Assembly: GCF_030464345.1 (NCBI RefSeq) | Contig: NZ_VCYH01000008.1 | Span: forward strand, 1 to 64,000 | From: Methanoculleus frigidifontis | GTDB lineage: Archaea > Halobacteriota > Methanomicrobia > Methanomicrobiales > Methanoculleaceae | Reading direction: 5' to 3' | DNA: 64,000 bases | Shown: positions 1 through 64,000 of the stretch, piece by piece | How the letters are laid out: the number at the start of each line of letters is the position of its first letter | Position numbering within the stretch: the first letter of the stretch is position 1 | Program-made: the position numbers and the translations under genes | Notes under the pieces: model-generated | Database searches by the model: none | Told to the model about the DNA's origin: nothing | The model's input: only the letters and a program-made list of their open reading frames with translations

Positions 1-1
1 G

Positions 2-1597
2 AACTATCCGTATCTCTCGGTGGAGACCTCGGTCAGTCCCGAGACGGTCGCGGTGAACGGGACGATCGATACCACCATCCGGCTGCGGGGCGACGGGTGG
101 GCGCTTCAGCCCGATCCGATCGATGTGGTGCTGGTGATCGACCGGTCGGGAAGTATGCGCTACACAGATGTCAGCCCGTCGCGACTGGGTGCGGCGCAAT
201 CGGCGGCGCTAACCTTTATCGACCAGATGAGTTCTGTACGGGATCGGGTCGGTCTCGTTTCTTTTTCCTCTTCCACGACGAGGGACGATGATCTCACCTG
301 TTCCTTTGAGACGGTGAAGAGCGATATTAACAGTCTCTCGCCCAACGGTGCTACACAGTTGCGGCGAGCCATCTATGAGGCGATCCTGATGGAGCAGGAG
401 CAGGGAAGAGCCGAAGCCGTCAAAGCGGTAGTCGTCCTGACCGATGGCGACTGGAATTATGACGGCAGCCCGATCGGTCATGGAAAGGGGTATCCTGCGA
501 ACTCCTCCTGGGCCTATACGTTCAGCGGGAGCAGCCTAGAGCCGGACCACTACCGCTACTACGACGGCCTCGGCGGCACGCTCAAGTGGAAGTATACGTG
601 GGGGGGAAATTATCTGTATTGCACCGATGGCGAGTGGACTAACCAGAACATGTCCCGGTTTGCCGATGCCAACGGAGTGAAACTCTATACAATAACCTTC
701 GCTTACAACCCGAGCACGACGGTCCGGGATACGATGAGAGTTCTGGCAAACGCGACCGGAGGGTTCTACGAGCACGCGACCGATGGAACCCAGCTCACCG
801 ACATTTACCGACGCATCGCCGGCGAACTGAAGGTCGAAGCAGGCGTGAACACGACGATGGACGTCTGTTTCGAGAACGTGGAGGTGAACGGCACTCCGAA
901 GAATGGCGCAGACGTCTTCGACTACGTCTACGCAGAGGATTATTCGACCCGCATCTGTAGTTACCGCACCTATCCCAACGGCACTACTGTTGATATGTTC
1001 CCTGAGTATACCCGGAGCGATGCTCAGAACTGGACAGGAGAAAACCCGGTACTGCATTTCGACGTCGGCACGGTGCGGCTGAACCAGACCTGGGAGACGA
1101 CGTTCCGCCTGAAGGTGCTTGCGGACGGGAACATCAACGTCTTCGGTTCCGGTTCGACCATAATCTTCAACGACGGCACCGATACCCTCGACCTGCCGGA
1201 CCTCTTCATCACGGCTATTCCCGACCTGAACAACACCGGCGTGGAGACGGGCTCGCTCGACATCGCGAACCTCCGCTGCACCGGGAGCGGGCCGTACCTG
1301 GACTTCCTGCCGCTCGCCTGGGATCTGACGTATACCGGGGCGGACGAGGTTACCGAGGATATCTACTGTCAGAACGACGGCGTTTCCTGGATCTACGCCG
1401 CCTCAAAGACACCTGAGATGGCGGGCGGCACGACAATCACCGAGAACTACCTGCTCGACGTGCGGCACCTTCCGCCCGGCACCTATACCGTCCGGGTGAG
1501 GGTGACGGCGCCCGATGCTCCGGTAGATCAGGAAACTCTGGCCGTCGTTGACCGGGTCGGCCCGAGTGAAAATTCAGTTTATATCCGGATCCAATAA
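2..1597 (+). CDS. Secreted VWA-domain protein, 5' truncated by window edge
   Basis: The reading frame is open from the first bases (NYPYLSVET) and matches the middle of the next gene, so the signal peptide and Ig-like repeats lie outside the window. A VWA domain follows, with an intact metal-ion-dependent adhesion site (MIDAS): DRSGS at 140-154, GATQLR, and LTDGDW. The C-terminal half is a beta-rich region almost identical to that of the next gene and ends in YIRIQ. There is no C-terminal membrane anchor or sorting motif. VWA domains with intact MIDAS usually bind protein ligands through a divalent metal; an extracellular adhesion or matrix role is inferred. It is the first of three tandem paralogues. 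An internal ATG at 20 is unlikely to be the real start. Confidence 0.85.
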   Translation, partial: NYPYLSVETSVSPETVAVNGTIDTTIRLRGDGWALQPDPIDVVLVIDRSGSMRYTDVSPSRLGAAQSAALTFIDQMSSVRDRVGLVSFSSSTTRDDDLTCSFETVKSDINSLSPNGATQLRRAIYEAILMEQEQGRAEAVKAVVVLTDGDWNYDGSPIGHGKGYPANSSWAYTFSGSSLEPDHYRYYDGLGGTLKWKYTWGGNYLYCTDGEWTNQNMSRFADANGVKLYTITFAYNPSTTVRDTMRVLANATGGFYEHATDGTQLTDIYRRIAGELKVEAGVNTTMDVCFENVEVNGTPKNGADVFDYVYAEDYSTRICSYRTYPNGTTVDMFPEYTRSDAQNWTGENPVLHFDVGTVRLNQTWETTFRLKVLADGNINVFGSGSTIIFNDGTDTLDLPDLFITAIPDLNNTGVETGSLDIANLRCTGSGPYLDFLPLAWDLTYTGADEVTEDIYCQNDGVSWIYAASKTPEMAGGTTITENYLLDVRHLPPGTYTVRVRVTAPDAPVDQETLAVVDRVGPSENSVYIRIQ

Positions 1598-1945
1598 TCC
1601 TGCTTTTCGTTCCCCGTCGGGCAACGTCCATCTGCGAGATGGGGTGCTGCACGAAAGATCAATTCCCTTCGGGCAATGCTTCCTGCACCCTGCCTGCCTT
1701 GTTTTGAAAAATATTCTGCATGGGTCTGGGCACTCCGAATTCTTTTTAATCCGGATAAATATCTTTTAAATCGTAAAAAGTCTATTCTAAAACGATATTT
1801 CTTATAGAAACTTATTAATATTATTATTCTGAACTAGTCCTAGGATGGGGCAACCTTGTCTGGGAGGCATATGAATATGAAATACTGGATCTTCGGCTGC
1901 CTGCTGCTCGGTGTCGTCATGCTGACATCTCCGGCAGGGGCTCAG
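1581..1945 (+). repeat. Direct repeat copy 1: gene 3' end, spacer and signal-peptide segment
   Basis: This segment covers the last codons of the first VWA gene, the whole spacer, and the leader and signal peptide codons of the second. It is nearly identical to 4923-5289. The offset is 3342 bases through the spacer and 3344 after a 2-base insertion beside the ribosome binding site. It records a tandem duplication of one gene-plus-promoter unit, kept similar by recent duplication or gene conversion. Confidence 0.9.
1812..1822 (+). promoter_or_regulatory. TATA-like promoter of second VWA gene
   Basis: An AT-rich block (TTATTAATATT) stands out from the GC-rich surroundings about 50 bases before the start codon. 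A second AT-rich element lies at about 1754-1766. The same sequence recurs before the third VWA gene. Confidence 0.5.
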
Positions 1946-4939
1946 GTACCCGATCAGGTCGGCATCACCGGCAGCACCGCATGGCTGGTCGCCGGCGGGG
2001 ACGGGAGTGCAGAGATCACCGCCACGGTGCAGAACGGCAGCACCCCGCTTGCGGGGCTGGACGTCGCCTTCTCGGTCGATGCCGCATACGGCAGCATCAC
2101 GCCGGCGACCGGCGTCACCGATGCGAACGGCCGGGCGACGGCGACGTTCACGCCCGGGACGCTGAGCGGGGACGCCCCGATCACCGTCCGGGTCACCTAT
2201 CCCGGGGGAGAGATTGTCCGGGATTACCTGCAGCAGATCGACCACGCCGCACCCTATGCCCTCGCTGGTCTCTCGTATGCGTCCGAGGCGACGGTCGGCG
2301 AGGAGACGGATATCGTCGTCCGGCTGGCCGACCGCTACGGCAATCCGGTCGATGGCCGGAATGCGGCCGAGTCGGTCGTCTTCGGCGTCAGTTCGGCCGG
2401 GGGAACGGCCGGTTTTGTAAACGGCGAAGCATACGAAACTCCGGTTGCCGTTGCGGTGGACGCTGCAGGGGATGCGACCGGCACCCTGCGGGTCTGCGAG
2501 CGTGCCGGAGAGAATTTTATCGTCATCGATTCACCCGGACCGATCCCGGATACCTATATCTCCATTCTCGGGGTGGCGAACGGAACGCCCGCGAGCATCA
2601 TCTCTGTCGTGTCGCCGTCGACGGGCTCGCCGCCCTCCGTGCCTGCCGACGGAACGAGCAACTTTTCGTTCACCTATACCCTCTACGACCGCTACGGCAA
2701 CCCGACGGAGGGACAGCAGCTCCGGATCACCACCATGGGCGGCGAGGACGCGGTGCTGACGACGAGCTCATCCGGGCAGGTTGCGATCACCTACGGGCCA
2801 AAGGACACGACCGGAACGGTGACGATCACCGCAACCGCGGCGGCGAATGCGAGTGTGAGTGTTTCGCAGGAGGTCGCGTTCACCAGCACCGATCCGGTGA
2901 ACATGCTGCTGACCGCAAGCCCGCAGACGATGCCGAGCCGGGATGCAAGACCCGATTCGGTCGCTCTCGTCCGGGCGAAAGTGATGGATATCAAGGGCAA
3001 TCCGGTATCCGGCGAAGTTGTCGAGTTTGCCATTGCGAATATCGCCTGCGGCACCTCCGTTCTCGTCGAAGACCCGTACTTCACCTCCCCCTCCAAGCAG
3101 ACGGCTTCGGCTCAGACAGACGAGGACGGGTATGCCACCGTCCGGTTCTATCCGGGCTCGTTCATAACGGACCGGGACAACCCGGCCTGGAACGGCACCG
3201 CCACGGGCACATGCACCGTCCGGGCAGAATGGGGCAATATAAGCCGGATGCTGGCGGTTTCGTGGAAGAATTATCCTTACCTCTCGGTAGAAACGTTTGT
3301 TGAGCCCGAGACGGTCGCGGTGAACGGGACGATCGATACCACCATCCGGCTGCGGGGCGACGGGTGGGCGCTCCAGCCCGACCCGATCGATGTGGTGCTG
3401 GTGATCGACCGGTCGGGGAGTATGGATGGCACCGATCTCTATCCGTCGCGGATGGCCGCCGCCAAGAATGCTGCGAATGAGTTTATCGGCCGGATGAATC
3501 TGGACACCCGGGATCGGGTGGCGCTGGTTTCCTTCGCATTCGATGCACGGCTGGATCAAGGACTGGTCGACGATGCTGGCGTAATCCAGTCGGCAGTCAA
3601 CGCATTACATGCAAATGGTGCGACGAATATGCGACAGGCCTACTATGAGGCTATCAAATACCTCAAGGGCAATGGGAGGCCTGAAGCGGTGAAAGCGGTT
3701 ATTCTGATGAGTGACGGCAACTGGAATTATCATGGCTCCCCCCTCGCGGCAGGAACCGGTTATCCGGACAGCGACACCTATCTGTCAACACGATATCCGT
3801 CGTATCCCGATGCAATTCTATCCGGGTATCCCTGGAGTGGAAGCAGTTACTCATTCAGCAGTGAAAAATACGAGTGGTACAGCGACCTCCCCGATCCGAA
3901 AGGTACATTGAACCGGTGGCTTAAATGGTATCGGTATGATCCTGTTAACGGAGACCGGTGGGGCAAGGTCTGCGATGATGGTCAGTTCACCAATCAGAAT
4001 ATGTCCGTATATGCAACCAGCGGTGATGCCGCTGAGAACGTGCGAATCTATAGTATCGGTTTTGCGTCAAATCTGGATGACAATGTTGAGCGCGATCTCA
4101 CTGTGCTTTCGGAGGCAACCGGAGGCAAATACGTCTGGGCTGGAAATGAAGATGAGCTGCGACAAGTATACACCGACATCGCCGGAGAACTGAAGACCGA
4201 GGCCGGTGTCAATACTCAGATGAGCGTCTGTTTCGAGAATGTGGAGGTGAACGGCACTCCGAAGAATGGCGCAGACGTCTTCGACTACGTCTATGCAGAG
4301 GGCAGCTCGACCCGCATTTACAGTTTCAACAACACCGTCGACATTATCCCTGAGTATACCCGGGACGACACTTCCGCGTGGCAGAACGACCACACTCTCA
4401 CCTTTAATGTCGGCACGGTGCGGTTGAACCAGACCTGGGAGACGACGTTCCGCCTGAAGGTGCTTGTCGATGGAAACATCAACGTCTTCGGTTCCGGTTC
4501 GACCATAACCTTCAACGACGGCACCGACACCCTTGACCTGCCTGACCTCTTCGTCACGGCCATTCCCGACCTGAACAACACCGGCGTGGGGACAGGCTCG
4601 CTCGACATCGCGAACCTCCGCTGCACCGGGAGCGGGCCGTACCTGGACTTCCTGCCGCTCGCCTGGGATCTGACGTATACCGGGGTGGACGAGGTTACCG
4701 AGGAGATCTACTGTCAGAACGACGGCGTTTCCTGGATCTACGCCGCTTCAAAGACGCCTGAGGTGGCGGGCGGCACGACGGTCACCGAGAACTACCTGCT
4801 CGATGTGCGGAACCTCCCTCCCGGCGAGTATTCCATCAGGGTGAAGGCGACGGCTCCCGATGCTCCGGCAGATCAGGAGACTCTGGATGTTGCGGACTGG
4901 GTCGGCCGGGGGGAGCGCCCGTATATCCGGATCCAATAA
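1871..4939 (+). CDS. Secreted Ig-like (Big_1-type) and VWA domain surface protein
   Basis: About 1022 aa. The start at 1871 (MNMKYW) follows GGGAGG; the ATG at 1877 has better spacing and is a real alternative. A signal peptide (hydrophobic FGCLLLGVVML, ending near AGAQ) is followed by about four Big_1/invasin-type Ig-like repeats (roughly residues 30-480), recognisable by recurring RYGNP and DANGRATATF type motifs. A VWA domain covers about 507-775 with intact MIDAS: DRSGS at 513-517, GATNMR, and LMSDGNW. A beta-rich C-terminal region ends in YIRIQ. No membrane anchor is visible. The architecture suits an extracellular filament or adhesin protein; that role is inferred. Repetition within the repeats and shared ends with the neighbouring paralogues suggest recombination. 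Confidence 0.88.
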   Translation: MNMKYWIFGCLLLGVVMLTSPAGAQVPDQVGITGSTAWLVAGGDGSAEITATVQNGSTPLAGLDVAFSVDAAYGSITPATGVTDANGRATATFTPGTLSGDAPITVRVTYPGGEIVRDYLQQIDHAAPYALAGLSYASEATVGEETDIVVRLADRYGNPVDGRNAAESVVFGVSSAGGTAGFVNGEAYETPVAVAVDAAGDATGTLRVCERAGENFIVIDSPGPIPDTYISILGVANGTPASIISVVSPSTGSPPSVPADGTSNFSFTYTLYDRYGNPTEGQQLRITTMGGEDAVLTTSSSGQVAITYGPKDTTGTVTITATAAANASVSVSQEVAFTSTDPVNMLLTASPQTMPSRDARPDSVALVRAKVMDIKGNPVSGEVVEFAIANIACGTSVLVEDPYFTSPSKQTASAQTDEDGYATVRFYPGSFITDRDNPAWNGTATGTCTVRAEWGNISRMLAVSWKNYPYLSVETFVEPETVAVNGTIDTTIRLRGDGWALQPDPIDVVLVIDRSGSMDGTDLYPSRMAAAKNAANEFIGRMNLDTRDRVALVSFAFDARLDQGLVDDAGVIQSAVNALHANGATNMRQAYYEAIKYLKGNGRPEAVKAVILMSDGNWNYHGSPLAAGTGYPDSDTYLSTRYPSYPDAILSGYPWSGSSYSFSSEKYEWYSDLPDPKGTLNRWLKWYRYDPVNGDRWGKVCDDGQFTNQNMSVYATSGDAAENVRIYSIGFASNLDDNVERDLTVLSEATGGKYVWAGNEDELRQVYTDIAGELKTEAGVNTQMSVCFENVEVNGTPKNGADVFDYVYAEGSSTRIYSFNNTVDIIPEYTRDDTSAWQNDHTLTFNVGTVRLNQTWETTFRLKVLVDGNINVFGSGSTITFNDGTDTLDLPDLFVTAIPDLNNTGVGTGSLDIANLRCTGSGPYLDFLPLAWDLTYTGVDEVTEEIYCQNDGVSWIYAASKTPEVAGGTTVTENYLLDVRNLPPGEYSIRVKATAPDAPADQETLDVADWVGRGERPYIRIQ

Positions 4940-5289
4940 TCCTGCTTTTCGTTCCCCGTCGGGCAACGTCCATCTGCGAGATGGGGTGCTGCACGAAAGA
5001 TCAATTCCCTTCGGGCAATGCTTCCTGCACCCTGCCTGCCTTGTTTTGAAAAATATTCTGCATGAGATCCGACACTCCGAATCCTATTTAATCCGGATAA
5101 ATATCTTTTAAATCGTAAAAAGTCTATTTTAAGACGATATTTGTGGTAGAAAGTTATTAATATTATTGTATGGAACTAGTCCTAGGATGGGGCAACCGTG
5201 TCTGGGAGGAGCATATGAATATGAAATACTGGATCTTCGGCTGCCTGCTGCTCGGTGTCGTCATGCTGACATCTCCGGCAGGGGCTCAG
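4923..5289 (+). repeat. Direct repeat copy 2: gene 3' end, spacer and signal-peptide segment
   Basis: Second copy of the segment at 1581-1945. It differs by scattered substitutions and two extra bases (AG) between the ribosome binding site and the ATG. Both the intergenic spacer and the signal-peptide codons are conserved at nucleotide level. Confidence 0.9.
5154..5164 (+). promoter_or_regulatory. TATA-like promoter of third VWA gene
   Basis: The TTATTAATATT block sits at the same offset as in the duplicated unit upstream, about 50 bases before the start at 5215. Confidence 0.5.
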
Positions 5290-8200
5290 ATCCCTGATCA
5301 GGTCGGCATAACCGGAAGTACGCCCTGGCTGGTCGCCGGCGGGGGGGAGCGTGCAACCATCTCTGTTGAGGTACTTGACGGCACCACCCCCCTTGCGGGG
5401 CTGGACGTCGCCTTCTCGGTCGACGCCGCGTACGGCAGCATCACGCCGGCGAGCGGCGTCACCGACGCGAACGGCCGGGCGACGGCGACGTTCACGCCCG
5501 GGACGCTGAGCGGGGACGCCCCGATCACCGTCCGGGTCACCTACCCCGACGGGGAGATTATCCAGGACTATCTGCAGCAGATCGATCATGCTGCGCCGTA
5601 CAGCGTTGCCGGGATAGACTACGCAGCGGAAGTGCCCGTCGACACGACAACGAATGTAACCGTCCGGCTGGTCGACCGCTACGGCAACCCGATCGATAAC
5701 CGGAACACGGCAGAATCGGTCATCTTCTCCGTCGGATCGGCTGACGGAACGGCCGGATTCGTGAGCGGTGAGGAGTGCGTCTCGACGGTCTCGCGGGAGG
5801 TGGACGGTGCCGGGGCGGCTCTCGCCGTCCTTCGGGTCGGCCAGCGTGCAGGTGACAACATTGTCGTGATTGATGTCCCCGATCCCCTTGTCGATCCGCC
5901 GTTTGTATCCATTCTCGGTGTGGCCGATGGAAACCCCGACAACATCGTCGGCTATGCCGAACCGAACCCGGCGGTGCTGCCGGCCGATGGCGAAAGTATG
6001 TTTTTCCTGACCTTTGTCGTGCGCGATCGGTATGGGAATGCAGTGCAGGATACACCTGTCAGCATCACAAACTCCCGTGGCGGTGAAGCGAACACGTTCC
6101 TCACGAATTCGCTCGGCCAGGTAACCCTCAGTTACGGGCCGACGGTGCGTATCGGGGAGGTGACCCTCACCGCAACCGCCGCCGAGAACGATTCGGTCTC
6201 TGCCGCTCGAACCGTCGAGTTCGTGAGCGACGATCCGGTAAACATGGTTCTCACCGCCAACCCCGAGGTGATGGCAAGCCGTGATGTGAACGATTCCATC
6301 TCCTCTATCATCCGGGCGAAAGTCGTGGATATCAGGGGCAACCCGGTTGAGAACGAACCTGTCTCGTTTGCTCTCCGGAATGTCGACATTGGTGGGTATA
6401 CAGAGATCGCCTCGCCGGAACTGTCGTCGAGCGTCGCCGTCACCGACAGCAACGGGTATGCCGATATCACCTTCCGGCCCGGCGCCTTCACAAACGACAT
6501 TCTCGATCCAGGTTTCAACAGCACCGCGAGCGGCACCTGTGAGGTCGCCGCCACGTGGGGGGAGATCACCCGGAACGTAACCCTCACCTGGAAGAACTAC
6601 CCGTATCTCTCCATTGAAACCACCGTTGACCCGGAAAACGGGACAGTAGACGTGAACGAGACCATTGATGTCGGTATCCGCCTGCGCGGGGATGGGTGGG
6701 TGGTTCAGCAGATGCTGCCGCTCGATATCGTGCTCTGCATCGACCGCGGTGAGGATATGCTCCTGAACGATACCGCAAACAAGAAAGAAGGGTGGGATCG
6801 GATGATCTATGCCCGTGAGGCTGCCTGGAACTTCACTGAGTTCCTGGCGCTCGGGGACAACCGCGTGGGGCTGGTGACGTTCGGCGACATGTCTATCGAT
6901 ACCCTGCAGCATGCAGCCCCGGCGGAATTTGTCGACGGGTATGTCGACCTTATCAACCTCCCGAACACCTATAACTGGAAGAAGAATCTTGCCAAGGACG
7001 GCAACGCGAACGATGACGTGATAGCGGTGAATTCCTACTATCCCGGCAACGGCCGGATCCGGTACCTGGACTTTGCTGAGGTGGTCAAGCCCCTGGACAG
7101 CGGAACCTGGCTTGATATCAGGACATCTCTCTGGGACATCGTTCCGGCAAACAGGGAGAAGACCGGCGAGGCTACTGCCCCGCTTCGGAAAGGACTGCAT
7201 GCCGCAATCAAGCACCTCGAAGTGAACGGCAGACCCGGGGCCGTCAAGGCCGTTGTCGTGCTGATGCAGAACAAGTACTGCTACTACGGCGATCCCTTCG
7301 GGCCGGAGAACGGCGGGAGCCCGATGGCCTGCGACCCCGACGATAAGAGCCTCGCTTCGGGAACGGCGGATTACTATGCGTTCGGCGACTGCGACGACGA
7401 GAACATGGCGGCGTATGCAAGCGCTCACGGCATCAAAATCTATCCGATCTACTACGCAAACAGCGGTTCGACATCCGAAGAGGACGTTCCCCGCGAACTG
7501 GCCGGTCAGACCGGCGGCCGGTACTTCATGGCCGAAGATTACTTCGAGCTTGAAGCGGCACTGCGGGATATCACCCTCCTGCTCCGCGATGAAGCCAGTG
7601 TGAACACGGAGATGGACGTTACGTTCGAGTCGGTGACGGTGAACAGCAATCCCGTGCCGGGCGACGATGCTTTCGCATACGTCTACGCGCCGCCGACCGA
7701 CTCCACGCGGATTTACAGCTACAACCGGACGGCGACGATCATCCCGGCATACGCACGGGACGATACCCTGAACTGGACTGAAAACCAGACGCTGCACTTC
7801 GACGTCGGCACCATCCGGGTCGGCCAGATCTGGGAGACGAGCTTCCGGCTGCGCGTGCTCGAAGCGGGCAACATCGAGATCTTCGGGGAGAACTCGTATG
7901 TCACCTTCAACAACGGCACGGATACCGTGAAACTGCCGGCGCTGGCGATCACGGCGCTTCCGACAGGTGTATCCGCGCCCCTCGGCGTGGTAAACCTGAG
8001 CGTGGATGATCTGCAGTTCACCGGTGATCCGGCACGGCCGGTCTACGACCTTCTCCCGCTTGCCTGGAACGTGAACTACACCGGGGTGCATGAAGTTGCC
8101 GAAGACCTCTATTACCGGAGCGACGGGGTTTCATGGATCTACCTCTGCTCCAAGACTGCGGACAACACGACGACCGCTGATACCTATACGGTCGACGTGA

Positions 8201-8331
8201 CCGACATGGCCGCAGGAGAGTACACCTTCAAAGTATACGCAACAGCCCCGGACGCACCGGACAGCGCGACGGTGCTCGCGGTGCCGGTGCGTGTCAAAGA
8301 CTTGAGCCGCGCGTATATCCAGATCCGGTGA
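5215..8331 (+). CDS. Secreted Ig-like and VWA-like paralogue with degenerate MIDAS
   Basis: About 1038 aa. The ATG at 5215 follows GGGAGGAG at good spacing. The signal peptide is identical to that of the preceding gene, and four Ig-like repeats follow. The VWA-like domain begins near residue 505, but the metal-binding DxSxS is replaced by DRGED (from residue 510) and the usual SDG/TDG loop reads LMQNKY (about 683-688). Both key MIDAS loops are therefore lost, although the fold-defining strands (DIVLCID, AVKAVVVLM, IKIYPIYY) remain. The VWA region is also longer, with an insertion around 6900-7150. The C-terminal region resembles the paralogues but is more diverged and ends in YIQIR. It may have become a structural partner of the other two proteins; that is inference. 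Confidence 0.87.
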   Translation: MNMKYWIFGCLLLGVVMLTSPAGAQIPDQVGITGSTPWLVAGGGERATISVEVLDGTTPLAGLDVAFSVDAAYGSITPASGVTDANGRATATFTPGTLSGDAPITVRVTYPDGEIIQDYLQQIDHAAPYSVAGIDYAAEVPVDTTTNVTVRLVDRYGNPIDNRNTAESVIFSVGSADGTAGFVSGEECVSTVSREVDGAGAALAVLRVGQRAGDNIVVIDVPDPLVDPPFVSILGVADGNPDNIVGYAEPNPAVLPADGESMFFLTFVVRDRYGNAVQDTPVSITNSRGGEANTFLTNSLGQVTLSYGPTVRIGEVTLTATAAENDSVSAARTVEFVSDDPVNMVLTANPEVMASRDVNDSISSIIRAKVVDIRGNPVENEPVSFALRNVDIGGYTEIASPELSSSVAVTDSNGYADITFRPGAFTNDILDPGFNSTASGTCEVAATWGEITRNVTLTWKNYPYLSIETTVDPENGTVDVNETIDVGIRLRGDGWVVQQMLPLDIVLCIDRGEDMLLNDTANKKEGWDRMIYAREAAWNFTEFLALGDNRVGLVTFGDMSIDTLQHAAPAEFVDGYVDLINLPNTYNWKKNLAKDGNANDDVIAVNSYYPGNGRIRYLDFAEVVKPLDSGTWLDIRTSLWDIVPANREKTGEATAPLRKGLHAAIKHLEVNGRPGAVKAVVVLMQNKYCYYGDPFGPENGGSPMACDPDDKSLASGTADYYAFGDCDDENMAAYASAHGIKIYPIYYANSGSTSEEDVPRELAGQTGGRYFMAEDYFELEAALRDITLLLRDEASVNTEMDVTFESVTVNSNPVPGDDAFAYVYAPPTDSTRIYSYNRTATIIPAYARDDTLNWTENQTLHFDVGTIRVGQIWETSFRLRVLEAGNIEIFGENSYVTFNNGTDTVKLPALAITALPTGVSAPLGVVNLSVDDLQFTGDPARPVYDLLPLAWNVNYTGVHEVAEDLYYRSDGVSWIYLCSKTADNTTTADTYTVDVTDMAAGEYTFKVYATAPDAPDSATVLAVPVRVKDLSRAYIQIR

Positions 8332-8759
8332 GAAGCGATCCTCACGTCTTTTCTTTTGATGCTGCCCCTTTCCGCTGCCCTGATCTGCTGCGGCATTTCT
8401 CCTGCAGAGCGGCCGGAAGCGGATGGAAGGTAGTGCCCTCCGAAACAACTGATACTACCTTTGTTGCGATCGCGTCCGGGTGTTCCCGATTGATTGCAAC
8501 CCGGAGCACGGCTTTCCCCTGGGTATCGCCATGACTGCCCTCGCCCCTTGAGGGGCGGGGGAGGAGGCCGGAGGCCGGGTAGGGTGGGGTTGATAATGTC
8601 TGTGGATCTTCGGGGAGACGGGGGACCCCTCCCCGTCAGCCCCACCCTGGGGGCGATTAGCCACCACGGTCCACGGCATGAGGGCATGCTTTGAGATCAC
8701 GTATCAGGTATATGCTGGAGCACTACCCGCTGGAATGAATACCTGTAGAGAAAAGCGAC
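8332..8759. other. Gene-free spacer holding dispersed repeat A
   Basis: No convincing gene. A T-rich stretch (CTTTTCTTTTGATG, about 8346-8360) just after the third VWA gene may terminate it. The rest is mostly the G-rich dispersed repeat listed separately, in which short ORFs on both strands are by-products of composition. Confidence 0.7.
8506..8690 (+). repeat. Dispersed intergenic repeat A, copy 1
   Basis: This segment, containing CGGCTTTCCCCTGGGTATCG, CCTTGAGGGGCGGGGGAGG and GGTGGGGTTGAT, recurs in the same orientation at 16518-16703 with scattered changes. It includes the self-complementary stretch CGCCCCTTGAGGGGCG. No transposase is linked to either copy. It looks like a small non-autonomous or structural intergenic repeat. 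Confidence 0.85.
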
Positions 8760-8830
8760 GGATCCAGCGGGAATCGAACCCGCGTCCTTGGGTTCGAAGC
8801 CCAAGAGGATATCCTCTACCCCATGGATCC
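8760..8830 (-). tRNA. tRNA-Arg (anticodon TCG)
   Basis: Read on the minus strand, the acceptor arms GGATCCA and TGGATCC pair over 7 bp. The anticodon stem TTGGG/CCCAA encloses loop CTTCGAA, giving anticodon TCG, which reads CGA (Arg). The T arm GCGGG-TTCGATT-CCCGC is perfect and the variable loop is 4 nt. CCA is not encoded. A TTTT tract follows the 3' end on the minus strand, and no intron is seen. Confidence 0.93.
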
Positions 8831-8852
8831 CCACACCGTTTTCTATCAGAAG

Positions 8853-8862
8853 ATATTAAGCG
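8853..8862. promoter_or_regulatory. TATA element between tRNA-Arg and dut-like gene
   Basis: GATATTAAGC lies about 27 bases before the tRNA 5' end on the minus strand and about 28 bases before the plus-strand start codon at 8886. It is near-palindromic at its core and could serve one or both genes; a leaderless plus-strand transcript would fit. Confidence 0.45.
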
Positions 8863-8885
8863 TTTTCTTGCAATTATTGTATAGA

Positions 8886-9311
8886 ATGATCCTTTCAGCA
8901 AGTGAGATCTCCCGACGCCTCTCTGAGGGGAACCTCATCATCGACCCCTACAGCCGGGAATCCCAGCAGCCGGCATCGTATGATCTCCGTGTTGCGGAGG
9001 ATACTGTCCTTCCGAAGGGTGCGTGCACGCTCGTCCATAGTATCGAGTGGGTTGAGCTGCCGACCGATGTCGCGGCGACCCTGCGGTGCAGGTCGTCATT
9101 TGCCCGGAGAGGAGTCCTCCTCGGTGGTGGCTTTGTGGATCCGGGTTTTCGCGGGCAATTGACGCTCTGCCTCGTCAACGCGGGGTCGGAGGACGTCTGC
9201 CTGGAGCAGGGAAACCGTGTGGTGCAGATGATCATGCAGACCGTGTTGAACGGCGATACGTTGTACCAGGGCAGATATCAGGACAGCAGGGGCACGGTGC
9301 AGACACGATGA
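8886..9311 (+). CDS. dUTPase / dCTP deaminase family protein
   Basis: 141 aa. The ATG at 8886 is chosen because an earlier in-frame ATG at 8823 lies inside the tRNA gene. Family motifs are present: SYDLR (31-35), RSSFARRG (69-76) and VDPGFRG (84-90). In dCTP deaminase a catalytic glutamate sits ten residues after the aspartate of the DPG motif; here that position is Cys95, so deamination is doubtful and dUTP hydrolysis by an archaeal dUTPase-like enzyme is more likely. At 141 aa it is also shorter than typical dCTP deaminases. It would act in dTTP supply and in keeping uracil out of DNA. It overlaps the next gene by 4 bases (ATGA), implying cotranscription. Confidence 0.8.
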   Translation: MILSASEISRRLSEGNLIIDPYSRESQQPASYDLRVAEDTVLPKGACTLVHSIEWVELPTDVAATLRCRSSFARRGVLLGGGFVDPGFRGQLTLCLVNAGSEDVCLEQGNRVVQMIMQTVLNGDTLYQGRYQDSRGTVQTR

Positions 9312-10267
9312 GTATGTCAATTCGATCGGAACGCAAGTATCTCGAGATCCTGCGTATTCTCAAAGAGGCCCATGAGCCCATGGGTGCAAAGCGGCTGAGC
9401 GAGCTGATGGCGGAACGGGGTTTTATCCTGAGCGACAGGGCCGTGCAGTATTATCTCCGCTACCTCGACGAGATGGGGTTCACCGTCAAAGTAGGCAACC
9501 GTGGCCGCATCCTCACCGAAGAAGGCACTGCCGAGACCGAGAGCGCCCTGGTCGATGAACGGATCGGGTTTATCATATCGAAGCTGGAACGGCTTGCGTT
9601 CAGGAGCACCTTCGATCCGGTGACCTGCACCGGAAACCTTGCCTACAACCTGACGCTGGTGCCCGAAGCGGATCTCGACGGGGTGACCGGTGCATTCGAT
9701 GAGGTTATCCGGGCGGAGTGCGGCTTTTTTGACTCGTACAGGGTGGTCGGCGACGACCCGAGGGTGCCGGACGGTCACGCGGGGATCATCACCATCTGCA
9801 GCGTTACGCTGGACGGCGTGCTGCAGAAGATGGGTATTCCGACACGCCTTGAGTATGCGGGAAGACTCGCCGTCAAAGAGGGGTCTGCTGCAGAGTTCGT
9901 CGATCTCATCGGATACCGGGGAACCAGCATCGACCCGCTACAGCTCTTCATATCCGCCGGCCTGACGGAGGTAAACCGCCTGGTGACCACGAACTGCGGG
10001 ATCGCGCTGGCCAATATTCGTGAAGTTCCTCTTTCTGCCGAGGATCTGGTGAAGGAGACCATCAGGCTGATGATAGACAGTGGATTTGCCTTCCCCGAAG
10101 GTATCGGCATCGGGAAGTTCAATCTTCATCCGCACCCGTACCGCCTCCCGGTCGTGGCATTCAGCGGCATGAACCTCATCGCAAACGCCATCGAGAAGGG
10201 ATATCAGATCAGGACGGAGATCGGCGCCGGGAATATACCATTCTCAAAAATGTCGGGTTCTATGTGA
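9308..10267 (+). CDS. NrpR-like transcriptional regulator (wHTH plus one NrpR/DUF128 domain)
   Basis: 319 aa. An N-terminal winged helix-turn-helix (about residues 5-70, with KRLSELMAERG and SDRAVQYYLRYL) is followed by a single NrpR regulatory domain (about 80-315, with CTGNLAYNLTL, IGYRGTSIDPLQ and TNCGIALANIREVP). NrpR proteins are the archaeal repressors of nitrogen-assimilation genes and release DNA on binding 2-oxoglutarate; some methanogens carry one-domain forms. Its targets here are unknown, and the nitrogenase-like genes of this window lie about 38 kb away. It overlaps the preceding gene by 4 bases and converges with the next, overlapping its 3' end by 8 bases. Confidence 0.82.
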   Translation: MSMSIRSERKYLEILRILKEAHEPMGAKRLSELMAERGFILSDRAVQYYLRYLDEMGFTVKVGNRGRILTEEGTAETESALVDERIGFIISKLERLAFRSTFDPVTCTGNLAYNLTLVPEADLDGVTGAFDEVIRAECGFFDSYRVVGDDPRVPDGHAGIITICSVTLDGVLQKMGIPTRLEYAGRLAVKEGSAAEFVDLIGYRGTSIDPLQLFISAGLTEVNRLVTTNCGIALANIREVPLSAEDLVKETIRLMIDSGFAFPEGIGIGKFNLHPHPYRLPVVAFSGMNLIANAIEKGYQIRTEIGAGNIPFSKMSGSM

Positions 10268-12149
10268 TCCAGACGATACTATCGTCATCCGGATCGTCAT
10301 CGCCTTTTCTCTCTTTTTTCTCCGGCTCCGGCTGCACGGTCTCGATGACGTTCAGCCTGCCGCGGGATGGGACCACTTCTTTCGGCCTTCCTCCCCCTCG
10401 CTCGAGCCCGCGCCCCGATCTGCCGAGGAGATCGTCCGACGGCCGTGGCTGCCGCGCCCCGATCCGCACCTCGCCGCCGGTGAACCCGTCGTCCCGGGCA
10501 CGCGGCCCGGCACCTTTCATCGCGATGGCCTCTCCGGTCATGGTGCCGTCCTTCGGCCGCTGCACCTGCTTGACGGCTGCGGTGAATCCTCCGCCGGCGT
10601 CCAGCTCCTTCGGGGCATTGACGGTCTTCATCTCCTTGGGTCCGAAGGCTCCTTCCTTCGGTGCGGGGGTTGACGAGACGGCGGTCTGCCGGGTAATATC
10701 GATCTCTCGCTTCTGTTCACGCCCCGGGAGTATGATGGCATCGTCCCCGTCCCTCTGCGGAGCACGGGGAATGGTCTCGATCGTATCGTCCTTCGATTCG
10801 CCCCGGTTTTTGGATCCGGGAAGCGACAGCATCTCGTCCTTCTCATCAGCGGATGATCCCGTCATCTCGTCATCAGTCTCCTCGTAGTAGTATGGTTCCG
10901 TGGGTGTGAGGTCTTCTTCCGCCTCGTCCGGCCATCGGGACTCGTCATCTCCGGCACCGGCCGGTTCCGGCCGTCCCTCCTGCTGTTTCTTCTGGAGTTC
11001 CTCCTCGCGTTCCAGCTGATACTCCGTCCTGATCTCCTTCAGCTCTTCGACGCGTGGGATGTTGTGCAGACCCGAGAGCATGACGATGATCCCGACATAT
11101 GCGGTGCTCTTCACCGGGTAGTCCCCCGAGCGCATCTCAAGGCCGGCGATGCTCCGGTCGATCCATTTGCGAACGGTCTGGAAGCCTTTCATGGAGAGTT
11201 CGGCCGATGGGCCGGCGATGAGCACCAGGGCTTTGTCGGCGCTCGTCAGGTCGGCGGGAATCGAGACCTCTTCGTAAACCGCTTTTTTCGCCAGCGAAAC
11301 GATCCTGGCTGCTTTCTCGTGTGAACCCTCGATGAAGTACTTTGACGACCGCCAGCGGTTGAAGACGTCAAGCCAGCTTCTGGGAAGGGGCTCTGAGGCG
11401 TATCCGATCGAGACGTATCCGCTGTTTTTCAGGGTGTTGAGCACTTCCCCGGCATCCAGGACGACCTCCGCGACCTCCACCCCGGACTCATTAAATTCCC
11501 CTGCACGAAGGAGCAGTCCCACCTGCCGGGCAATCCGCTCGTTGATGAGGTCGTACATATCCCTGGGGTTCTGCGGGAATGCGGGCGTTCTCCGCTGTGC
11601 CTGATTTTTGAGGCTGGTCTTCTCCTTTGCTGCAGCGGTAAGCGAAACTTTCAGCTTGTCGTGCCAGGTCTCGTTGTCGAAGAGAATAACGCCGTCGGTG
11701 ATCTCTCTGAGGTGTTCGAGATCGTCTGCGGCTTTTGCAGAGATCTTCTTCCCCTCGTTCAGTTCCGGCAGGATGGCAAGCGAGAAGATCGGTTCGATGT
11801 AGGACGTGCGCAGCTCCCGTATGATGATCGGGGCGAAGTTGACCATGTTGCCCCCGAGCCCCGTACACAGCAGAATTGCATCGATCTCCAGCGTATCCAG
11901 CCGCTGGATGCGGGTCATCACCTCCTCGATGTCGATGGTGCAGGTGACGTCATACGGCCGCTCGGGATCGATAGGGGGGAAAAAGATTCGTGCGGAGTCG
12001 GGCAGATGCCGGAGCTGCAGAAGGGTATTTGGTTCAATGTCGATGGCAACTGCGTTCATGCAGCATACCCTGCTTCGCTGATCGTGGTTGTGGAGTTTAT
12101 CCACGACCCGTGCTCCGGCACCCCCGAGGCCAATTGCCAAAACCCGCAT
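10260..12149 (-). CDS. Divergent FtsZ/tubulin-like GTPase with long disordered tail
   Basis: 629 aa from the ATG at 12149; an upstream in-frame ATG at 12266 adds an implausible basic segment. The N-terminal half resembles the tubulin/FtsZ superfamily: GLGGAG (7-12), AIDIEPN (35-41), and a signature-like loop CTGLGGN (95-101) where FtsZ normally has GGGTGTG. The region around PELNEGKKISAKAADDL resembles the nucleotide-contacting part of FtsZ. From about residue 390 the protein becomes a 240-residue acidic, Pro/Gly/Arg-rich, probably disordered tail ending DDDSIVWIT, much longer than FtsZ tails. This is neither canonical FtsZ nor clearly CetZ; a cytoskeletal role is inferred. It overlaps the nrpR-like gene tail to tail. 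Confidence 0.75.
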   Translation of the reverse strand: MRVLAIGLGGAGARVVDKLHNHDQRSRVCCMNAVAIDIEPNTLLQLRHLPDSARIFFPPIDPERPYDVTCTIDIEEVMTRIQRLDTLEIDAILLCTGLGGNMVNFAPIIIRELRTSYIEPIFSLAILPELNEGKKISAKAADDLEHLREITDGVILFDNETWHDKLKVSLTAAAKEKTSLKNQAQRRTPAFPQNPRDMYDLINERIARQVGLLLRAGEFNESGVEVAEVVLDAGEVLNTLKNSGYVSIGYASEPLPRSWLDVFNRWRSSKYFIEGSHEKAARIVSLAKKAVYEEVSIPADLTSADKALVLIAGPSAELSMKGFQTVRKWIDRSIAGLEMRSGDYPVKSTAYVGIIVMLSGLHNIPRVEELKEIRTEYQLEREEELQKKQQEGRPEPAGAGDDESRWPDEAEEDLTPTEPYYYEETDDEMTGSSADEKDEMLSLPGSKNRGESKDDTIETIPRAPQRDGDDAIILPGREQKREIDITRQTAVSSTPAPKEGAFGPKEMKTVNAPKELDAGGGFTAAVKQVQRPKDGTMTGEAIAMKGAGPRARDDGFTGGEVRIGARQPRPSDDLLGRSGRGLERGGGRPKEVVPSRGRLNVIETVQPEPEKKERKGDDDPDDDSIVWIT

Positions 12150-12379
12150 ATTGTATCCCTGTATCTGTCTGTGACGGTGCACCCGGAAATGAGCCGACTG
12201 CTCTCCGTGATGCACCGGTAAATCATTGTTGTGTTTGGAGGGGCGTGATGATATACATTTCTCCATGGTTCTTTGGGATCGGGGTTTTGCATTCGTTGGA
12301 TATATCTAATTTTTGGAATTCGCGATCGTTAGTTTATTCTTTTTTTGAATATTCCGACTGTCTGGTTGGAATTTAATGG

Positions 12380-12400
12380 CAGGGCTGAATTAGCGCCCTG
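12380..12400. promoter_or_regulatory. Inverted repeat upstream of mer
   Basis: CAGGGC and GCCCTG form a 6-bp stem around a 9-base loop, immediately before the TTTGAG half-site cluster. It could be a hairpin or part of the mer control region. The larger spacer 12150-12497 contains no gene. Confidence 0.35.
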
Positions 12401-12443
12401 TTTGAGTTCCCAGCAGCGGAGATGCCGTTTGAGCGAACTCAAA
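12401..12443 (+). promoter_or_regulatory. Candidate operator of mer: TTTGAG half-sites
   Basis: A perfect 16-base palindrome, TTTGAGCGAACTCAAA, occupies 12428-12443 directly upstream of the TATA box. A further half-site, TTTGAGTTC (12401-12409), forms a second 9-bp inverted repeat with GAACTCAAA at 12435-12443. The position just upstream of the BRE/TATA suits an activator or repressor. Confidence 0.55.
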
Positions 12444-12448
12444 ATGAT

Positions 12449-12460
12449 AATATATTTAAA
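12449..12460 (+). promoter_or_regulatory. TATA box of mer
   Basis: AATATATTTAAA is a strong archaeal TATA element in otherwise GC-rich DNA, about 40-50 bases before the TTG start. It predicts transcription from around 12478-12485 and a short leader carrying GAGGTGA. Confidence 0.75.
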
Positions 12461-12497
12461 TCTCGGTAGAGTAACTACTCAATGAGGTGAAAAGGCC

Positions 12498-13487
12498 TTG
12501 AGTTATGGTATTGAATTTGTGCCAGGAAATGTCAATGTCAAGCAGGTTGTAAATTACTGCAAACTTGCGGAATCAAAAGATATTGACTTCGCGTGGATCA
12601 CCAACCACTACAACAACCGTCACTGCTACCCGACCCTTGCTGCAATCGCAATGGAGACCGATACGCTGAAGATGGGCCCGGGGATCATGAACACCTTCAC
12701 CGACACCCCGGCCGCGATCGCATCCTTCATGGCGACCCTGAACGAGATCTCCGACGGACGTGCCGTGCTCGGTATCGGACCCGGCGACCTGTCCACCCTC
12801 CCCAAGCTCGCGATCGAGCCCACGAAGCCTGTCGCCCGCCTGCAGGAGGGCGTTGTTCAGATCCGTGCCCTCCTCTCCGGAGAAGAGGTCAAGAAGACCG
12901 GCGATATGGAGTTCTTCGACTATGACGGAGCAAAGCTGACCGGTGTCACCCTGCCGGGCAAGAAGGGCATCCCGATCTACATCGGTGCACAGGGCCCCAA
13001 GATGCTCGAGCTCGCCGGTACTATCGGCGACGGTTCGCTGATTAACGCATCCAACCCGAAGGACTTCGAGGCAGCCATTCCGATCATCAAGAAGGCTCAG
13101 GAAGCCGCCGGCAGGAAGAGCCACGATGTCGGTGCATACACCGCCATGTCCATCGACCAGAGCGAGAAGAAGGCACGCAATGCAGCAAAGATCGTTGCCG
13201 CATTCATCGCCGCCGGATCCCCGCCGCCCCTGCTGCAGCGCCACGGACTCGACATGAACAACGTCGCGAAGATCAAGGAAGCCCTCTCCCGCTTCGACTT
13301 CAAGGCGGTCGGCGGTCTCGTCGGCGATGCAGAGATCGATGCATTCACCATCGCAGGCACCCCCGAGATAGTCAAGCAGAAGTGTGATGACCTCATGGCG
13401 GCCGGTGTGACCCAGATCATCTTCGGTTCCCCGCTCGGTCCCGACATGACCAACTCCATCCGCCTGCTCGGCAAGTACGTCGTGTAA
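12498..13487 (+). CDS. mer: 5,10-methylenetetrahydromethanopterin reductase (F420-dependent)
   Basis: 329 aa, full length. It starts with TTG at 12498, seven bases after the ribosome binding site GAGGTGA, and gives MSYGIEFVPG. It belongs to the bacterial luciferase-like TIM-barrel flavin/F420 family; typical Mer segments include ITNHYNNR, GIGPGDL and PIYIGAQGPKMLELAG. It reduces methylene-H4MPT to methyl-H4MPT with reduced F420, the step after Mtd in CO2 reduction to methane, in the cytoplasm. The strong TATA box, palindromic operator and highly biased codons suggest high, regulated expression. A T-tract follows the gene. Confidence 0.97.
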   Translation: MSYGIEFVPGNVNVKQVVNYCKLAESKDIDFAWITNHYNNRHCYPTLAAIAMETDTLKMGPGIMNTFTDTPAAIASFMATLNEISDGRAVLGIGPGDLSTLPKLAIEPTKPVARLQEGVVQIRALLSGEEVKKTGDMEFFDYDGAKLTGVTLPGKKGIPIYIGAQGPKMLELAGTIGDGSLINASNPKDFEAAIPIIKKAQEAAGRKSHDVGAYTAMSIDQSEKKARNAAKIVAAFIAAGSPPPLLQRHGLDMNNVAKIKEALSRFDFKAVGGLVGDAEIDAFTIAGTPEIVKQKCDDLMAAGVTQIIFGSPLGPDMTNSIRLLGKYVV

Positions 13488-13511
13488 GACCAGGGAGTAA
13501 ATACCCTTCAC

Positions 13512-13517
13512 TTTTTT
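13512..13517 (+). terminator. T-tract after mer
   Basis: TTTTTT lies 24 bases past the mer stop codon, in the usual form of archaeal terminators. There is no strong hairpin. Confidence 0.45.
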
Positions 13518-13576
13518 GCGCCGGTGCTTTGCTGGCATTTATTACGATCAGGCTCCTATCTCTGGTGTGAGGAGCA

Positions 13577-14515
13577 ATGTTCACGGCACAGGAGATCCAG
13601 ACTGCGCGGGGGACGATACAGTACCGGCGCGAATCACTGACCGGTATCCAGTGCCGGATCAGTCCGGTCCGCCTGAAACGGCGGCTTGATGCAGACGTGT
13701 CGATGCAGTATACCGCCGACGGGTGCCCTTTCTGTCCCGGGAAGATCGACGCCGCGACGCCGACGTTCGACGGCGGCTTTCGGATCCTGCACGGCGAGAG
13801 CGTCACGTTTCCGAATCTCTATCCCTACTCCGCCGTTCATACGGTGACGGTGATAACGAAAGCTCACACCGTCGACCGCTTCCGAAAGGAGCAGCTCTCT
13901 GACGCCTTCCTCGGGATGATCGAGTCGCTCCGGGGCTCGGAGGGGTATCAGAGCATCAACTGGAACAATCTGCCGTCGGCGGGGGCGAGCCTCGTACACC
14001 CGCATCTCCAGGGCATCGTCGATCCGGTTCCGTCGTACCTGGCAGGCCGCTACCTGGCCGGCAGCGCAGCGTATCTGCGCAAGCACAACCGGGTCTACTG
14101 GGACGATCTGCGTGCACGGGAATCCGGATCCGACCGTTTTCTCTTCGAGGACGACGAGATCTTCTGGTCGGCAAGCCCGGTCCCGCTCGGCGAGCGGGAG
14201 GTGCGGGGGCTGCTTCCCATTGCCACGCTCGATGAGCTTGAGCCGTACGTCGACCCCCTGGTTTCAGGGCTTCTCACCGTCATCGATCTCTACCGGAGCC
14301 TCGGGACGTATGCCTTTAATGTTGCTCTTTTCTTCGATAAGCCGGGTCATGACCGGGGGTATCGTGCCTTCTGCTCGGTCATATCGCGGATAAACCCGAA
14401 CCGGCTCTGCATCTGCGACTCGGCGTTTATGGAGCGGCTGCACCAGGAACCGGTCATCCTCACCCTTCCGGAAGATCTCGGGCGGCTCTTCCGGGAGGGG
14501 CGCACCCGATCCTGA
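13577..14515 (+). CDS. Galactose-1-phosphate uridylyltransferase-like (HIT superfamily) protein
   Basis: 312 aa; ATG at 13577 after GTGAGGAG. It has C50-P-F-C53 followed by the active-site stretch H141-P-H-L-Q145, the GalT/HIT pattern in which the second histidine forms the nucleotidyl intermediate; classical GalT has HPHGQ. INWNNLPSAGASLVHPH and RINPN resemble GalT. It is somewhat shorter than bacterial GalT (about 340-350). The likely activity is transfer of UMP or AMP to or from sugar phosphates, but the exact substrate is open. It lies 34 bases upstream of the aldehyde dehydrogenase gene on the same strand and is probably cotranscribed with it. Confidence 0.75.
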   Translation: MFTAQEIQTARGTIQYRRESLTGIQCRISPVRLKRRLDADVSMQYTADGCPFCPGKIDAATPTFDGGFRILHGESVTFPNLYPYSAVHTVTVITKAHTVDRFRKEQLSDAFLGMIESLRGSEGYQSINWNNLPSAGASLVHPHLQGIVDPVPSYLAGRYLAGSAAYLRKHNRVYWDDLRARESGSDRFLFEDDEIFWSASPVPLGEREVRGLLPIATLDELEPYVDPLVSGLLTVIDLYRSLGTYAFNVALFFDKPGHDRGYRAFCSVISRINPNRLCICDSAFMERLHQEPVILTLPEDLGRLFREGRTRS

Positions 14516-14549
14516 AACCTCAAATCGTTGAACGGCCCAACGATAGTTT

Positions 14550-15986
14550 ATGCGTGACCCTGTTCCCTTTCTGATCGGCGGCGAGCGGCGCCGGAGTGCC
14601 GATGTCGCTGATATCCGTTTCCCGTATACCGGCGACGTGGCCGGGTGCGTCTTCCTCGCGGGAGACGGCGACGTCGAGGATGCCGTCCGTGCTGCGACCG
14701 CCGGCTTTGCGGTGACCCGCAGGCTTCCTGCGTATGCCCGGTCGCGGGTCCTGGATCGGCTTGCGGATCTGATTGAAGAGCGCGGGGACGAACTCGCCGA
14801 AGCGATCGTCCTCGAGGCGGGGAAGACGAAGACGCTTGCCCGGGGCGAGGCGGCACGCGCAGCCGAGACGATCCGGATTTCGGCCGAGGAGGCGCGCCGC
14901 ATCCATGGCGAAATTTTGCCGCTCGACTGGAACAGTGCAGGCGAGGGGTATACCGGCTACACCCGCCGGTTTCCGATTGGCCCTATTCTCTGCATCACCG
15001 GGTTTAACTTCCCGCTGAACCTGGCATGCCACAAGGTCGGGCCGGCGATCGCCGCAGGGAACCCGGTCATTCTCAAACCCGCGACGAAGACACCCCTCAC
15101 CGCTCTCCTGCTCGGCGAGATGGTCTTGGACGCCGGTTTCCCGCCGGAAGCGATCAGCGTTCTCCCCTGCACCACCGGGCGTGCCGAACGCCTGGTGGCA
15201 GACGACCGGATCGCCTACGTCAGTTTCACCGGCAGCCCGGACGTCGGGTGGCATATCAAAGCGATCGCCGGGAGGAAACGGGTGGGGCTCGAGCTCGGGG
15301 GCAACGCGGCGGCGGTCGTCTGCGAGGATGCCGATATCGTGCATGCCGCATCCCGGGTAACCGCCGGGGCGTTCTCGAACGCCGGACAGGTCTGCATCTC
15401 GGTGCAGCGGGTCTTCGTGCATGCGTCGGTGTACGATCGCTTCCTCGACGAGCTCCTGCCGAGAGTCCGCAGCCTGAAGGTCGGCGACCCCCGGCAGGAC
15501 GATACGGACGTCGGGCCGATGATCTCGCCGGAGGCGGCCGCCGGGGCGCACGAAAAGGTCGCGGAAGCAGTTCGAGAGGGCGCACGCGTTCTGGCGGGAG
15601 GCTCGTGCGACGGCACGCTCTTCGAACCGACCGTCCTCGTCGATACGGCACCCGCGATGCGGGTTAACAGGACGGAGATCTTTGCGCCGGTCGTCACGGT
15701 CACGCCGTACGACGCGTATGCCGAAGCGCTGGCACGTGTCAACGACTCGCCCTTCGGACTGCAGGCCGGGGTCTTCACCCGGGATATGCGCCGCATCATG
15801 CAGGCGCTTGAGGAGCTGCGGGTCGGCGGGGTGGTGATCGGCGATATTCCCACCGTCAGGATGGACCATATGCCCTACGGCGGGGTGAAGGCGTCGGGGC
15901 TCGGGCGTGAAGGCCCGCGCTACGCCATCGAGGAGATGACCGAGATGCGGCTGATGGTCGTCAACGCGGGCGGTTGGGAATCGTAA
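14550..15986 (+). CDS. NAD(P)-dependent aldehyde dehydrogenase, possibly lactaldehyde dehydrogenase-like
   Basis: 478 aa, full-length ALDH superfamily member. The Rossmann-type FTGSPDVG, the general base in LELGGN (Glu248) and the catalytic cysteine in NAGQVCIS (Cys282) are all present, as is the late ALDH motif PYGGVKASGLGREG. In methanogens a related enzyme (CofA) oxidises lactaldehyde to lactate for F420 synthesis, so CofA is a plausible identity. Succinate-semialdehyde or glyceraldehyde-3-phosphate type substrates cannot be excluded from sequence alone. Confidence 0.85.
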   Translation: MRDPVPFLIGGERRRSADVADIRFPYTGDVAGCVFLAGDGDVEDAVRAATAGFAVTRRLPAYARSRVLDRLADLIEERGDELAEAIVLEAGKTKTLARGEAARAAETIRISAEEARRIHGEILPLDWNSAGEGYTGYTRRFPIGPILCITGFNFPLNLACHKVGPAIAAGNPVILKPATKTPLTALLLGEMVLDAGFPPEAISVLPCTTGRAERLVADDRIAYVSFTGSPDVGWHIKAIAGRKRVGLELGGNAAAVVCEDADIVHAASRVTAGAFSNAGQVCISVQRVFVHASVYDRFLDELLPRVRSLKVGDPRQDDTDVGPMISPEAAAGAHEKVAEAVREGARVLAGGSCDGTLFEPTVLVDTAPAMRVNRTEIFAPVVTVTPYDAYAEALARVNDSPFGLQAGVFTRDMRRIMQALEELRVGGVVIGDIPTVRMDHMPYGGVKASGLGREGPRYAIEEMTEMRLMVVNAGGWES

Positions 15987-16262
15987 TCGGACTTGCGTTC
16001 TTTTTGGAAAACAGGACCCGTGAAGGTGGGGTCAGGGGAGAGGGCGAGCCCCCTTCTGCCCCAAGATGCTCGGAAATTGGTAATGCCCGAAGAGAATGCT
16101 GACAACCTCTATGCGGGCATCTGATGCGGTGTGCACAGCCACTGTCTGTCCCGACCTGGTGATTGCAGGGGCAATCGCGTTGGGGGAGGGTACCAGGGGA
16201 GGGGAGGCATCCCCCCATATACGCTAGCGTACCCTATGGGTGCACTGAATTCCTGTTGAGGG

Positions 16263-16440
16263 TATCTCAATACTCTCTGGCAGGAGGGGGAGACCCCCTC
16301 CCGCACCCACCCCCCGCACGATACCCCCAGAAATATCGTGCTTATAGGTTCTGCCTCTGATGCACTTCCCTTACGGATACATCGAGAGGAGTGCGTCGAT
16401 TCAGATCGAACGTTTCCATCCACGAATCTTTTTGGGATGT
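16263..16440 (+). repeat. Dispersed intergenic repeat B, copy 1
   Basis: Contains TCTCTGGCAGGAGGGGGAGA, AATATCGTGCTTATAGGTTC and ATCGAGAGGAGTGCGTCGAT. Its reverse complement recurs at about 54099-54276 with few changes over about 170 bases. It includes the self-complementary GGGGGAGACCCCC. It sits about 80 bases from a copy of repeat A, so the two families are neighbours here but separate elsewhere. Confidence 0.88.
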
Positions 16441-16517
16441 GCTCGTTGCTATCGGTGGGGCTCAGGCAATTGATGCGGTCGGAGCTATTGCTCCGGATGA
16501 CCGCAATCCGGGGTATC

Positions 16518-16703
16518 CGGGGCACGGCTTTCCCGTGGGTATCGCCATGACTGCCCCCGCCCCTTGAGGGGCGGGGGAGGAGGCCGGAGGCCGGGTGAGG
16601 TGGGGTTGATGATGTCTGTGGATCTTCGCAGGAGACAGGGGAGGGGAAAACCCCTCCCCGTCGGCTCCGCCCCGGGGGCGATAGCCGCCACGGTCCACGG
16701 CAT
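16518..16703 (+). repeat. Dispersed intergenic repeat A, copy 2
   Basis: Same orientation and order as 8506-8690, including CACGGCTTTCCCGTGGGTAT, CCTTGAGGGGCGGGGGAGG and CCACGGTCCACGGCATG. It differs by short internal indels in the G-rich centre. Confidence 0.85.
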
Positions 16704-17158
16704 GGGAAGACGCCCGGGAAAAAGGTCGTCCCCGGCACCAGCCTCGTCAGGGGAAGGACGCGGGAGACGCGCAAATCCCCGTATCGGAGGGTAGCGCTAA
16801 TGGGGCCCGGCTCCTCCCCTGGCCCCACCCCCGCGAAGATCTCCCTCACGGATCCGGAGAGTCACCGCGAGACCATTACTCCAGGTTAGTCCGGTTTTCC
16901 GAAATTTTTGTATTCTCCTATGGGGTTCTTCAGGAAAATTCCGGCCTGCGCAGCCCGTTCAGGAGAAAACCTCCACTCCTGGATCCCGGCTCATTCCAGA
17001 AGAAACTGCCCGCCGCCCGTGGTATCCCGGGTGCGTGTCTGCTTCGCTGCGTGCACACCGGTGCTCATCCTCCACGGGGACAAACCAGCGCTAGCCGGGA
17101 ACCTCCCGTCCCCTCTGCAGGAACGTCGCGGTAAAGCCGGCTGCCCGCCGGCACACAG

Positions 17159-17165
17159 AAAAAAA
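17159..17165 (-). terminator. T-tract after mtd
   Basis: Seven A residues on the plus strand give TTTTTTT on the mtd transcript 12 bases past its stop codon, a typical archaeal terminator. Confidence 0.5.
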
Positions 17166-17177
17166 GTGTATTGTGGT

Positions 17178-18020
17178 TTACTCGGGTTTGCTGATGAGTG
17201 CCGTCTTGCTGACGATCTCACCGGTCTTCTTGTGGGGTTTGCGGATGACTGCATCCATGCCCTTCTCGAGTTCGCGTGCCTCTTCGCAGAGGAGCATGGC
17301 CTGGCGCATCATCTCGTGGGCGCTGGAGACGATCGGGATGTACTTCTCCCACTCCTTGGTCATGAAGCAGCCCTTGACGTTGACACCGGCGACGGCCTGT
17401 GCGATCTCGTATGCCGCACGTGCCTTTGCAAGTGCGTAGGGGTTCGAGAACTCGCCGTCGACGGCCTTGTCGGAGGTCATGACAACCTTGGGGAGTGCGA
17501 GGTCTGCACCCTTCTTGCCTTCCTTGACCTGGTCGATGACCTTGTCGAGTTCCAGCTGCATCTTGCGGAATGCGCCGGTGACGGAGAGAACCTTGACGAG
17601 GTTGCCGTTGTAGTCGGCCATCTCGATGGGGTCGAGGAATTCACGGCGGGCACCGATCATGGCGTCTGCCTTCATGATGATGTAGCCGAAGGCGCTCTCC
17701 TTGAGTGCGGCGAAGTCGTCCTTCTTGGTGGTGATGTCGTCGGTGATGACGACGCAGGGTATGCCTGCAGCGGCGAGGGCCTCGCGGGCACCCTTCGGTC
17801 CGGGGAGCACACCGTTCGGGGAGACGACGATACAGAAGTCGGGCCCCCATGCCTTCATATTGTTGACCACACGGTCGATGTCCTCGGGCTGCAGTTTGGT
17901 GCCGGACGTGGCCATGAACGTGATCATGTCTTCACGGTCTGCACGCTCATCCAGAAGCAACTCAGCCATGACACCGCTTGCGATGTTGCCCAGTTTGGCA
18001 ATTCCTACTTTAACTACCAT
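17178..18020 (-). CDS. mtd: F420-dependent methylenetetrahydromethanopterin dehydrogenase
   Basis: 280 aa from the ATG at 18020 ([12 protein letters not shown]), which follows AGGTGT; an earlier in-frame ATG at 18062 lies in the promoter region. Typical Mtd segments are [23 protein letters not shown], seen as consecutive blocks, with [14 protein letters not shown] and [11 protein letters not shown]. It reduces methenyl-H4MPT to methylene-H4MPT with F420H2, directly before the Mer step, in the cytoplasm. A clear TATA box, a palindrome near the predicted transcription start and a terminal T-tract mark it as monocistronic. Codon use is strongly biased, as expected for an abundant enzyme. Confidence 0.97.
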
Positions 18021-18030
18021 ATTTACACCT

Positions 18031-18042
18031 CTCAATTTTGAG
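18031..18042. promoter_or_regulatory. Palindrome CTCAATTTTGAG in mtd leader
   Basis: CTCAA-TT-TTGAG is a perfect palindrome close to the predicted mtd transcription start, and its flank (TTTGAGAAC) resembles the half-sites upstream of mer. It may be an operator; short length makes this tentative. Confidence 0.4.
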
Positions 18043-18065
18043 AACACGATAATATCACTCATTTC

Positions 18066-18075
18066 TCATATAAAC
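18066..18075 (-). promoter_or_regulatory. TATA box of mtd
   Basis: On the minus strand the sequence reads GTTTATATGA, about 47-55 bases before the mtd start codon. This fits initiation near 18045 and a leader of about 25 bases with the AGGTGT site. Confidence 0.65.
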
Positions 18076-18161
18076 ATTTTGAAATCTCCCTTGTCGGGGC
18101 TTCTTCCGGGGGAGGATGTTAAGGAAAAGTGTTTAAGTCGGTGGATTGTATATAATACCTG

Positions 18162-18566
18162 ATGAAGCAGGGTCTCCTCACCGATCGCCAGAAAGAAGTG
18201 CTGCGGTACCGCAGGAAGGGTCTTACCCAGCAGCAGATCGCCGAGATCATTCATACATCCAAGGCAAATGTCTGCACGATTGAAAAGGCAGCTTTAGAGA
18301 ATATCTCCCGTGCACGGGACACGATTGAATTCCTCTACACCCTTGATGCAGCACACCTCTGCACGCTGAAGGCGGGTACGGACCTTTTGAAGACGCCGGA
18401 GCTCATCTACGATGAAGCCGAAAAGGTCGGCATCAAAGTCAAGTACGATACCATTTCGCTCATCAACCGGCTCCGCGACTCAAATCCCGAGCGATTCAGG
18501 GCTCGATACATCCGCGAGGATGTCGAGGTCTACATCAACGAAGACGGCGAACTTTACTTCGGGTGA
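18162..18566 (+). CDS. Tfx family DNA-binding protein
   Basis: 134 aa. The N-terminal helix-turn-helix LTDRQKEVLRYRRKGLTQQQ..IAEIIHTSKANVCTIEK (about residues 6-45) matches the Tfx family, and the C-terminal half has the acidic Tfx-type domain ending VEVYINEDGELYFG. Tfx was described in Methanothermobacter as a protein binding the promoter region of the molybdenum formylmethanofuran dehydrogenase operon. Its divergent placement next to mtd makes a role in C1-pathway control plausible but unproven. The ATG is only 4-5 bases after TATATAATAC, so a leaderless message using the upstream TTTAAG is possible. Confidence 0.82.
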   Translation: MKQGLLTDRQKEVLRYRRKGLTQQQIAEIIHTSKANVCTIEKAALENISRARDTIEFLYTLDAAHLCTLKAGTDLLKTPELIYDEAEKVGIKVKYDTISLINRLRDSNPERFRARYIREDVEVYINEDGELYFG

Positions 18567-18748
18567 GCTCCAGCTCCCGTGCCGCCTGCTCCGGGAGCGC
18601 ACATCCCGAATGCCTGCTCAGGAGCTGCCCCGTTCATCAAAACACCCGGTGCAGACCTGGGAAACAGGTGCCTGCTGCCTGTTGCAGGTACAGCCCGGGC
18701 GGAAACGGCTCCGCAGAATTTCCGGATTCTCGCTTTTTTATGAGAAAG

Positions 18749-18756
18749 TTTATATT
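18749..18756 (+). promoter_or_regulatory. TATA-like element upstream of candidate RNA
   Basis: TTTATATT in an AT-rich patch with no protein gene downstream within 700 bases. It predicts initiation near 18778, just before the hairpin cluster. Confidence 0.4.
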
Positions 18757-18777
18757 CGATTTAAGGCTATGTTTAAG

Positions 18778-19180
18778 AAACCGCTCTGCGAAGCGCCGCT
18801 ATTTCACGTGAACAAATGGGTCAAAATCTGGCTTCTGTTTCACGTGCCAGGAGTTCTCCGGCATTTCATGCCGGGGGATGGGTATGCGGCGGCGGGTCGC
18901 AGGCTCCAGCGGGTGACAAACACACATGGTCGAACCCTCCGTCGGGAGGGCGATATCGAGAAGGAGTTGTGCTTTGCACAACGGGTTGACAGAAGCTGGA
19001 TCTGACTGAGGTGGTGGGCGAACGCTTGTGCAGCGAGCCCGGTTCCGGATTGATCTTTCGGAAACACCAAAAAGATGTCAGGATCTATTCGCGATGACTG
19101 GACGTGCCGGTGCACGCCGGACTGAATCGTTGGCTGGTGCCGTCGGGGAACGAGCGGAGTGACAGGAGCGCCTGTCGCGG
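18778..19180 (+). ncRNA. Candidate structured RNA of unknown type
   Basis: Several perfect GC-rich hairpins with small loops lie here: CCGGCAT-TTC-ATGCCGG (18858-18874), CCCTCC-GTCG-GGAGGG (18935-18950), GTTGTGC-TTT-GCACAAC (18966-18982), a two-part helix GGGC/CGC with GCG/GCCC (19016-19040), and GACAGG-AGCG-CCTGTC (19161-19176). A TATA-like element precedes it. I did not find the conserved RNase P RNA core (GAGGAAAGTCC type) or the SRP RNA domain IV motif, so no known class is assigned. Boundaries are approximate. Confidence 0.35.
18805..18846. promoter_or_regulatory. Inverted CACGTGAACA / TGTTTCACGTG pair
   Basis: CACGTGAACA at 18805-18814 faces TGTTTCACGTG at 18836-18846 across 21 bases. 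Each arm is itself built on a CACGTG palindrome. It could be a protein-binding pair or the base of a stem. The TTTCACGTGAACAAATGGG stretch loosely resembles archaeal origin recognition boxes, but no orc1/cdc6 gene is nearby. Confidence 0.35.
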
Positions 19181-19358
19181 ATCGCAGGAAACCTTCGGTG
19201 AACTTCGAGCCGATACTACAGTCATATACCGTTCCCTTCACGACATACCGCGCCGGGAACCGCAGAGAGGCGGGTGAATGCTCGAGCTGCCTCTCTTTGC
19301 CCGGTGCCGTATTGATGTCATGCCCCTTGCGGGTTCGCCGACATTGAATTGACAACTG

Positions 19359-19376
19359 TGCCGGATCACTCCGGCA
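19359..19376 (+). promoter_or_regulatory. Hairpin in probable leader of ribosomal operon
   Basis: TGCCGGA-TCAC-TCCGGCA forms a perfect 7-bp stem with a tetraloop about 83 bases before the rpl3 start. A leader structure could allow autoregulation by a ribosomal protein; that is inference. The operon promoter itself is not clear, with TCATATACC near 19223 as one candidate. Confidence 0.35.
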
Positions 19377-19459
19377 GACCGCGCGCGAGAATCCATGCAG
19401 GGAAGCAGTCCGTGCAGATCGGCGCAGCAGAATGCAACACATGAAGGGCTGATAGAAAC

Positions 19460-20473
19460 ATGCCGAAGATTAACAGACCACGCAGGGGTTCTCTTGCATA
19501 CAGTCCCAGGAAGCGTGCAAAGAGCCAGGTTCCGAGATACGGTGCATGGCCGGAGTACGCCGGGACGCCGATGATGCAGGGATTTGCAGGGTACAAAGTT
19601 GGTATGACCCACATCGTCATGGTGGACGATCACAAGAACAGTCCCAATGAAGGCAGAGATGTGATGGTTCCGGTGACGGTCATCGAAGTGCCGCCCATGA
19701 AGATCGCGGGGGTACGTGCGTACACCAGCGATACCTACGGGAAACACGCACTGACCGAGGCCTGGGCCGACTCGTTTGACGACGAACTCGGGCGCCTGAT
19801 CACCGTACCCAAGAACCACGACCGCGAAGCAGCCGTAAACGCTATCAGGAGCGCAATCGAGGCGGACAGAGTCGCTGAGGTCTACGCCCTTGCGTACACC
19901 CGGCCGTCCGAGCTGACCGGCGTTCCGAAGAAGACCCCCGATCTCATGGAGATGCGGGTCTCGGGCGGCAGCATTGCGGACCAGTTTGCATACGCAGAGG
20001 CTCTGCTCGGCAAAGAAGTGTCCATCTCCGACCTCGTTGCCAACGGGGCGTACGTCGATATCACCGCTATCACGACCGGCAAAGGCACGCAGGGCCCGGT
20101 CAAGCGCTGGGGCATCCAGGTGCGCAAGCGTAAACACTCCCGCGGCGGGAAGAAGCGCCACATCGGGAACCTTGGTCCCTGGACACCGCACCACGTGCGG
20201 TGGCAGGTCCCCCAGATGGGGCAGTGCGGATACCACCAGCGTACCGAGTTCAATAAGCGCGTCCTGAAGATCGGAACCGACGGCAATGAGATCACGCCGG
20301 CAGGAGGGTTCCTCCACTACGGCCTGGTTCGCGGCCCCTATGTCCTGATCAAGGGATCCGTTCCCGGCCCGACAAAGCGGCTCGTTCGGATGAGACCCGC
20401 TATCCGGCAGGGTGAGCACGAGGCCCGGGCACCTGCGATAAACTTCGTCAGTGTCCAGAGCAAGCAGGGGTGA
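19460..20473 (+). CDS. rpl3p: 50S ribosomal protein L3 (uL3)
   Basis: 337 aa, typical for archaeal L3. It starts [20 protein letters not shown], the usual archaeal N terminus. The conserved core is [14 protein letters not shown] and [17 protein letters not shown], which reaches the peptidyl transferase centre. First gene of the ribosomal protein array, assembled early into the large subunit. Confidence 0.97.
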
Positions 20474-20480
20474 AGCGTCA

Positions 20481-21227
20481 ATGAAGGCATACATTCACAC
20501 ACTCAAAGGGGAGCGCGGACCTGAGGTCGATCTTCCTGCGGTATTTGCCGAAGAATACCGGCCGGACCTGATCAAGCGCGCAGTACTTGCGTTGCAGAGC
20601 ACCCGGTTCCAGCCTCACGGGACAAACCCGTATGCCGGCCTGCGCACCTCCGCAGAATCCTGGGGGAGCGGCCGCGGTGTCGCACAGGTGCCTCGCCTGA
20701 AGAACGGCAGCAGGGTCGCCAGGATCCCGCAGTCCGTGGGAGGGCGTGTTGCGCACCCCCCGAAGGTCGAGAAGATCCTCGTCAAGCAGATCAACCAGAA
20801 AGAGAAGCAGAAGGCCGTCCGCTCGGCGATCGCCGCTACGGTGAACCCCGAACTGGTCAGGGGACGCGGACACCTCTTTGCAGGAGACCTCCCGCTTGTT
20901 CTCGAGGACGGGTTCGAAGCGCTGGCGCGGACCAGCGATGTCATCGCCGCTCTCTCTGCAGTCGGCGTCTATGCCGACGTCGAGCGTTCGAAGGGGAGCA
21001 AGAAGGTCAGAGCCGGCCGTGGAACCATGCGCGGCCGCCGTTACAAGCAGCGTAAGAGTGTCCTGATCGTGACGGGAGACGAACCGCTCCGCGCCGCCCG
21101 GAACCTTGCCGGTGTCGACGCGGTGACGGTGGGGCAGCTGAACGCGGAACTGCTGGCACCCGGTACGCAGGCAGGACGCCTGACGATCTGGACGGAAAGC
21201 GCGCTCCGGAAACTGGAGGGATACTAA
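20481..21227 (+). CDS. rpl4p: 50S ribosomal protein L4 (uL4/L4e)
   Basis: 248 aa. The ATG at 20481 is favoured over an in-frame codon at 20451 inside rpl3. It has the long internal loop lining the exit tunnel (ENGRG-equivalent region with [17 protein letters not shown]) and the archaeal/eukaryal C-terminal globular part ([15 protein letters not shown]). It lies seven bases after rpl3. Confidence 0.96.
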
Positions 21228-21476
21228 ATGGTTCTCGAATATCCGTTCGTCACTGAAAAAGCGACGATGATGCTGGAAAACGAAAGCAAACTCCAGTTTA
21301 TCGTTCGGAATAGTGCATCCAAGCAGGACATCAAGCGGGAGCTTGAGAAGGTGTTCGGCAAGGAAGTTACGCAGGTCCGCACGATGATGACCATGAAAGG
21401 CCGCAAAAAGGCGATTGTGAGCTTTGCGGACGAAAAGGCCGCTGAAGAGATCCTCAGCCGGCTTGGTATAATGTAA
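21228..21476 (+). CDS. rpl23p: 50S ribosomal protein L23 (uL23)
   Basis: 82 aa, full length for archaea. The stop of rpl4 abuts this ATG. It has the typical YPFVTEKATMMLE start and a KGRKKAIVSF C-terminal strand. It sits at the tunnel exit and is a docking site for SRP and the Sec translocon. Confidence 0.96.
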   Translation: MVLEYPFVTEKATMMLENESKLQFIVRNSASKQDIKRELEKVFGKEVTQVRTMMTMKGRKKAIVSFADEKAAEEILSRLGIM

Positions 21477-21488
21477 AGGTGAGTGGCA

Positions 21489-22208
21489 ATGGCACATCGA
21501 ATTATCGCACAGAACCGTGGACGCGGAGGGCCGACGTATCGGGCACCTTCGCACCGGTACAAGGCTGCCCTGCGGCACATCGGAAACAACAGGACGACCC
21601 TCACCGGGCGCGTCGTCGATATCGAGCACGACCCGGCACGCCACACCCCGATTGCCCTCGTTCAGATCGAGAACGGGAGCAAGGAATACATGCTGGTGAC
21701 CGAGGGTGTCGGTGTCGGCGATGCGGTTGCCTGGGGGCCTGATGCAGAGGTGAAGAACGGAAACACGCTGCCTCTCAAAGGTATCCCTGTCGGGGCATAT
21801 GTCTGCAACATCGAGGCCCGGCCGAACGACGGCGGCAAGTTCGTCCGCTCGGGCGGTGTTCAGGCACTCATCATCGGCAAGTCCGAGGATGGCAGGGTCG
21901 GCGTCAGGATGCCCAGCGGCAAGAACAAGTGGTTCAACGGCGCCTGCATGGCGACGGTCGGCATTGTTGCCGGCGGCGGACGCGGCGAAAAGCCGTTTGT
22001 GAAGGCTGGTAAGAAGCACTATCACGTCAAGTCCTCTGCAGAGAAGTGGCCTCGCGTGAAGGGTGTCTGCATGAACGTCATCGACCACCCGTTCGGCGGC
22101 GGTGGGCACCAGCACTGCGGTCGGCCGAAGACCGTTGCGCGCGGCACGTCCCCGGGAAGAAAGGTCGGACACATCGCTGCCCGGAGAACCGGCAAGTGGA
22201 AGAAGTGA
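21489..22208 (+). CDS. rpl2p: 50S ribosomal protein L2 (uL2)
   Basis: 239 aa. The ATG at 21489 (MAHRIIAQNRGRGG) follows GGTGAG; a GTG six bases earlier is in frame but less well placed. It carries KGIPVGAYVCNIE and the conserved C-terminal segment MNVIDHPFGGGGHQHCGRP with the histidine near the peptidyl transferase centre. Confidence 0.97.
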   Translation: MAHRIIAQNRGRGGPTYRAPSHRYKAALRHIGNNRTTLTGRVVDIEHDPARHTPIALVQIENGSKEYMLVTEGVGVGDAVAWGPDAEVKNGNTLPLKGIPVGAYVCNIEARPNDGGKFVRSGGVQALIIGKSEDGRVGVRMPSGKNKWFNGACMATVGIVAGGGRGEKPFVKAGKKHYHVKSSAEKWPRVKGVCMNVIDHPFGGGGHQHCGRPKTVARGTSPGRKVGHIAARRTGKWKK

Positions 22209-22218
22209 GGGGTAGAGT

Positions 22219-22632
22219 ATGGCAAAGAAGACACAGAAGCGACTGCCGAGACGGCGGGAGGAGTTCACCTACCGCGGTTTCAAGATTGAGGAACTGCAGC
22301 AGATGGGTGTATCCGAACTGCTGCCGCTCATGCCCTCTCGTGCACGCCGCAAGTATGAGCGCGGACTATCGCAGGGGCATGAAAAGCTCCTCTCCGAAAT
22401 CCGGGCAGGGGATGAGAAGATCCGGACGCACCTGCGTGACGTGGTGATCATGCCCGAGATGGTCGGCAAGACGATCGAAGTCTACAACGGCAAGGAATTC
22501 ATGAAAGTGGAGATCCAGCCCGAGGCGATCTTCCATTATATCGGCGAGTTCGCCCTGACCCGCAGAAGAGTATCGCACGGAAGTGCCGGTATCGGTGCAA
22601 CCCGGTCGAGTAAGTATGTACCGCTGAAGTGA
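22219..22632 (+). CDS. rps19p: 30S ribosomal protein S19 (uS19)
   Basis: 137 aa. The archaeal/eukaryal N-terminal extension precedes the core [11 protein letters not shown]. The C-terminal [20 protein letters not shown] is the usual RNA-binding segment of the small-subunit head. The ATG at 22219 is preceded by GAGGGG. Confidence 0.96.
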
Positions 22633-22637
22633 TGACT

Positions 22638-23099
22638 ATGGCAAGGACGGATTATTCGGTTCAGACGCAGGGTGACAGCACCGCACGGGCGAAAGCCAAT
22701 GAGCTGCCGGTTTCACCCAAACACTCCATTGAGATTGCCAGGTTCATCCGGAACAAGAACACTGTCGAGGTCCGGGCGTATCTCGCGGACGTTGTGGCGC
22801 TGAAGAAGGCGATACCCTTCAAGCGGTTCAACCGCAACGTCGCCCACAAGCGCGGTCTTGACAGGTGGGACGGCGGCCGCTACCCGGTAAAGGCTGCCGA
22901 GGCGTACATCAGGCTGCTCGAGTCGGTCGAGAAGAACGCCGAGTACATCGGTCTCGATACGGAAAAACTGGTTGTCGACCACGCTTCGGCAAACCGCGGC
23001 CGTGGTTTCAAAGGCTTCTTCCCCCGTGCAATGGGTCGGGCGACACCGAAGCGCAGGGAGACCGTGAACATCGAGATCGTCGTCAGAGAGGTGGAGTGA
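22638..23099 (+). CDS. rpl22p: 50S ribosomal protein L22 (uL22)
   Basis: 153 aa from the ATG at 22638 (MARTDYSVQ); an ATG at 22632 is in frame and also possible. It has the typical [18 protein letters not shown] helix and the tunnel-lining beta hairpin near [17 protein letters not shown]. The stop overlaps the rps3 start (TGATG). Confidence 0.95.
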
Positions 23100-23803
23100 T
23101 GGCAGTAGAGAGGAAATTCATCAGTGATGGCGTTCGCAAGGTCTGTGTCGAGAAGTACCTCTCGAAGGAGCTCAAGCGCGCCGGCTACGGCGGCATGGAC
23201 ATTACCCGGACGCCGCTCGGCACCCAGGTGACTATCTGGGCTGAAAAGCCCGGTATCGTCATCGGGAAGGGCGGCAAGCAGGTGCGCCAGATCACCCAGG
23301 ACCTCGCAACCGACTTCGACATCGAGTCGCCGCAGGTCGAGGTTCAGCAGGTGCAGAACCCGAACTTCAACGCACAGATCATGGCGGAACGTCTGGCGAA
23401 CGCGCTTGAGCGCGGCTGGTACTTCCGCAAAGCCGGTCAGAGCACGATCCGGCGTGTCATGGAATCCGGTGCGCTCGGGTGTGAAGTCATCCTGGCCGGC
23501 AAGCTGACCGGTGCACGTTCCCGGACGCAGAAGTTCGTCGAGGGCTACGTGAAGCACTCCGGCGAACCCAGTGAGACCATCGTCGAGAAGGGCTACGCAA
23601 TCGCCATCAAGAAACTCGGTCTCATCGGCGTCCAGGTCAAGATTGTTCCGCCGGATGCACGGCTGCCCGACTCCTTCGAGGTCCTCCCGCCCGTCCGCAA
23701 GACGGTTGAAGAGCAGCCTCTTGAAGTCGAAGAGGTCGGCGAGGAGTTCGAAGAGGAGCTTGAAGAGTTCACCGTGGAAGAAGAATTCGAGGAGGAGCGG
23801 TAA
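23099..23803 (+). CDS. rps3p: 30S ribosomal protein S3 (uS3)
   Basis: 234 aa. The N-terminal KH domain has the GxxG loop in VIGKGGKQVRQIT, followed by the C-terminal S3 domain. After about residue 205 there is a very acidic tail (EEVGEEFEEELEEF), a common feature of archaeal S3 but long here. It lines the mRNA entry site. It shares one base with rpl22. Confidence 0.96.
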   Translation: MAVERKFISDGVRKVCVEKYLSKELKRAGYGGMDITRTPLGTQVTIWAEKPGIVIGKGGKQVRQITQDLATDFDIESPQVEVQQVQNPNFNAQIMAERLANALERGWYFRKAGQSTIRRVMESGALGCEVILAGKLTGARSRTQKFVEGYVKHSGEPSETIVEKGYAIAIKKLGLIGVQVKIVPPDARLPDSFEVLPPVRKTVEEQPLEVEEVGEEFEEELEEFTVEEEFEEER

Positions 23804-24007
23804 ATGGCAATCTTCCGTGCGGAAGAGGTGCGCCAGCTCTCCGACGTCGAACTTCAGGAGCAGGCGCAGAAACTGCAGCTTGAACTCATCCAGGAGCGCG
23901 GCAAGGTCAGCGCCGGCGGTGCTACGGAGAACCCCGGCCGGATCCGTGAGATCAGAAGAACGATCGCACGGCTCAAGACCGAGCAGAATGCCAGGAGGAG
24001 TGCATGA
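23804..24007 (+). CDS. rpl29p: 50S ribosomal protein L29 (uL29)
   Basis: 67 aa, two-helix hairpin protein. It contains QLSDVELQEQAQKLQLEL and the conserved IRRTIARLKTEQ. It starts directly after the rps3 stop and overlaps rnp1 by 4 bases. A SUI1/aIF1 gene, often found next in archaea, is absent here. Confidence 0.95.
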   Translation: MAIFRAEEVRQLSDVELQEQAQKLQLELIQERGKVSAGGATENPGRIREIRRTIARLKTEQNARRSA

Positions 24008-24279
24008 TCTCTCCCCAGAACGTTCTTCGGCACGAGCTGATCGGCCTGAACGTTCTGGTAGCCAGCGCCAGCAATCCGAGCCACGTCGGCGTATGCGGCC
24101 GGATCATAGACGAAACCCGAAACACGCTGGTCATCGAGACCGGGCGGGGTTTGAAGCGGATACCAAAGAAGTATAGTATATTTCAGATCCGGCTTCCCGG
24201 GGAATGCGTTGTTGAAGTCGACGGCTCGGCGCTGGTCGCGCAGCCTGATAAGCGCATTACAATGCGTATACAAGTATAA
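24004..24279 (+). CDS. rnp1: RNase P protein component 1 (Rpp29/aL)
   Basis: 91 aa, Sm-like beta-barrel family. It has ELIGLNVLVASASNPSHVG, GRIIDETRNTLVIE and GLKRIPKKYSIFQI, typical of archaeal Rnp1. It assists the RNase P RNA in tRNA 5' maturation. Its place between L29 and S17 is the conserved archaeal arrangement. ATGA overlap with rpl29. Confidence 0.93.
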   Translation: MISPQNVLRHELIGLNVLVASASNPSHVGVCGRIIDETRNTLVIETGRGLKRIPKKYSIFQIRLPGECVVEVDGSALVAQPDKRITMRIQV

Positions 24280-24288
24280 AGGTGAATC

Positions 24289-24615
24289 ATGGCAAAAGAC
24301 ATTGGATTAAACGTCCCGGTTCCGGAGAAGGACTGCAGCGACGTGAACTGTCCGTTTCACGGCAGTTTGCCGGTACGCGGCCAGGTGATTACCGGCAAAG
24401 TCGTGAGCGATCGTATGAACGGCACGGTCGTCGTAGAGCGGGATTACCTGCACTACGTCAAGAAATACAAGCGATATGAGAAGCGCAGCTCGAAGCTCCA
24501 CGCGCACAGCACCCCGTGCATCAACGCGGCTGTCGGCGACACCGTGAAGATTGCGGAGTGCAGACCGCTCTCCAAGACAAAGACGTATGTCGTGGTGGAG
24601 GTGCTGAAGGAATGA
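24289..24615 (+). CDS. rps17p: 30S ribosomal protein S17 (uS17)
   Basis: 108 aa, archaeal length. It contains [12 protein letters not shown] and the OB-fold core [23 protein letters not shown] at 24281 places the start. It overlaps rpl14 by 4 bases. Confidence 0.96.
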
Positions 24616-25010
24616 AGGCGAAGAAATCGACCATTCCACGAGCGCTGAACACCGGTTCCCGGATGGTCTGCGCCGACAATACCGGCGCCCGCATGGTGCA
24701 GGTCATCTCCGTCGACCGGTTCCACGGTGTGCGGCGGCGCCAGCCGTGCCTCGGCATCGGCGACATGGCGACCGTGAGCGTCAAGAAGGGTACGCCCGAG
24801 ATGCGCCGCAAACTCGAGAAAGCGGTCGTCATCAGACAGAGAAAAGAGTTCCGTCGGCCGAACGGTCTTCGCGTCTCGTTCGAAGACAACGCAATGGTCA
24901 TCGTGAACGAGCGCGGCGAGCCGAAAGGGACTGAGATCAAAGGCCCTGTCCCCCGTGAGGTGGCGGAGCGCTTCCCGAAGATCGCCTCCATGGCGACGAC
25001 CATCGTATGA
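24612..25010 (+). CDS. rpl14p: 50S ribosomal protein L14 (uL14)
   Basis: 132 aa. The ATG at 24612 overlaps the rps17 stop. It has the conserved [13 protein letters not shown] core and [17 protein letters not shown]. It contacts the small subunit in the assembled ribosome. Confidence 0.96.
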
Positions 25011-25020
25011 GGTGCGGAGA

Positions 25021-25386
25021 ATGGTACGCGTAATCAGTAAGCAACCCAGAAAGCAGCGGAAGGCACGCTATACCGCTCCCATTCACCAGCGGGGCAGGTT
25101 CCTCTCCGCACCGCTCGCTCCCGAACTGCGGGAGAAGTACAACACCCGCAGGGTACGGGTGGTCACCGGAGATACCGTCAGGGTGCTCCGTGGCGATTTC
25201 GCCAATGAGGAGGGCGTTGTCGACGGGGTCGATACGAACTCGTGCAAACTGCTCGTGCACGGCGTAGCAGTAACCAAGGCGGACGGAACCGAAGTTCCGC
25301 GTCCGATCGACCCGTCCAACGTGCAGATCACGAAGCTGAACCTCAAGGACAAACTGCGTGAGACGAGGCTCGGGGAGGGTACATAA
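25021..25386 (+). CDS. rpl24p: 50S ribosomal protein L24 (uL24)
   Basis: 121 aa. The ATG at 25021 gives MVRVISKQPRKQRKARY. A KOW motif lies around VVTGDTVRVLRGDFANEEG. It is an assembly initiator of the large subunit. The stop shares a base with the rps4e start. Confidence 0.96.
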   Translation: MVRVISKQPRKQRKARYTAPIHQRGRFLSAPLAPELREKYNTRRVRVVTGDTVRVLRGDFANEEGVVDGVDTNSCKLLVHGVAVTKADGTEVPRPIDPSNVQITKLNLKDKLRETRLGEGT

Positions 25387-26117
25387 TGTCCAAACATCTG
25401 AAACGTCTGGTGGCGCCCGATTCGTGGCACATCCCAAAGAAAGTAAAGAAATTCGTATCGAAGACCGCACCCGGGCCGCACAACGCCCAGGCAATGCCTA
25501 TCGGGGTCTGGCTCCGGGAGCATGCCGGCCTTGCAAACAATATGAAAGAGGTCAAGCAGATCCTCTCCCAGCGTGCGGTCATTGTGAACGGCGTGCCCGC
25601 CCGCGACCCGAAGATCGGCATCGGTGTCTTTGATATCATCTCCATCCCGAAGATCGGCCGGCACTACCGGTTCCAGCTGGATATGCGCGGCAGACTCTCT
25701 TCCGTCGAGATCTCGCCGGAAGCGGCGGAAACAAGGCTCTGCAGGATCCGGAACAAGACCATCGTCAAGGGCGGCAGGGTGCAGCTGAACCTCAACTACG
25801 GTGCAAACGTCCTTGCAGACAACACCTACAAGCCGAAAGACTCGATCGTCCTCACGCTTCAGGGCGAGAACCGGTTCGCGATCGTCGATCACTTCCCCTT
25901 CGCAGTCGGCAACCCCGCCATGATCATCGGCGGCCGCCACACCGGGAAGGTCGGCACGATCGTCGAGATCACCAAGACTGCAGGCAGCGTTCCGAACCGC
26001 GTGACGCTCGAGGATACGAATACAAGCACCCGGTTCGATACCATCGACGATTACGTCTTTGTGGTCGGCAGATCCGGCTACATCCCCGGCGAACTGAACC
26101 TGGAGGCTGAAGCATGA
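25386..26117 (+). CDS. rps4e: 30S ribosomal protein S4e (eS4)
   Basis: 243 aa. It starts MSKHLKRLVAPDSWHIPKK, has an S4-type RNA-binding domain (LANNMKEVKQILSQRAVIVN) and a late KOW-like segment (GGRHTGKVGTIVEI). The family occurs only in archaea and eukaryotes, which confirms the domain of the host. Confidence 0.97.
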   Translation: MSKHLKRLVAPDSWHIPKKVKKFVSKTAPGPHNAQAMPIGVWLREHAGLANNMKEVKQILSQRAVIVNGVPARDPKIGIGVFDIISIPKIGRHYRFQLDMRGRLSSVEISPEAAETRLCRIRNKTIVKGGRVQLNLNYGANVLADNTYKPKDSIVLTLQGENRFAIVDHFPFAVGNPAMIIGGRHTGKVGTIVEITKTAGSVPNRVTLEDTNTSTRFDTIDDYVFVVGRSGYIPGELNLEAEA

Positions 26118-26617
26118 GTGCAATGCAGGAGATCTATATCGATAAGGTCATTGTGCACATGGGTGTCGGCGAGAGCGGCGAGCGCCTGGTGAACGCCGAG
26201 GAGATCGTCAAAGCGATCACCACGCAGAAACCGGTCCGCACCATCGCCAAGAAGACGCAGCCTGCGTTCGGTGTCAGAAAGGGTGCGCCCATCGGGTGCA
26301 AGGTGACGCTGCGGAGGAAGAACGCCGAGGCATTCGTCCAGACGGCTCTCGATATCATCGAGCGCCGCCTCGCGATGTCGCAGTTCGACCGGACCGGCAA
26401 CGTCTCGTTCGGTATCGAGGAGCACACCGACTTCCCGGGCATGAGCTACGATCCGACGATCGGCATCTACGGCATGGACGTCAACATCGTGCTCGAGCGG
26501 AAGGGTATCCGTGTCGCCCGGAGAGCGATCGAGCAGAGGAAACTCTCCGACCGGCAGAAGGTGAGCAAGGATGAAGCGATAGCCTTCATGCGCGAGCGCT
26601 ACCAGGTGGAGGTGTAA
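26114..26617 (+). CDS. rpl5p: 50S ribosomal protein L5 (uL5)
   Basis: 167 aa. The ATG at 26114 overlaps the rps4e stop; ATG 26123 is also possible. Conserved parts are [20 protein letters not shown] and [20 protein letters not shown]. It binds 5S rRNA in the central protuberance. Confidence 0.96.
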
Positions 26618-26621
26618 GGCG

Positions 26622-26792
26622 ATGGCAGAAAAGGCAACGACAGGCGGCGAAGTCAAAAAGTTCGGCCGCGGAGCAAACGAATGCCGCATCTGCGGGCGGA
26701 AACAGGGTCTGGTGCGCAGGTACAACATCTACTTCTGCCGCCAGTGCTTCCGTGAATGGGCTTCGAAGATGGGCTTTAAGAAGATGAACTGA
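26622..26792 (+). CDS. rps14p: 30S ribosomal protein S14, zinc-binding type (uS14)
   Basis: 56 aa, too short for common ORF cut-offs. It has two CxxC pairs, CRIC and CRQC, that bind zinc, then [14 protein letters not shown] at the C terminus, typical of archaeal S14. It lies between rpl5 and rps8, the conserved position, in the small-subunit head. Confidence 0.96.
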
Positions 26793-26803
26793 GGGATACG
26801 ACA

Positions 26804-27196
26804 ATGGCACGATTAAACCCTATTGCCGATGCGATGTGCACCATCAAGAACGCCGGTGACGCCGGCAGGAGCGAAGTGTACGTCGAACCGGCAAGCAAAG
26901 TCCTGGGCGCAATGCTGCGCATCATGCAGGAGAAGAACTACATCGCCGGGTTCGAGTTCATCGATGATGGACGTGGCGGTCAGTTCCGTGTTCATCTTCG
27001 GGGCACCATCAATAAGTGCGGTGCGGTCACGCCGCGCTTTGCACTATCACTCGACGATATGGAATACTGGGAGTCGCAGTACCTTCCGGCAAAGAACTTC
27101 GGGATTCTCATCGTCTCCACGTCGCGCGGCGTTATGTCGCACGAGCAGGCCCGAGAGGAAGGCATCGGCGGTCAGCTGCTGGGATATGTCTACTAG
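26804..27196 (+). CDS. rps8p: 30S ribosomal protein S8 (uS8)
   Basis: 130 aa. It starts [17 protein letters not shown] and ends in the RNA-binding segment [37 protein letters not shown] precedes the start. It binds helix 21 of 16S rRNA and often autoregulates such operons. Confidence 0.96.
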
Positions 27197-27211
27197 AGGA
27201 GGCAGGGAAAC

Positions 27212-27736
27212 ATGGGAATTACGAGAACAGTTGAGGTCCCCGACGGCGTGAACGTCACCCTGGAAGGGACGATGCTGAAGGTCTCCGGCCCGAAAGGCAC
27301 CCTCGAGCGCGACATGCGGTTCCCGCAGATCACCATCGGGATCGAGGACGGCGCGGTCGTCGTTGCAACGGACTCGAACAAGAAGAGAATCCTCGCGATG
27401 TCCGGCACGCTGGCGGCACACACCAGGAACATGATCAAAGGTGTGCAGGAAGGCTTTGAGTACCGCATGAAGGTGGTCTACAGCCACTTCCCGATTCAGA
27501 TGAAGCTGCAGGCAGGCCGCCTCGAGATCAACAACTTCCTCGGCGAAAAGCAGCCGCGGATCGCAAAGGTTGTTGAGGGCGTGACCGTCACGGTCGGCAA
27601 CGACGAGGTCACCGTCAGCGGCCTCGACAAGGAGAAGGTGGGTAACACCGCTGCGAATATCGAACACGCAACCAGGATCACCAAGCGGGACCCCCGCGTG
27701 TTCCAGGATGGTATCTATATTGTCGAGAAGGCGTGA
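27212..27736 (+). CDS. rpl6p: 50S ribosomal protein L6 (uL6)
   Basis: 174 aa with two tandem L6 domains, the second holding the conserved VEGVTVTVGNDEVTVSGLDK and TRITKRDPRVFQDGIY. A GGAGG box precedes the start. It lies near the factor-binding site of the large subunit. Confidence 0.96.
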   Translation: MGITRTVEVPDGVNVTLEGTMLKVSGPKGTLERDMRFPQITIGIEDGAVVVATDSNKKRILAMSGTLAAHTRNMIKGVQEGFEYRMKVVYSHFPIQMKLQAGRLEINNFLGEKQPRIAKVVEGVTVTVGNDEVTVSGLDKEKVGNTAANIEHATRITKRDPRVFQDGIYIVEKA

Positions 27737-28167
27737 TGGAGATGGAAGAGAGAAAGAGATTGATCCGTGTCCGTTCACAGCACAATAAACCGAGCTTCAA
27801 GAGACGCGGTCTTGCCCAGAAGAAGAAGCTCGAGGATACGTGGAGACGGCCACGCGGTCTGCATAACAAGCAGCGGAGGCAGTTCAAAGCCAAGGGAGCA
27901 CTGCCTCAACCGGGATATGGAAGTCCCGCTGCAGTACGCGGTCTTCACCCGAGCGGCTACGAGGAAGTCCGAGTCTTTACGCCTGCCGAGCTTGCAGGGC
28001 TGAATCCCGAGACGCAGGCCGTCATGATCGGCGGAACGGTCGGTGGGAGAAAGCGTGTGCTCATTCAGGAGCAGGCATTGTCGCTCGGACTGAAGGTGCT
28101 GAACGCGAAAGATCTGACGGCACCCGAAGCAGCTGAACCTGTCGAGGAGGTCGAGGAGAATGAGTGA
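27736..28167 (+). CDS. rpl32e: 50S ribosomal protein L32e (eL32)
   Basis: 143 aa from the ATG at 27736, which overlaps the rpl6 stop; ATG 27742 is an alternative. The core is FKRRGLAQKKKLEDTWRRPRG split over SQHNKPSFKR and HNKQRRQFKAKG. A short acidic tail (EEVEENE) ends it. An archaeal/eukaryal-specific protein. Confidence 0.94.
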   Translation: MEMEERKRLIRVRSQHNKPSFKRRGLAQKKKLEDTWRRPRGLHNKQRRQFKAKGALPQPGYGSPAAVRGLHPSGYEEVRVFTPAELAGLNPETQAVMIGGTVGGRKRVLIQEQALSLGLKVLNAKDLTAPEAAEPVEEVEENE

Positions 28168-28612
28168 CCTCGCCAACCAGAAGCGCGTCGCTGCGTCCCT
28201 CCTCAAGTGCGGTGTAAACCGCGTCTGGCTCGATCCCGAACGGGCGGCCGATATCGAGGCAGCCATCTCGCGTGACGACCTCCGCGGTCTCATCGAAGAC
28301 GGTGCCGTTCAGGCTCGCCGGGTGAAAGGAAACAGCCGCGGCAGAGCACGCGAGAATATGGCCAAGCGGGCATACGGACACCGCAAAGGGGCCGGCAGAC
28401 GGAAAGGCTCCGCCGGTGCGCGCAACCCGAGCAAGAGGGTCTGGATCCGGAAGATCCGTGCACAGCGCCGGACGCTCCGCGAGATGCGTGACGATGGAAC
28501 CATCGAGCGCTCACTGTATCGTCTGATGTATCGGCGTGCTGCAGGCGGTCAGTACCGCAGTGTTGCACACCTGAAAGCGCAGGTAGAACTCCTGGCAGGG
28601 AGGGTTAAATAA
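28160..28612 (+). CDS. rpl19e: 50S ribosomal protein L19e (eL19)
   Basis: 150 aa. It starts MSDLANQKRVAASLLKCGVN and continues with the long basic helix GHRKGAGRRKGSAGARNPSK. It overlaps rpl32e by 8 bases and abuts rpl18. It forms an inter-subunit bridge. Confidence 0.96.
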   Translation: MSDLANQKRVAASLLKCGVNRVWLDPERAADIEAAISRDDLRGLIEDGAVQARRVKGNSRGRARENMAKRAYGHRKGAGRRKGSAGARNPSKRVWIRKIRAQRRTLREMRDDGTIERSLYRLMYRRAAGGQYRSVAHLKAQVELLAGRVK

Positions 28613-29139
28613 TGGCAACCGGACCGAGATACTTTGTTCCCTTCCGCAGGAGAAAGGATGGGAAGACGGATTACTATAAACGGATGGGCCTGCTGGTCGC
28701 CGATGCGCCCCGCATGGTCGTCCGGAAGACGAACCGTCAGATCATCGTGCAGCTGGTCGTCCCCGAGATGATCGGTGACAAAACACTCGTCGCCGCGTAC
28801 TCGAGCGAACTCGCCAGGTACGGCTACGAGGGTTCGACCTCCAGCACGCCTGCTGCATACCTGACGGGTATGCTGTTTGCGGCAAAAGCACAGAATGCCG
28901 GGTACGAAAAGGCGATCCTTGACATCGGGCTGCACCGGGCGAAGCCGGGTGCGCGGGTGTTTGCCGCCCTGAAGGGCGCGGTCGATGCGGGTCTTCTCGT
29001 CCCCTACGGCGAGTCGATCCTCCCTGAAGAAGAGCGCCTCAAAGGAGCGCATATCGCAGAATATGCTCCCGAAAGAGCGGGCGACCTGGTTGAGAACGTA
29101 GAGAAAGTGGCAGATGCCATCAAGAAGGAGCTGGCGTGA
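28612..29139 (+). CDS. rpl18p: 50S ribosomal protein L18 (uL18)
   Basis: 175 aa, longer archaeal type. It begins [20 protein letters not shown] with [10 protein letters not shown], and has [20 protein letters not shown]. It binds 5S rRNA together with L5. It overlaps the rpl19e stop by one base. Confidence 0.96.
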
Positions 29140-29140
29140 T

Positions 29141-29758
29141 ATGGCGTACGAGCAAGAGGAATGGATTCCGCTCACCGGTCTTGGCCGGGCTGTTGCCGCA
29201 GGCGAGATTACGAGCATCGATGAGGTGCTTGCGAGCGGTCATCCGATAAAGGAGCCGCAGATCGTCGATGCGCTGCTGCCCGACCTTGAGGATGAGGTTC
29301 TCGATATCAACATGGTGCAGCGGATGACCGACTCGGGTCGCCGCGTAAAGTTCCGCGCCGTGGTGGCTGTCGGGAACCGCAACGGATACGTGGGTTTCGG
29401 CCAGGCAAAGGATGCCCAGGTCGGCAACGCGATCCAGAAAGCAATTGCAGATGCAAAAGTCAATGTCCTGAAGGTCAGGAGAGGCTGCGGAAGCTGGGAG
29501 TGCGGCTGCGACCTGGCTCACTCCATCCCGGTGGAAGTGACCGGCAAGGCAGGCAGCGTCAGGGTGACGCTCAAGCCCGCACCGCAGGGTCTTGGTCTTG
29601 TGACCGGGGACATCTCAAAGAAGGTCCTGCAGCTTGCGGGTATCAAGGATGTCTGGGCGTTCAACAAGGGGCAGACCAGAACGACCATCAACTTCGCCAA
29701 GGCGACCTTCGAGGCGCTGAAGCAGACGAATATGATTCGGGTTGGAGGTTCGGAATAA
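29141..29758 (+). CDS. rps5p: 30S ribosomal protein S5 (uS5)
   Basis: 205 aa. The ATG at 29141 is used; an earlier in-frame ATG overlaps rpl18. The double-stranded RNA-binding domain contains [20 protein letters not shown], followed by [20 protein letters not shown]. It supports decoding fidelity. The stop overlaps the rpl30 start. Confidence 0.96.
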
Positions 29759-30219
29759 TGTACGCGGTAGTTCAGGTACGCGGCGTCGTTAACACGAGGC
29801 GCGAGATCAAGGATACCCTGAAGATGCTCCGTCTGCACCATGTCAACCACTGCGTAATTGTTCCCGATACCCCGGCATACCTCGGTATGATCCGGAAGGT
29901 GAAGGACTTCGTCGCATACGGCGAGGTGGATGCCGAGACACTGGGTACGATCCTGCGCACCCGCGGGAGGCTGCTGGGCGATCAGAAGCTGACCGACGAG
30001 TATATCCGGGAAAAAACCCGTTTCGGCAGCATTGAGGAGTATGCAGAGGCTCTGGCGAGCGGCCAGGCCGATCTGAAAGAGGTTGAGGGAATGAAGCCGG
30101 TGCTGAGGATGCACCCACCTCGAAAGGGCTATAAAACAATCAAACGAACCTTTCAGCAGGGCGGAGCTCTCGGCTACTATGGTCAGGAGATCAACGATCT
30201 TCTCTATAAGATGAGGTGA
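29758..30219 (+). CDS. rpl30p: 50S ribosomal protein L30 (uL30)
   Basis: 153 aa, the extended archaeal form. It begins [20 protein letters not shown] and has [12 protein letters not shown] and [13 protein letters not shown]. It overlaps rps5 by one base; its last codons contain the GAGGTGA that serves rpl15. Confidence 0.95.
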
Positions 30220-30224
30220 GTTTG

Positions 30225-30650
30225 GTGCCGGTAAACAAAACATCCAAATATCGCGGTTCGCGAACCTGTGGCGGCGGAACGCACAAAAACAGGCGCGGCG
30301 CCGGAAACAGAGGAGGACGAGGACGGGCGGGACACCGCGATCACCGCTTCTCGCACTTCCTCCTTGCTGGGAAGGTGCACAACGGGAAGCACGGATTCGT
30401 CTCCAAGACGGGCGTCTCCGTCAGCGTTCTCGACGTCGGAGAGATCGACCAGATGGTCGATGCTCTTCTGCAGAGCGGCCTTGCCTCACAGGAGGGTGAC
30501 CTGATCACCATCGACGCTGCCGATCTCGGCGTCGAGAAGGTTCTTGGTGGCGGGAAGGTCACCCGTAAAATGAACATTTCCGCCGAGGCGTTCTCCGAAC
30601 GTGCGAAGGCGAAGATTGAAGAGACAGGCGGTCAGGCGACCTCCGCCTGA
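30225..30650 (+). CDS. rpl15p: 50S ribosomal protein L15 (uL15)
   Basis: 141 aa. GTG at 30225 (MPVNKTSKYRG) stands five bases after GAGGTGA; TTG 30222 and GTG 30216 are in-frame alternatives. It has the Gly/Arg-rich extension HKNRRGAGNRGGRGRAGHRD followed by a globular domain. It lies directly before secY, as in most archaea and bacteria. Confidence 0.95.
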   Translation: MPVNKTSKYRGSRTCGGGTHKNRRGAGNRGGRGRAGHRDHRFSHFLLAGKVHNGKHGFVSKTGVSVSVLDVGEIDQMVDALLQSGLASQEGDLITIDAADLGVEKVLGGGKVTRKMNISAEAFSERAKAKIEETGGQATSA

Positions 30651-30673
30651 ATCGAATTTTTCCAGGTGAAACT

Positions 30674-32107
30674 ATGGCAAGTCTGCTGGATCGACTTGAA
30701 CCCTTGCTTGCAGCAATGCCTGCAGTCAGGGGCCCGGAGGGCCACGTCCACTTCAAGAATAAACTGCTCTGGACGCTGGGTATCCTGCTCCTGTACTTTG
30801 TTCTGACACAAATCACTGTCTTCGGGCTGTCTCCGCAGTCCCAGGACTTCTTTGAGCTGTACCGTGCCCTGCTTGCCGGTGCGAGCGGTTCGCTCCTGCA
30901 TCTTGGTATCGGGCCGATTGTCACTGCATCGATTGTGCTGCAGCTGCTCAAGGGTGCTGAAATCCTGCAGATTGATACCAGCGAAGCGCGCGGGCAGGTC
31001 CAGTATATGGGCCTGCAGAAGCTGCTCATCCTCGTCATGATCGTCGTCGAGGCTCTCCCGATGATCGTCGGCGGCTCCATGATACCGGACCCCACGGTCG
31101 CTGCAGCGCTCTTTGGCGGGAATACCGCGATCGTCGCGTTCCTGATCTTCCTCCAGATCTGCATCGGCGGCGTTCTGGTCATGTTCATGGACGAGGTGGT
31201 CACCAAGTGGGGTGTCGGTTCCGGTGTGGGGCTCTTCATCGTCGCCGGTGTTTCACAGGGTTTGGTGAACGGCTTTTTGAACTGGGAAGCCGTCAACGAT
31301 CCGTATCCGGTCGGGTTCTTCCCGCGGCTCTTCGCGGTGGTCTCCCAGGGAGCGGATTTCCTCACCAACTTCGGCCCGGAACTCCTGGCGCTCGTCACGA
31401 CGATTGCCATCTTCCTGATAATCGTCTATGTCGAGTCCACGCGTGTGGAGATCCCGCTTGCGCATACGGCGGTCCGCGGCGCCCGCGCCAGGTTCCCGGT
31501 GAAACTGATCTACGCCAGTGTTCTGCCGATGATTCTCGTGCGTGTGCTGCAGGCGAACATCCAGATGATCGGGATGTTCCTCTCCAACGTCGGGATCACC
31601 ATCTTCGGTGAGTTCCAGGGGCAGCAGCCGACGGGCGGCCTGATGTGGTATCTCGCCCCGATCAACAGCCCCCAGGACTGGATGTGGTGGCTCACCGACC
31701 TTGGGCACGCGCCATGGGAAATCCTGATACGTATGGGCATCGATATCACATTCATGGTGGTCGGGGGTGCCGTCTTCGCCCTCTTCTGGATTAAAACGGC
31801 CGGCCTTGATTCAAAGGACGTTGCCCGCCAGATCCAGATGAGCGGGATGCACATCCCCGGGTACCGCCGCAATGCGCAGGTGCTGGAGAAATACCTGGAT
31901 CGATACATCCCCCGGATCACCATCATCGGTGGCGCGTTCATCGGTATCCTGAGTGTGGTCGCAAACCTCTTCGGTGTGATCGGCGCAGTCGGGGGTACCG
32001 GGCTGCTGCTGGCAGTGAGTATCACCTACCGTCTCTATGAGGAGATTGCAAGCCAGCAGATCATGGAGATGTATCCGTTCATGCGGCAATTCTTCGGAAA
32101 GGAGTGA
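30674..32107 (+). CDS. secY: Preprotein translocase subunit SecY
   Basis: 477 aa membrane protein with about ten hydrophobic segments and an archaeal-type N terminus (LEPLLAAMPAVRGPEGHVHF). It forms the Sec61/SecYEG channel that exports proteins such as the secreted VWA and PEGA proteins of this window. AGGTGAA precedes the ATG at 30674. It is the first non-ribosomal gene of the array, 136 bases before adkA. Confidence 0.97.
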   Translation: MASLLDRLEPLLAAMPAVRGPEGHVHFKNKLLWTLGILLLYFVLTQITVFGLSPQSQDFFELYRALLAGASGSLLHLGIGPIVTASIVLQLLKGAEILQIDTSEARGQVQYMGLQKLLILVMIVVEALPMIVGGSMIPDPTVAAALFGGNTAIVAFLIFLQICIGGVLVMFMDEVVTKWGVGSGVGLFIVAGVSQGLVNGFLNWEAVNDPYPVGFFPRLFAVVSQGADFLTNFGPELLALVTTIAIFLIIVYVESTRVEIPLAHTAVRGARARFPVKLIYASVLPMILVRVLQANIQMIGMFLSNVGITIFGEFQGQQPTGGLMWYLAPINSPQDWMWWLTDLGHAPWEILIRMGIDITFMVVGGAVFALFWIKTAGLDSKDVARQIQMSGMHIPGYRRNAQVLEKYLDRYIPRITIIGGAFIGILSVVANLFGVIGAVGGTGLLLAVSITYRLYEEIASQQIMEMYPFMRQFFGKE

Positions 32108-32237
32108 GGCTGCAAGGAAGCGCTTCTTGCGGGAAGCGCACCCTGCAAGGTTCCTTCCTCTTCCGCAGGGAGCCCTGAATGCCGGGGTTCCCGATACGGG
32201 GCTGGCTGCGTTGAAGTCCGCCCAAAGTCAGGAGTGA

Positions 32238-32819
<582 letters not shown>

Positions 32820-32825
32820 CCTGGT

Positions 32826-33449
32826 ATGGTAGACCTGAAGAAGCATGGTCCAATCATCGCACTTGTCTTCACCCTTCTGGTGATGCTCTCCTACAGCGTG
32901 GAGTCTATCCGGGTCGGTGTGGGTACGGCGATGAACGCGGTGCTCGGGCCGCTGCTCGATGTCTATGGGGTGCCCTTCTTTGCGGTCATCCTGATCCTCT
33001 CCGGTATCACGGGTCTGTATTCGTCGCTCGTCCAGAAGTATACCATCGACTACGACCGGATGCAGGAGGTGCAGGCGAAGATGCGGGAGTTCCAGAAGGA
33101 GTTTCGCGAGGCGCAGCTCTCCGGCGATGAGAAGAAGATCAAGAAGCTGGAAGGAAAGCGCGACCGGATGATGAAGGACCAGATGGAGATGTCCCAGCAG
33201 CAGTTTCAGCCGATGGCGATCATTCTTGTGCTCTCGGTTCCGATCTTCTTCTGGCTTCTCCTGCGGCTGCCGCCGGTCGGGGTGACGGCGCTCGATCTCT
33301 CGAACGCTATCGTGCTCCCCTATATCGGCACGGTCGCCCTCTCGGCAAATGCGTTCTGGCTCGTGCCGGCGTGGATTCTCTGGTACATGATCTGTTCGCT
33401 GACGATCAGCCAGGTGATCCGAAAGGCGCTCAACATCGGGGGTCTCTGA
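32826..33449 (+). CDS. DUF106/EMC3-like membrane protein (Oxa1/YidC superfamily)
   Basis: 207 aa. A first membrane segment near residues 10-27 is followed by another at about 45-65, a long charged coiled-coil (YDRMQEVQAKMREFQKEFRE, about 74-125) and two more hydrophobic segments. This pattern matches archaeal DUF106 proteins, considered relatives of YidC/Oxa1, Get1 and EMC3 that help insert membrane proteins. Its place three genes after secY supports this. It shares one base with cmk. Confidence 0.85.
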   Translation: MVDLKKHGPIIALVFTLLVMLSYSVESIRVGVGTAMNAVLGPLLDVYGVPFFAVILILSGITGLYSSLVQKYTIDYDRMQEVQAKMREFQKEFREAQLSGDEKKIKKLEGKRDRMMKDQMEMSQQQFQPMAIILVLSVPIFFWLLLRLPPVGVTALDLSNAIVLPYIGTVALSANAFWLVPAWILWYMICSLTISQVIRKALNIGGL

Positions 33450-33976
33450 TGCGGATCACGGTCAGCGGCCCTCCGGGCAGCGGCACGACCTCGCTGGCGC
33501 GGTATCTCGCCGGAAAGTACGATCTTCGGTTCATCTCGGCGGGTGAGGTCTTCCGCCAGCTGGCGCAGGAGCACGAGATGGACCTTGCTGCGTTCGGCGA
33601 GTATGCGAAGAGCGACCCGTCCGTTGACCGGATGATCGATGAGCGGCAGAAGGAGATCGGAGAGGACTCGGAGAGCATCGTGGTGGAAGGCCGGCTTTCG
33701 GGATGGATGGTCGGGAACGCCGACCTGAAGATCTGGCTGAACGCCTCGCTCGAGTGCCGGGCACGACGGATCGCCGGCCGCGACGATCTTACTGAAGAGG
33801 CTGCCCGGGAGAGGACCCGGGAGCGCCAGCAGTGCGAGGCCGCACGCTATCAGGCCTACTATACGATTGACATCAATGACTGTTCGCCCTACGACCTCGT
33901 GCTCTCGTCGGAGACGTTCGGGGTCGAGGACCTCGCTGCTATCGTCGATACGGCGATAGCCTGCCTGAGGGAGTAA
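33449..33976 (+). CDS. cmk: Cytidylate kinase
   Basis: 175 aa. The ATG at 33449 overlaps the previous stop; an in-frame ATG at 33371 lies inside that gene. The P-loop SGPPGSGTTSLA at about residues 6-17 has Thr where GKT is usual, a known feature of archaeal Cmk. YDLRFISAGEVFRQLA and WLNASLECRARRIAGRD are typical. It phosphorylates CMP/dCMP. Last gene of the ribosomal array; a cbf5 gene often found next in archaea is missing. Confidence 0.93.
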   Translation: MRITVSGPPGSGTTSLARYLAGKYDLRFISAGEVFRQLAQEHEMDLAAFGEYAKSDPSVDRMIDERQKEIGEDSESIVVEGRLSGWMVGNADLKIWLNASLECRARRIAGRDDLTEEAARERTRERQQCEAARYQAYYTIDINDCSPYDLVLSSETFGVEDLAAIVDTAIACLRE

Positions 33977-33990
33977 TTTTTTCTTTTTTT
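33977..33990 (+). terminator. T-tract ending the ribosomal/secY array
   Basis: TTTTTTCTTTTTTT starts directly after the cmk stop codon, a strong archaeal-type terminator. No stem is needed in archaea and none is seen. Confidence 0.75.
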
Positions 33991-34100
33991 GGTCTTCCGT
34001 CAGGGTTGTCCTGGCCTGTACACTCCTGCAATTTCCGCTCCGGAAGTTCCTGATCGATATTCGGGCGGTTAAATGCTCCCTTTTCCTCTCCCCGCGCCCC

Positions 34101-34604
34101 TCACCCTCCCAGCTGCACCGAGACCGGGACGCCCCGGGCGATGATGTCGGTCACCGGCGATGTCGCGACCACCCTGTCGAGGAGCGCCTGCATCCCCCGC
34201 CGTCCGGCGTCGCACCGGAGATGCACCGTGACCCGCACCTGCTGGTACCCGGGAGGCGCTCCTTTCAGGCCGAAGAACCCCCGGACGTCAAGGTTTCCTT
34301 CGGTCTCGATCTCGATCGCATCGATCCGGATGCCCTCCAGCGCCGCCATATAGCTGATGCCGACCGTCAGGCAGGCGCCCAGGGCGGCCAGCACCTGCTC
34401 GACCGGGCTTGGGACCCGGTCTGTCCCGAAGAGCGCCGCCGATTCGTCGGCTTCGAGCGTGAAATTGCGGACCCTGCTGGTCGAACGTGCCCCGCCGTCC
34501 CAGACCGTCGTCGCCCGGAAGACAGACTGCGCCTGAGACGGGTCCTTCCTGACCTGCTCGCGTCCGGCCATCAGTGCGCCGGCATCTACGCCGTTGATCT
34601 CCAT
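34101..34604 (-). CDS. OsmC family protein
   Basis: 167 aa from the ATG at 34604, with GAGGGGTGA upstream. It shows the OsmC fold pattern: an N-terminal strand region (FRATTVWDGGARSTSRVRNF), the first cysteine in LAALGACLTVG and the second in VHLRCDAG. OsmC proteins reduce organic hydroperoxides using this cysteine pair, so a peroxide-defence role is likely. It stands alone, oriented against the flanking genes. Confidence 0.85.
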   Translation of the reverse strand: MEINGVDAGALMAGREQVRKDPSQAQSVFRATTVWDGGARSTSRVRNFTLEADESAALFGTDRVPSPVEQVLAALGACLTVGISYMAALEGIRIDAIEIETEGNLDVRGFFGLKGAPPGYQQVRVTVHLRCDAGRRGMQALLDRVVATSPVTDIIARGVPVSVQLGG

Positions 34605-34938
34605 TGTCACCCCTCGGAGATATGGACTGGTATGAGAGGGTAAGAAGATTGTGGCGGTGCTGCGTGTGTTCGGTTGCCGGGGTCCTCGATCCGGAAAAAC
34701 CGGTAAAAGTGGAGACGAACGGCAATCAGTTCGTCTTCAGGAACGGAGTGGGGCGCCTCCCGCACTCTTGGGCGTCGGAAGCGTCCGGGCCGTGGTGCGG
34801 GCGCCGTTGTCATGCCGGCTGCACTGGTGATACGGACCGGTGCACACCAGCATTTTTCCAAAAAAAAGCCCAAGGGGGACTGGCAACGGGAAAGAGATTT
34901 TTATACCATTAATGATTATCGTCCACATTGGTGATACC
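34605..34938. other. Spacer between OsmC and Mop-like genes
   Basis: No gene. Near its left side, GATCCGGAAAAACCGGTAAA (34689-34708) resembles GATCCGAAAACGCCGGTAAA at 37000-37019. Its right end carries the promoter of the Mop-like gene. Confidence 0.5.
34898..34906 (+). promoter_or_regulatory. TATA box of Mop-like gene
   Basis: TTTTTATAC lies about 35-40 bases before the ATG at 34939, in an AT-rich patch; initiation near 34930 would give a very short leader carrying GGTGAT. Confidence 0.6.
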
Positions 34939-35148
34939 ATGGAAGTGAGCTCGAGAAACCAGCTGAAAGGCATTATCAGGATGATCAAGAAAGGCCCCGT
35001 GAGCACCGAAGTGATAATTGCCCTCCCCGGCGGAACCGAAGTCGTCTCGGTCATCACGACCTATTCAGCCGAAAAGATGGACCTGCAGGAAGGATCGGAC
35101 GTCTATGCCGTGATCAAGGCCACCGAGGTCATGATCGGTAAGGACTGA
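34939..35148 (+). CDS. Molybdate-binding (Mop/TOBE domain) small protein
   Basis: 69 aa, a single Mop domain: SSRNQLKGIIRMIKKGPVST, VIIALPGGTEVVSVIT and GSDVYAVIKATEVMIG. Stand-alone molbindins of this size assemble into oligomers that store or buffer molybdate or tungstate. Methanogens need these metals for formylmethanofuran and formate dehydrogenases. GGTGAT precedes the ATG. It is separated from its neighbours by long spacers and so is probably monocistronic. Confidence 0.88.
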   Translation: MEVSSRNQLKGIIRMIKKGPVSTEVIIALPGGTEVVSVITTYSAEKMDLQEGSDVYAVIKATEVMIGKD

Positions 35149-35233
35149 ACGATTCAGTCCCGGGTACGCTTTTCGTCCGTGCCGGTGCATCCGGCACCCC
35201 TCTTGTGTCGTACCCGGGGCTGCGGGACAACCG

Positions 35234-35518
35234 TTAAAATCGCGTGCTCAGGAGGGCGTCGAGGTACTCCGATGCGACGGCGCTTTTTGCGGGATCGAAC
35301 CAGACCTCTATCGTCCGCTCGCCGATAAGGCAGTTGATCTCGACAATCCCGAATTTATGGATGATCTGGACCTCTCCCGCCCCGGTCTCCCTGTGATACA
35401 GGTCCTGGTTCCGGACGAAAGCGGCGACGTCCTCCTCGGTCACCGGACGCGGGAGGCGATATATCCTCCGCCGCCAGTGCGGGTAGGGGGGTACCGGGTC
35501 GGCAAATGGTGTGGACAA
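35234..35518 (-). CDS. Conserved-looking small protein of unknown function
   Basis: 94 aa if started at TTG 35518, eight bases after a GGAG box; the frame stays open upstream to an ATG at 35608, but the added part is less protein-like. The sequence is soluble and mixed in charge (RPVTEEDVAAFVRNQDLYHR, EINCLIGERTIEVWFDPAKS). I do not recognise a family. It is convergent with the Mop-like gene. Confidence 0.55.
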   Translation of the reverse strand: MSTPFADPVPPYPHWRRRIYRLPRPVTEEDVAAFVRNQDLYHRETGAGEVQIIHKFGIVEINCLIGERTIEVWFDPAKSAVASEYLDALLSTRF

Positions 35519-37165
35519 CGTACATTCTCCTGTGCAGCTCCGGTTGCGGAGCAACCCGGAACGTTCGGTGATCGGTATGGTGACCCGGAGGATAACAACG
35601 TATCGCATTGTATGGCCGCGCTGCGGGGGGGTCGGGTGCGGTCATGCGGTGCCCGTTTATAATGCCCGCCGGGGCATCCGGCAGGAGACGGTTCCCGGCG
35701 ATACCGGCCGGGACAAGGGCCGCCGCGCCCGATGACGCGAAGCATGCCGGAGCGGTAGCCGGAGAGAGACGGACAGCACGTTTCCGGGGAGCATCGCGTC
35801 CTACCGATGCGGCGCTCCGCCGGGTACTCCCCGGCGGTTTTCCGAAGGCCGTTGCCGATCTTCAGGGGTGCCATTGATCCGGAATTGCCCGGGGAGCCGT
35901 CTCTCCTTAAAAGACGTCAACTTCATGCCGATCTTTGGTTTCGTACCGGTATGGAGTGTCTGGGAAAAAGTATTTATGGGTGGTGAGTACACAAATAATT
36001 GTTTACAAAATCAAAAAGTAAATTGATTTTTGTGAACTCGAACAGAACCGGCTGAGATCTCATCCAGCAGAGAAGGGAGAAATTGTGAGGAAAAGGATCT
36101 GCCGGAACGGGAACTGCGGGCACCGCAATGCCGATTCTGTTCCCGCCGACGCCGCTCACGCAGCGGTGGTTGAACTGCCTGACTATCGGAATCTCGCTGC
36201 CGGAATGGCGAACGGCGGCAGCGGATTTGATGATCAGGGCAACGGCAGATGCCTCACCGACCGGGGAAGCAGTGCAGGGGAACTGAAGGCGGTTCATCTC
36301 TCCAGCAGCGGCTCCGGTCGGTACAGCCGGGCGACCACGGCGTCGACGGCGTCGGAAACGTTCTCTGTCATGGATACAGGAGGGAAAAAGTACCAGGACG
36401 ATGGTGGACTTTGTGTTGCAGGTAATACCTCGGATGGACCGGATGCACTCTCACTCACGATGCATGCGCTACATGCAGGGCGCCGGACGGACCGACCGGA
36501 AAATGCCGCCGGGAAGCGTCCTTCCGGTGCACGCTCCCGAGCGATACCGGTGTAGCGATACATAGGCAGGCAGACGCACCAGCAGCTTGCTATCTCCCAG
36601 ATGAAATACCTTTTTTGATGCTTATCCGGCCTCCGGTATCTCGGAAAAGCAACGAATGACGTTCTGCATCCGTTGTTCGGATACCCGTGCCGGCCGGGAA
36701 CATTCTGCACAGCATAGGAGAAAGCGGATCCGCACGGGAGGTGCCGGATGGGTGGGTGCGGCCTTCCGGTCGGGCTTCCTGCACGAAAAGTTAAGCAACG
36801 TTTAAATATCTGCAATCCGCGCCTGGTCCGCCGGAATTTCGATCCGCACAGAAGCCCTCAGACGGACGATCCCGGTGTTGGCCATACCTGACATCCTCCG
36901 AAAATTACCTGGGCTCATATCGCCGCTATGGCCTTGCGATCCTGCAGTATTTCGCCGTTCCGGCTAAGATCCTCCGGTTTCCTGCGGCGCCGAAATCCGC
37001 GATCCGAAAACGCCGGTAAAACCGGAAACGAACGATAACCCGGCCTTCTTTTTGGGCGGCGGGAGGGCGACCCGGGGCACCCCGCGGCGCTTTGGGGGAG
37101 TATGCCGGGATGGAAGAAGATAACCCGCCTCCCCGCCGACGGGTATATGCGGGAGGTGCGTGACC
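35519..37165. other. Gene-poor stretch of 1.6 kb
   Basis: No convincing gene on either strand. Contents are a TATA-like element near 35970, an AT-rich inverted repeat (36001-36037), a second AT-rich TATA-like block (36800-36810) and short ORFs of low-complexity Gly/Ser/Arg character. One minus-strand piece (about 36294-36371, MTENVSDAVDAVVARLYRPE) looks protein-like but ends after 25 residues and could be a gene remnant. Confidence 0.5.
36001..36037. promoter_or_regulatory. AT-rich inverted repeat
   Basis: GTTTACAAAATCAA (36001-36014) faces TTGATTTTTGTGAAC (36023-36037) across 8 A/T-rich bases, with one mismatch and one indel. It lies 30 bases after a TATA-like element (AGTATTTATGGG) and is far more AT-rich than its surroundings. 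Operator, terminator or part of a small RNA are all possible. Confidence 0.45.
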
Positions 37166-37720
37166 GTGAGAGCCGGCAGAAAGAAGCATCGTATCAACAA
37201 TCGCTACCTGGCACTATTCCGGTATCTGGTGCGGCACAAGCGGTATGTCGCCATGATCGCCCGGGACCTCGGGATCCCGGTCAGGGGCCTCCTGCACGAC
37301 CTCTCCAAGTTCCGGCCGTCCGAGTTCATCCCGTATGCCCGATACCACTTCTCGCCTGATGGCACCTTTATCCGGCGGCAGGAGACTGCGGACGTCTCCG
37401 GAGAGGAGGATGCGGCGTTCCGCCGTGCAGTTCTCCTGCACCAGCGCCGCAACCCGCATCACTGGCAGCACTGGGTGCGTGCGGGGCCGGGCGGCAGAGC
37501 CCGGGCGCTTCCGATGCCGCCCGATGTGGTGAAGGAGATGGTGGCCGACTGGATGGGTGCCGGCCTCGCCCAGAGAAGCCAGGTCGATCTCTGGACCTGG
37601 TGGGAGACGAACCGGGCGCAGATCGTCCTGCACCCCGATACGGAGGCAGCGGTCCGGGCGCTCCTCGCAGCCCTGCGTGAGCGCTCTCTGGCGGGGCGGT
37701 TCCCGCCGCACGGCCGGTAA
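37166..37720 (+). CDS. DUF5662-like protein
   Basis: 184 aa from GTG 37166, seven bases after GGAGGTG; GTG 37160 is in frame but too close to that box. The motif order RYLVRHKRYV, GLLHDLSKFRPSEF, HQRRNPHHWQHW and VVKEMVADWMGAG matches my memory of the DUF5662 family, known from phage and bacterial genomes. The His/Asp-containing HDLSKF resembles HD-type metal motifs, but no activity is established. Confidence 0.75.
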   Translation: MRAGRKKHRINNRYLALFRYLVRHKRYVAMIARDLGIPVRGLLHDLSKFRPSEFIPYARYHFSPDGTFIRRQETADVSGEEDAAFRRAVLLHQRRNPHHWQHWVRAGPGGRARALPMPPDVVKEMVADWMGAGLAQRSQVDLWTWWETNRAQIVLHPDTEAAVRALLAALRERSLAGRFPPHGR

Positions 37721-37789
37721 GGGATATTTCGTTGTTTCACCCTCGCTTCCGGAAGGGATAACCCTCCGCACAGCGAAGGAAACCGTATC

Positions 37790-38062
37790 ATGGAACGCAT
37801 TGCCCGGGAGACCGACCGGATGGAGCTCCTTGCGGAGATCGCCGCGTTCGTCCGTGAACATGGAGATATTCTTGCCCGGTATCACACGTATACGCCGGAC
37901 GATCTCGAGCGCATCGAGCAGGAACGCTGCAGGCTGCAGGAGGAGGCATGCCGCCGGGGTGCCTGCGGGACCGCCGGCGAGCTCGTGGAACTGGAGTATC
38001 TCATCGCCCGGGCGACAGCGATGCAGGCGAAGGGCATGGAGGAAGGCAACGCTCCGCGGTGA
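37790..38062 (+). CDS. Small helical protein of unknown function
   Basis: 90 aa, strongly alpha-helical and charged (ETDRMELLAEIAAFVREHGD, LERIEQERCRLQEEACRR). AAGGAAA precedes the ATG. It follows the DUF5662-like gene by 69 bases on the same strand and converges with the next gene. No family recognised. Confidence 0.6.
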   Translation: MERIARETDRMELLAEIAAFVREHGDILARYHTYTPDDLERIEQERCRLQEEACRRGACGTAGELVELEYLIARATAMQAKGMEEGNAPR

Positions 38063-38103
38063 TGCAGACCGCCGATCTCCCGGCCGTAGAAAAGATCGAA
38101 GCC

Positions 38104-38349
38104 CTATTCGAGTTCTTCGGATCCGGCAGGGAGATCGTCAATCTCCTCCTCGTCCGAAGGCACCATCACCTCGGGCGAGATATCGAAGTAGTCCTTGAGA
38201 GCCTCGTCGTCCTGCTCGTCGTGGTACTGTTCGCCCCCTTCTTTCATCTTCATCCAGAAGCGGATCTGCTGGAGGAGTGTCATGGTCTTCCGGTCATCTC
38301 CTCTCTCCTCCGGGAGGGCGTTTCCTTCATACAGTAATGACATATTCAT
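38104..38349 (-). CDS. Small acidic protein of unknown function
   Basis: 81 aa, rich in Glu and Asp, with tail EEEIDDLPAGSEELE. A second in-frame ATG at 38343 is possible, and there is no clear ribosome binding site. The segment MTLLQQIRFWMKMKEGGEQY is amphipathic. It lies 102 bases downstream of mutL on the same strand. Confidence 0.5.
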   Translation of the reverse strand: MNMSLLYEGNALPEERGDDRKTMTLLQQIRFWMKMKEGGEQYHDEQDDEALKDYFDISPEVMVPSDEEEIDDLPAGSEELE

Positions 38350-38451
38350 GGTTCTGATACAAAACCCTGTTCAAATCTTCTTTTGCCGCTGCAGCCGTTT
38401 TTTTCAGTTGCTCATGGGAACCGGGGCTGCGGGAAAGCTCTTTTGCCCCGC

Positions 38452-40245
38452 TCACGTCCGGCGGAACATCGCGTCGAGCTTCCGCTTTTCGAATGCCACC
38501 ACCGTCGGCCGGCCGTGCGGGCACGTCCACGGCGTCCGGGTCCGTGCGAGCTGGTCGATGATCCGCTGCTGCTGCTCCCCCGTGAGGTGCGCTCCTGCCT
38601 TCACCGCTCCGCGGCAGGCGACGATCGTCGTGATCCGCTCCTTCGCTCCGGCGGCGGCCTTCTGTTCGTCCGCCAGCACCTCGCCGATCGTGTCGCGGAC
38701 GACCTGCTGGTCTTCGAGCTTCCCGAGCACCACCGGGACCGCACGGACGGCGAAGGTGTCCCGCCCGAACTCGTCGATGACAAACCCCTCGGCGGCGAGG
38801 ATGGGGACCGCCTCGCGGAGGAGCGCTGCCTCCTTCGGCCGCAGGGAGAGGATGGCCGGCAGGATCAGTTCCTGGGAGCGGACGGCGGCATCGCGGCGGT
38901 CGACGATCTGCTCGTAGAGGATCCGCTCGTGGGCGGCATGCTGGTCGATCAGGTAGAGGGCGCCGTCGGCACCCTCTGCGACGATGTAGGTCGCGGCCAC
39001 CTGGCCGATCGGCTCCATCGCGGGGAGGAGGTTCTGCTCCGCCGCCGCCCCCGGTCCGGGCGCACCGGTGTCGGTCCGCCGGAGCTGCCGGTCCGAGGCG
39101 GCGAGCTCGTGGTGCCGGGCGGCGTACGCCGGCGCAGGCGAGGCGACACGGTCGATCTCCGGCGGCGGCGAGACCGGCGGTGCTAGTGCGGTCTGGACGG
39201 TCTCCCGACTCTCCCCGTCGCGGGTGAGATCGCGGGCAGCGAGGGCGTCTGCCACGGCCGCCGTGATCGCGCCGAGGATCTCGGGCTCCCGGGTCAGCCG
39301 GACCTCCCGCTTGGTCGGGTGGACGTTCACGTCGACGAGGGCGGTATCGATATCGAGGGTGAGAAAGACCACCGGGTAGCGGTCCTTCGGGAGCAGGGTG
39401 CCGTAGCCTTCCCGGACGGCGCCGGCGATCGGCCGGGAGGTGACGCTCCTGCCGTTGATGCTGATAGTGATCTGCGAGGGATTCACCCGGCTCTCCGCCG
39501 GCAGGGAGACGTAGCCGCCGATCCGCAGGAAGGGCGTCCGCCCCTCCACCGGGATCAGCGACCGGGCGGTCTCGACCCCGTGCAGCCCGACAATGGCGTC
39601 GCGGAGGTCCGCCGACCGCTGGGTTGCGATCCGCTCGCGGCCGTTCTGCGTCAGGCGGAAGGCGATCTCGCTGTGGGCGAGGGCTATTCCCTCCACCACC
39701 CCGTAGAGGTGGGCAAGTTCGGTGTTTCTGCTCTTCAGAAACTTCCGGCGTGCCGGGGTGTTGAAGAAGAGATCCTCCACGATCACCGTCGTCCCGACGG
39801 GAGCGCCAATCTCCCGCTGCTCAAGCACCTCACCTCCCCTGACCACTACCTGCGTGCCGCCGAGCGTCTCTGCCTCGCGTGGCCGGGTGATCAGCGTCAC
39901 CTGCGCCACGGCGGCGATGCTGGCGAGCGCCTCGCCGCGGAAGCCCAGCGTCCGGACGACGTGGAGGTCGTCGATCGTGCTGATCTTGCTCGTCGCGTGG
40001 GGTTCGAAGGCGAGGAGCGCCTCGTCGGGCGTCATTCCGCAGCCGTCGTCGGTGATCCGGATGCGGCCGATCCCTTTCATATCGGCGGTTACGTCGACGA
40101 GGACGGTGCCTGCTCCCGCATCGATGGCGTTCTCGACGAGCTCCTTGACGACCGCCGCCGGTCGTTCGACCACCTCGCCGGCGGCGATCTGGTTCACCGT
40201 CGCGGGGTCGAGTTTGTGGATCCGGGGCACGCTGCTCCTGCTCAT
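38452..40245 (-). CDS. mutL: DNA mismatch repair protein MutL
   Basis: 597 aa. The GHKL ATPase domain has VKELVENAIDAGA and GFRGEAL near residues 35-100. A Pro/Ala-rich linker precedes the C-terminal dimerisation domain, which contains DQHAAHERILYE, the DQHA(x)2E(x)4E metal-binding endonuclease motif of MutL proteins in hosts lacking MutH. It acts with MutS to nick the strand carrying a replication error. The start overlaps the mutS stop by 4 bases, so both are cotranscribed. MutS/MutL are patchy in archaea and were probably acquired from bacteria. Confidence 0.96.
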   Translation of the reverse strand: MSRSSVPRIHKLDPATVNQIAAGEVVERPAAVVKELVENAIDAGAGTVLVDVTADMKGIGRIRITDDGCGMTPDEALLAFEPHATSKISTIDDLHVVRTLGFRGEALASIAAVAQVTLITRPREAETLGGTQVVVRGGEVLEQREIGAPVGTTVIVEDLFFNTPARRKFLKSRNTELAHLYGVVEGIALAHSEIAFRLTQNGRERIATQRSADLRDAIVGLHGVETARSLIPVEGRTPFLRIGGYVSLPAESRVNPSQITISINGRSVTSRPIAGAVREGYGTLLPKDRYPVVFLTLDIDTALVDVNVHPTKREVRLTREPEILGAITAAVADALAARDLTRDGESRETVQTALAPPVSPPPEIDRVASPAPAYAARHHELAASDRQLRRTDTGAPGPGAAAEQNLLPAMEPIGQVAATYIVAEGADGALYLIDQHAAHERILYEQIVDRRDAAVRSQELILPAILSLRPKEAALLREAVPILAAEGFVIDEFGRDTFAVRAVPVVLGKLEDQQVVRDTIGEVLADEQKAAAGAKERITTIVACRGAVKAGAHLTGEQQQRIIDQLARTRTPWTCPHGRPTVVAFEKRKLDAMFRRT

Positions 40246-42866
40246 CGCCGTCCGTCTCCTCCGTTCGCCAGGTCACGGAGCCGGTGGAGGGTGTTCAGCG
40301 CCGCAAGCGGCGTCATCTCGTCGAGGTTCAGCCGCTGGAGCTCCTCGACGGCCGGGTTCGTCACGGCCGTGCCCTCGCCGGGATCGACGAGAAGCATCTG
40401 GGTATACCGGGGCTGCCCCCCGGCCCCTGTCCGTGGCTCCTGCAGCATCGCTTCTTTGAGGACCGTCCGCGCCCGGTCGGTCACCTTCTTCGGGATGCCG
40501 GCGAGCTCCGCGACGTGGACGCCGTAGCTCTTGTCGGTCGCGCCGGGGATGAGTTTGCGCAGGAACGTGACCTCCCGTCCCGTATCCCTGACCGCGAAAT
40601 GGAAGTTGTGCACCCGTTTGAGACTGCCTTCAAGCGTGATCAGCTCGTGGAAGTGGGTTGCAAAAAGCGTCCGCGGCCCGGTCACCGCTTTGCCGTGGAG
40701 GAACTCGACCACCGCCTGCGCTATCGAACAGCCGTCCAGCGTGCTCGTCCCCCGGCCGATCTCGTCGAGGACGACCAGGCTCTGGTCCGTGACGTTGTTT
40801 AAGATGTTCGCGAGTTCGAGCATCTCCACCATAAAGGTGCTCTGCCCGCTCGCAAGGTCGTCGAATGCCCCCACCCGGGTGAAGACCCGGTCGACAAGCC
40901 CGATGCCGGCGTGCCGTGCCGGGACGAAGCTGCCCATCTGCGCCATAATGCAGATGAGGGCGACCGCCCGCATGTAGGTCGATTTGCCGGCCATGTTCGC
41001 CCCCGTGATGATCATGATCTGGTTGCCGCTCCCGTCGAGCTCGGTGTCGTTCGGGACGAAACCGACGTCCATGCTCCGCTCCACGACCGGGTGGCGCCCC
41101 TCCCTGATGACGATCCGGCCGCTCTCCTCGATCGCCGGCCGGGTGTAGTCGTAGCGGGCGGCGACTTCTGCAAGGCCTGCGTAGACGTCGAGGTGCGCAA
41201 CCGCCCGTGCGGTCGCCTGCAGCTCCGGCACCGCCGCGGCGAGGGTTGCCACGAGGTTTGCGTAGGTCTCCGCCTCCACCGCAGAGAGCCGCTCTTCGGC
41301 GGTCGCGATCAGCGCCTCCTTCTCCCGGAGCTCCGGGATGGTGTAGCGTTCGCCGTTCGCCGTCGTCTGGCGGCGCTCGTACTCGGGCGGCACCAGGTGC
41401 AGGTTCGCCTTCGTCACCTCGATGTAGTAGCCGAAGATCCGGTTGTAGCCGACCTTGAGCGACCGAATCCCGGTCCGCTCCCGTTCGCTCTGCTGGAACT
41501 CTGCGATCCAGTCCTTCCCCGAGGTTGCGAGTTCCCGCAGCGTGTCGAGGTCCGGGTTGAAGCCCTCGCGGATCATGCCGCCCGCCTTCGCCATCGCCGG
41601 GGGATCGTCGACGATCGCCCGACCGATGAGGTCTTCCGTTTCGGCAAGGTCGCTCATCGATGCGAGCGCTTCGGTGATCTTCGCCGGAAGATCGCCGGCA
41701 AAGCAGGCCTTCAGGGCAGGGAGCTGCCCGATGGACTCCCGCAGGGTGGCAAGATCGCGCGGCCCGGCGTTGCCGTAGGCGATGCGGCCGGCGATCCGCT
41801 CGATGTCGGCGCACCGGTGCAGGCGGGAGCGGATATCGGCCCGGACCATGGGGCCTGCGACGAAGTACTCCACCGCGTCGAGCCTTTGCTCGATCGCCTC
41901 CCGGGCGATCAGGGGGGCGATCAGCAGCGAGCGGAGCAGACGGCCGCCCATCGGCGTCTCGGTGGCGTCGAGCGCGGAGAGGAGGGTCGCCGTATCCGTA
42001 TCTCCCCGGATGCTCTTTGTGATCTCCAGGTTCCGGAGGGTGATGGCGTCGAGCACCATCGCCTTCTTCGGGAGCCGTGTTGCAAGGCCGGTGATATGGC
42101 AGAGCTCCGATCGCTGGGTCTCCCGGGCGTAGTGGAGGGCGGCACCGGCGGCGGCGACCGCCTCGTCGAGCCCTTCGCACCCGTAGCCGGCAAGCGACGC
42201 CGTCCCGAACTGCTCGCAGAGGAGGGCGGCTGCTGCTCCGGGTGCGAAGGCCTCGTCCCGGTAGCGGGAGACGAGGACGCCCTGTGACCTGAGCCGGTCG
42301 ATGACTGCATCTCCGCAGCTCTCGGGGACGATGCATTCGGAGGGGCGGTAACGGACGACCTCGGAGACGATCTCGTGGCAGTCCCGCCCGCCGTCGCCGG
42401 TCGAGACGAAGAACTCGCCCGTGGAGACGTCGAGGAAGGCCATCCCCCACGCGTCCTTTTTTCCGGGGGCGATCGCCATCAGGTACTTGGCGCCGGACGA
42501 TGACAGCATGGCGGAGTCGATGAGCGTGCCCGGGGTGATCACCCGGACGACGTCCCGCTTCACCACGCCCTTCGCCTTCTTCGGGTCTTCCACCTGGTCG
42601 CAGACCACGACCTTGTAGCCCTTGTTCACCAGGCGGGCGATGTACCCGTCTGCCGCGTGGAGCGGAACGCCGGCAAGCGGCATCCGCTCGCCGTTCCGGT
42701 CTCGTCCGCGCGCAGTCAGGACGATGTCGAGCTCCCGCGCTACGACGGCGGCGTCGTCGCCGAAGGTCTCGTAGAAGTCGCCCATCTGGAAGAAGAGAAT
42801 GGCGTCCGGGTGCGCTGCCTTGACCGTGTAATACTGTTTCATCGCCGGGGTTGGTCCGTCCTTCAT
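40242..42866 (-). CDS. mutS: DNA mismatch repair protein MutS
   Basis: 874 aa from the ATG at 42866 after GGAAG; a GTG at 42869 is in frame. The mismatch-binding domain has the F-x-E motif in FFQMGDFYETF (about residues 25-36). Connector, lever and clamp domains follow, then the ABC-type ATPase with Walker A TGANMAGKSTYM and Walker B VVLDEIGRGTST. It recognises base mismatches and recruits MutL, which is encoded directly downstream with a 4-base overlap. Full length for MutS1. Confidence 0.97.
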   Translation of the reverse strand: MKDGPTPAMKQYYTVKAAHPDAILFFQMGDFYETFGDDAAVVARELDIVLTARGRDRNGERMPLAGVPLHAADGYIARLVNKGYKVVVCDQVEDPKKAKGVVKRDVVRVITPGTLIDSAMLSSSGAKYLMAIAPGKKDAWGMAFLDVSTGEFFVSTGDGGRDCHEIVSEVVRYRPSECIVPESCGDAVIDRLRSQGVLVSRYRDEAFAPGAAAALLCEQFGTASLAGYGCEGLDEAVAAAGAALHYARETQRSELCHITGLATRLPKKAMVLDAITLRNLEITKSIRGDTDTATLLSALDATETPMGGRLLRSLLIAPLIAREAIEQRLDAVEYFVAGPMVRADIRSRLHRCADIERIAGRIAYGNAGPRDLATLRESIGQLPALKACFAGDLPAKITEALASMSDLAETEDLIGRAIVDDPPAMAKAGGMIREGFNPDLDTLRELATSGKDWIAEFQQSERERTGIRSLKVGYNRIFGYYIEVTKANLHLVPPEYERRQTTANGERYTIPELREKEALIATAEERLSAVEAETYANLVATLAAAVPELQATARAVAHLDVYAGLAEVAARYDYTRPAIEESGRIVIREGRHPVVERSMDVGFVPNDTELDGSGNQIMIITGANMAGKSTYMRAVALICIMAQMGSFVPARHAGIGLVDRVFTRVGAFDDLASGQSTFMVEMLELANILNNVTDQSLVVLDEIGRGTSTLDGCSIAQAVVEFLHGKAVTGPRTLFATHFHELITLEGSLKRVHNFHFAVRDTGREVTFLRKLIPGATDKSYGVHVAELAGIPKKVTDRARTVLKEAMLQEPRTGAGGQPRYTQMLLVDPGEGTAVTNPAVEELQRLNLDEMTPLAALNTLHRLRDLANGGDGRR

Positions 42867-43001
42867 CACTCTTCCATAGAAAGTCCCCCCGACGGCACAT
42901 AAGGTTCACCACTCCGGAACCGACCTGCACCAGATCGGCGAAAATCGCCCGGTGCAGCCAAACTAGATACGTCTGAAGCGCACACCTCTACACGATACGA
43001 C

Positions 43002-44252
43002 ATGGAAGCGACGATAGCTGAGAAGATTTTCTCGTCGCGCTGCGGCAGAGAGATACGTGCGGGGGATGTGGTCATGGCGCCGGTCGATGCGGCGATGATC
43101 CACGATATCACGGGCCCGCTTGCAATCAGGGTCTTCCGCGAGATGGGCGGAGAGCGAATCTTCGATCCACGGAAGATCATTATGCTCTTCGATCACCAGA
43201 TTCCGGCGGACTCCATCCCTGCCGCCGAGAACCACGTCTTTATGCGCGAGTTCGCGCGTGAACAGGGAATCCACAACTACGACCTCCGGGAGGGTGTCTG
43301 CCACCAGGTGGTCATGGAGAAGGGGCGTGCGGCGCCGGGGGAGATCGTCGTCGGCACCGACTCCCACACCTGCACCTACGGTGCGGGCGGCGCATTCGCC
43401 ACCGGGATCGGGTCGACCGATATGGGCTTTGTCTTAAAGTTCGGGGCGCTCTACTTCCGCGTCCCCGAGAGTATCCAGGTCGAGGCGAACGGGACGCTGC
43501 CCCGCCGTGTCGGTGCGAAGGATCTCATCCTCTCGATCGCCGGGGACATCGGCGCCGACGGCGCCACCTACAAGGCGCTCGAGTTCGTCGGCGAGACTTT
43601 CCGGTCGATGGATATGCCGGGGAGGATGACCTGCGCCAATATGGCGATCGAGATGGGAGCAAAAGCCGGGATCGTGCCGCCCGACGAAGCGGCCTGGGAG
43701 TATATCACGGCCCGGCGGGAGATCGAGCCCTTTGACCTTGCGAGCGATCCCAATGCGGAGTACGCCGAGTACCGGCAGTACGACGTCGCCGACCTCGCAC
43801 CGCAGATCGCGGTCCCGCACAACGTCGACAACGTCGTCGACGTCGACGAGGTTGCCGGGACGAAGGTCGACCAGGTCTTCATCGGGTCGTGCACGAACGG
43901 CCGGTTCGAGGACCTCGCCGAGGCTGCCGAGGTGCTCGGAAAAGAGCAGTTCGCGGAGGGCGTCAGGGTCATCGTCGTCCCGGCGTCCCGGGACGAATAC
44001 CTGAAGGCGCTCAGGGCCGGGCTCATCGAGCGGTTCGTCGAGGCCGGAGCCCTCTTCGAGGCGCCCTGCTGCGGCCCCTGCATGGGGGGAGCCTTCGGGC
44101 TGCTCGCGCCGGGCGAGGTCTCGCTCTCGACGTCGAACCGGAACTTCAAGGGCAGGCAGGGGAGCACCGCCGCGTCGGTCTACCTCTGCTCCCCGGCGAC
44201 GGCGGCGGCGAGCGCCGTCTACGGCGAGATCACCGATCCGAGGGAGGTGTAA
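43002..44252 (+). CDS. leuC: 3-isopropylmalate/homoaconitate dehydratase large subunit
   Basis: 416 aa, archaeal-length aconitase-family large subunit. It has [20 protein letters not shown] and the cysteines that hold the 4Fe-4S cluster in GSCTNGR and CCGPCMGG. With the small subunit it isomerises 2-isopropylmalate in leucine synthesis or processes homocitrate-type acids in coenzyme B synthesis; archaeal large subunits do not reveal which. First gene of leuC-leuD-leuB, with 3 bases to the next gene. Confidence 0.93.
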
Positions 44253-44255
44253 TAC

Positions 44256-44765
44256 ATGCGGGTATATCTGCGGGTCTGGAAGTTCGGCAACGACATCGAT
44301 ACGGATGCGATCATCCCGGGACGGTTCCTGACGATCTACGATGAGAAAGAGCTCGCCCGGCACGCCTTCGAGGGCACCCGCGACGAGTTCAGCGCTGCGG
44401 CGGCGGAGGGCGACATCGTCGTCGCCGGGAACAACTTCGGGTGCGGGTCGTCCCGCGAGCACGCTCCCCTGGCGCTCCGGGGCGCCGGGATCCGGGTCGT
44501 GATCGCCAGATCCTTTGCCCGGATCTTCTACCGGAACGCGGTGAACACCGGGCTCCTGCCCCTGGTCTGCCCGGAGGCGGACGCGATCGAGGAGGGAAGC
44601 GCAATTACGGTGAACACTGCCGAAGGCTACATCGAGGCGGACGGCAAACGGCTCGCCATCGAGCCGGTGCCGGAGTTTCTCCGCATGATCGTCGATGCGG
44701 GCGGGCTCGTTGCATACGCGAAAGAGATGGACGAGGTGGAGACGTGTACCGGATCGCAAGCATAG
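44256..44765 (+). CDS. leuD: 3-isopropylmalate/homoaconitate dehydratase small subunit
   Basis: 169 aa. It contains [28 protein letters not shown] and [19 protein letters not shown], typical of the swivelling domain. In studied methanogen enzymes a YLRx loop after the PxR/PGR residues sets substrate choice; here residues 24-27 read FLTI, so leucine versus coenzyme B function cannot be assigned. The leuB reading frame starts 22 bases before its end. Confidence 0.9.
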
Positions 44766-45862
44766 GCGGGGACGGCATCGGCCCCGAGATCCTCGAAGCC
44801 GGCAAGGTCGTCTTGGACGCGGCCGGCGAGAAGTTCGGGTTCGATATTGCGTGGGAAGACTTCGACATCGGGGCGGACTGCTACCTTGCCACCGGTGACC
44901 TCGTGACCGAAGACGACCTGGCCGACCTCTCGCGCTTCAAGGCGATCTACTTCGGCGCTATCGGCGACGACCGGGTGCAGCCCGGGATCCTCGAGAAGGG
45001 GATCCTGCTCGCCCTCCGGTTCCACTTCGACCAGTTCGTCAACCTCCGGCCGATCAAGCTGCTGGAGGGCGTACCGACGCCGCTGGCGAACAAGGGTCCG
45101 GAGGACATCGACTTCGTCGTCGTCCGTGAGAACACCGAGGACTTCTATGTCGGGATCGGGTCGCGGTTCGCCGGCGGGAGAGAAGAGAAGACGCTCGAGG
45201 TCGTCCGCGACATCTACCAGGTGAAGTTCGGGATGGACGTTGAGACCGATGCGGAGGAGCTTGCCTACCAGATCGGTGTCATCACCCGCGAAGGAGCCGG
45301 GCGGGTGATCCGCTACGCCTTCGACCTTGCCGCCCGGCGGGAGAAGAAACTCGCCTCGGTGGACAAGGCGAACGTCCTCTCCGACGTCTACGGCCTCTGG
45401 CGCGACGTCTTCACCGATGTCGCGAAGGACTACCCGGACGTCGCCACGGAGTTTTCCTTCGTGGACGCGGTCACGATGTGGTTCGTGAAGAACCCGGAAT
45501 GGTATGACGTCGTGGTCACGCCCAACATGTTCGGCGACATCATCACCGACCTCGGGGCGATGATCCAGGGCGGCCTCGGCCTTGCCCCCGGCGGGAACAT
45601 CAACCCGCAGGGCACCTCGATGTTCGAGCCGATCCATGGCTCGGCGCCGAAGTACAAGGGGCAGAACGTTGCAAACCCGATGGCGACCATCTGGGCGGGC
45701 TCGCTGATGCTCGACCACCTTGGCGAGCACGAGGCTGCAGCGGCCGTCCTTGCCGGGATCGAGCAGAGCATCACCGGGCGGTTCGTCACCCGGGACATGG
45801 GCGGGACGGCGACGACGAGCGGCGTCGGCGACCATATCGCCGCCCTGATCCGGGCGATGTAA
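44744..45862 (+). CDS. leuB: 3-isopropylmalate dehydrogenase family (isocitrate/isopropylmalate DH)
   Basis: 372 aa from GTG 44744, after GAGGTGGAG; it overlaps leuD by 22 bases. Family motifs are [24 protein letters not shown], the catalytic Lys/Asp segments DKANVL and [20 protein letters not shown], and [14 protein letters not shown]. It oxidises and decarboxylates 3-isopropylmalate, or homologous acids (AksF activity) if the operon serves coenzyme B synthesis. Length is typical. Confidence 0.9.
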
Positions 45863-45879
45863 AAAAATACTTATTTTTC
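45863..45879. terminator. Terminator region between leuB and PH-domain gene
   Basis: An AAAAAAA-TACTTA-TTTTT stretch directly after leuB could end transcription from both convergent genes. Confidence 0.5.
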
Positions 45880-46470
45880 AGCTATCTTTTCGAGCAGCTG
45901 CCGGATCGCACGCAGTTCCCCGACGACGTCGCCTTCTGCGGCAGCCTCCGGCACACGCTGCTCCGGCTGCCCCTCGGTCGCGACGGGCGGCGCGCCCCGG
46001 ACGAAGCCCATGATCTTCTCCCGGAGGGCTTCGGCATCCTCGATGCCGCTCAAGTTGATCTCGGCCCGCGCCTGCGCGGAGTAGCCTGCGGTCTGGACGC
46101 GGAGGGAGGAGAACCCGAGGTAGCGCATCAGGGGCCCCTGCGAGATGTCGACGTTCGTGATCCGGTTGTAGGGGACGATCCCGGTCTGTCGGAACCAGAC
46201 GCCCCGCCGCCACGAGATCTCGGTCGGGGTGAGCTCGTACAGGACGCTTCTGTAGTAGAGGGGAATCCAGGCTGCGACGAAGACGAGGACTGCGGCGAGC
46301 GGGACGGCGACGATGAGGATGGCATCCAGCGACTCCGAGAGCGCCGCCGGCAGGACGACGAAGGGGAGGATGACGATTGCGACGATCAGAAAGAGCGAGA
46401 TGTACATATACGTCCGGTATGCCGGTTCGGGCCTGAACGGCTCACCGATGCGGAACGGTTCGGCGGTCAT
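45871..46470 (-). CDS. Membrane protein with bacterial PH domain (DUF304-like)
   Basis: 199 aa from the ATG at 46470. Two membrane segments (YMYISLFLIVAIVILPFVVL, then ILIVAVPLAAVLVFVAAW) are followed by a PH-like domain with RSVLYELTPTEISWRRGVWF and IVPYNRITNVDISQGPLMRY, the DUF304/bPH2 signature. The C terminus has an acidic linker and a helix (GELRAIRQLLEKIAEK). Function in the family is not defined; a membrane-associated scaffold is plausible. It lies 44 bases after the next upstream gene on the same strand. Confidence 0.8.
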   Translation of the reverse strand: MTAEPFRIGEPFRPEPAYRTYMYISLFLIVAIVILPFVVLPAALSESLDAILIVAVPLAAVLVFVAAWIPLYYRSVLYELTPTEISWRRGVWFRQTGIVPYNRITNVDISQGPLMRYLGFSSLRVQTAGYSAQARAEINLSGIEDAEALREKIMGFVRGAPPVATEGQPEQRVPEAAAEGDVVGELRAIRQLLEKIAEK

Positions 46471-46514
46471 GGTTGTATCATCTTTCTGTTGTGTTCTCTT
46501 TCGTGTTGAAGGTT

Positions 46515-46937
46515 TCACCGCTTCGAGACGGCGAGGCGGTAGTAGTCGCCGCCGTACTCGAGGATGATATTGTGGACGCCCAGGTGCTCGTCGAGGTACC
46601 AGGCGTAGCCGGAGATCAGCGCCTCTTCCTCTGCCGGGGTGATCGAAAGCGTGCTGTACTCGGTCGTATTCGTAAAGCGCGGAAGCCCGTCGAGAACCGT
46701 GTCGGTCGGTCGGATGACCCGTTTTCCATCCAGGATCATCTCCCGGAGGGCCGGATGCCGGGCAAAGTCGTCGCCCGCAAGGTGGTAGACGGGATCGCCT
46801 CCGAGCTCTGCGACCTCCCGATCGACCGGCAGCACGGTGATGCAGCCCTGGGAGAGGCTCGCGACGGCGTATGCCGAGACGAGCGTGATCGCGCTGAGCG
46901 AGACAAAGAGAATCAGTATGTAGCCTTCGGTCCGCAT
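46515..46937 (-). CDS. Membrane-anchored protein of unknown function
   Basis: 140 aa with an N-terminal hydrophobic segment (YILILFVSLSAITLVSAYAV) that would anchor or export it. The rest is soluble and probably outside the membrane (HNIILEYGGDYYRLAVSKR at the end). No family recognised. It is probably cotranscribed with the PH-domain gene. Confidence 0.65.
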   Translation of the reverse strand: MRTEGYILILFVSLSAITLVSAYAVASLSQGCITVLPVDREVAELGGDPVYHLAGDDFARHPALREMILDGKRVIRPTDTVLDGLPRFTNTTEYSTLSITPAEEEALISGYAWYLDEHLGVHNIILEYGGDYYRLAVSKR

Positions 46938-47012
46938 ATGCCTGCTACCCGATCAATCTCCTGATGAGCATAAATATCCATGGGATGGAGGGCGGAAGAG
47001 AATCTCCGGGTT

Positions 47013-47474
47013 TTATCCGATTATTCTGCTCATGATGATTCTATCCGCCCCGGTCCCGAAGTACCCGGCGTGAAATCCGACGTTGGCAAATCCGAACGTT
47101 TCGTACAGGCTCCGTGCGGCAAGGTTCTCGGGTGAGACCGAGAGCAGAACCTCACGGATGCCCATCCGGCGGAGTGCGTCGATCACCGTTGCGACGAGGT
47201 CTCTTCCAAGACCCTGCCGCCGTTCTTCCTCGTTGACGGCGAGCCGGATGATCCAGGCGCGTGACGGGTCGTGCTGCAGGCAGGCGCCGATGGTGTAGCC
47301 GATGATCGCGCCCCCCTTCTCGGCGACGAAGAACGTCGTCGGGAAGAGGACGCCTGCCTGCCGGACGAAGACCGCCGGTTTGCACTCGCCGGGGGTGTTT
47401 TTCTGTTCGAGCGAGCAGAGTGCGGCATAGTCGGCATCCTGGTAGAGGCGGATGGCAGGGTCCATGGAGTACAT
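47013..47474 (-). CDS. GNAT family N-acetyltransferase (RimI-like)
   Basis: 153 aa. The acetyl-CoA binding motif A reads IIRLAVNEEERRQGLGRDLV, with the Q/RxxGxG/A loop in RRQGLG; motif B follows with NLAARSLYETFGF. This pattern fits RimI-type protein N-terminal acetyltransferases, but the substrate cannot be read from sequence. ATG 47465 is an alternative start. Confidence 0.82.
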   Translation of the reverse strand: MYSMDPAIRLYQDADYAALCSLEQKNTPGECKPAVFVRQAGVLFPTTFFVAEKGGAIIGYTIGACLQHDPSRAWIIRLAVNEEERRQGLGRDLVATVIDALRRMGIREVLLSVSPENLAARSLYETFGFANVGFHAGYFGTGADRIIMSRIIG

Positions 47475-47544
47475 GCGTGCGCCGTCTAAAAGAAATTCTG
47501 CAGGAGCTGTGCGGCAGAAGGGGTGGGAGGGATAAACTCCCCCC

Positions 47545-47784
47545 TTACAGTCTCTTTTCTCCGCCGGATTTTTCTTCTTTCTTCTGCATGCCCTGCTCGA
47601 GCATCTCGCGTGCCATCCGGTAGGTCTCTACCTTATACTGCATCTGCTCGATCCAGTGCTCTTTCATCCGGATCCGTGAGTCGATCATCCGGATCATCAG
47701 CTGCCGGATCTGGTCCTCATCGAGGCACTTCCACATCATCTCCACAAGCTGGGAGTGTGCGTCGTATCCGCCGCTGTGGTGCAT
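47545..47784 (-). CDS. Small helical protein of unknown function
   Basis: 79 aa from the ATG at 47784, nine bases after GGAGG; ATG 47808 lacks such a site. Entirely helical and rich in Met, Gln and Arg (LVEMMWKCLDEDQIRQLMIR), with a lysine-rich end. No family recognised. It lies just downstream of the nitrogenase-like gene, 100 bases away. Confidence 0.65.
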   Translation of the reverse strand: MHHSGGYDAHSQLVEMMWKCLDEDQIRQLMIRMIDSRIRMKEHWIEQMQYKVETYRMAREMLEQGMQKKEEKSGGEKRL

Positions 47785-47884
47785 CGTATGAATCCTCCTG
47801 CATGTCATCCGCGGGTACTCGGAAACCCACGGATGACTCCCAGTCTCGGTGCGGCTATATAATACCTTGCGGGCAGGGTGGGTG

Positions 47885-49045
47885 CTACTCCGGCCTCTGC
47901 GAGCCGCTGCTCTGCCGCAGGTCCATGCAGGCGTTCAGGACGTCGTCGAGGAGGCGGAGCGTTCCTTCGATGCCGGCGAGCGGCCGGGCATGCAGGAGCA
48001 CCCTTCCTCTGACCGGCGGCGTGAGGGGGACGAAGGCGGCCTCTGGGCGCACGGTCTGCTCGTACGAAGACCCGATGATGAGGTCAGGCTCGCCGGCCGT
48101 GATAAGCTCGGAGATCCGGGAAAAGTCGGTCGTCTGTTCGATCCGCCGCCGGGGAGAGGCCGGCCGGTTCCGGGAGCAGATGCAGGCGATCTCGGCGTCG
48201 AGGTAGCGCTCGAGGGTCTCCGCGGCGTATGCCGCATAGGCGCATTCGCCGAAGACGGCCACCCGGGGCGGTTCGAAACGCCGCAGGTACTTGTCGCAGG
48301 CTTTTTCGATCCTCTTCTCCGCCTCTGCAATCTCATGGGCGACCGGCGAGGGATCGATACCGTCGCAGGTGGCGGCGAGCCTCTCGAAGGTCTCCGCCAC
48401 CGCATCGAGGCCGAGCAGCGACCCGCACCACTCCCCGACACCGCTCGCAAGGTCGGGGTTCGTGCCGACGGTGAACGGCGCCGCCCTCCCCGCAGCACCG
48501 AGGGGCCCTGAGCAGAAGGTGGTGCCGACAGCGCCCCCCGCAGCTGTGAGCAGCCGCTGCGCCTCCTGGATGTTTCCGCGGCAGAACGGATCGAGGAGAC
48601 AGATGCCGTCGATGTTGACGCCGGGACGGTTCGGGTCGACCGCCGGGCGGATCGCTTCGAGCGCTGCATGGTAGCCTGCTTCGAGGTCCCCGAGGAACCC
48701 CGGGGCATCGACGAGCAGCAGGTCGCGGTCATGGGCGACGCCGGCGAGGTCTTCTCCCAGGATGGCGGGGACGCAGGTCGTTACGACGGCGACATGCTCC
48801 CGGGTTCCTGCAACAGTATCGATCACCTCTCTGAGCCGCTCTTCGGTTCCGAAGATGATCTCGTTCTCCACAAGAAACGTCCCGTGCAGGGGAGCCGTGA
48901 GAAGAGACGCCGGGTAGAAGTAGCAGCCGCTTGAGCCGTGGACGATGACGGCGAGATCGTCGAACCCGGCAAGGCAGGCGACCGCTCCCGTCATTGCGCA
49001 CGGCCAGAGCGGATTGGTGCAGTCCTGGTGTGGGGGGTCGGGCAT
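47885..49045 (-). CDS. Nitrogenase component 1-like protein (second NifD/K-like subunit)
   Basis: 386 aa. It keeps the three cysteines that hold the P-cluster-type centre in nitrogenase component 1: Cys16 in PCAMTGA, Cys41 in HGSSGCYF and Cys91 in TTCVPAILGEDL; an extra Cys9 precedes them. VENEIIFGTEE resembles the corresponding region of the other component 1-like gene in this locus. The N terminus lacks the HPRPSP-type opening I associate with CfbD, so an F430 role is not supported. It probably pairs with the 51035-52105 product. It is divergent from the PEGA gene; GAATAAAAG near 49072 is a candidate TATA. Confidence 0.8.
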   Translation of the reverse strand: MPDPPHQDCTNPLWPCAMTGAVACLAGFDDLAVIVHGSSGCYFYPASLLTAPLHGTFLVENEIIFGTEERLREVIDTVAGTREHVAVVTTCVPAILGEDLAGVAHDRDLLLVDAPGFLGDLEAGYHAALEAIRPAVDPNRPGVNIDGICLLDPFCRGNIQEAQRLLTAAGGAVGTTFCSGPLGAAGRAAPFTVGTNPDLASGVGEWCGSLLGLDAVAETFERLAATCDGIDPSPVAHEIAEAEKRIEKACDKYLRRFEPPRVAVFGECAYAAYAAETLERYLDAEIACICSRNRPASPRRRIEQTTDFSRISELITAGEPDLIIGSSYEQTVRPEAAFVPLTPPVRGRVLLHARPLAGIEGTLRLLDDVLNACMDLRQSSGSQRPE

Positions 49046-49162
49046 TGGTTGTCAAGATCATCGCTGCCGCGGAATAAAAGAGTGGCGTAGACGGGCGGGC
49101 GGTTCCCGGTTCCGGTTGCAAATGGTAGGGTATTATCTCTCTATTGGTGAAAATATCCGTAT

Positions 49163-50467
49163 ATGAAGATTTACAGCCGCACCACAGGCGCTCTTGCCGT
49201 GCTGGTGCTTCTCATCGCATGCTGCGCGTCTCCTGCCGCCTCGGCCGCCGGCACTGCCGGTCTGACGATCGTCTCCTCTCCCGGCGGTGCCACCGTTACC
49301 ATCGACGGCTCATACGTCGGGACAACCTCCGCAGGGTCGACCGCTCCGCTCGCCGTGACGGTCAATGCAGGGACGCATGCCATTGCCGTATCGAAAATGG
49401 GCTACCAGCCCTCCGTCACCACCCTGCAGGTGAAAGCGGGCGAAGCGCAGACGGTCTCGATCACCCTTGCCCCGTCTCCCCCGTCGGGCACGGTCTCCGT
49501 CGCCTCGACACCCGGGAGCGCATCGGTGACGCTGGACGGCGGGTCGGCGCAGACGACTCCCGAGACTTATTCCAACGTGGAACCCGGGACTCACTCGGTG
49601 AAGGTCACCAAGCCCGGGTTCGTCCCCTGGTCGAAGACCGTGACGGTCGAGGCCGGCAAGACGGTGCAGGTCAACGCAATCCTGACCGCCGCACCCGATG
49701 TCGGGACACTCTCGGTCACGTCGAGCCCGTCCGGCGCCGATATCTATCTCGACGGGACCTACTGGGGCCACACCCCGATGACCCTCGGGAACGTTGTCCA
49801 GGGCGGGCATGAGATCCGCCTGCTCTGCGCCGGCTACCAGGCATGGACGCAGACGACGTCGATCACCGGGGGACAGACGACGCAGGTGACCGCCGTCCTC
49901 GTCCCGATGGTGGCAGGAACAACCGGCGATATCGCAGTCTCCTCGTCCCCTGCCGGTGCGGCCATCTACCTCGACGGTGCCTTCCGCGGCACGACCGCCG
50001 CCGGCAACCCGATCGACATCACCGGCGTCCCGGCCGGGACGCATACGATCACCCTGAAACTCGCGGGATACGCCGATTACGTGACCGGCGTCCAGGTCGG
50101 CGCGGGGCAGACGGCGACGGTCTCGGCGACGCTCACGCCCATGCAGGGTTCCGGGTCGACCGGTTCGGTGAGCATCACCTCGTCGCCGTCCGGTGCGGAC
50201 ATCTACCTTGACAACCAGTACCTCGGGATCACGCCGCTCACCCACTCGGGCGTCGCTCCGGGCTCGCACGAGGTGCGCCTGGCACTGGTCGGGTATCAGG
50301 ACTGGTCGAACCAGGTTCAGGTGACGGCAGGGCAGACCACCCAGGTCACGGCAGGCATGGCCGGGACGCCGAGTCCGCAGCAGTCGGGAAGCCTCCCGGT
50401 TCTGCTGCCGTGCGCCCTCGGCCTTGCCGCGGTGCTCGGCCTCCTCGGCAGGGCGAAGAAAGAATAG
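49163..50467 (+). CDS. Cell-surface protein with five PEGA repeats
   Basis: 434 aa. A signal peptide (TGALAVLVLLIACCASPAAS) is followed by five repeats of about 70 residues, each with a strand pattern like SSPSGADIYLDGTYWGHTP and a PGTHxIxV turn, the PEGA family signature. The C terminus has one membrane segment (LLPCALGLAAVLGLLG) and a basic end RAKKE, so the repeats should be anchored outside the cell. PEGA domains are thought to help attach S-layers or other surface proteins. It lies inside the nitrogenase-like locus and is convergent with usp. Confidence 0.9.
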   Translation: MKIYSRTTGALAVLVLLIACCASPAASAAGTAGLTIVSSPGGATVTIDGSYVGTTSAGSTAPLAVTVNAGTHAIAVSKMGYQPSVTTLQVKAGEAQTVSITLAPSPPSGTVSVASTPGSASVTLDGGSAQTTPETYSNVEPGTHSVKVTKPGFVPWSKTVTVEAGKTVQVNAILTAAPDVGTLSVTSSPSGADIYLDGTYWGHTPMTLGNVVQGGHEIRLLCAGYQAWTQTTSITGGQTTQVTAVLVPMVAGTTGDIAVSSSPAGAAIYLDGAFRGTTAAGNPIDITGVPAGTHTITLKLAGYADYVTGVQVGAGQTATVSATLTPMQGSGSTGSVSITSSPSGADIYLDNQYLGITPLTHSGVAPGSHEVRLALVGYQDWSNQVQVTAGQTTQVTAGMAGTPSPQQSGSLPVLLPCALGLAAVLGLLGRAKKE

Positions 50468-50476
50468 ATCTCTTTT

Positions 50477-50944
50477 TTATTCCGGGCTTTTCCGTTTTAC
50501 GACCATCACCGGCTGGTGGGCGTTCTTCACCACGTACTCGGAGACGGTGCCGAGCAGGCGGTCGCGGAGATTGCTCCTGCCGTGCGACCCCACGACGATG
50601 AGCGATGCGTTCTCTTCATCGGCCGCTTTCACAATCTCTTTTCCAGGGTCGCCAAGGGGTGTCCGGACGTGAACCGCCAATCCTTCCCGCTCGAGCTTCC
50701 GGCGGGCATCGACGATGCTGCTCTGGATATCTTCGCGCAGCCGCTGCTGGACCTCGGTCTCGACGTCCGGTACCGTGCCGAGGAACCCGGCGCCGCCGGC
50801 CGCTATCTGGGTGATGTCTTTCTGGTCGATGACATGCACCAGCACGACCTCGGTCGTTCCGGCATCCTTCAGCTCCGCGATGTACTCCATGGCCCTCATC
50901 GAAGGTGCGGAGAAGTCGGTCGGGAATAGAACACGCGTAAACAT
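50477..50944 (-). CDS. Universal stress protein (UspA family)
   Basis: 155 aa. It starts MFTRVLFPTDFSAPSMRAME and carries the ATP-binding motif in VVGSHGRSNLRDRLLGTVSE (G-x2-G-x9-G-S/T). A strong promoter is visible: TATA-like GTTATATAG on the minus strand near 50989-50997 and AGGAGTGAT before the ATG. Usp proteins bind ATP and respond to stress; the precise role here is unknown. It sits between the nitrogenase-like genes. Confidence 0.92.
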   Translation of the reverse strand: MFTRVLFPTDFSAPSMRAMEYIAELKDAGTTEVVLVHVIDQKDITQIAAGGAGFLGTVPDVETEVQQRLREDIQSSIVDARRKLEREGLAVHVRTPLGDPGKEIVKAADEENASLIVVGSHGRSNLRDRLLGTVSEYVVKNAHQPVMVVKRKSPE

Positions 50945-50988
50945 TGTGGATCACTCCTGTGCGGATATCCAATCCTTTGTGCGTCCCC

Positions 50989-50997
50989 TATATAACA
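50989..50997 (-). promoter_or_regulatory. TATA box of universal stress protein gene
   Basis: The minus strand reads GTTATATAG about 45-53 bases before the start codon, and AGGAGTGAT lies close to the ATG. It falls between the nifD-like stop and the usp start, so usp has its own promoter. Confidence 0.65.
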
Positions 50998-51034
50998 GTG
51001 CGGTCGACTTTCGGCGCCTGCAGAACAGGCCTGT

Positions 51035-52105
51035 TCAAAACGACCGGCGTCCGTTTGTCCGGATCGCCCGCCGCCACCGGTGCAGCAGCCGCCGGACGCC
51101 TGCGGTTCCTACCGGGGCGGGATAAGGCGGCGGAAGCGGGATCCCGTCCTGTGCGACCCGGAGATCGAGTGCGGCTGCAAGTTCGGCGACGACCTCTCCT
51201 GCTGCGGCGTCCTCTTCGAGCAGCGGTGAGAGCCGGTCGAACCGGACCCGTGCCCCGGCGAGATCCGCAAAAGCGGCGAGCATCTCCTCCTGGTATGCCT
51301 CCTCCTCCCGGACCGCATCCCGGGTGTCGCGGCCCGTGAGTTTTCCGGCCTCTCTGAGGAACCGGAGCGTCCCGGCGAGGCCGACCGGGAAGGAATCGAT
51401 AAAAGGCGTCCCGTGCCGGCGGTGCAGCGCCTCGCCGACCTCCCGGAGGGCAGGCTCCCGGAGGATGTTGAAGGCACCGGTTCCCAGGCGGGAGAGTGCG
51501 GCCGTATCGGTATCCCTGACGAACCGGAGGTTCACGGCAAGGTCGAGATACGCGAGCAGGCGGACAACCTCTGCATAGTTCTCGTCGACGTCGTACTCCA
51601 GGTTCTTCTCCCCGATCAGGGTTACGCCCTCGCGCTGGCCGGAGCCCTGCTCTGCGAGCGTTCCCGCCGCGAGGAGTGCGCCGACGAACCCGGTCTGGAA
51701 GACGCCCCCGAGGAAGCCCGATGTCCGGATGGGTATGACGGGCGTCTCCCACCCGCGTGCGCAGACGGCGGCGGTGTCGTCGCCGATGGTCTCGACGATG
51801 CAGGTGGAGAGGACGAAGATCGCGGCCGGAGCCGGGGGTGCCTCGTGGACGCGGGCGATGCAGCGCTCGAGCGCGTCCTCACCGCCGAAGATGATCTCGT
51901 TCTCGCCGAGCCGGGTGGAGATGAGGCGCGGGATGGCTGCCGTATCGTTCCCGAGCAGCGTTGCGTGAAGGAGCGAAAAATTGTGGTGGGTGCACCCGGC
52001 AGGGCCGTGGATGATGCAGGCGGCGTCCCTGACCTGGGTGACGACCGCGAGCGCCCCGGTCAGGGTGCACCCTTCATACCTGGATGGATTCGAGGGCGAA
52101 GGCAT
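51035..52105 (-). CDS. Nitrogenase component 1-like protein (first NifD/K-like subunit)
   Basis: 356 aa from the ATG at 52105 (52114 also possible); either start overlaps the nifH-like gene. The nitrogenase cysteine triad is kept: Cys13 in EGCTLTGA, Cys38 in HGPAGCTH and Cys102 in [11 protein letters not shown]. Spacings of 25 and 64 are close to those of NifD. The C-terminal FeMo-cofactor ligands of NifD (the Cys275 and His442 equivalents) are not evident and the protein is much shorter than NifD. It probably forms, with the 47885-49045 product, a heteromeric reductase fed by the adjacent NifH-like protein. Its substrate is unknown. Confidence 0.82.
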
Positions 52106-52892
52106 CGAGTTCATCGTCGTCCAGGGGGGTGGGGATGCTTGTCCGGGTGTTTCTGGCGAGCTCGTCCGCGAGCCGGCGGTAGACTGCCGCCTGCTCCGAA
52201 TCTGGTGCGTATTCGAGGACCGTCTGTTTGTGCACTTCGGCGAGCTGGACGACCCGGTCGCGGGGGATGTAGGCGATCAGGGATGAGTTGATCCGTTTCG
52301 CGAACTCCGCGACGAGCTCGCGCTCCCCCTCGATGTTCTTTGCGTTGCAGATGACGCCGCCGAGCCGGCAGTTACTGCGCACCCTCTTTGAGAGGCGGGT
52401 GATGGCTTTTGCGATGTTGTTGGCGGCGTATATCGACATCAGCTCGCCGGAGGTGACGAGGTAGACCTCCTGGGCATAGCCTTCCCGCATCGGCATGGCG
52501 AATCCCCCGCAGACGACGTCGCCCAGCACGTCGTAGACGATGACGTCGCCGTCCAGGGCGGAGAGGCGCTCCAGCAGCTGGAACGTGGCGATGATGCCCC
52601 GGCCCGCACAGCCGATGCCGGGCTCCGGCCCGCCTGCCTCCACGCAGCGGACGCCGGAAAATCCCTGGTGAACGACGTCGTCCACGGTGAGGTTCTTGTC
52701 TCCCTGTTCACGGATGAGGTCGAGCACGGTCGGAATCCGGCTCCCGTGCATTAGCATGCGGGTGCTGTCGTGCTTCGGGTCGCATCCGATCTGCAGGATG
52801 TCGAGGCCGCTTTCCGCCAGTGCTGCCGAGAGGTTTGCCGAGGTGGTTGATTTTCCGATACCACCCTTGCCGTAGAGGGCGATCTGTTTCAT
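52074..52892 (-). CDS. Nitrogenase iron protein (NifH)-like ATPase
   Basis: 272 aa. P-loop [11 protein letters not shown] (7-17), [10 protein letters not shown] (35-44), and the two cysteines that would hold a bridging 4Fe-4S cluster between monomers: Cys95 in GIGCAGRG and Cys128 in GDVVCGGF. Arg98 matches the arginine modified in classical NifH. It should donate electrons with ATP hydrolysis to the component 1-like partner encoded next. Relatives include CfbC, BchL and true NifH; the genes around it argue against assigning any of these. The promoter is probably AATAATTAAT near 52927-52936. Confidence 0.88.
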
Positions 52893-52926
52893 TGAGAACC
52901 CATCTGTAGTGGGCGCTCCGGGCTGA

Positions 52927-52936
52927 AATAATTAAT
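52927..52936 (-). promoter_or_regulatory. TATA-like promoter of nifH-like gene
   Basis: ATTAATTATT on the minus strand lies 35-44 bases before the start codon at 52892. Initiation about 25 bases on would give a leader of only 10-15 bases, so translation may start without a strong ribosome binding site. Confidence 0.5.
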
Positions 52937-53265
52937 CCGGACTTTCGTAAAGACAAGTGGATGTGCGGGAAGGGTTCTTTGGTCGGTCCCGCCCTGCTGG
53001 CCCGGCACGATCGGCACTTCTGCCCTGTCTCCGGTGGTTTTCGGGCGAACGAATGACTGTTCGTGCGCGATCTTCGCGAGAGTCGTTTGGGGTGCCGGTG
53101 CGCTCTGCCCGGCGGCCGGGACGTCGGCAGGAAAATGCATATTCTAGGATATATTGTTTTGCAAAACCCTCAGGTGAAGAGAATCGTCCCGTTGCAGCTG
53201 CAGAGATTGAACGCTGCTCTTTTTGATAAAAGGGCTCTTATAACTGCCCTATTATTCTCCAAAAA

Positions 53266-53275
53266 CTATATTAAA
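53266..53275 (+). promoter_or_regulatory. TATA box of secreted protein gene
   Basis: CTATATTAAA lies about 45 bases before the ATG at 53317, with GGGAGA between them. Confidence 0.6.
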
Positions 53276-53316
53276 AGCGAATTGAAAACCTACGAGAAGC
53301 AGATGGGAGATTGACG

Positions 53317-53946
53317 ATGGACCCGCACTACCGTTCAAGACTGATTGCCGTTGTTATTATCATGATCGCTGTCTGTTCGGCGTTCTCGGTCAGCCCGGTA
53401 GCCGGATTCCGACTTGAAAACAGGGATGGGAGCGGCACCGGTGCTACACTCGCCGAGGCACTGGTCATGCAGGAGAGTACGAAGATCAAGGAGGTGTTCC
53501 TCGAGAACGTGACCGTCTACATCGACAGCCGGAGCAGCAAGTTCGAAGAGTACCGGAACACCTCGCTCGAGAAGCATGTAAACGGCGTCTACTGCCCCGA
53601 AGAGGATGCCATATATCTCCGCTCCGACATCAACCCGGAGAAGGCGGACGAAACCCTCGTCCAGCAGCTCGGGCACCGCCTCTACATCCAGCAGGGGCTC
53701 GCCGGGAGCGATATCCTCGCGTCGCTCTCGCCGAATCCGGACTCCTACTTGAGCCGGCTCTGCGAGCGGCCGGGCGACGTCACCGGCGAGGAGGTCTTTG
53801 CGAACGCGTTCATGCTCTACCACACGTCGCCGGACGTCCTGCAGATGGACGATCCTGCGATCTACACTTACATCGATCTCTTCGTGAAGGCCGGCGGGGA
53901 CGCGGCCGCAGCCGACGACCTCTACCGCCACTACGAGCCGGAGTAA
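53317..53946 (+). CDS. Secreted protein of unknown function
   Basis: 209 aa. The ATG at 53317 stands six bases after GGGAGA; an in-frame TTG at 53311 is less likely. A clear signal peptide (LIAVVIIMIAVCSAFSVSPV) precedes a soluble domain containing a segment TLVQQLGHRLYIQQG and later EEVFANAFMLYHTSPD. The helix with LGHR is reminiscent of metallopeptidase helices, but the HExxH glutamate is missing, so no peptidase call is made. It is transcribed alone. Confidence 0.72.
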   Translation: MDPHYRSRLIAVVIIMIAVCSAFSVSPVAGFRLENRDGSGTGATLAEALVMQESTKIKEVFLENVTVYIDSRSSKFEEYRNTSLEKHVNGVYCPEEDAIYLRSDINPEKADETLVQQLGHRLYIQQGLAGSDILASLSPNPDSYLSRLCERPGDVTGEEVFANAFMLYHTSPDVLQMDDPAIYTYIDLFVKAGGDAAAADDLYRHYEPE

Positions 53947-54543
53947 TCCGGCCGGGGTTCTTTTTTCGAGCATATCCCAAAACGCCTATGATGCCGTCTC
54001 GGCCACAGGCTCAACCGATGAAAATCCTCATCTCGTTATAGCCCAAGCCGAGGGCGTGGGTAGAGGAGGTTGAGGAAACCTTTATGGCCGGGATCCTGTT
54101 CCCAAAAGGATTCGTCGATGGAACAATCGATCTGAATCGACGCATTCCTCTCGATGTATCAGTAAATGAGGTGCATCAGAGGCAGAACCCATAAGCACGA
54201 TATTTCCGGGGGTATCGCGCGGGGGGAGGGTGCGGGAGGGGGTCTCCCCCTCCTGCCAGAGAGTATTGGGATGACCTCTTTCCTTGCCCAGCAACCTCTG
54301 ACGCGATTACATCAACTTTCTCGTTGCCACTCACGCTCAATGCAATATTTTTACGTGAAATCTTCCGAATGCTCTTTTGGCAACAAACTTCTCGTCACCA
54401 TGATAGATTCAACCGGAACGATTCCGGATGACCTGGTTGTGGAGATCCACCAGGGGTAACTATCGTAGCGTACGGTTGCCCCCCACCGATCGCAAACCCT
54501 GATTGCGCCCGCCGCCCTATATTCCCGCAGGACGTGGGCGAGC
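53947..54543. other. Gene-free spacer holding repeat B
   Basis: About 600 bases without a convincing gene. The centre is the inverted copy of repeat B (54099-54276). A 97-codon plus-strand ORF runs through the repeat and is not protein-like. The right end has CCTATATTCC (about 54508-54517) as a possible promoter of the flavoprotein gene. Confidence 0.6.
54099..54276 (-). repeat. Dispersed intergenic repeat B, copy 2 (inverted)
   Basis: The reverse complement of 16263-16440: AACCCATAAGCACGATATTT, TCCTCTCGATGTATC and GGGGGTCTCCCCCTCC all match. Similarity stops just past GAGAGTATTG on one side and near CCCAAAAGGATTCGT on the other. No repeat A copy accompanies it. Confidence 0.88.
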
Positions 54544-55788
54544 ATGACGACCGATACCGGCGACTACGATACCATCATCATCGGGGCAGGGCCTGCCGGG
54601 CTCTTCTGCGCCCTGCAGGCTGCGGCTCCCGGCCGGAAGATCCTCATTCTCGAGAAGAAACCCGCCTGCGGGAGAAAACTTCTCATCACCGGCTCCGGGC
54701 AGTGCAACCTCACCCACGGCGGCAACATCCGCGAGTTTCTCGCACGCTACGGCGACCACGGAGCGTTCCTGCGTCCGGCGCTCCTCGGGTTCACCAACCG
54801 CGATCTCATTGCCTTCTTCGAGAGCCGTGGCCTCGACCTGGAGACGGACGAAAACGGCAAGGTCTTCCCCGCGACCCGGAAGGCAGCGGACGTCCTCGAC
54901 CTTCTCCTCCGCGAGTGCAGAGAGCGGGGCGTCCGTGTCCGGTGCGGCGAGGCGGTCATCGCCGTCGAACGGACGGACGGGGGCTTTCTGGTGACGACCG
55001 GCGCCGCCCGGTATACCGCTTCGCGGGTGGTCATCGCCACCGGGGGTGCGTCGTACCCGGCCACGGGCTCCACCGGGGACGGCTACCGGCTCGCCGCCGC
55101 GCTCGGGCATACGGTGACGCCCGTCCGCCCCGCCCTCGCACCCGTCGTTGTCGAAGACTACCCGTTCGCCCGCCTCGCCGGGATATCGTTCGAGGGAGTC
55201 ACGGTCTCGCTCTTCCGGGACGGCCGCAAGACCCGCGAGCTCGCCGGCGACCTGCTCTTCACCCACACGGGGCTCTCCGGCCCGGCCGTCCTCCACCTCT
55301 CCCGGTATACTGCCGCCGGGGACGCGCTGAAGGTCTCCTTCCTCCCTGGAATGACCCGTGAAGGGCTGGAAAAAGACCTGCTCGCAAAGTTCGCGGCGCA
55401 CGGCACCCGGCAGGTGAAGACCATCCTCGCGGACTACGGGCTTCCCGAGCGGTTCGTGCTGGCGCTGCTGGAAGCGGCGGGGATTCCTGCAGATCGTGCG
55501 GCGGCGCACCTTGCAAAGAAGGCGCGGGGGGCGCTCATCGACCGCCTCACGGCGTTTCCCTTCGGCGTGAAGGCTGTAGGCGGATTTCGCGAGGCGATGG
55601 TGACCGCCGGCGGCGTCGCCCTTGAGGAGGTCGATAAGAAAACGATGGCGTCAAAGAGGGTGCCCGGGCTCTATGTCATCGGCGAGGTGCTCGACGTCGA
55701 CGGCGACACCGGGGGCTACAACCTCCAGGCCGCCTTCTCGACCGCCGTCGCCGCGGCGCGGGCGATTACGGGTGCGCAGGGCAGGTAA
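54544..55788 (+). CDS. NAD(P)/FAD-dependent oxidoreductase, YhiN/HI0933 family
   Basis: 414 aa. The N-terminal dinucleotide-binding motif IIIGAGPAGLFCALQA is followed by the family-specific CGRKLLITGSGQCNLTHGG. VVIATGGASYPATGSTGDGY and the C-terminal GLYVIGEVLDVDGDTGGYNLQ are typical of the HI0933/YhiN flavoproteins. FAD binding is certain from these motifs; the substrate of the family is not defined. It is followed at 11 bases by the convergent trkH. Confidence 0.9.
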   Translation: MTTDTGDYDTIIIGAGPAGLFCALQAAAPGRKILILEKKPACGRKLLITGSGQCNLTHGGNIREFLARYGDHGAFLRPALLGFTNRDLIAFFESRGLDLETDENGKVFPATRKAADVLDLLLRECRERGVRVRCGEAVIAVERTDGGFLVTTGAARYTASRVVIATGGASYPATGSTGDGYRLAAALGHTVTPVRPALAPVVVEDYPFARLAGISFEGVTVSLFRDGRKTRELAGDLLFTHTGLSGPAVLHLSRYTAAGDALKVSFLPGMTREGLEKDLLAKFAAHGTRQVKTILADYGLPERFVLALLEAAGIPADRAAAHLAKKARGALIDRLTAFPFGVKAVGGFREAMVTAGGVALEEVDKKTMASKRVPGLYVIGEVLDVDGDTGGYNLQAAFSTAVAAARAITGAQGR

Positions 55789-55799
55789 GCCCGCCCGCT

Positions 55800-57257
55800 T
55801 CAGTCAAAGCCCTTGAAGATCCCGAGGAAGAGCACGATCACCGGGATGATCTCGAGACGCCCGATCCACATGAGCAGGATGAAGAGCGCTTTCGCCGAGT
55901 CGGTCATGTCGGGGGAGACGAAACCGGTGCTGATCCCGTTGTTGCACATCGCCGAGACGACCTCGAAGATGACGTTGCTCGACTCGAACCCCGTCGGCTG
56001 CAGGTGCATCACGAGAACGGTGGCGATGAAGATGAGCAGGAAGTAGAGCATGATGATCAGCATGTTCCGCGAGACCTCGAGGTCGGCGATGTTCTTCGGG
56101 ATGACCTTCCCCTCGTACTTGAAGGGGACGAGCACCTTGCCGGAGACGAACATCCTCTTGAACCACCAGAGAAGGCTCTGCGTCCCGAGGACGACGCGGG
56201 AGAGTTTGATACCCCCGGCGGTGCTCCCCGACGCTCCGCCGATCACCATCAGCATGGAGAGGAAGAGCACCGTGACGCTCGCCCACTCGTTCGGCGAGGC
56301 GACCTGAAACCCGGTGCTGGTGGCGGCGGCGGTCGCCATAAAGAGTCCCTGGCGGATAGCGGTGGGCAGGTCAGCGAACGTGAGGGTGACGAGGTCCCAG
56401 GTGATGACCACGATCCCGAGGGCGATCAGGATGAAGAGCAGGCGTGCCTGGGCATCAGCAAAGAACCGCACCCCCTTTTTGTTGTACATAAAGTAGTAGA
56501 GCTTGAACGGCAGGGCGCCGGCGATCATCACCGGGATGATGAGGATCTCGAGGAGCGGGTTGTCGTAGTAGGGTATCCCTGCGGCGTGGACCGAGAATCC
56601 GCCGGTTGCGATCCCGACGAGGGCGATGTTGACGGCGTCCCAGACCGGAATGCCGGAGAGGAGGACGAGCCCGATGGAGGCCGCCGTCAGGACGAGGTAG
56701 ATCTTCCACATCTCCATGCCCGTCGCCACGACGCTCGGCATCAGCGCCTCGCTCCTTCCCTCCGACCGGTAGAGCCGGAACTGTGTCAGGCCCGTCCTGC
56801 TCGCCATGGCGATCGTGAACGCCACGATCCCGATCCCGCCGAGCCACTGCATCAGCGACCGCCAGAAGAGCAGGGTCTTTGGGGCAGCATCGACATCGGG
56901 GAGGAGGGTCAGGCCGGTATCGGTCCACCCCGACATCGCCTCGAAGACGCTGTCGAGGTAGGGCATCCCGATGCCGAGGGTGAACGGCAGGGCTCCCACG
57001 ACGGCACAGACCAGCCAGATGAGGGCGACCGCCATGAGGGCTGCGGAGAGGGGCGGTTCGCGTTCTCTATGGGGGACCTGCACGAGCAGCGTGCCGAGGA
57101 GAAAGAGCGTGACCGGCACCGAGGCCATCGGGAGGATCATCGCCCACTCCTGGTATATCACGGCGATGAGGAGCGGCACTGCTGTGCCGATGCTGATAAA
57201 CCTGAAGATATTGCCGATATCGGGTGCGATGATCGAGAACTGCTCGATCCGATCCAT
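55800..57257 (-). CDS. trkH: TrkH-type potassium uptake protein
   Basis: 485 aa membrane protein with the four membrane-pore-membrane repeats of the Trk/Ktr/HKT superfamily. The pore loops are recognisable (SGWTDTGLT, GIATGGFSVH, TAAATSTGF, SAMCNNGIST), each with the selectivity glycine. QWLGGIGIVAF and GGASGSTAGGIKLSR are characteristic of TrkH. It takes up K+ with a cytoplasmic TrkA-type regulator, which is not encoded in the window. Confidence 0.94.
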   Translation of the reverse strand: MDRIEQFSIIAPDIGNIFRFISIGTAVPLLIAVIYQEWAMILPMASVPVTLFLLGTLLVQVPHREREPPLSAALMAVALIWLVCAVVGALPFTLGIGMPYLDSVFEAMSGWTDTGLTLLPDVDAAPKTLLFWRSLMQWLGGIGIVAFTIAMASRTGLTQFRLYRSEGRSEALMPSVVATGMEMWKIYLVLTAASIGLVLLSGIPVWDAVNIALVGIATGGFSVHAAGIPYYDNPLLEILIIPVMIAGALPFKLYYFMYNKKGVRFFADAQARLLFILIALGIVVITWDLVTLTFADLPTAIRQGLFMATAAATSTGFQVASPNEWASVTVLFLSMLMVIGGASGSTAGGIKLSRVVLGTQSLLWWFKRMFVSGKVLVPFKYEGKVIPKNIADLEVSRNMLIIMLYFLLIFIATVLVMHLQPTGFESSNVIFEVVSAMCNNGISTGFVSPDMTDSAKALFILLMWIGRLEIIPVIVLFLGIFKGFD

Positions 57258-57358
57258 CGATACAACAACGTTCTATCGCGTATTATCTCTTTGTGTAAAA
57301 GACGATGCGGGAGAGGGTGTTCCCGGAGGAACTGCGGGGCAGGGCGCGATCGGGCGCA

Positions 57359-58339
57359 TCAGGGGTAAGTTCCGGTCTCCTGGCCGGCTTCGATGAAGAT
57401 GCGCCGGTTGATGATCCGCCAGCTTAAGATCAACTGGACCGCCTCGCCTGCCGTGACGTACCCGCTCTCCGTGGGAAGCCGGATTGGGTGAACCTTCGTC
57501 TGATCCTCGATGTTCTTCTCGAGTTTTCTGATGACGTCGTAATTCAGCTCGCCGTCGAAGGTGAGCGCACCCATCGGCCTGTCGTAGCGGTTCTCGACCG
57601 AGTATTCGAGGAGGAAGTTTCTCTCCGAGAGGGAGAGGAGCGAGAAGAGATCGATGGAGAGGTCGATGTCGCCGATCGAGCGGTCAAGCCTGCTCTGGCA
57701 GAGCGAGACCTGGTAGATGTTCCGCTCCTCGCTTGCCTCCCAGCCGTACTTCGTGTGTGCGATCCTGATGATGGCGTCGGCGTGGGCGCACTGCGGGGCG
57801 ACGTAGCGCTCGTAGTCGGGTCTGCGCTGTACCATCTCCCGGATGACAGCTTCTGGCCGGTAGCCTCTGCGTTCGACGTCGCGCCGGATCTTCCAGGCGC
57901 GTTTGACCTCCGCGTCGGGATCGACGTAGAGTTTGAAGTCGGTCAGCTCCCGCAGGCGGGGGGTGAAGAACGGGTGCAGCCCTTCGAGGATCACGAACTT
58001 CGTGGGCGTGAACGGCACCGGCTCTGCGAAGGTGCCGTCGTCGTGGTTGTAGACCGGCTTTTCGATGGTCTTCCCTTCCTTTAGCGCCGCGACGTGCTGC
58101 TCGAGGAGGTCGAACCGGTTCGCCTCCGGCACGAGCGGGGTGACGCCGAGGTCTCTGCGCTGCTCTCGATCGAAGGCGTGGTAGTCGTCGAGCGAGATGG
58201 TGGAGACGAGGTCTTCACCCAGGATCTGCCGGAACGTCCGGGTGAAGGTCGTCTTCCCGGACCCGCTGTCGCCCGCGACGCCCATCACGAAGATGTAGGG
58301 CGACGCTGCGATGACGTCTTTGAAGTTTGCGGGCTGCAT
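57359..58339 (-). CDS. prk: Archaeal phosphoribulokinase
   Basis: 326 aa. P-loop GVAGDSGSGKTTF (20-32), SLDDYHAFDREQRRD and VILEGLHPFF fit the phosphoribulokinase/uridine kinase family. Archaeal phosphoribulokinases from Methanomicrobiales have been shown to work with archaeal RuBisCO in a reductive hexulose-phosphate pathway; the length and LGVTPLVPEANRFDLL region fit that type better than uridine kinase. It phosphorylates ribulose 5-phosphate to the 1,5-bisphosphate. No RuBisCO gene lies in the window. It is the last gene of a minus-strand row with the superoxide reductase and fprA. Confidence 0.83.
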   Translation of the reverse strand: MQPANFKDVIAASPYIFVMGVAGDSGSGKTTFTRTFRQILGEDLVSTISLDDYHAFDREQRRDLGVTPLVPEANRFDLLEQHVAALKEGKTIEKPVYNHDDGTFAEPVPFTPTKFVILEGLHPFFTPRLRELTDFKLYVDPDAEVKRAWKIRRDVERRGYRPEAVIREMVQRRPDYERYVAPQCAHADAIIRIAHTKYGWEASEERNIYQVSLCQSRLDRSIGDIDLSIDLFSLLSLSERNFLLEYSVENRYDRPMGALTFDGELNYDVIRKLEKNIEDQTKVHPIRLPTESGYVTAGEAVQLILSWRIINRRIFIEAGQETGTYP

Positions 58340-58427
58340 ACTCAGGTGAGGATTGGATGACGGGGATGTTCATGATTTCGGTACGGTCTGCGGAAAAGAC
58401 GGGGGGCGGTTCCCCGGCATGCCGGAG

Positions 58428-58829
58428 CTACTTCCGGTTCGTCCAGAGATCGTGGACGTTGCAGTAGATCCGGGCCTTGACGTTCGTGTCGTCGACCCAG
58501 GGAAAGACCGCCTCGGGCGGCCCGGTCGGGTCGAGTTTCTGGATGAAGAGGTATGGACCCTTCCTGACCTCGACCCACTCAATATAGTGTTCGGGCTGCA
58601 TGGGGTGGGGCGTCGAGCCGATCTTCACCCGGATGCCCTGCTCCGCCTTCTCGATCACCGGCACGTGCTTCTCCTCAAGGCCCTCCTCCTGCGTCTTCTC
58701 CTGCAGCCGCTGCCACTCACAGGTGGTCTCGCCCGTGCAGATGGTGTCTTTTGGACTGTCTCCCGCGTGCGAGACCTTCACGACGTCCCCCGTGGACGGG
58801 CACTTGTAGAGTTCGAGTAGTCTGCTCAT
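58428..58829 (-). CDS. Superoxide reductase (desulfoferrodoxin family)
   Basis: 133 aa. The Fe(His)4Cys centre is complete: His55 in EKHVPVIE, His75 in TPHPM, His81 in EHYIEW, Cys123 and His126 in YCNVHDLW; the catalytic Glu-Lys pair precedes His55. The N-terminal desulforedoxin part has only Cys10, Cys31 and Cys37 and so cannot form a normal FeCys4 centre. It reduces superoxide to hydrogen peroxide, usually taking electrons from rubredoxin. The fprA stop codon ends next to its start. Confidence 0.9.
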   Translation of the reverse strand: MSRLLELYKCPSTGDVVKVSHAGDSPKDTICTGETTCEWQRLQEKTQEEGLEEKHVPVIEKAEQGIRVKIGSTPHPMQPEHYIEWVEVRKGPYLFIQKLDPTGPPEAVFPWVDDTNVKARIYCNVHDLWTNRK

Positions 58830-60032
58830 CTACCTCTCCTCCTGGAGGACGAGGGTGTCGTCACGATGCCTTTTAACGATTTCGTCGGCAAGCCGGTCAA
58901 GCGCGGCGAACTCGTCCTTCCCCGGTTTCCCGAGGACGATCACCGGTTCGATGACCTCGGCCCTGAGACGGTCGAGCATGCCCGCGATCGTATCGGCGGC
59001 TTTTCCGCCCCAGCCGTAGGAGCCGATGACGGTGACGTAGCGGGTTTTGGGGCGGAGGAGGTTGGTGACGTAGGCGGCCGAGACGACCGCCGGGTGCGGG
59101 CCGAAGATGACCGTCGGCGTGCCGACGACGATCGTGGCGGCGTCGACGATCGCCATGGCGAGATCGCCGAGGTCGGTGCGGGGCAGGTTGAACGGCTTGA
59201 CCGTGACCCCCCGGCCGATCAGGGCGCCGATCAGGTGGTCGACCATCTCCCGGGTGCTGCCGTGCATCGAGACGTAGGGCAGCACGACCACGTCCCTGAC
59301 GGTATCGCCCGTCCAGTCGCGGTAGGCGTCGAGGATGACCGACGGCCGGTCGTGAAGCGGCCCGTGGCTCGGGGCGATGATATCGATCCCGCCGATCCCG
59401 TCGAGGCGAGCCAGGTGGCCCTGGATGCTTTTGCGAAACGGCATCATGATCTCGGCGTAGTAGCGTTTCGCCGCCGGATGGATGGCCGCCTCGTCGCCGA
59501 CGAAGAGATTGCTCGTGGCGTAGTGGGAGCCGAAGAAGTCGCACGAGAAGAGGACCCGATCCTCCTGCAGGTACGTGACCATCGTCTCGGGCCAGTGCAC
59601 CCAGGGCATGATGAAGAACTGCAGCGTCCGATCCCCGAGCGGGAGCGTCTCGCCGTCCTGGATGACCCGGACCCGGTCCTCCGGGATCTGGAGGAGCTCG
59701 ACCAGAAGGCCGCGGCATTTTTCGTTCGTGACCACCGTTGCGCCGGGGAAGCGCTCCAGCATCGCCGGGAGCGACCCGGAGTGGTCCTGCTCGGCGTGGT
59801 TGGCGACGATGTAGTCGATCGCCGTGACGCCGAGGTCGTCGAGGTTCCCGATAAGCTCTTCCGTCTTCGTCGGGTCGACCGTATCGATGAGCGCCGTCTT
59901 CTCGCTGCCGCGGACGAGGTAGGCGTTGTAACTCGTGCCGTCGGGGAGCGGGATAAGTTCGTCGAAGATCTCCCTGTCCCAGTCGATCGCCCCTACCCAG
60001 TGCACACCGGGGCGGATCTCGCGTGCAGGCAT
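58830..60032 (-). CDS. fprA: Flavodiiron protein FprA (F420H2 oxidase type)
   Basis: 400 aa from the ATG at 60032; an upstream in-frame ATG at 60119 adds an unlikely charged leader. The metallo-beta-lactamase-like domain has diiron ligands His79, Glu81, Asp83 (NHAEQDHSG), His146 (WVHWPE), Asp165 (SCDFFGSH) and His223 (PSHGP). The C-terminal flavodoxin domain starts VVLPYVSMHGSTREMVDHL. In methanogens such enzymes reduce O2 to water with F420H2. It lies one base from the superoxide reductase gene, making an oxygen-defence operon. Confidence 0.94.
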   Translation of the reverse strand: MPAREIRPGVHWVGAIDWDREIFDELIPLPDGTSYNAYLVRGSEKTALIDTVDPTKTEELIGNLDDLGVTAIDYIVANHAEQDHSGSLPAMLERFPGATVVTNEKCRGLLVELLQIPEDRVRVIQDGETLPLGDRTLQFFIMPWVHWPETMVTYLQEDRVLFSCDFFGSHYATSNLFVGDEAAIHPAAKRYYAEIMMPFRKSIQGHLARLDGIGGIDIIAPSHGPLHDRPSVILDAYRDWTGDTVRDVVVLPYVSMHGSTREMVDHLIGALIGRGVTVKPFNLPRTDLGDLAMAIVDAATIVVGTPTVIFGPHPAVVSAAYVTNLLRPKTRYVTVIGSYGWGGKAADTIAGMLDRLRAEVIEPVIVLGKPGKDEFAALDRLADEIVKRHRDDTLVLQEER

Positions 60033-60155
60033 GGTCAGACCGCCCCCGTCGCCGTGCCTGGCAGGTCGGTCTTGTGTCTTCCGGTTGTCTGGCTCTTCAT
60101 CGTCTGCATCTCCATGCACCGTATCCTGCGGCGTTTCTGATAAGCATTTCGCCCG

Positions 60156-60872
60156 TTACTCCTGCATGAGCGTCGTCTGCAGACTCTCCCGGCTGCGGCC
60201 GCCGGTGCGGCGAACCTCGTTTGCGTAGAGGTGCGCCTGCCGGGTCGGTTCGGGCAGCCGGTATCCCCGGTCGGCGGCAAGGACGATCCCGACCGCCGCT
60301 TCGAGCCCGATCTTATGGCCGACCGAGACGTAGACCGGTCTGACCCGGTCCTTCGTCCGCACCGCCATCCCGATCGTCACGCCGTCCCGGACGATCGGGC
60401 TCGTGGCCCCCCGCCGTTCTGCCGGGTCGGCGGCCGTGCCGGTGAGGAGTTTCTTTGCGACGCCGATCGTCGGCCGGTCGAGGATCACCCCCATGTGGCT
60501 CGCGATGCCGAGCGCCCGCGGGTGGGCGATCCCCTGGCCGTCGAAGAGGACGACGTCAGGATCCGACTCCACATCTTCGAACGCCTCAACGAGCGCCGGC
60601 CCCTCCCGGAAGGTCAAAAGCCCCGGGATGTAGGGAAAATCGGTCTCCTGCCGTGTCCAGACCCGTTCGACGATAGCGAGGTCCGGGAAGGAGAGGACGA
60701 CGACGACGGCGTAGATGACGTTCTCGCCCTTCTCGTACGATGCGTCGACGCCGGCGATGCGGCGGATAGTGCCGGGATCGCCCCCGGTCACGACACGCTG
60801 GCGCAGCCTCTCCTGCAGGCGGACCGCTTCTGCCGGGGTGCAGTCGAAGGAATGGATGCCGGGAACCTTCAT
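60156..60872 (-). CDS. nfi: Endonuclease V
   Basis: 238 aa. Catalytic acidic residues are in place: Asp43 in AGVDASY, Glu90 in LLTFREGP and Asp111 in FDGQGIAHPR, plus the wedge motif PYIPG (80-84) that recognises deaminated bases. It nicks DNA one base past inosine. It overlaps the malic enzyme stop by 4 bases and is probably cotranscribed with it. Its C-terminal tail (NEVRRTGGRSRESLQTT) is basic. Confidence 0.95.
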   Translation of the reverse strand: MKVPGIHSFDCTPAEAVRLQERLRQRVVTGGDPGTIRRIAGVDASYEKGENVIYAVVVVLSFPDLAIVERVWTRQETDFPYIPGLLTFREGPALVEAFEDVESDPDVVLFDGQGIAHPRALGIASHMGVILDRPTIGVAKKLLTGTAADPAERRGATSPIVRDGVTIGMAVRTKDRVRPVYVSVGHKIGLEAAVGIVLAADRGYRLPEPTRQAHLYANEVRRTGGRSRESLQTTLMQE

Positions 60873-62068
60873 GGCAGCCCCGCGACGCCGTTCGCCACCG
60901 CCGCATCGCGGACCGCCGCCGCCACCTCCGCCGTCACCCTCTTGTCGAGGATGCTTGGGAGGATATGGTCGCGGTGCGGCCGGACCACGAAGTCGGCGAG
61001 GGCATGCGCCGCGGCGAGTTTCATCGCATCAGTGATGGTTGCGGCCCGGGCATCGAGCGCCCCGCGGAAGATCCCCGGGAACGCGAGGACGTTGTTTATC
61101 TGGTTTGGGTAGTCGGAGCGTCCGGTGCCGACGACGGCCGCCCCGGCACGCCGCGCCGCCTCCGGCAGGATCTCAGGGGTAGGGTTTGCCATGGCGAAGA
61201 CGATCGGGTCCGGCGCCATGGAGCGCACCATCTCCTCGGTGACGATCCCGCCCGCAGAGACGCCGATGAACGCGTCCGCCCCTGCCATGGCGTCGGCGAG
61301 CGTTCCCTGCCGGTTTCCGGTGTTGGTCTCGTGGGCGAGGATGTACTTGTACTTGTTCTGCAGGAGGTCGGGCCGGCCCCGGTAGATGATGCCGGTTCGG
61401 TCAACGGCGATGACGTCCCGGACGGTGCTGCAGGCCTCCCGGTCCATCCCGAAGCAGGCGAGCATCCGGGTGACGGCGTACCCCGCCGCCCCGGCGCCGC
61501 TGACCGCGACCGTCAGATCTTCGAACCGTTTCCCGGTGACCCGGCAGGCGTTCAGGAGCGCAGCGAGGACGACGACCGCCGTCCCGTGCTGGTCGTCGTG
61601 CATCACCGGGATGCCGAGGTCCTGGAGCGCCTCCTCGACCGCGAAGCACTTCGGGGCGGCGATATCCTCCAGGTTGATCCCGCCGAAGACCGGCGCTATG
61701 TTCCTGACGTCCTCGACGAAGTCGATGTGGTAGCCCGCAAAGCAGATCGGGATCGCGTCGATCCCGGCGAACTCGCGGAAGAGGATCGCTTTCCCCTCCA
61801 TCACCGGGATGGCGGCGGTCCCGCCGATGTTGCCGAGGCCGAGTACCGCCGAGCCGTCGGTCACGATAGCGACCGTGTTCGCCTTCATGGTGTAGTCGTA
61901 TGCCCGGGCAGGGTCATCCTGGATCTCGCGGCAGACCCGGGCGACGCCCGGGGTGTAGGCGAGGGAGAGGTCATGCTTCGTTTTCAGGCGGACCTTGGAA
62001 TGAACCTCGAGTTTTCCCCGGTGCTGCCGGTGCAGCTCAAGCGATTCGCGGTAGAGATCCTCGTCCAT
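60869..62068 (-). CDS. Malic enzyme (oxaloacetate-decarboxylating malate dehydrogenase)
   Basis: 399 aa, short single-domain type without phosphotransacetylase extension. SLAYTPGVARVCREI, NIGGTAAIPVMEGKAILF, PVFGGINLEDIAAPKCF, MHDDQHGTAVV and the NAD(P)-binding SGAGAAGYAV are the family motifs. It converts malate to pyruvate and CO2, or the reverse, linking C4 acids with pyruvate. NAD versus NADP preference is not readable. The endonuclease V gene follows with a 4-base overlap. Confidence 0.94.
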   Translation of the reverse strand: MDEDLYRESLELHRQHRGKLEVHSKVRLKTKHDLSLAYTPGVARVCREIQDDPARAYDYTMKANTVAIVTDGSAVLGLGNIGGTAAIPVMEGKAILFREFAGIDAIPICFAGYHIDFVEDVRNIAPVFGGINLEDIAAPKCFAVEEALQDLGIPVMHDDQHGTAVVVLAALLNACRVTGKRFEDLTVAVSGAGAAGYAVTRMLACFGMDREACSTVRDVIAVDRTGIIYRGRPDLLQNKYKYILAHETNTGNRQGTLADAMAGADAFIGVSAGGIVTEEMVRSMAPDPIVFAMANPTPEILPEAARRAGAAVVGTGRSDYPNQINNVLAFPGIFRGALDARAATITDAMKLAAAHALADFVVRPHRDHILPSILDKRVTAEVAAAVRDAAVANGVAGLP

Positions 62069-62130
62069 ACTCCCTCCTCACCCGCGGATCAGATGTAGGT
62101 TTCTCTGCCGGTGGCAGGCCCTGGAGTACC

Positions 62131-62140
62131 TTTATATCGG
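62131..62140 (+). promoter_or_regulatory. TATA box of rubredoxin-TPP enzyme operon
   Basis: TTTATATCGG about 50 bases before the rubredoxin start; GGTGAGAGGT directly precedes that ATG. Confidence 0.6.
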
Positions 62141-62184
62141 ATCGGTGACGGGCAGTATCCCGTGTCCTGGGGATGGTGAGAGGT

Positions 62185-62379
62185 ATGGCGCAATGGGTCT
62201 GCAGTGTCTGCGAGTACGTCTATGATGAAGAGCTGGGAGATCCGACGGCCGGAATTTTGCCGGGGACTCCCTTCGAGGATCTCCCCGACGACTGGCGGTG
62301 TCCCGGGTGTTCGGTGGGGAAAGAGGCGTTCGTCCGCTACGAGGGGGAGGAGGAGGTGAACGAGAATGACTCCCTCTGA
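62185..62379 (+). CDS. Rubredoxin
   Basis: 64 aa. The two iron-binding CxxC pairs are in [11 protein letters not shown] and RCPGCSVGK, with the usual GDPTAGI and [12 protein letters not shown] between. A short acidic extension ([12 protein letters not shown]) follows the core, and its coding sequence contains the ribosome binding site of the next gene. It carries single electrons, for example to superoxide reductase. It overlaps the TPP enzyme gene by 14 bases, suggesting coupled translation. Confidence 0.96.
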
Positions 62380-63973
62380 GGTTGTCACGGTCGCCGATGC
62401 CCTGGCGGCAGAGCTCGCGGCATGGGGCGTGCGGCTGGTCTTCGGGATGCCGGGTGAGTCGTCGCTCCCGCTCGTCGACGCGGTCAGGAAGCGTGACGAT
62501 CTGCGGTACATCGTCGTCAGGCACGAGGAGGCGGCGGCGATGGCGGCGTCTGCATACCACAAGCTCACCGGCGGGGTGGCGGCCTGCCTGACCATCGCCG
62601 GCCCCGGCGCCACGAACCTCGCGACCGGGCTGTACGATGCAAAAGAAGACCGTGCTGCGGTTCTCGCCCTCTGCGGACAGGTGCAGACGCAGTACACCGG
62701 CCCGGGCGGATTCCAGGAGATCGACCAGGACGCGTTCTTCCGGCCGGTGACGGTCTTCAACAACACCGTTGCCGATCCCTCGACGGCGATCGAACTGCTG
62801 ACCCGCGCGCTGCGGTATGCCGTCATCAACCGCGGCGTCGCCCAGCTCTCGGTGCCGGGCGACGTTCAGCGGGATATGGTCAGGCCCGCGCACTGCAGGC
62901 GCGAGTCCTGCCTCCCGGGCGGCGTGATCGCCCCGGCGGACGATGCAATCGAGCGGGCCGCGGGCGTGATCGACGGAGCAAAGCAGCCGGTCATCGTTGC
63001 GGGGTGGGGGGCGATGAAGGCCGCAGCGTCCGTCCTCGCTCTCGCCGGGAAGCTTGCGGCGCCGATCGTCACGACCTTCCGCGCCAAAGGGATTTTTCCC
63101 GACGAGAACGAGTGGCTCGTCGGCATCCACGGCCCCCTGGGCCCGCCGCAGGCCCGGAAGGTCGTGGACGAAGCCGACCTGCTGATAGCCTGCGGGGTCG
63201 GGTTCTCGCAGTACACCGGTCTTCCCGCCGACAAACCGACCGTCCAGATAGAGGTCGACCCGCTCCAGATCGGAAAGCACCCCTTCGCCGCCGCGCTCTG
63301 GGGGCACTGCGAGGTGATCCTCCCCGCACTCGCCGGACGCGTCCGGGAGCGGCGGGACGATGCCGTCCTTCCGCGGATCGCCGCGATGAAACAGGAGTGG
63401 AATGCCACGCTCGAGCGTGAGGCGAACCCGAACGCGACCCCGCTCCGGCCGCCGTTCATCATGCAGGCTCTCTCCGAGACCGTGCCTGCCGACGCGGTCA
63501 TCACCGTCGACGTGGGCGAGAACGGGTGGTGGTTTGGCAGGAACTTCGTGATGAAGCGGCAGCGGTTCGCGATGTCAGGCTACCTCGGGACGATGGGGTT
63601 CGCCCTTCCCGGTGCCATCGCGGCAAAGCTCGCCTACCCTGAAAAGACCGTGGTCTGCATCACCGGCGACGGCGGGTTTGCGATGGGAATGGGAGACTTT
63701 ACCACCGCGGTCAAGTACGACCTGCCGATGGCGGTGGTGATCCTGAACAACCACGAACTTGCCATGATCACCGAGGAGCAGCGGGAGGCGCACTACCCGC
63801 CGTATGCGACCGATCTGACCAACCCGAACTTCGCTGCATACGGCGAGCTCTGCGGCGGCGCCGGAAAAAAGGTGAGCCGCCCGGGCGATCTCCGGGCGGT
63901 GCTGGCCGAGGCGATGCGTGCCGACGTGCCGTTCATCGTGGATATCGAGACCGACCCGCGCAGGTTTGTATAA
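62366..63973 (+). CDS. TPP-dependent enzyme, acetolactate synthase/pyruvate oxidase-like
   Basis: 535 aa, three-domain thiamine-diphosphate enzyme. The activating glutamate is Glu54 in [12 protein letters not shown]; the TPP/Mg motif starts [14 protein letters not shown] and ends [14 protein letters not shown]-like acetolactate synthase residues are not seen ([18 protein letters not shown] instead), so pyruvate oxidase-like, benzoylformate-type or other decarboxylation activities are all open. GGAGGTGA stands six bases before the ATG. The overlap with rubredoxin suggests that electrons from the substrate may pass to or from rubredoxin; that is inference. The protein is complete. Confidence 0.8.
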
Positions 63974-64000
63974 GCCGGGCGTCCTGGCGGCACGCGGGAA

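Follow-up and report, generated by a model that had tools for sequence, protein, structure and literature searches.

Genes, hairpins and promoter at the locus

The DNA analysed here, which we call the window, is a 64,000-nt stretch of the Methanoculleus frigidifontis genome. Between tfx and rpl3 it contains an interval that a preliminary description, made from the sequence alone, had taken to be gene-free, to carry its own TATA-like element and to lie before a ribosomal operon (Table 1). All of this holds. Mechanical open reading frames do cross the interval, but the two long ones tested, 18412-19005 and 18840-19442, had no Pfam match, and a protein-coding origin was rejected for them. The TATA-like element is conserved in relatives, and the operon that follows runs rpl3, rpl4, rpl23, rpl2. 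Because the longest ORF of rpl4 overlaps the end of rpl3, the true rpl4 start is probably further in. Judging by the spacing from the TATA box, the RNA would start at about 18777, and 18777-19459 is most likely a 5′ leader of about 680 nt belonging to this S10-type operon.

The same description reported four perfect hairpins within about 320 bases and put the chance expectation at well under one. Both statements were borne out: 18778-19180 contains four hairpins with a stem of at least 6 bp and a loop of 3-4 nt, spread over 18858-19176, and dinucleotide shuffles of that stretch averaged 0.22 such hairpins and reached four in 0 of 2000 cases. Among 636 segments of equal size, taken in 100-base steps over the 64 kb, a single one held four, namely that starting at 18801, because it contains all of these hairpins. 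Only two of them, at 18935-18950 and 18966-18982, belong to the conserved block; the hairpins at 18858-18874 and 19161-19176 both lie in sequence that is weakly conserved in the family alignment (32 loci). The strongest structural evidence comes from helices absent from the preliminary description, a long-range helix (18998-19006 with 19077-19086) and the junction enclosed by it.

Table 1. Features of the probable rpl3 leader region and adjoining genes, in window coordinates
Feature	Position	Strand	Basis or remark
tfx (Tfx-type regulator gene), upstream of leader	18162-18566		
TATA box TTTATAT, putative leader promoter	18749-18755	+	sequence; conserved block
Putative RNA 5′ end GAAACCG	18777-18783	+	22 nt past TATA box
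Variable 5′ domain of leader	18777-18933	+	stable fold in window, z = -3.4
Hairpin, 7-bp stem	18858-18874	+	perfect-hairpin scan
Hairpin H1, CCCTCC/GGAGGG, 6 bp	18935-18950	+	sequence-changed hairpin at same place in relatives
Conserved core as modelled (R1-R3)	18953-19096	+	R3 match
Hairpin H2, GTTGTGC-TTT-GCACAAC, 7 bp	18966-18982	+	covariation
Long-range helix H3, 5′ strand GGATCTGAC	18998-19006	+	covariation
H6, 5′ strand GGTG	19010-19013	+	pairs with 19065-19068
Helix H4, GGGC 19016-19019 with GCCC 19037-19040	19016-19040	+	covariation
H4 inner helix	19023-19025 with 19033-19035	+	covariation
Helix H5, TTCCG 19043-19047 with CGGAA 19059-19063	19043-19063	+	covariation
H6, 3′ strand CACC	19065-19068	+	pairs with 19010-19013
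Long-range helix H3, 3′ strand GTCAGGATCT, one G bulged	19077-19086	+	covariation
Hairpin CCGG-TGCACG-CCGG, 3′ of core	19107-19120	+	about 91-92% conserved in family
Long 3′ part of leader, reaching rpl3	19127-19459	+	conservation islands
Hairpin, 6-bp stem	19161-19176	+	perfect-hairpin scan
rpl3 (Ribosomal_L3), first operon gene	19460-20473	+	Pfam match
rpl4 (Ribosomal_L4), candidate ligand	20451-21227	+	longest ORF

Two blocks of the leader are best conserved: one from the promoter to the RNA 5′ end, and one at about 18930-19125. Averaged over 10 columns at a time, the first is 90-99% conserved among 32 aligned family loci, and many relatives matched stretch 6-50 of a blastn query covering 18740-19459. 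(Locus L006 was trimmed to its last 900 bases in several comparisons, including this family alignment, and L055, whose motif was not recognised, was left out of one locus set.) The GAAACCG at the putative 5′ end is almost invariant in the family, and several loci of the order's other families have GGAAACCG or GGAAGCCG. Most loci carry a TATA-like element within 450 nt upstream of the core; a simple scan of that interval found none in ten loci, six of which are haloarchaeal-looking, an assignment that draws in part on likeness. The 5′ domain (18777-18933) is variable, and its stable fold refers to the window copy. In the window's long 3′ part there is neither a TATA-like site nor a T5 run.

Other features of the region were seen in passing. 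A T6 run at 18734-18739, which separates tfx from the leader promoter, may terminate the tfx transcript; it is absent from the genus's other species (L002). Also absent there are two CACGTG-containing elements at 18805-18846, which form an 8-bp inverted repeat. Beyond tfx, mtd lies on the opposite strand in many loci, a stable gene neighbourhood.

A structured core supported by covariation

We wrote a structure of 34 base pairs by hand from 28 diverse loci aligned with MAFFT. In this structure H2 stands separately, and H3 encloses H6, inside which lie H4 with its inner helix and H5. All loci were hand-picked for diversity. Sets A1 (29 loci) and A2 (28 loci) were drawn from 54 candidates; A3 holds 65 loci, and A4 holds the 55 that remain after removal of the window's family and of L056.

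In the MAFFT alignment of 28 loci, 89.8% of cells were paired, compared with at most 48.4% when one strand was slid by 1-3 columns, and double-change cells numbered 82 against 38 in shuffles; this alignment was fitted to no model, although the derivation of the structure from these same sequences favours it over its slid versions. In the two larger alignments, which, being fitted to a model, are biased towards the structure, 92.9% of cells were paired both for the 65 phylum-wide loci and for the 55 loci without the window's family (at most 49.4% slid in the latter), and 25 of the 34 pairs had double changes in each, in 326 cells versus 92 in shuffles and 276 versus 80, respectively. RNAalifold, run unguided on the 55-locus alignment, recovered 24 pairs, 16 of them with double changes. 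Every pair of H6 (4/4) and every model pair of H5 (6/6) shows double changes. So do all seven pairs of H2 in both large alignments, as well as two of the seven in the smaller 28-locus set; H2 is missing or shortened in about one-third of the phylum-wide loci. Thus, the compensatory changes for which the preliminary description proposed to search related genomes are present in number.

The single-sequence minimum free energy of the core yields modest z-scores (-1.6 to -1.8), and the case for the structure therefore rests on comparison. That comparison establishes the stretch as a real conserved structured RNA. We also considered a closing helix outside the core and found it unsupported: over 64 of the 65 loci (L123, with its motif unrecognised, was dropped), native partners scored -8.76 kcal/mol versus -8.11 for swapped ones, and a fraction of 0.49 of foreign partners paired equally well. 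By eye, a few loci suggest that the RNA 5′ end may pair with sequence close to rpl3.

Phylogenetic reach and linkage to rpl3

By blastn, 18740-19459 matched 36 of 40 family genomes, and 18740-19200 matched 68 of 150 order genomes, in several cases through a short, weak match. At E <= 0.001, model R1 reached 195 of 232 order genomes (126 of the 135 good ones), and at E <= 0.01 it reached 158 of 294 phylum genomes; model R2 reached 190 of the 294 at E <= 0.001 (173 of the 234 good ones). Each positive genome listed for R2 had a single match, and in the R1 scan of the order one genome alone (G141) had two, on two contigs. Both models include the window copy, so their scores for it are not independent. 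Model R3, which comprises 55 loci outside the window's family in an alignment made using R2, matched the window core with 108.9 bits (E 6.4e-25) and no non-standard pair marked, and had no other match in the 64-kb window at E up to 10. Named genomes were also scanned for the exact motif. This gave 57 stretches, most of them from Halobacteria (Haloferax, Halococcus, Halovenus and others); the remainder comprised some Methanomicrobiales, one Methanosarcinales and six bacterial stretches, the last probably due to chance.

The linkage to rpl3 is nearly constant. In 64 of 65 loci, which were selected by RNA or DNA match and never by rpl3, this gene follows the core on the same strand at a distance of 176-464 nt, a figure that uses start codons extrapolated from tblastn. 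The 65th locus (L056) runs into a contig end. The upstream neighbour varies: tfx was found in 43 of the 65 loci, all of them in the order (43/45 of its loci), and no tfx turned up upstream of the core in the remaining 22. The presence of rpl4 downstream was checked in the window.

Relation to the Rfam family RF03135

The RNA is not of a new kind. The Rfam family RF03135 (L4-Archaeoglobi ribosomal leader) matches the corresponding loci of relatives in 41 of 60 cases: 18 of 20 loci outside the order that had been fetched by their R1 match, each time inside that match, and 10 of 20 and 13 of 20 in two sets of loci from the order, with the window copy among the misses of the second. The possible new RNA of the preliminary description is thus partly borne out: the RNA is conserved and structured, but its kind is known. 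In genome scans, RF03135 scores above the cutoff came from 8 of 17 order genomes, always where blastn or R1 had placed the RNA, and from 9 of 20 phylum genomes, four of the 20 having supplied earlier loci. These nine phylum genomes are also the ones that R2 matches; the cutoff was reached in 0 of the 11 genomes without an R2 match.

The Rfam search that the preliminary description had proposed gave a split answer, matches in relatives and nothing at cutoffs in the leader stretch of the window, where the three matches at E up to 10 were far below the cutoffs. Rfam misses the window copy because this copy scores below the RF03135 gathering cutoff (34.5 bits); no RF03135 match appeared in 18500-19500 at E up to 10, and the best matches in the window's genome at that threshold lay elsewhere, with 17 bits or less. 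Closely related copies do exceed the cutoff. The genus's other species matches the window by blastn at E 3.7e-59, and its copy reached 35.5 bits in the genome scan, its RF03135 match being unreported in one 20-locus scan; genome G002 matches the window at E 1.1e-35, and its copy scored 49.7 bits. The window copy and the RF03135 loci have the secondary structure of the central junction in common. They also share the type of locus, upstream of rplC and rplD, since in the window rpl3 at 19460 is followed by rpl4. On sequence comparison, we read the window copy as a divergent ortholog of the RF03135-matching loci that lies outside the range of the Rfam model.

The two descriptions of this RNA differ in extent. 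The Rfam model has 85 positions and, by the coordinates of locus L109, begins and ends inside H3, whereas the conserved unit described here also takes in the outer half of H3, H2 and flanks such as GAGAAGGA and TTCGCGAGA. They differ in lineage as well. Table 1 of Eckert and Weinberg 2020 (PMC7247131) gives the L4 motif as Archaeoglobi only and marks it with "?", meaning borderline; our matches span Methanomicrobiales and Halobacteria, with one motif match in Methanosarcinales. In the available text of the literature searched, RF03135 or L4-Archaeoglobi is named only in the two papers on Rfam 14 and Rfam 15. Default Rfam scanning missed 19 of the 60 loci, including the window copy, which suggests that the model should be lengthened and broadened. 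Our analysis contributes support from covariation, widens the lineage range considerably, lengthens the conserved unit and brings in one divergent copy missed by Rfam. A candidate tabulated as borderline and confined to Archaeoglobi (PMC7247131, Table 1) now has strong covariation and matches in 190 of 294 phylum genomes.

How cis-acting RNAs control ribosome synthesis has been studied well in bacteria but little in archaea. RF03135 also exceeded its cutoff somewhere in the control genome of Haloferax volcanii; if that match precedes rpl3, feedback on the archaeal S10 operon becomes testable in an organism with good genetics.

Regulatory interpretation and alternatives

Our preferred interpretation, to which we assign a probability of about 85%, is that 18777-19459 is a leader that acts in cis and through which some protein of the operon exerts feedback. 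That it is a cis-acting leader of the RF03135 type we hold with high confidence. In this feedback, the TATA box at 18749 would drive transcription of leader and operon as one message. One of the operon's proteins, most likely uL4, would bind the core (H3 enclosing H6, H4 and H5) when in excess over rRNA, and the bound protein would lower operon expression, with rpl3 translation blocked or the message destabilised. We judge translational control somewhat more probable than transcriptional control. Some observations count against the leader interpretation or its simplest form. The window copy stays below the Rfam cutoff; at E <= 0.001, 104 of the 294 phylum genomes have no R2 match; and the 176-464 nt between core and rpl3 exceed what would be required if the ribosome site were simply blocked. 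This distance suggests a binding site separate from the part that acts on translation, for which the conserved islands in the 3′ part, together with a hairpin at the Shine-Dalgarno (SD) region of three haloarchaeal-looking loci, are candidates.

The identity of the ligand is a more delicate matter. Bacterial S10 operons are regulated by L4, and their leaders resemble the window's in preceding an operon with rpl3 and rpl4 and in the feedback by L4 proposed for it; the leader stretch of the window has no match to any such Rfam family. We put the chances that L4 is the archaeal ligand at close to even. The assignment rests on analogy with the bacterial leaders, and the available text of PMC7247131 stresses that such assignments are uncertain. 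A leader of the same operon that responds to L3, L23, L2 or no ribosomal protein at all is quite possible, and it overlaps with our preferred interpretation, whose score covers the leader and not L4. The near neighbour is rpl3 in 64 of 65 loci, and no rRNA resemblance was found, both in keeping with a ligand other than L4; against it, the published assignment builds on the established bacterial L4 leader (PMC7247131, available text). As for rRNA mimicry, R1 had no match in the 23S locus of the window's genome at E up to 10, the 8-9-mers common to leader and 23S formed no telling pattern, and no 23S-like sequence in favour of L4 turned up. The weak likeness of GGGTTGACAG in the leader to GGGTGATAG of 23S, presumably within the L4 region, is lost in the haloarchaeal-looking loci and is therefore not claimed. 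The archaeal eL15 and S15 leaders, as far as the available text of PMC7247131 describes them, are predicted archaeal cis-acting ribosomal leaders like this one, and unlike it they serve other operons and may show rRNA likeness.

The alternatives to a leader fare worse. A stand-alone trans-acting non-coding RNA with its own promoter, located before rpl3 by happenstance, would fit the conserved promoter and 5′ end, the distance between core and rpl3, and the T6 run between tfx and the leader in the window; the linkage to rpl3, however, stays constant across differing neighbourhoods, and no consistent second promoter or T run lies ahead of rpl3. The RNA is thus probably not stand-alone, and we consider this alternative unlikely. 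Of 64 loci, 57 lack a T5 run in the interval from core to rpl3, and 56 lack a TATA-like site there. The interval shows no depletion of T5 runs (7 loci observed, 6.2 expected), and a count that composition predicts argues only weakly for read-through. Chance hairpins in GC-rich intergenic DNA could account for the two hairpins in poorly conserved sequence and for the modest energies of the core, but hardly for a cluster that no shuffle reproduced or for wide conservation; the covariation in the 65- and 55-locus alignments and the held-out R3 match refute this explanation, to which we give almost no credence. A diverged second RNase P or SRP RNA would be in keeping with the length and complexity of the stretch and with nothing else, and its probability is negligible. 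The preliminary description found no core motifs of either RNA here; no Rfam match of either kind occurs at the locus, and both RNAs lie elsewhere, above cutoff, in every genome scanned for them, including the window's own (RF00373 in 7/7 and RF01857 in 4/4), which rules out both identities.

In a broader form of the feedback-leader interpretation, a single ancient feedback switch would govern the output of the S10 operon in most of the phylum, methanogens and haloarchaea alike, in leaders of about 400-900 nt, and the core would be its sensor. The core would recognise an operon protein by a fold that is no copy of rRNA and would act at a range of several hundred nucleotides, perhaps by way of a second switch where rpl3 begins, for example the SD hairpin. 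We offer this extension tentatively and regard it as doubtful in its entirety.

The sequence just before rpl3 has features of its own. In the haloarchaeal-looking loci L110, L114 and L119, a short hairpin, TCAC-GGA-GTGA, holds an SD-like GGA in its loop, and a related hairpin is present in L116; it is possible that this hairpin is a switch for rpl3 translation. In the order, the ribosome-site region (19444-19459 in the window) is unusually uniform. By eye, GGATTGAT or GGGTTGAT precedes the start in 28 of 44 order loci, and the window itself reads GGGCTGAT.
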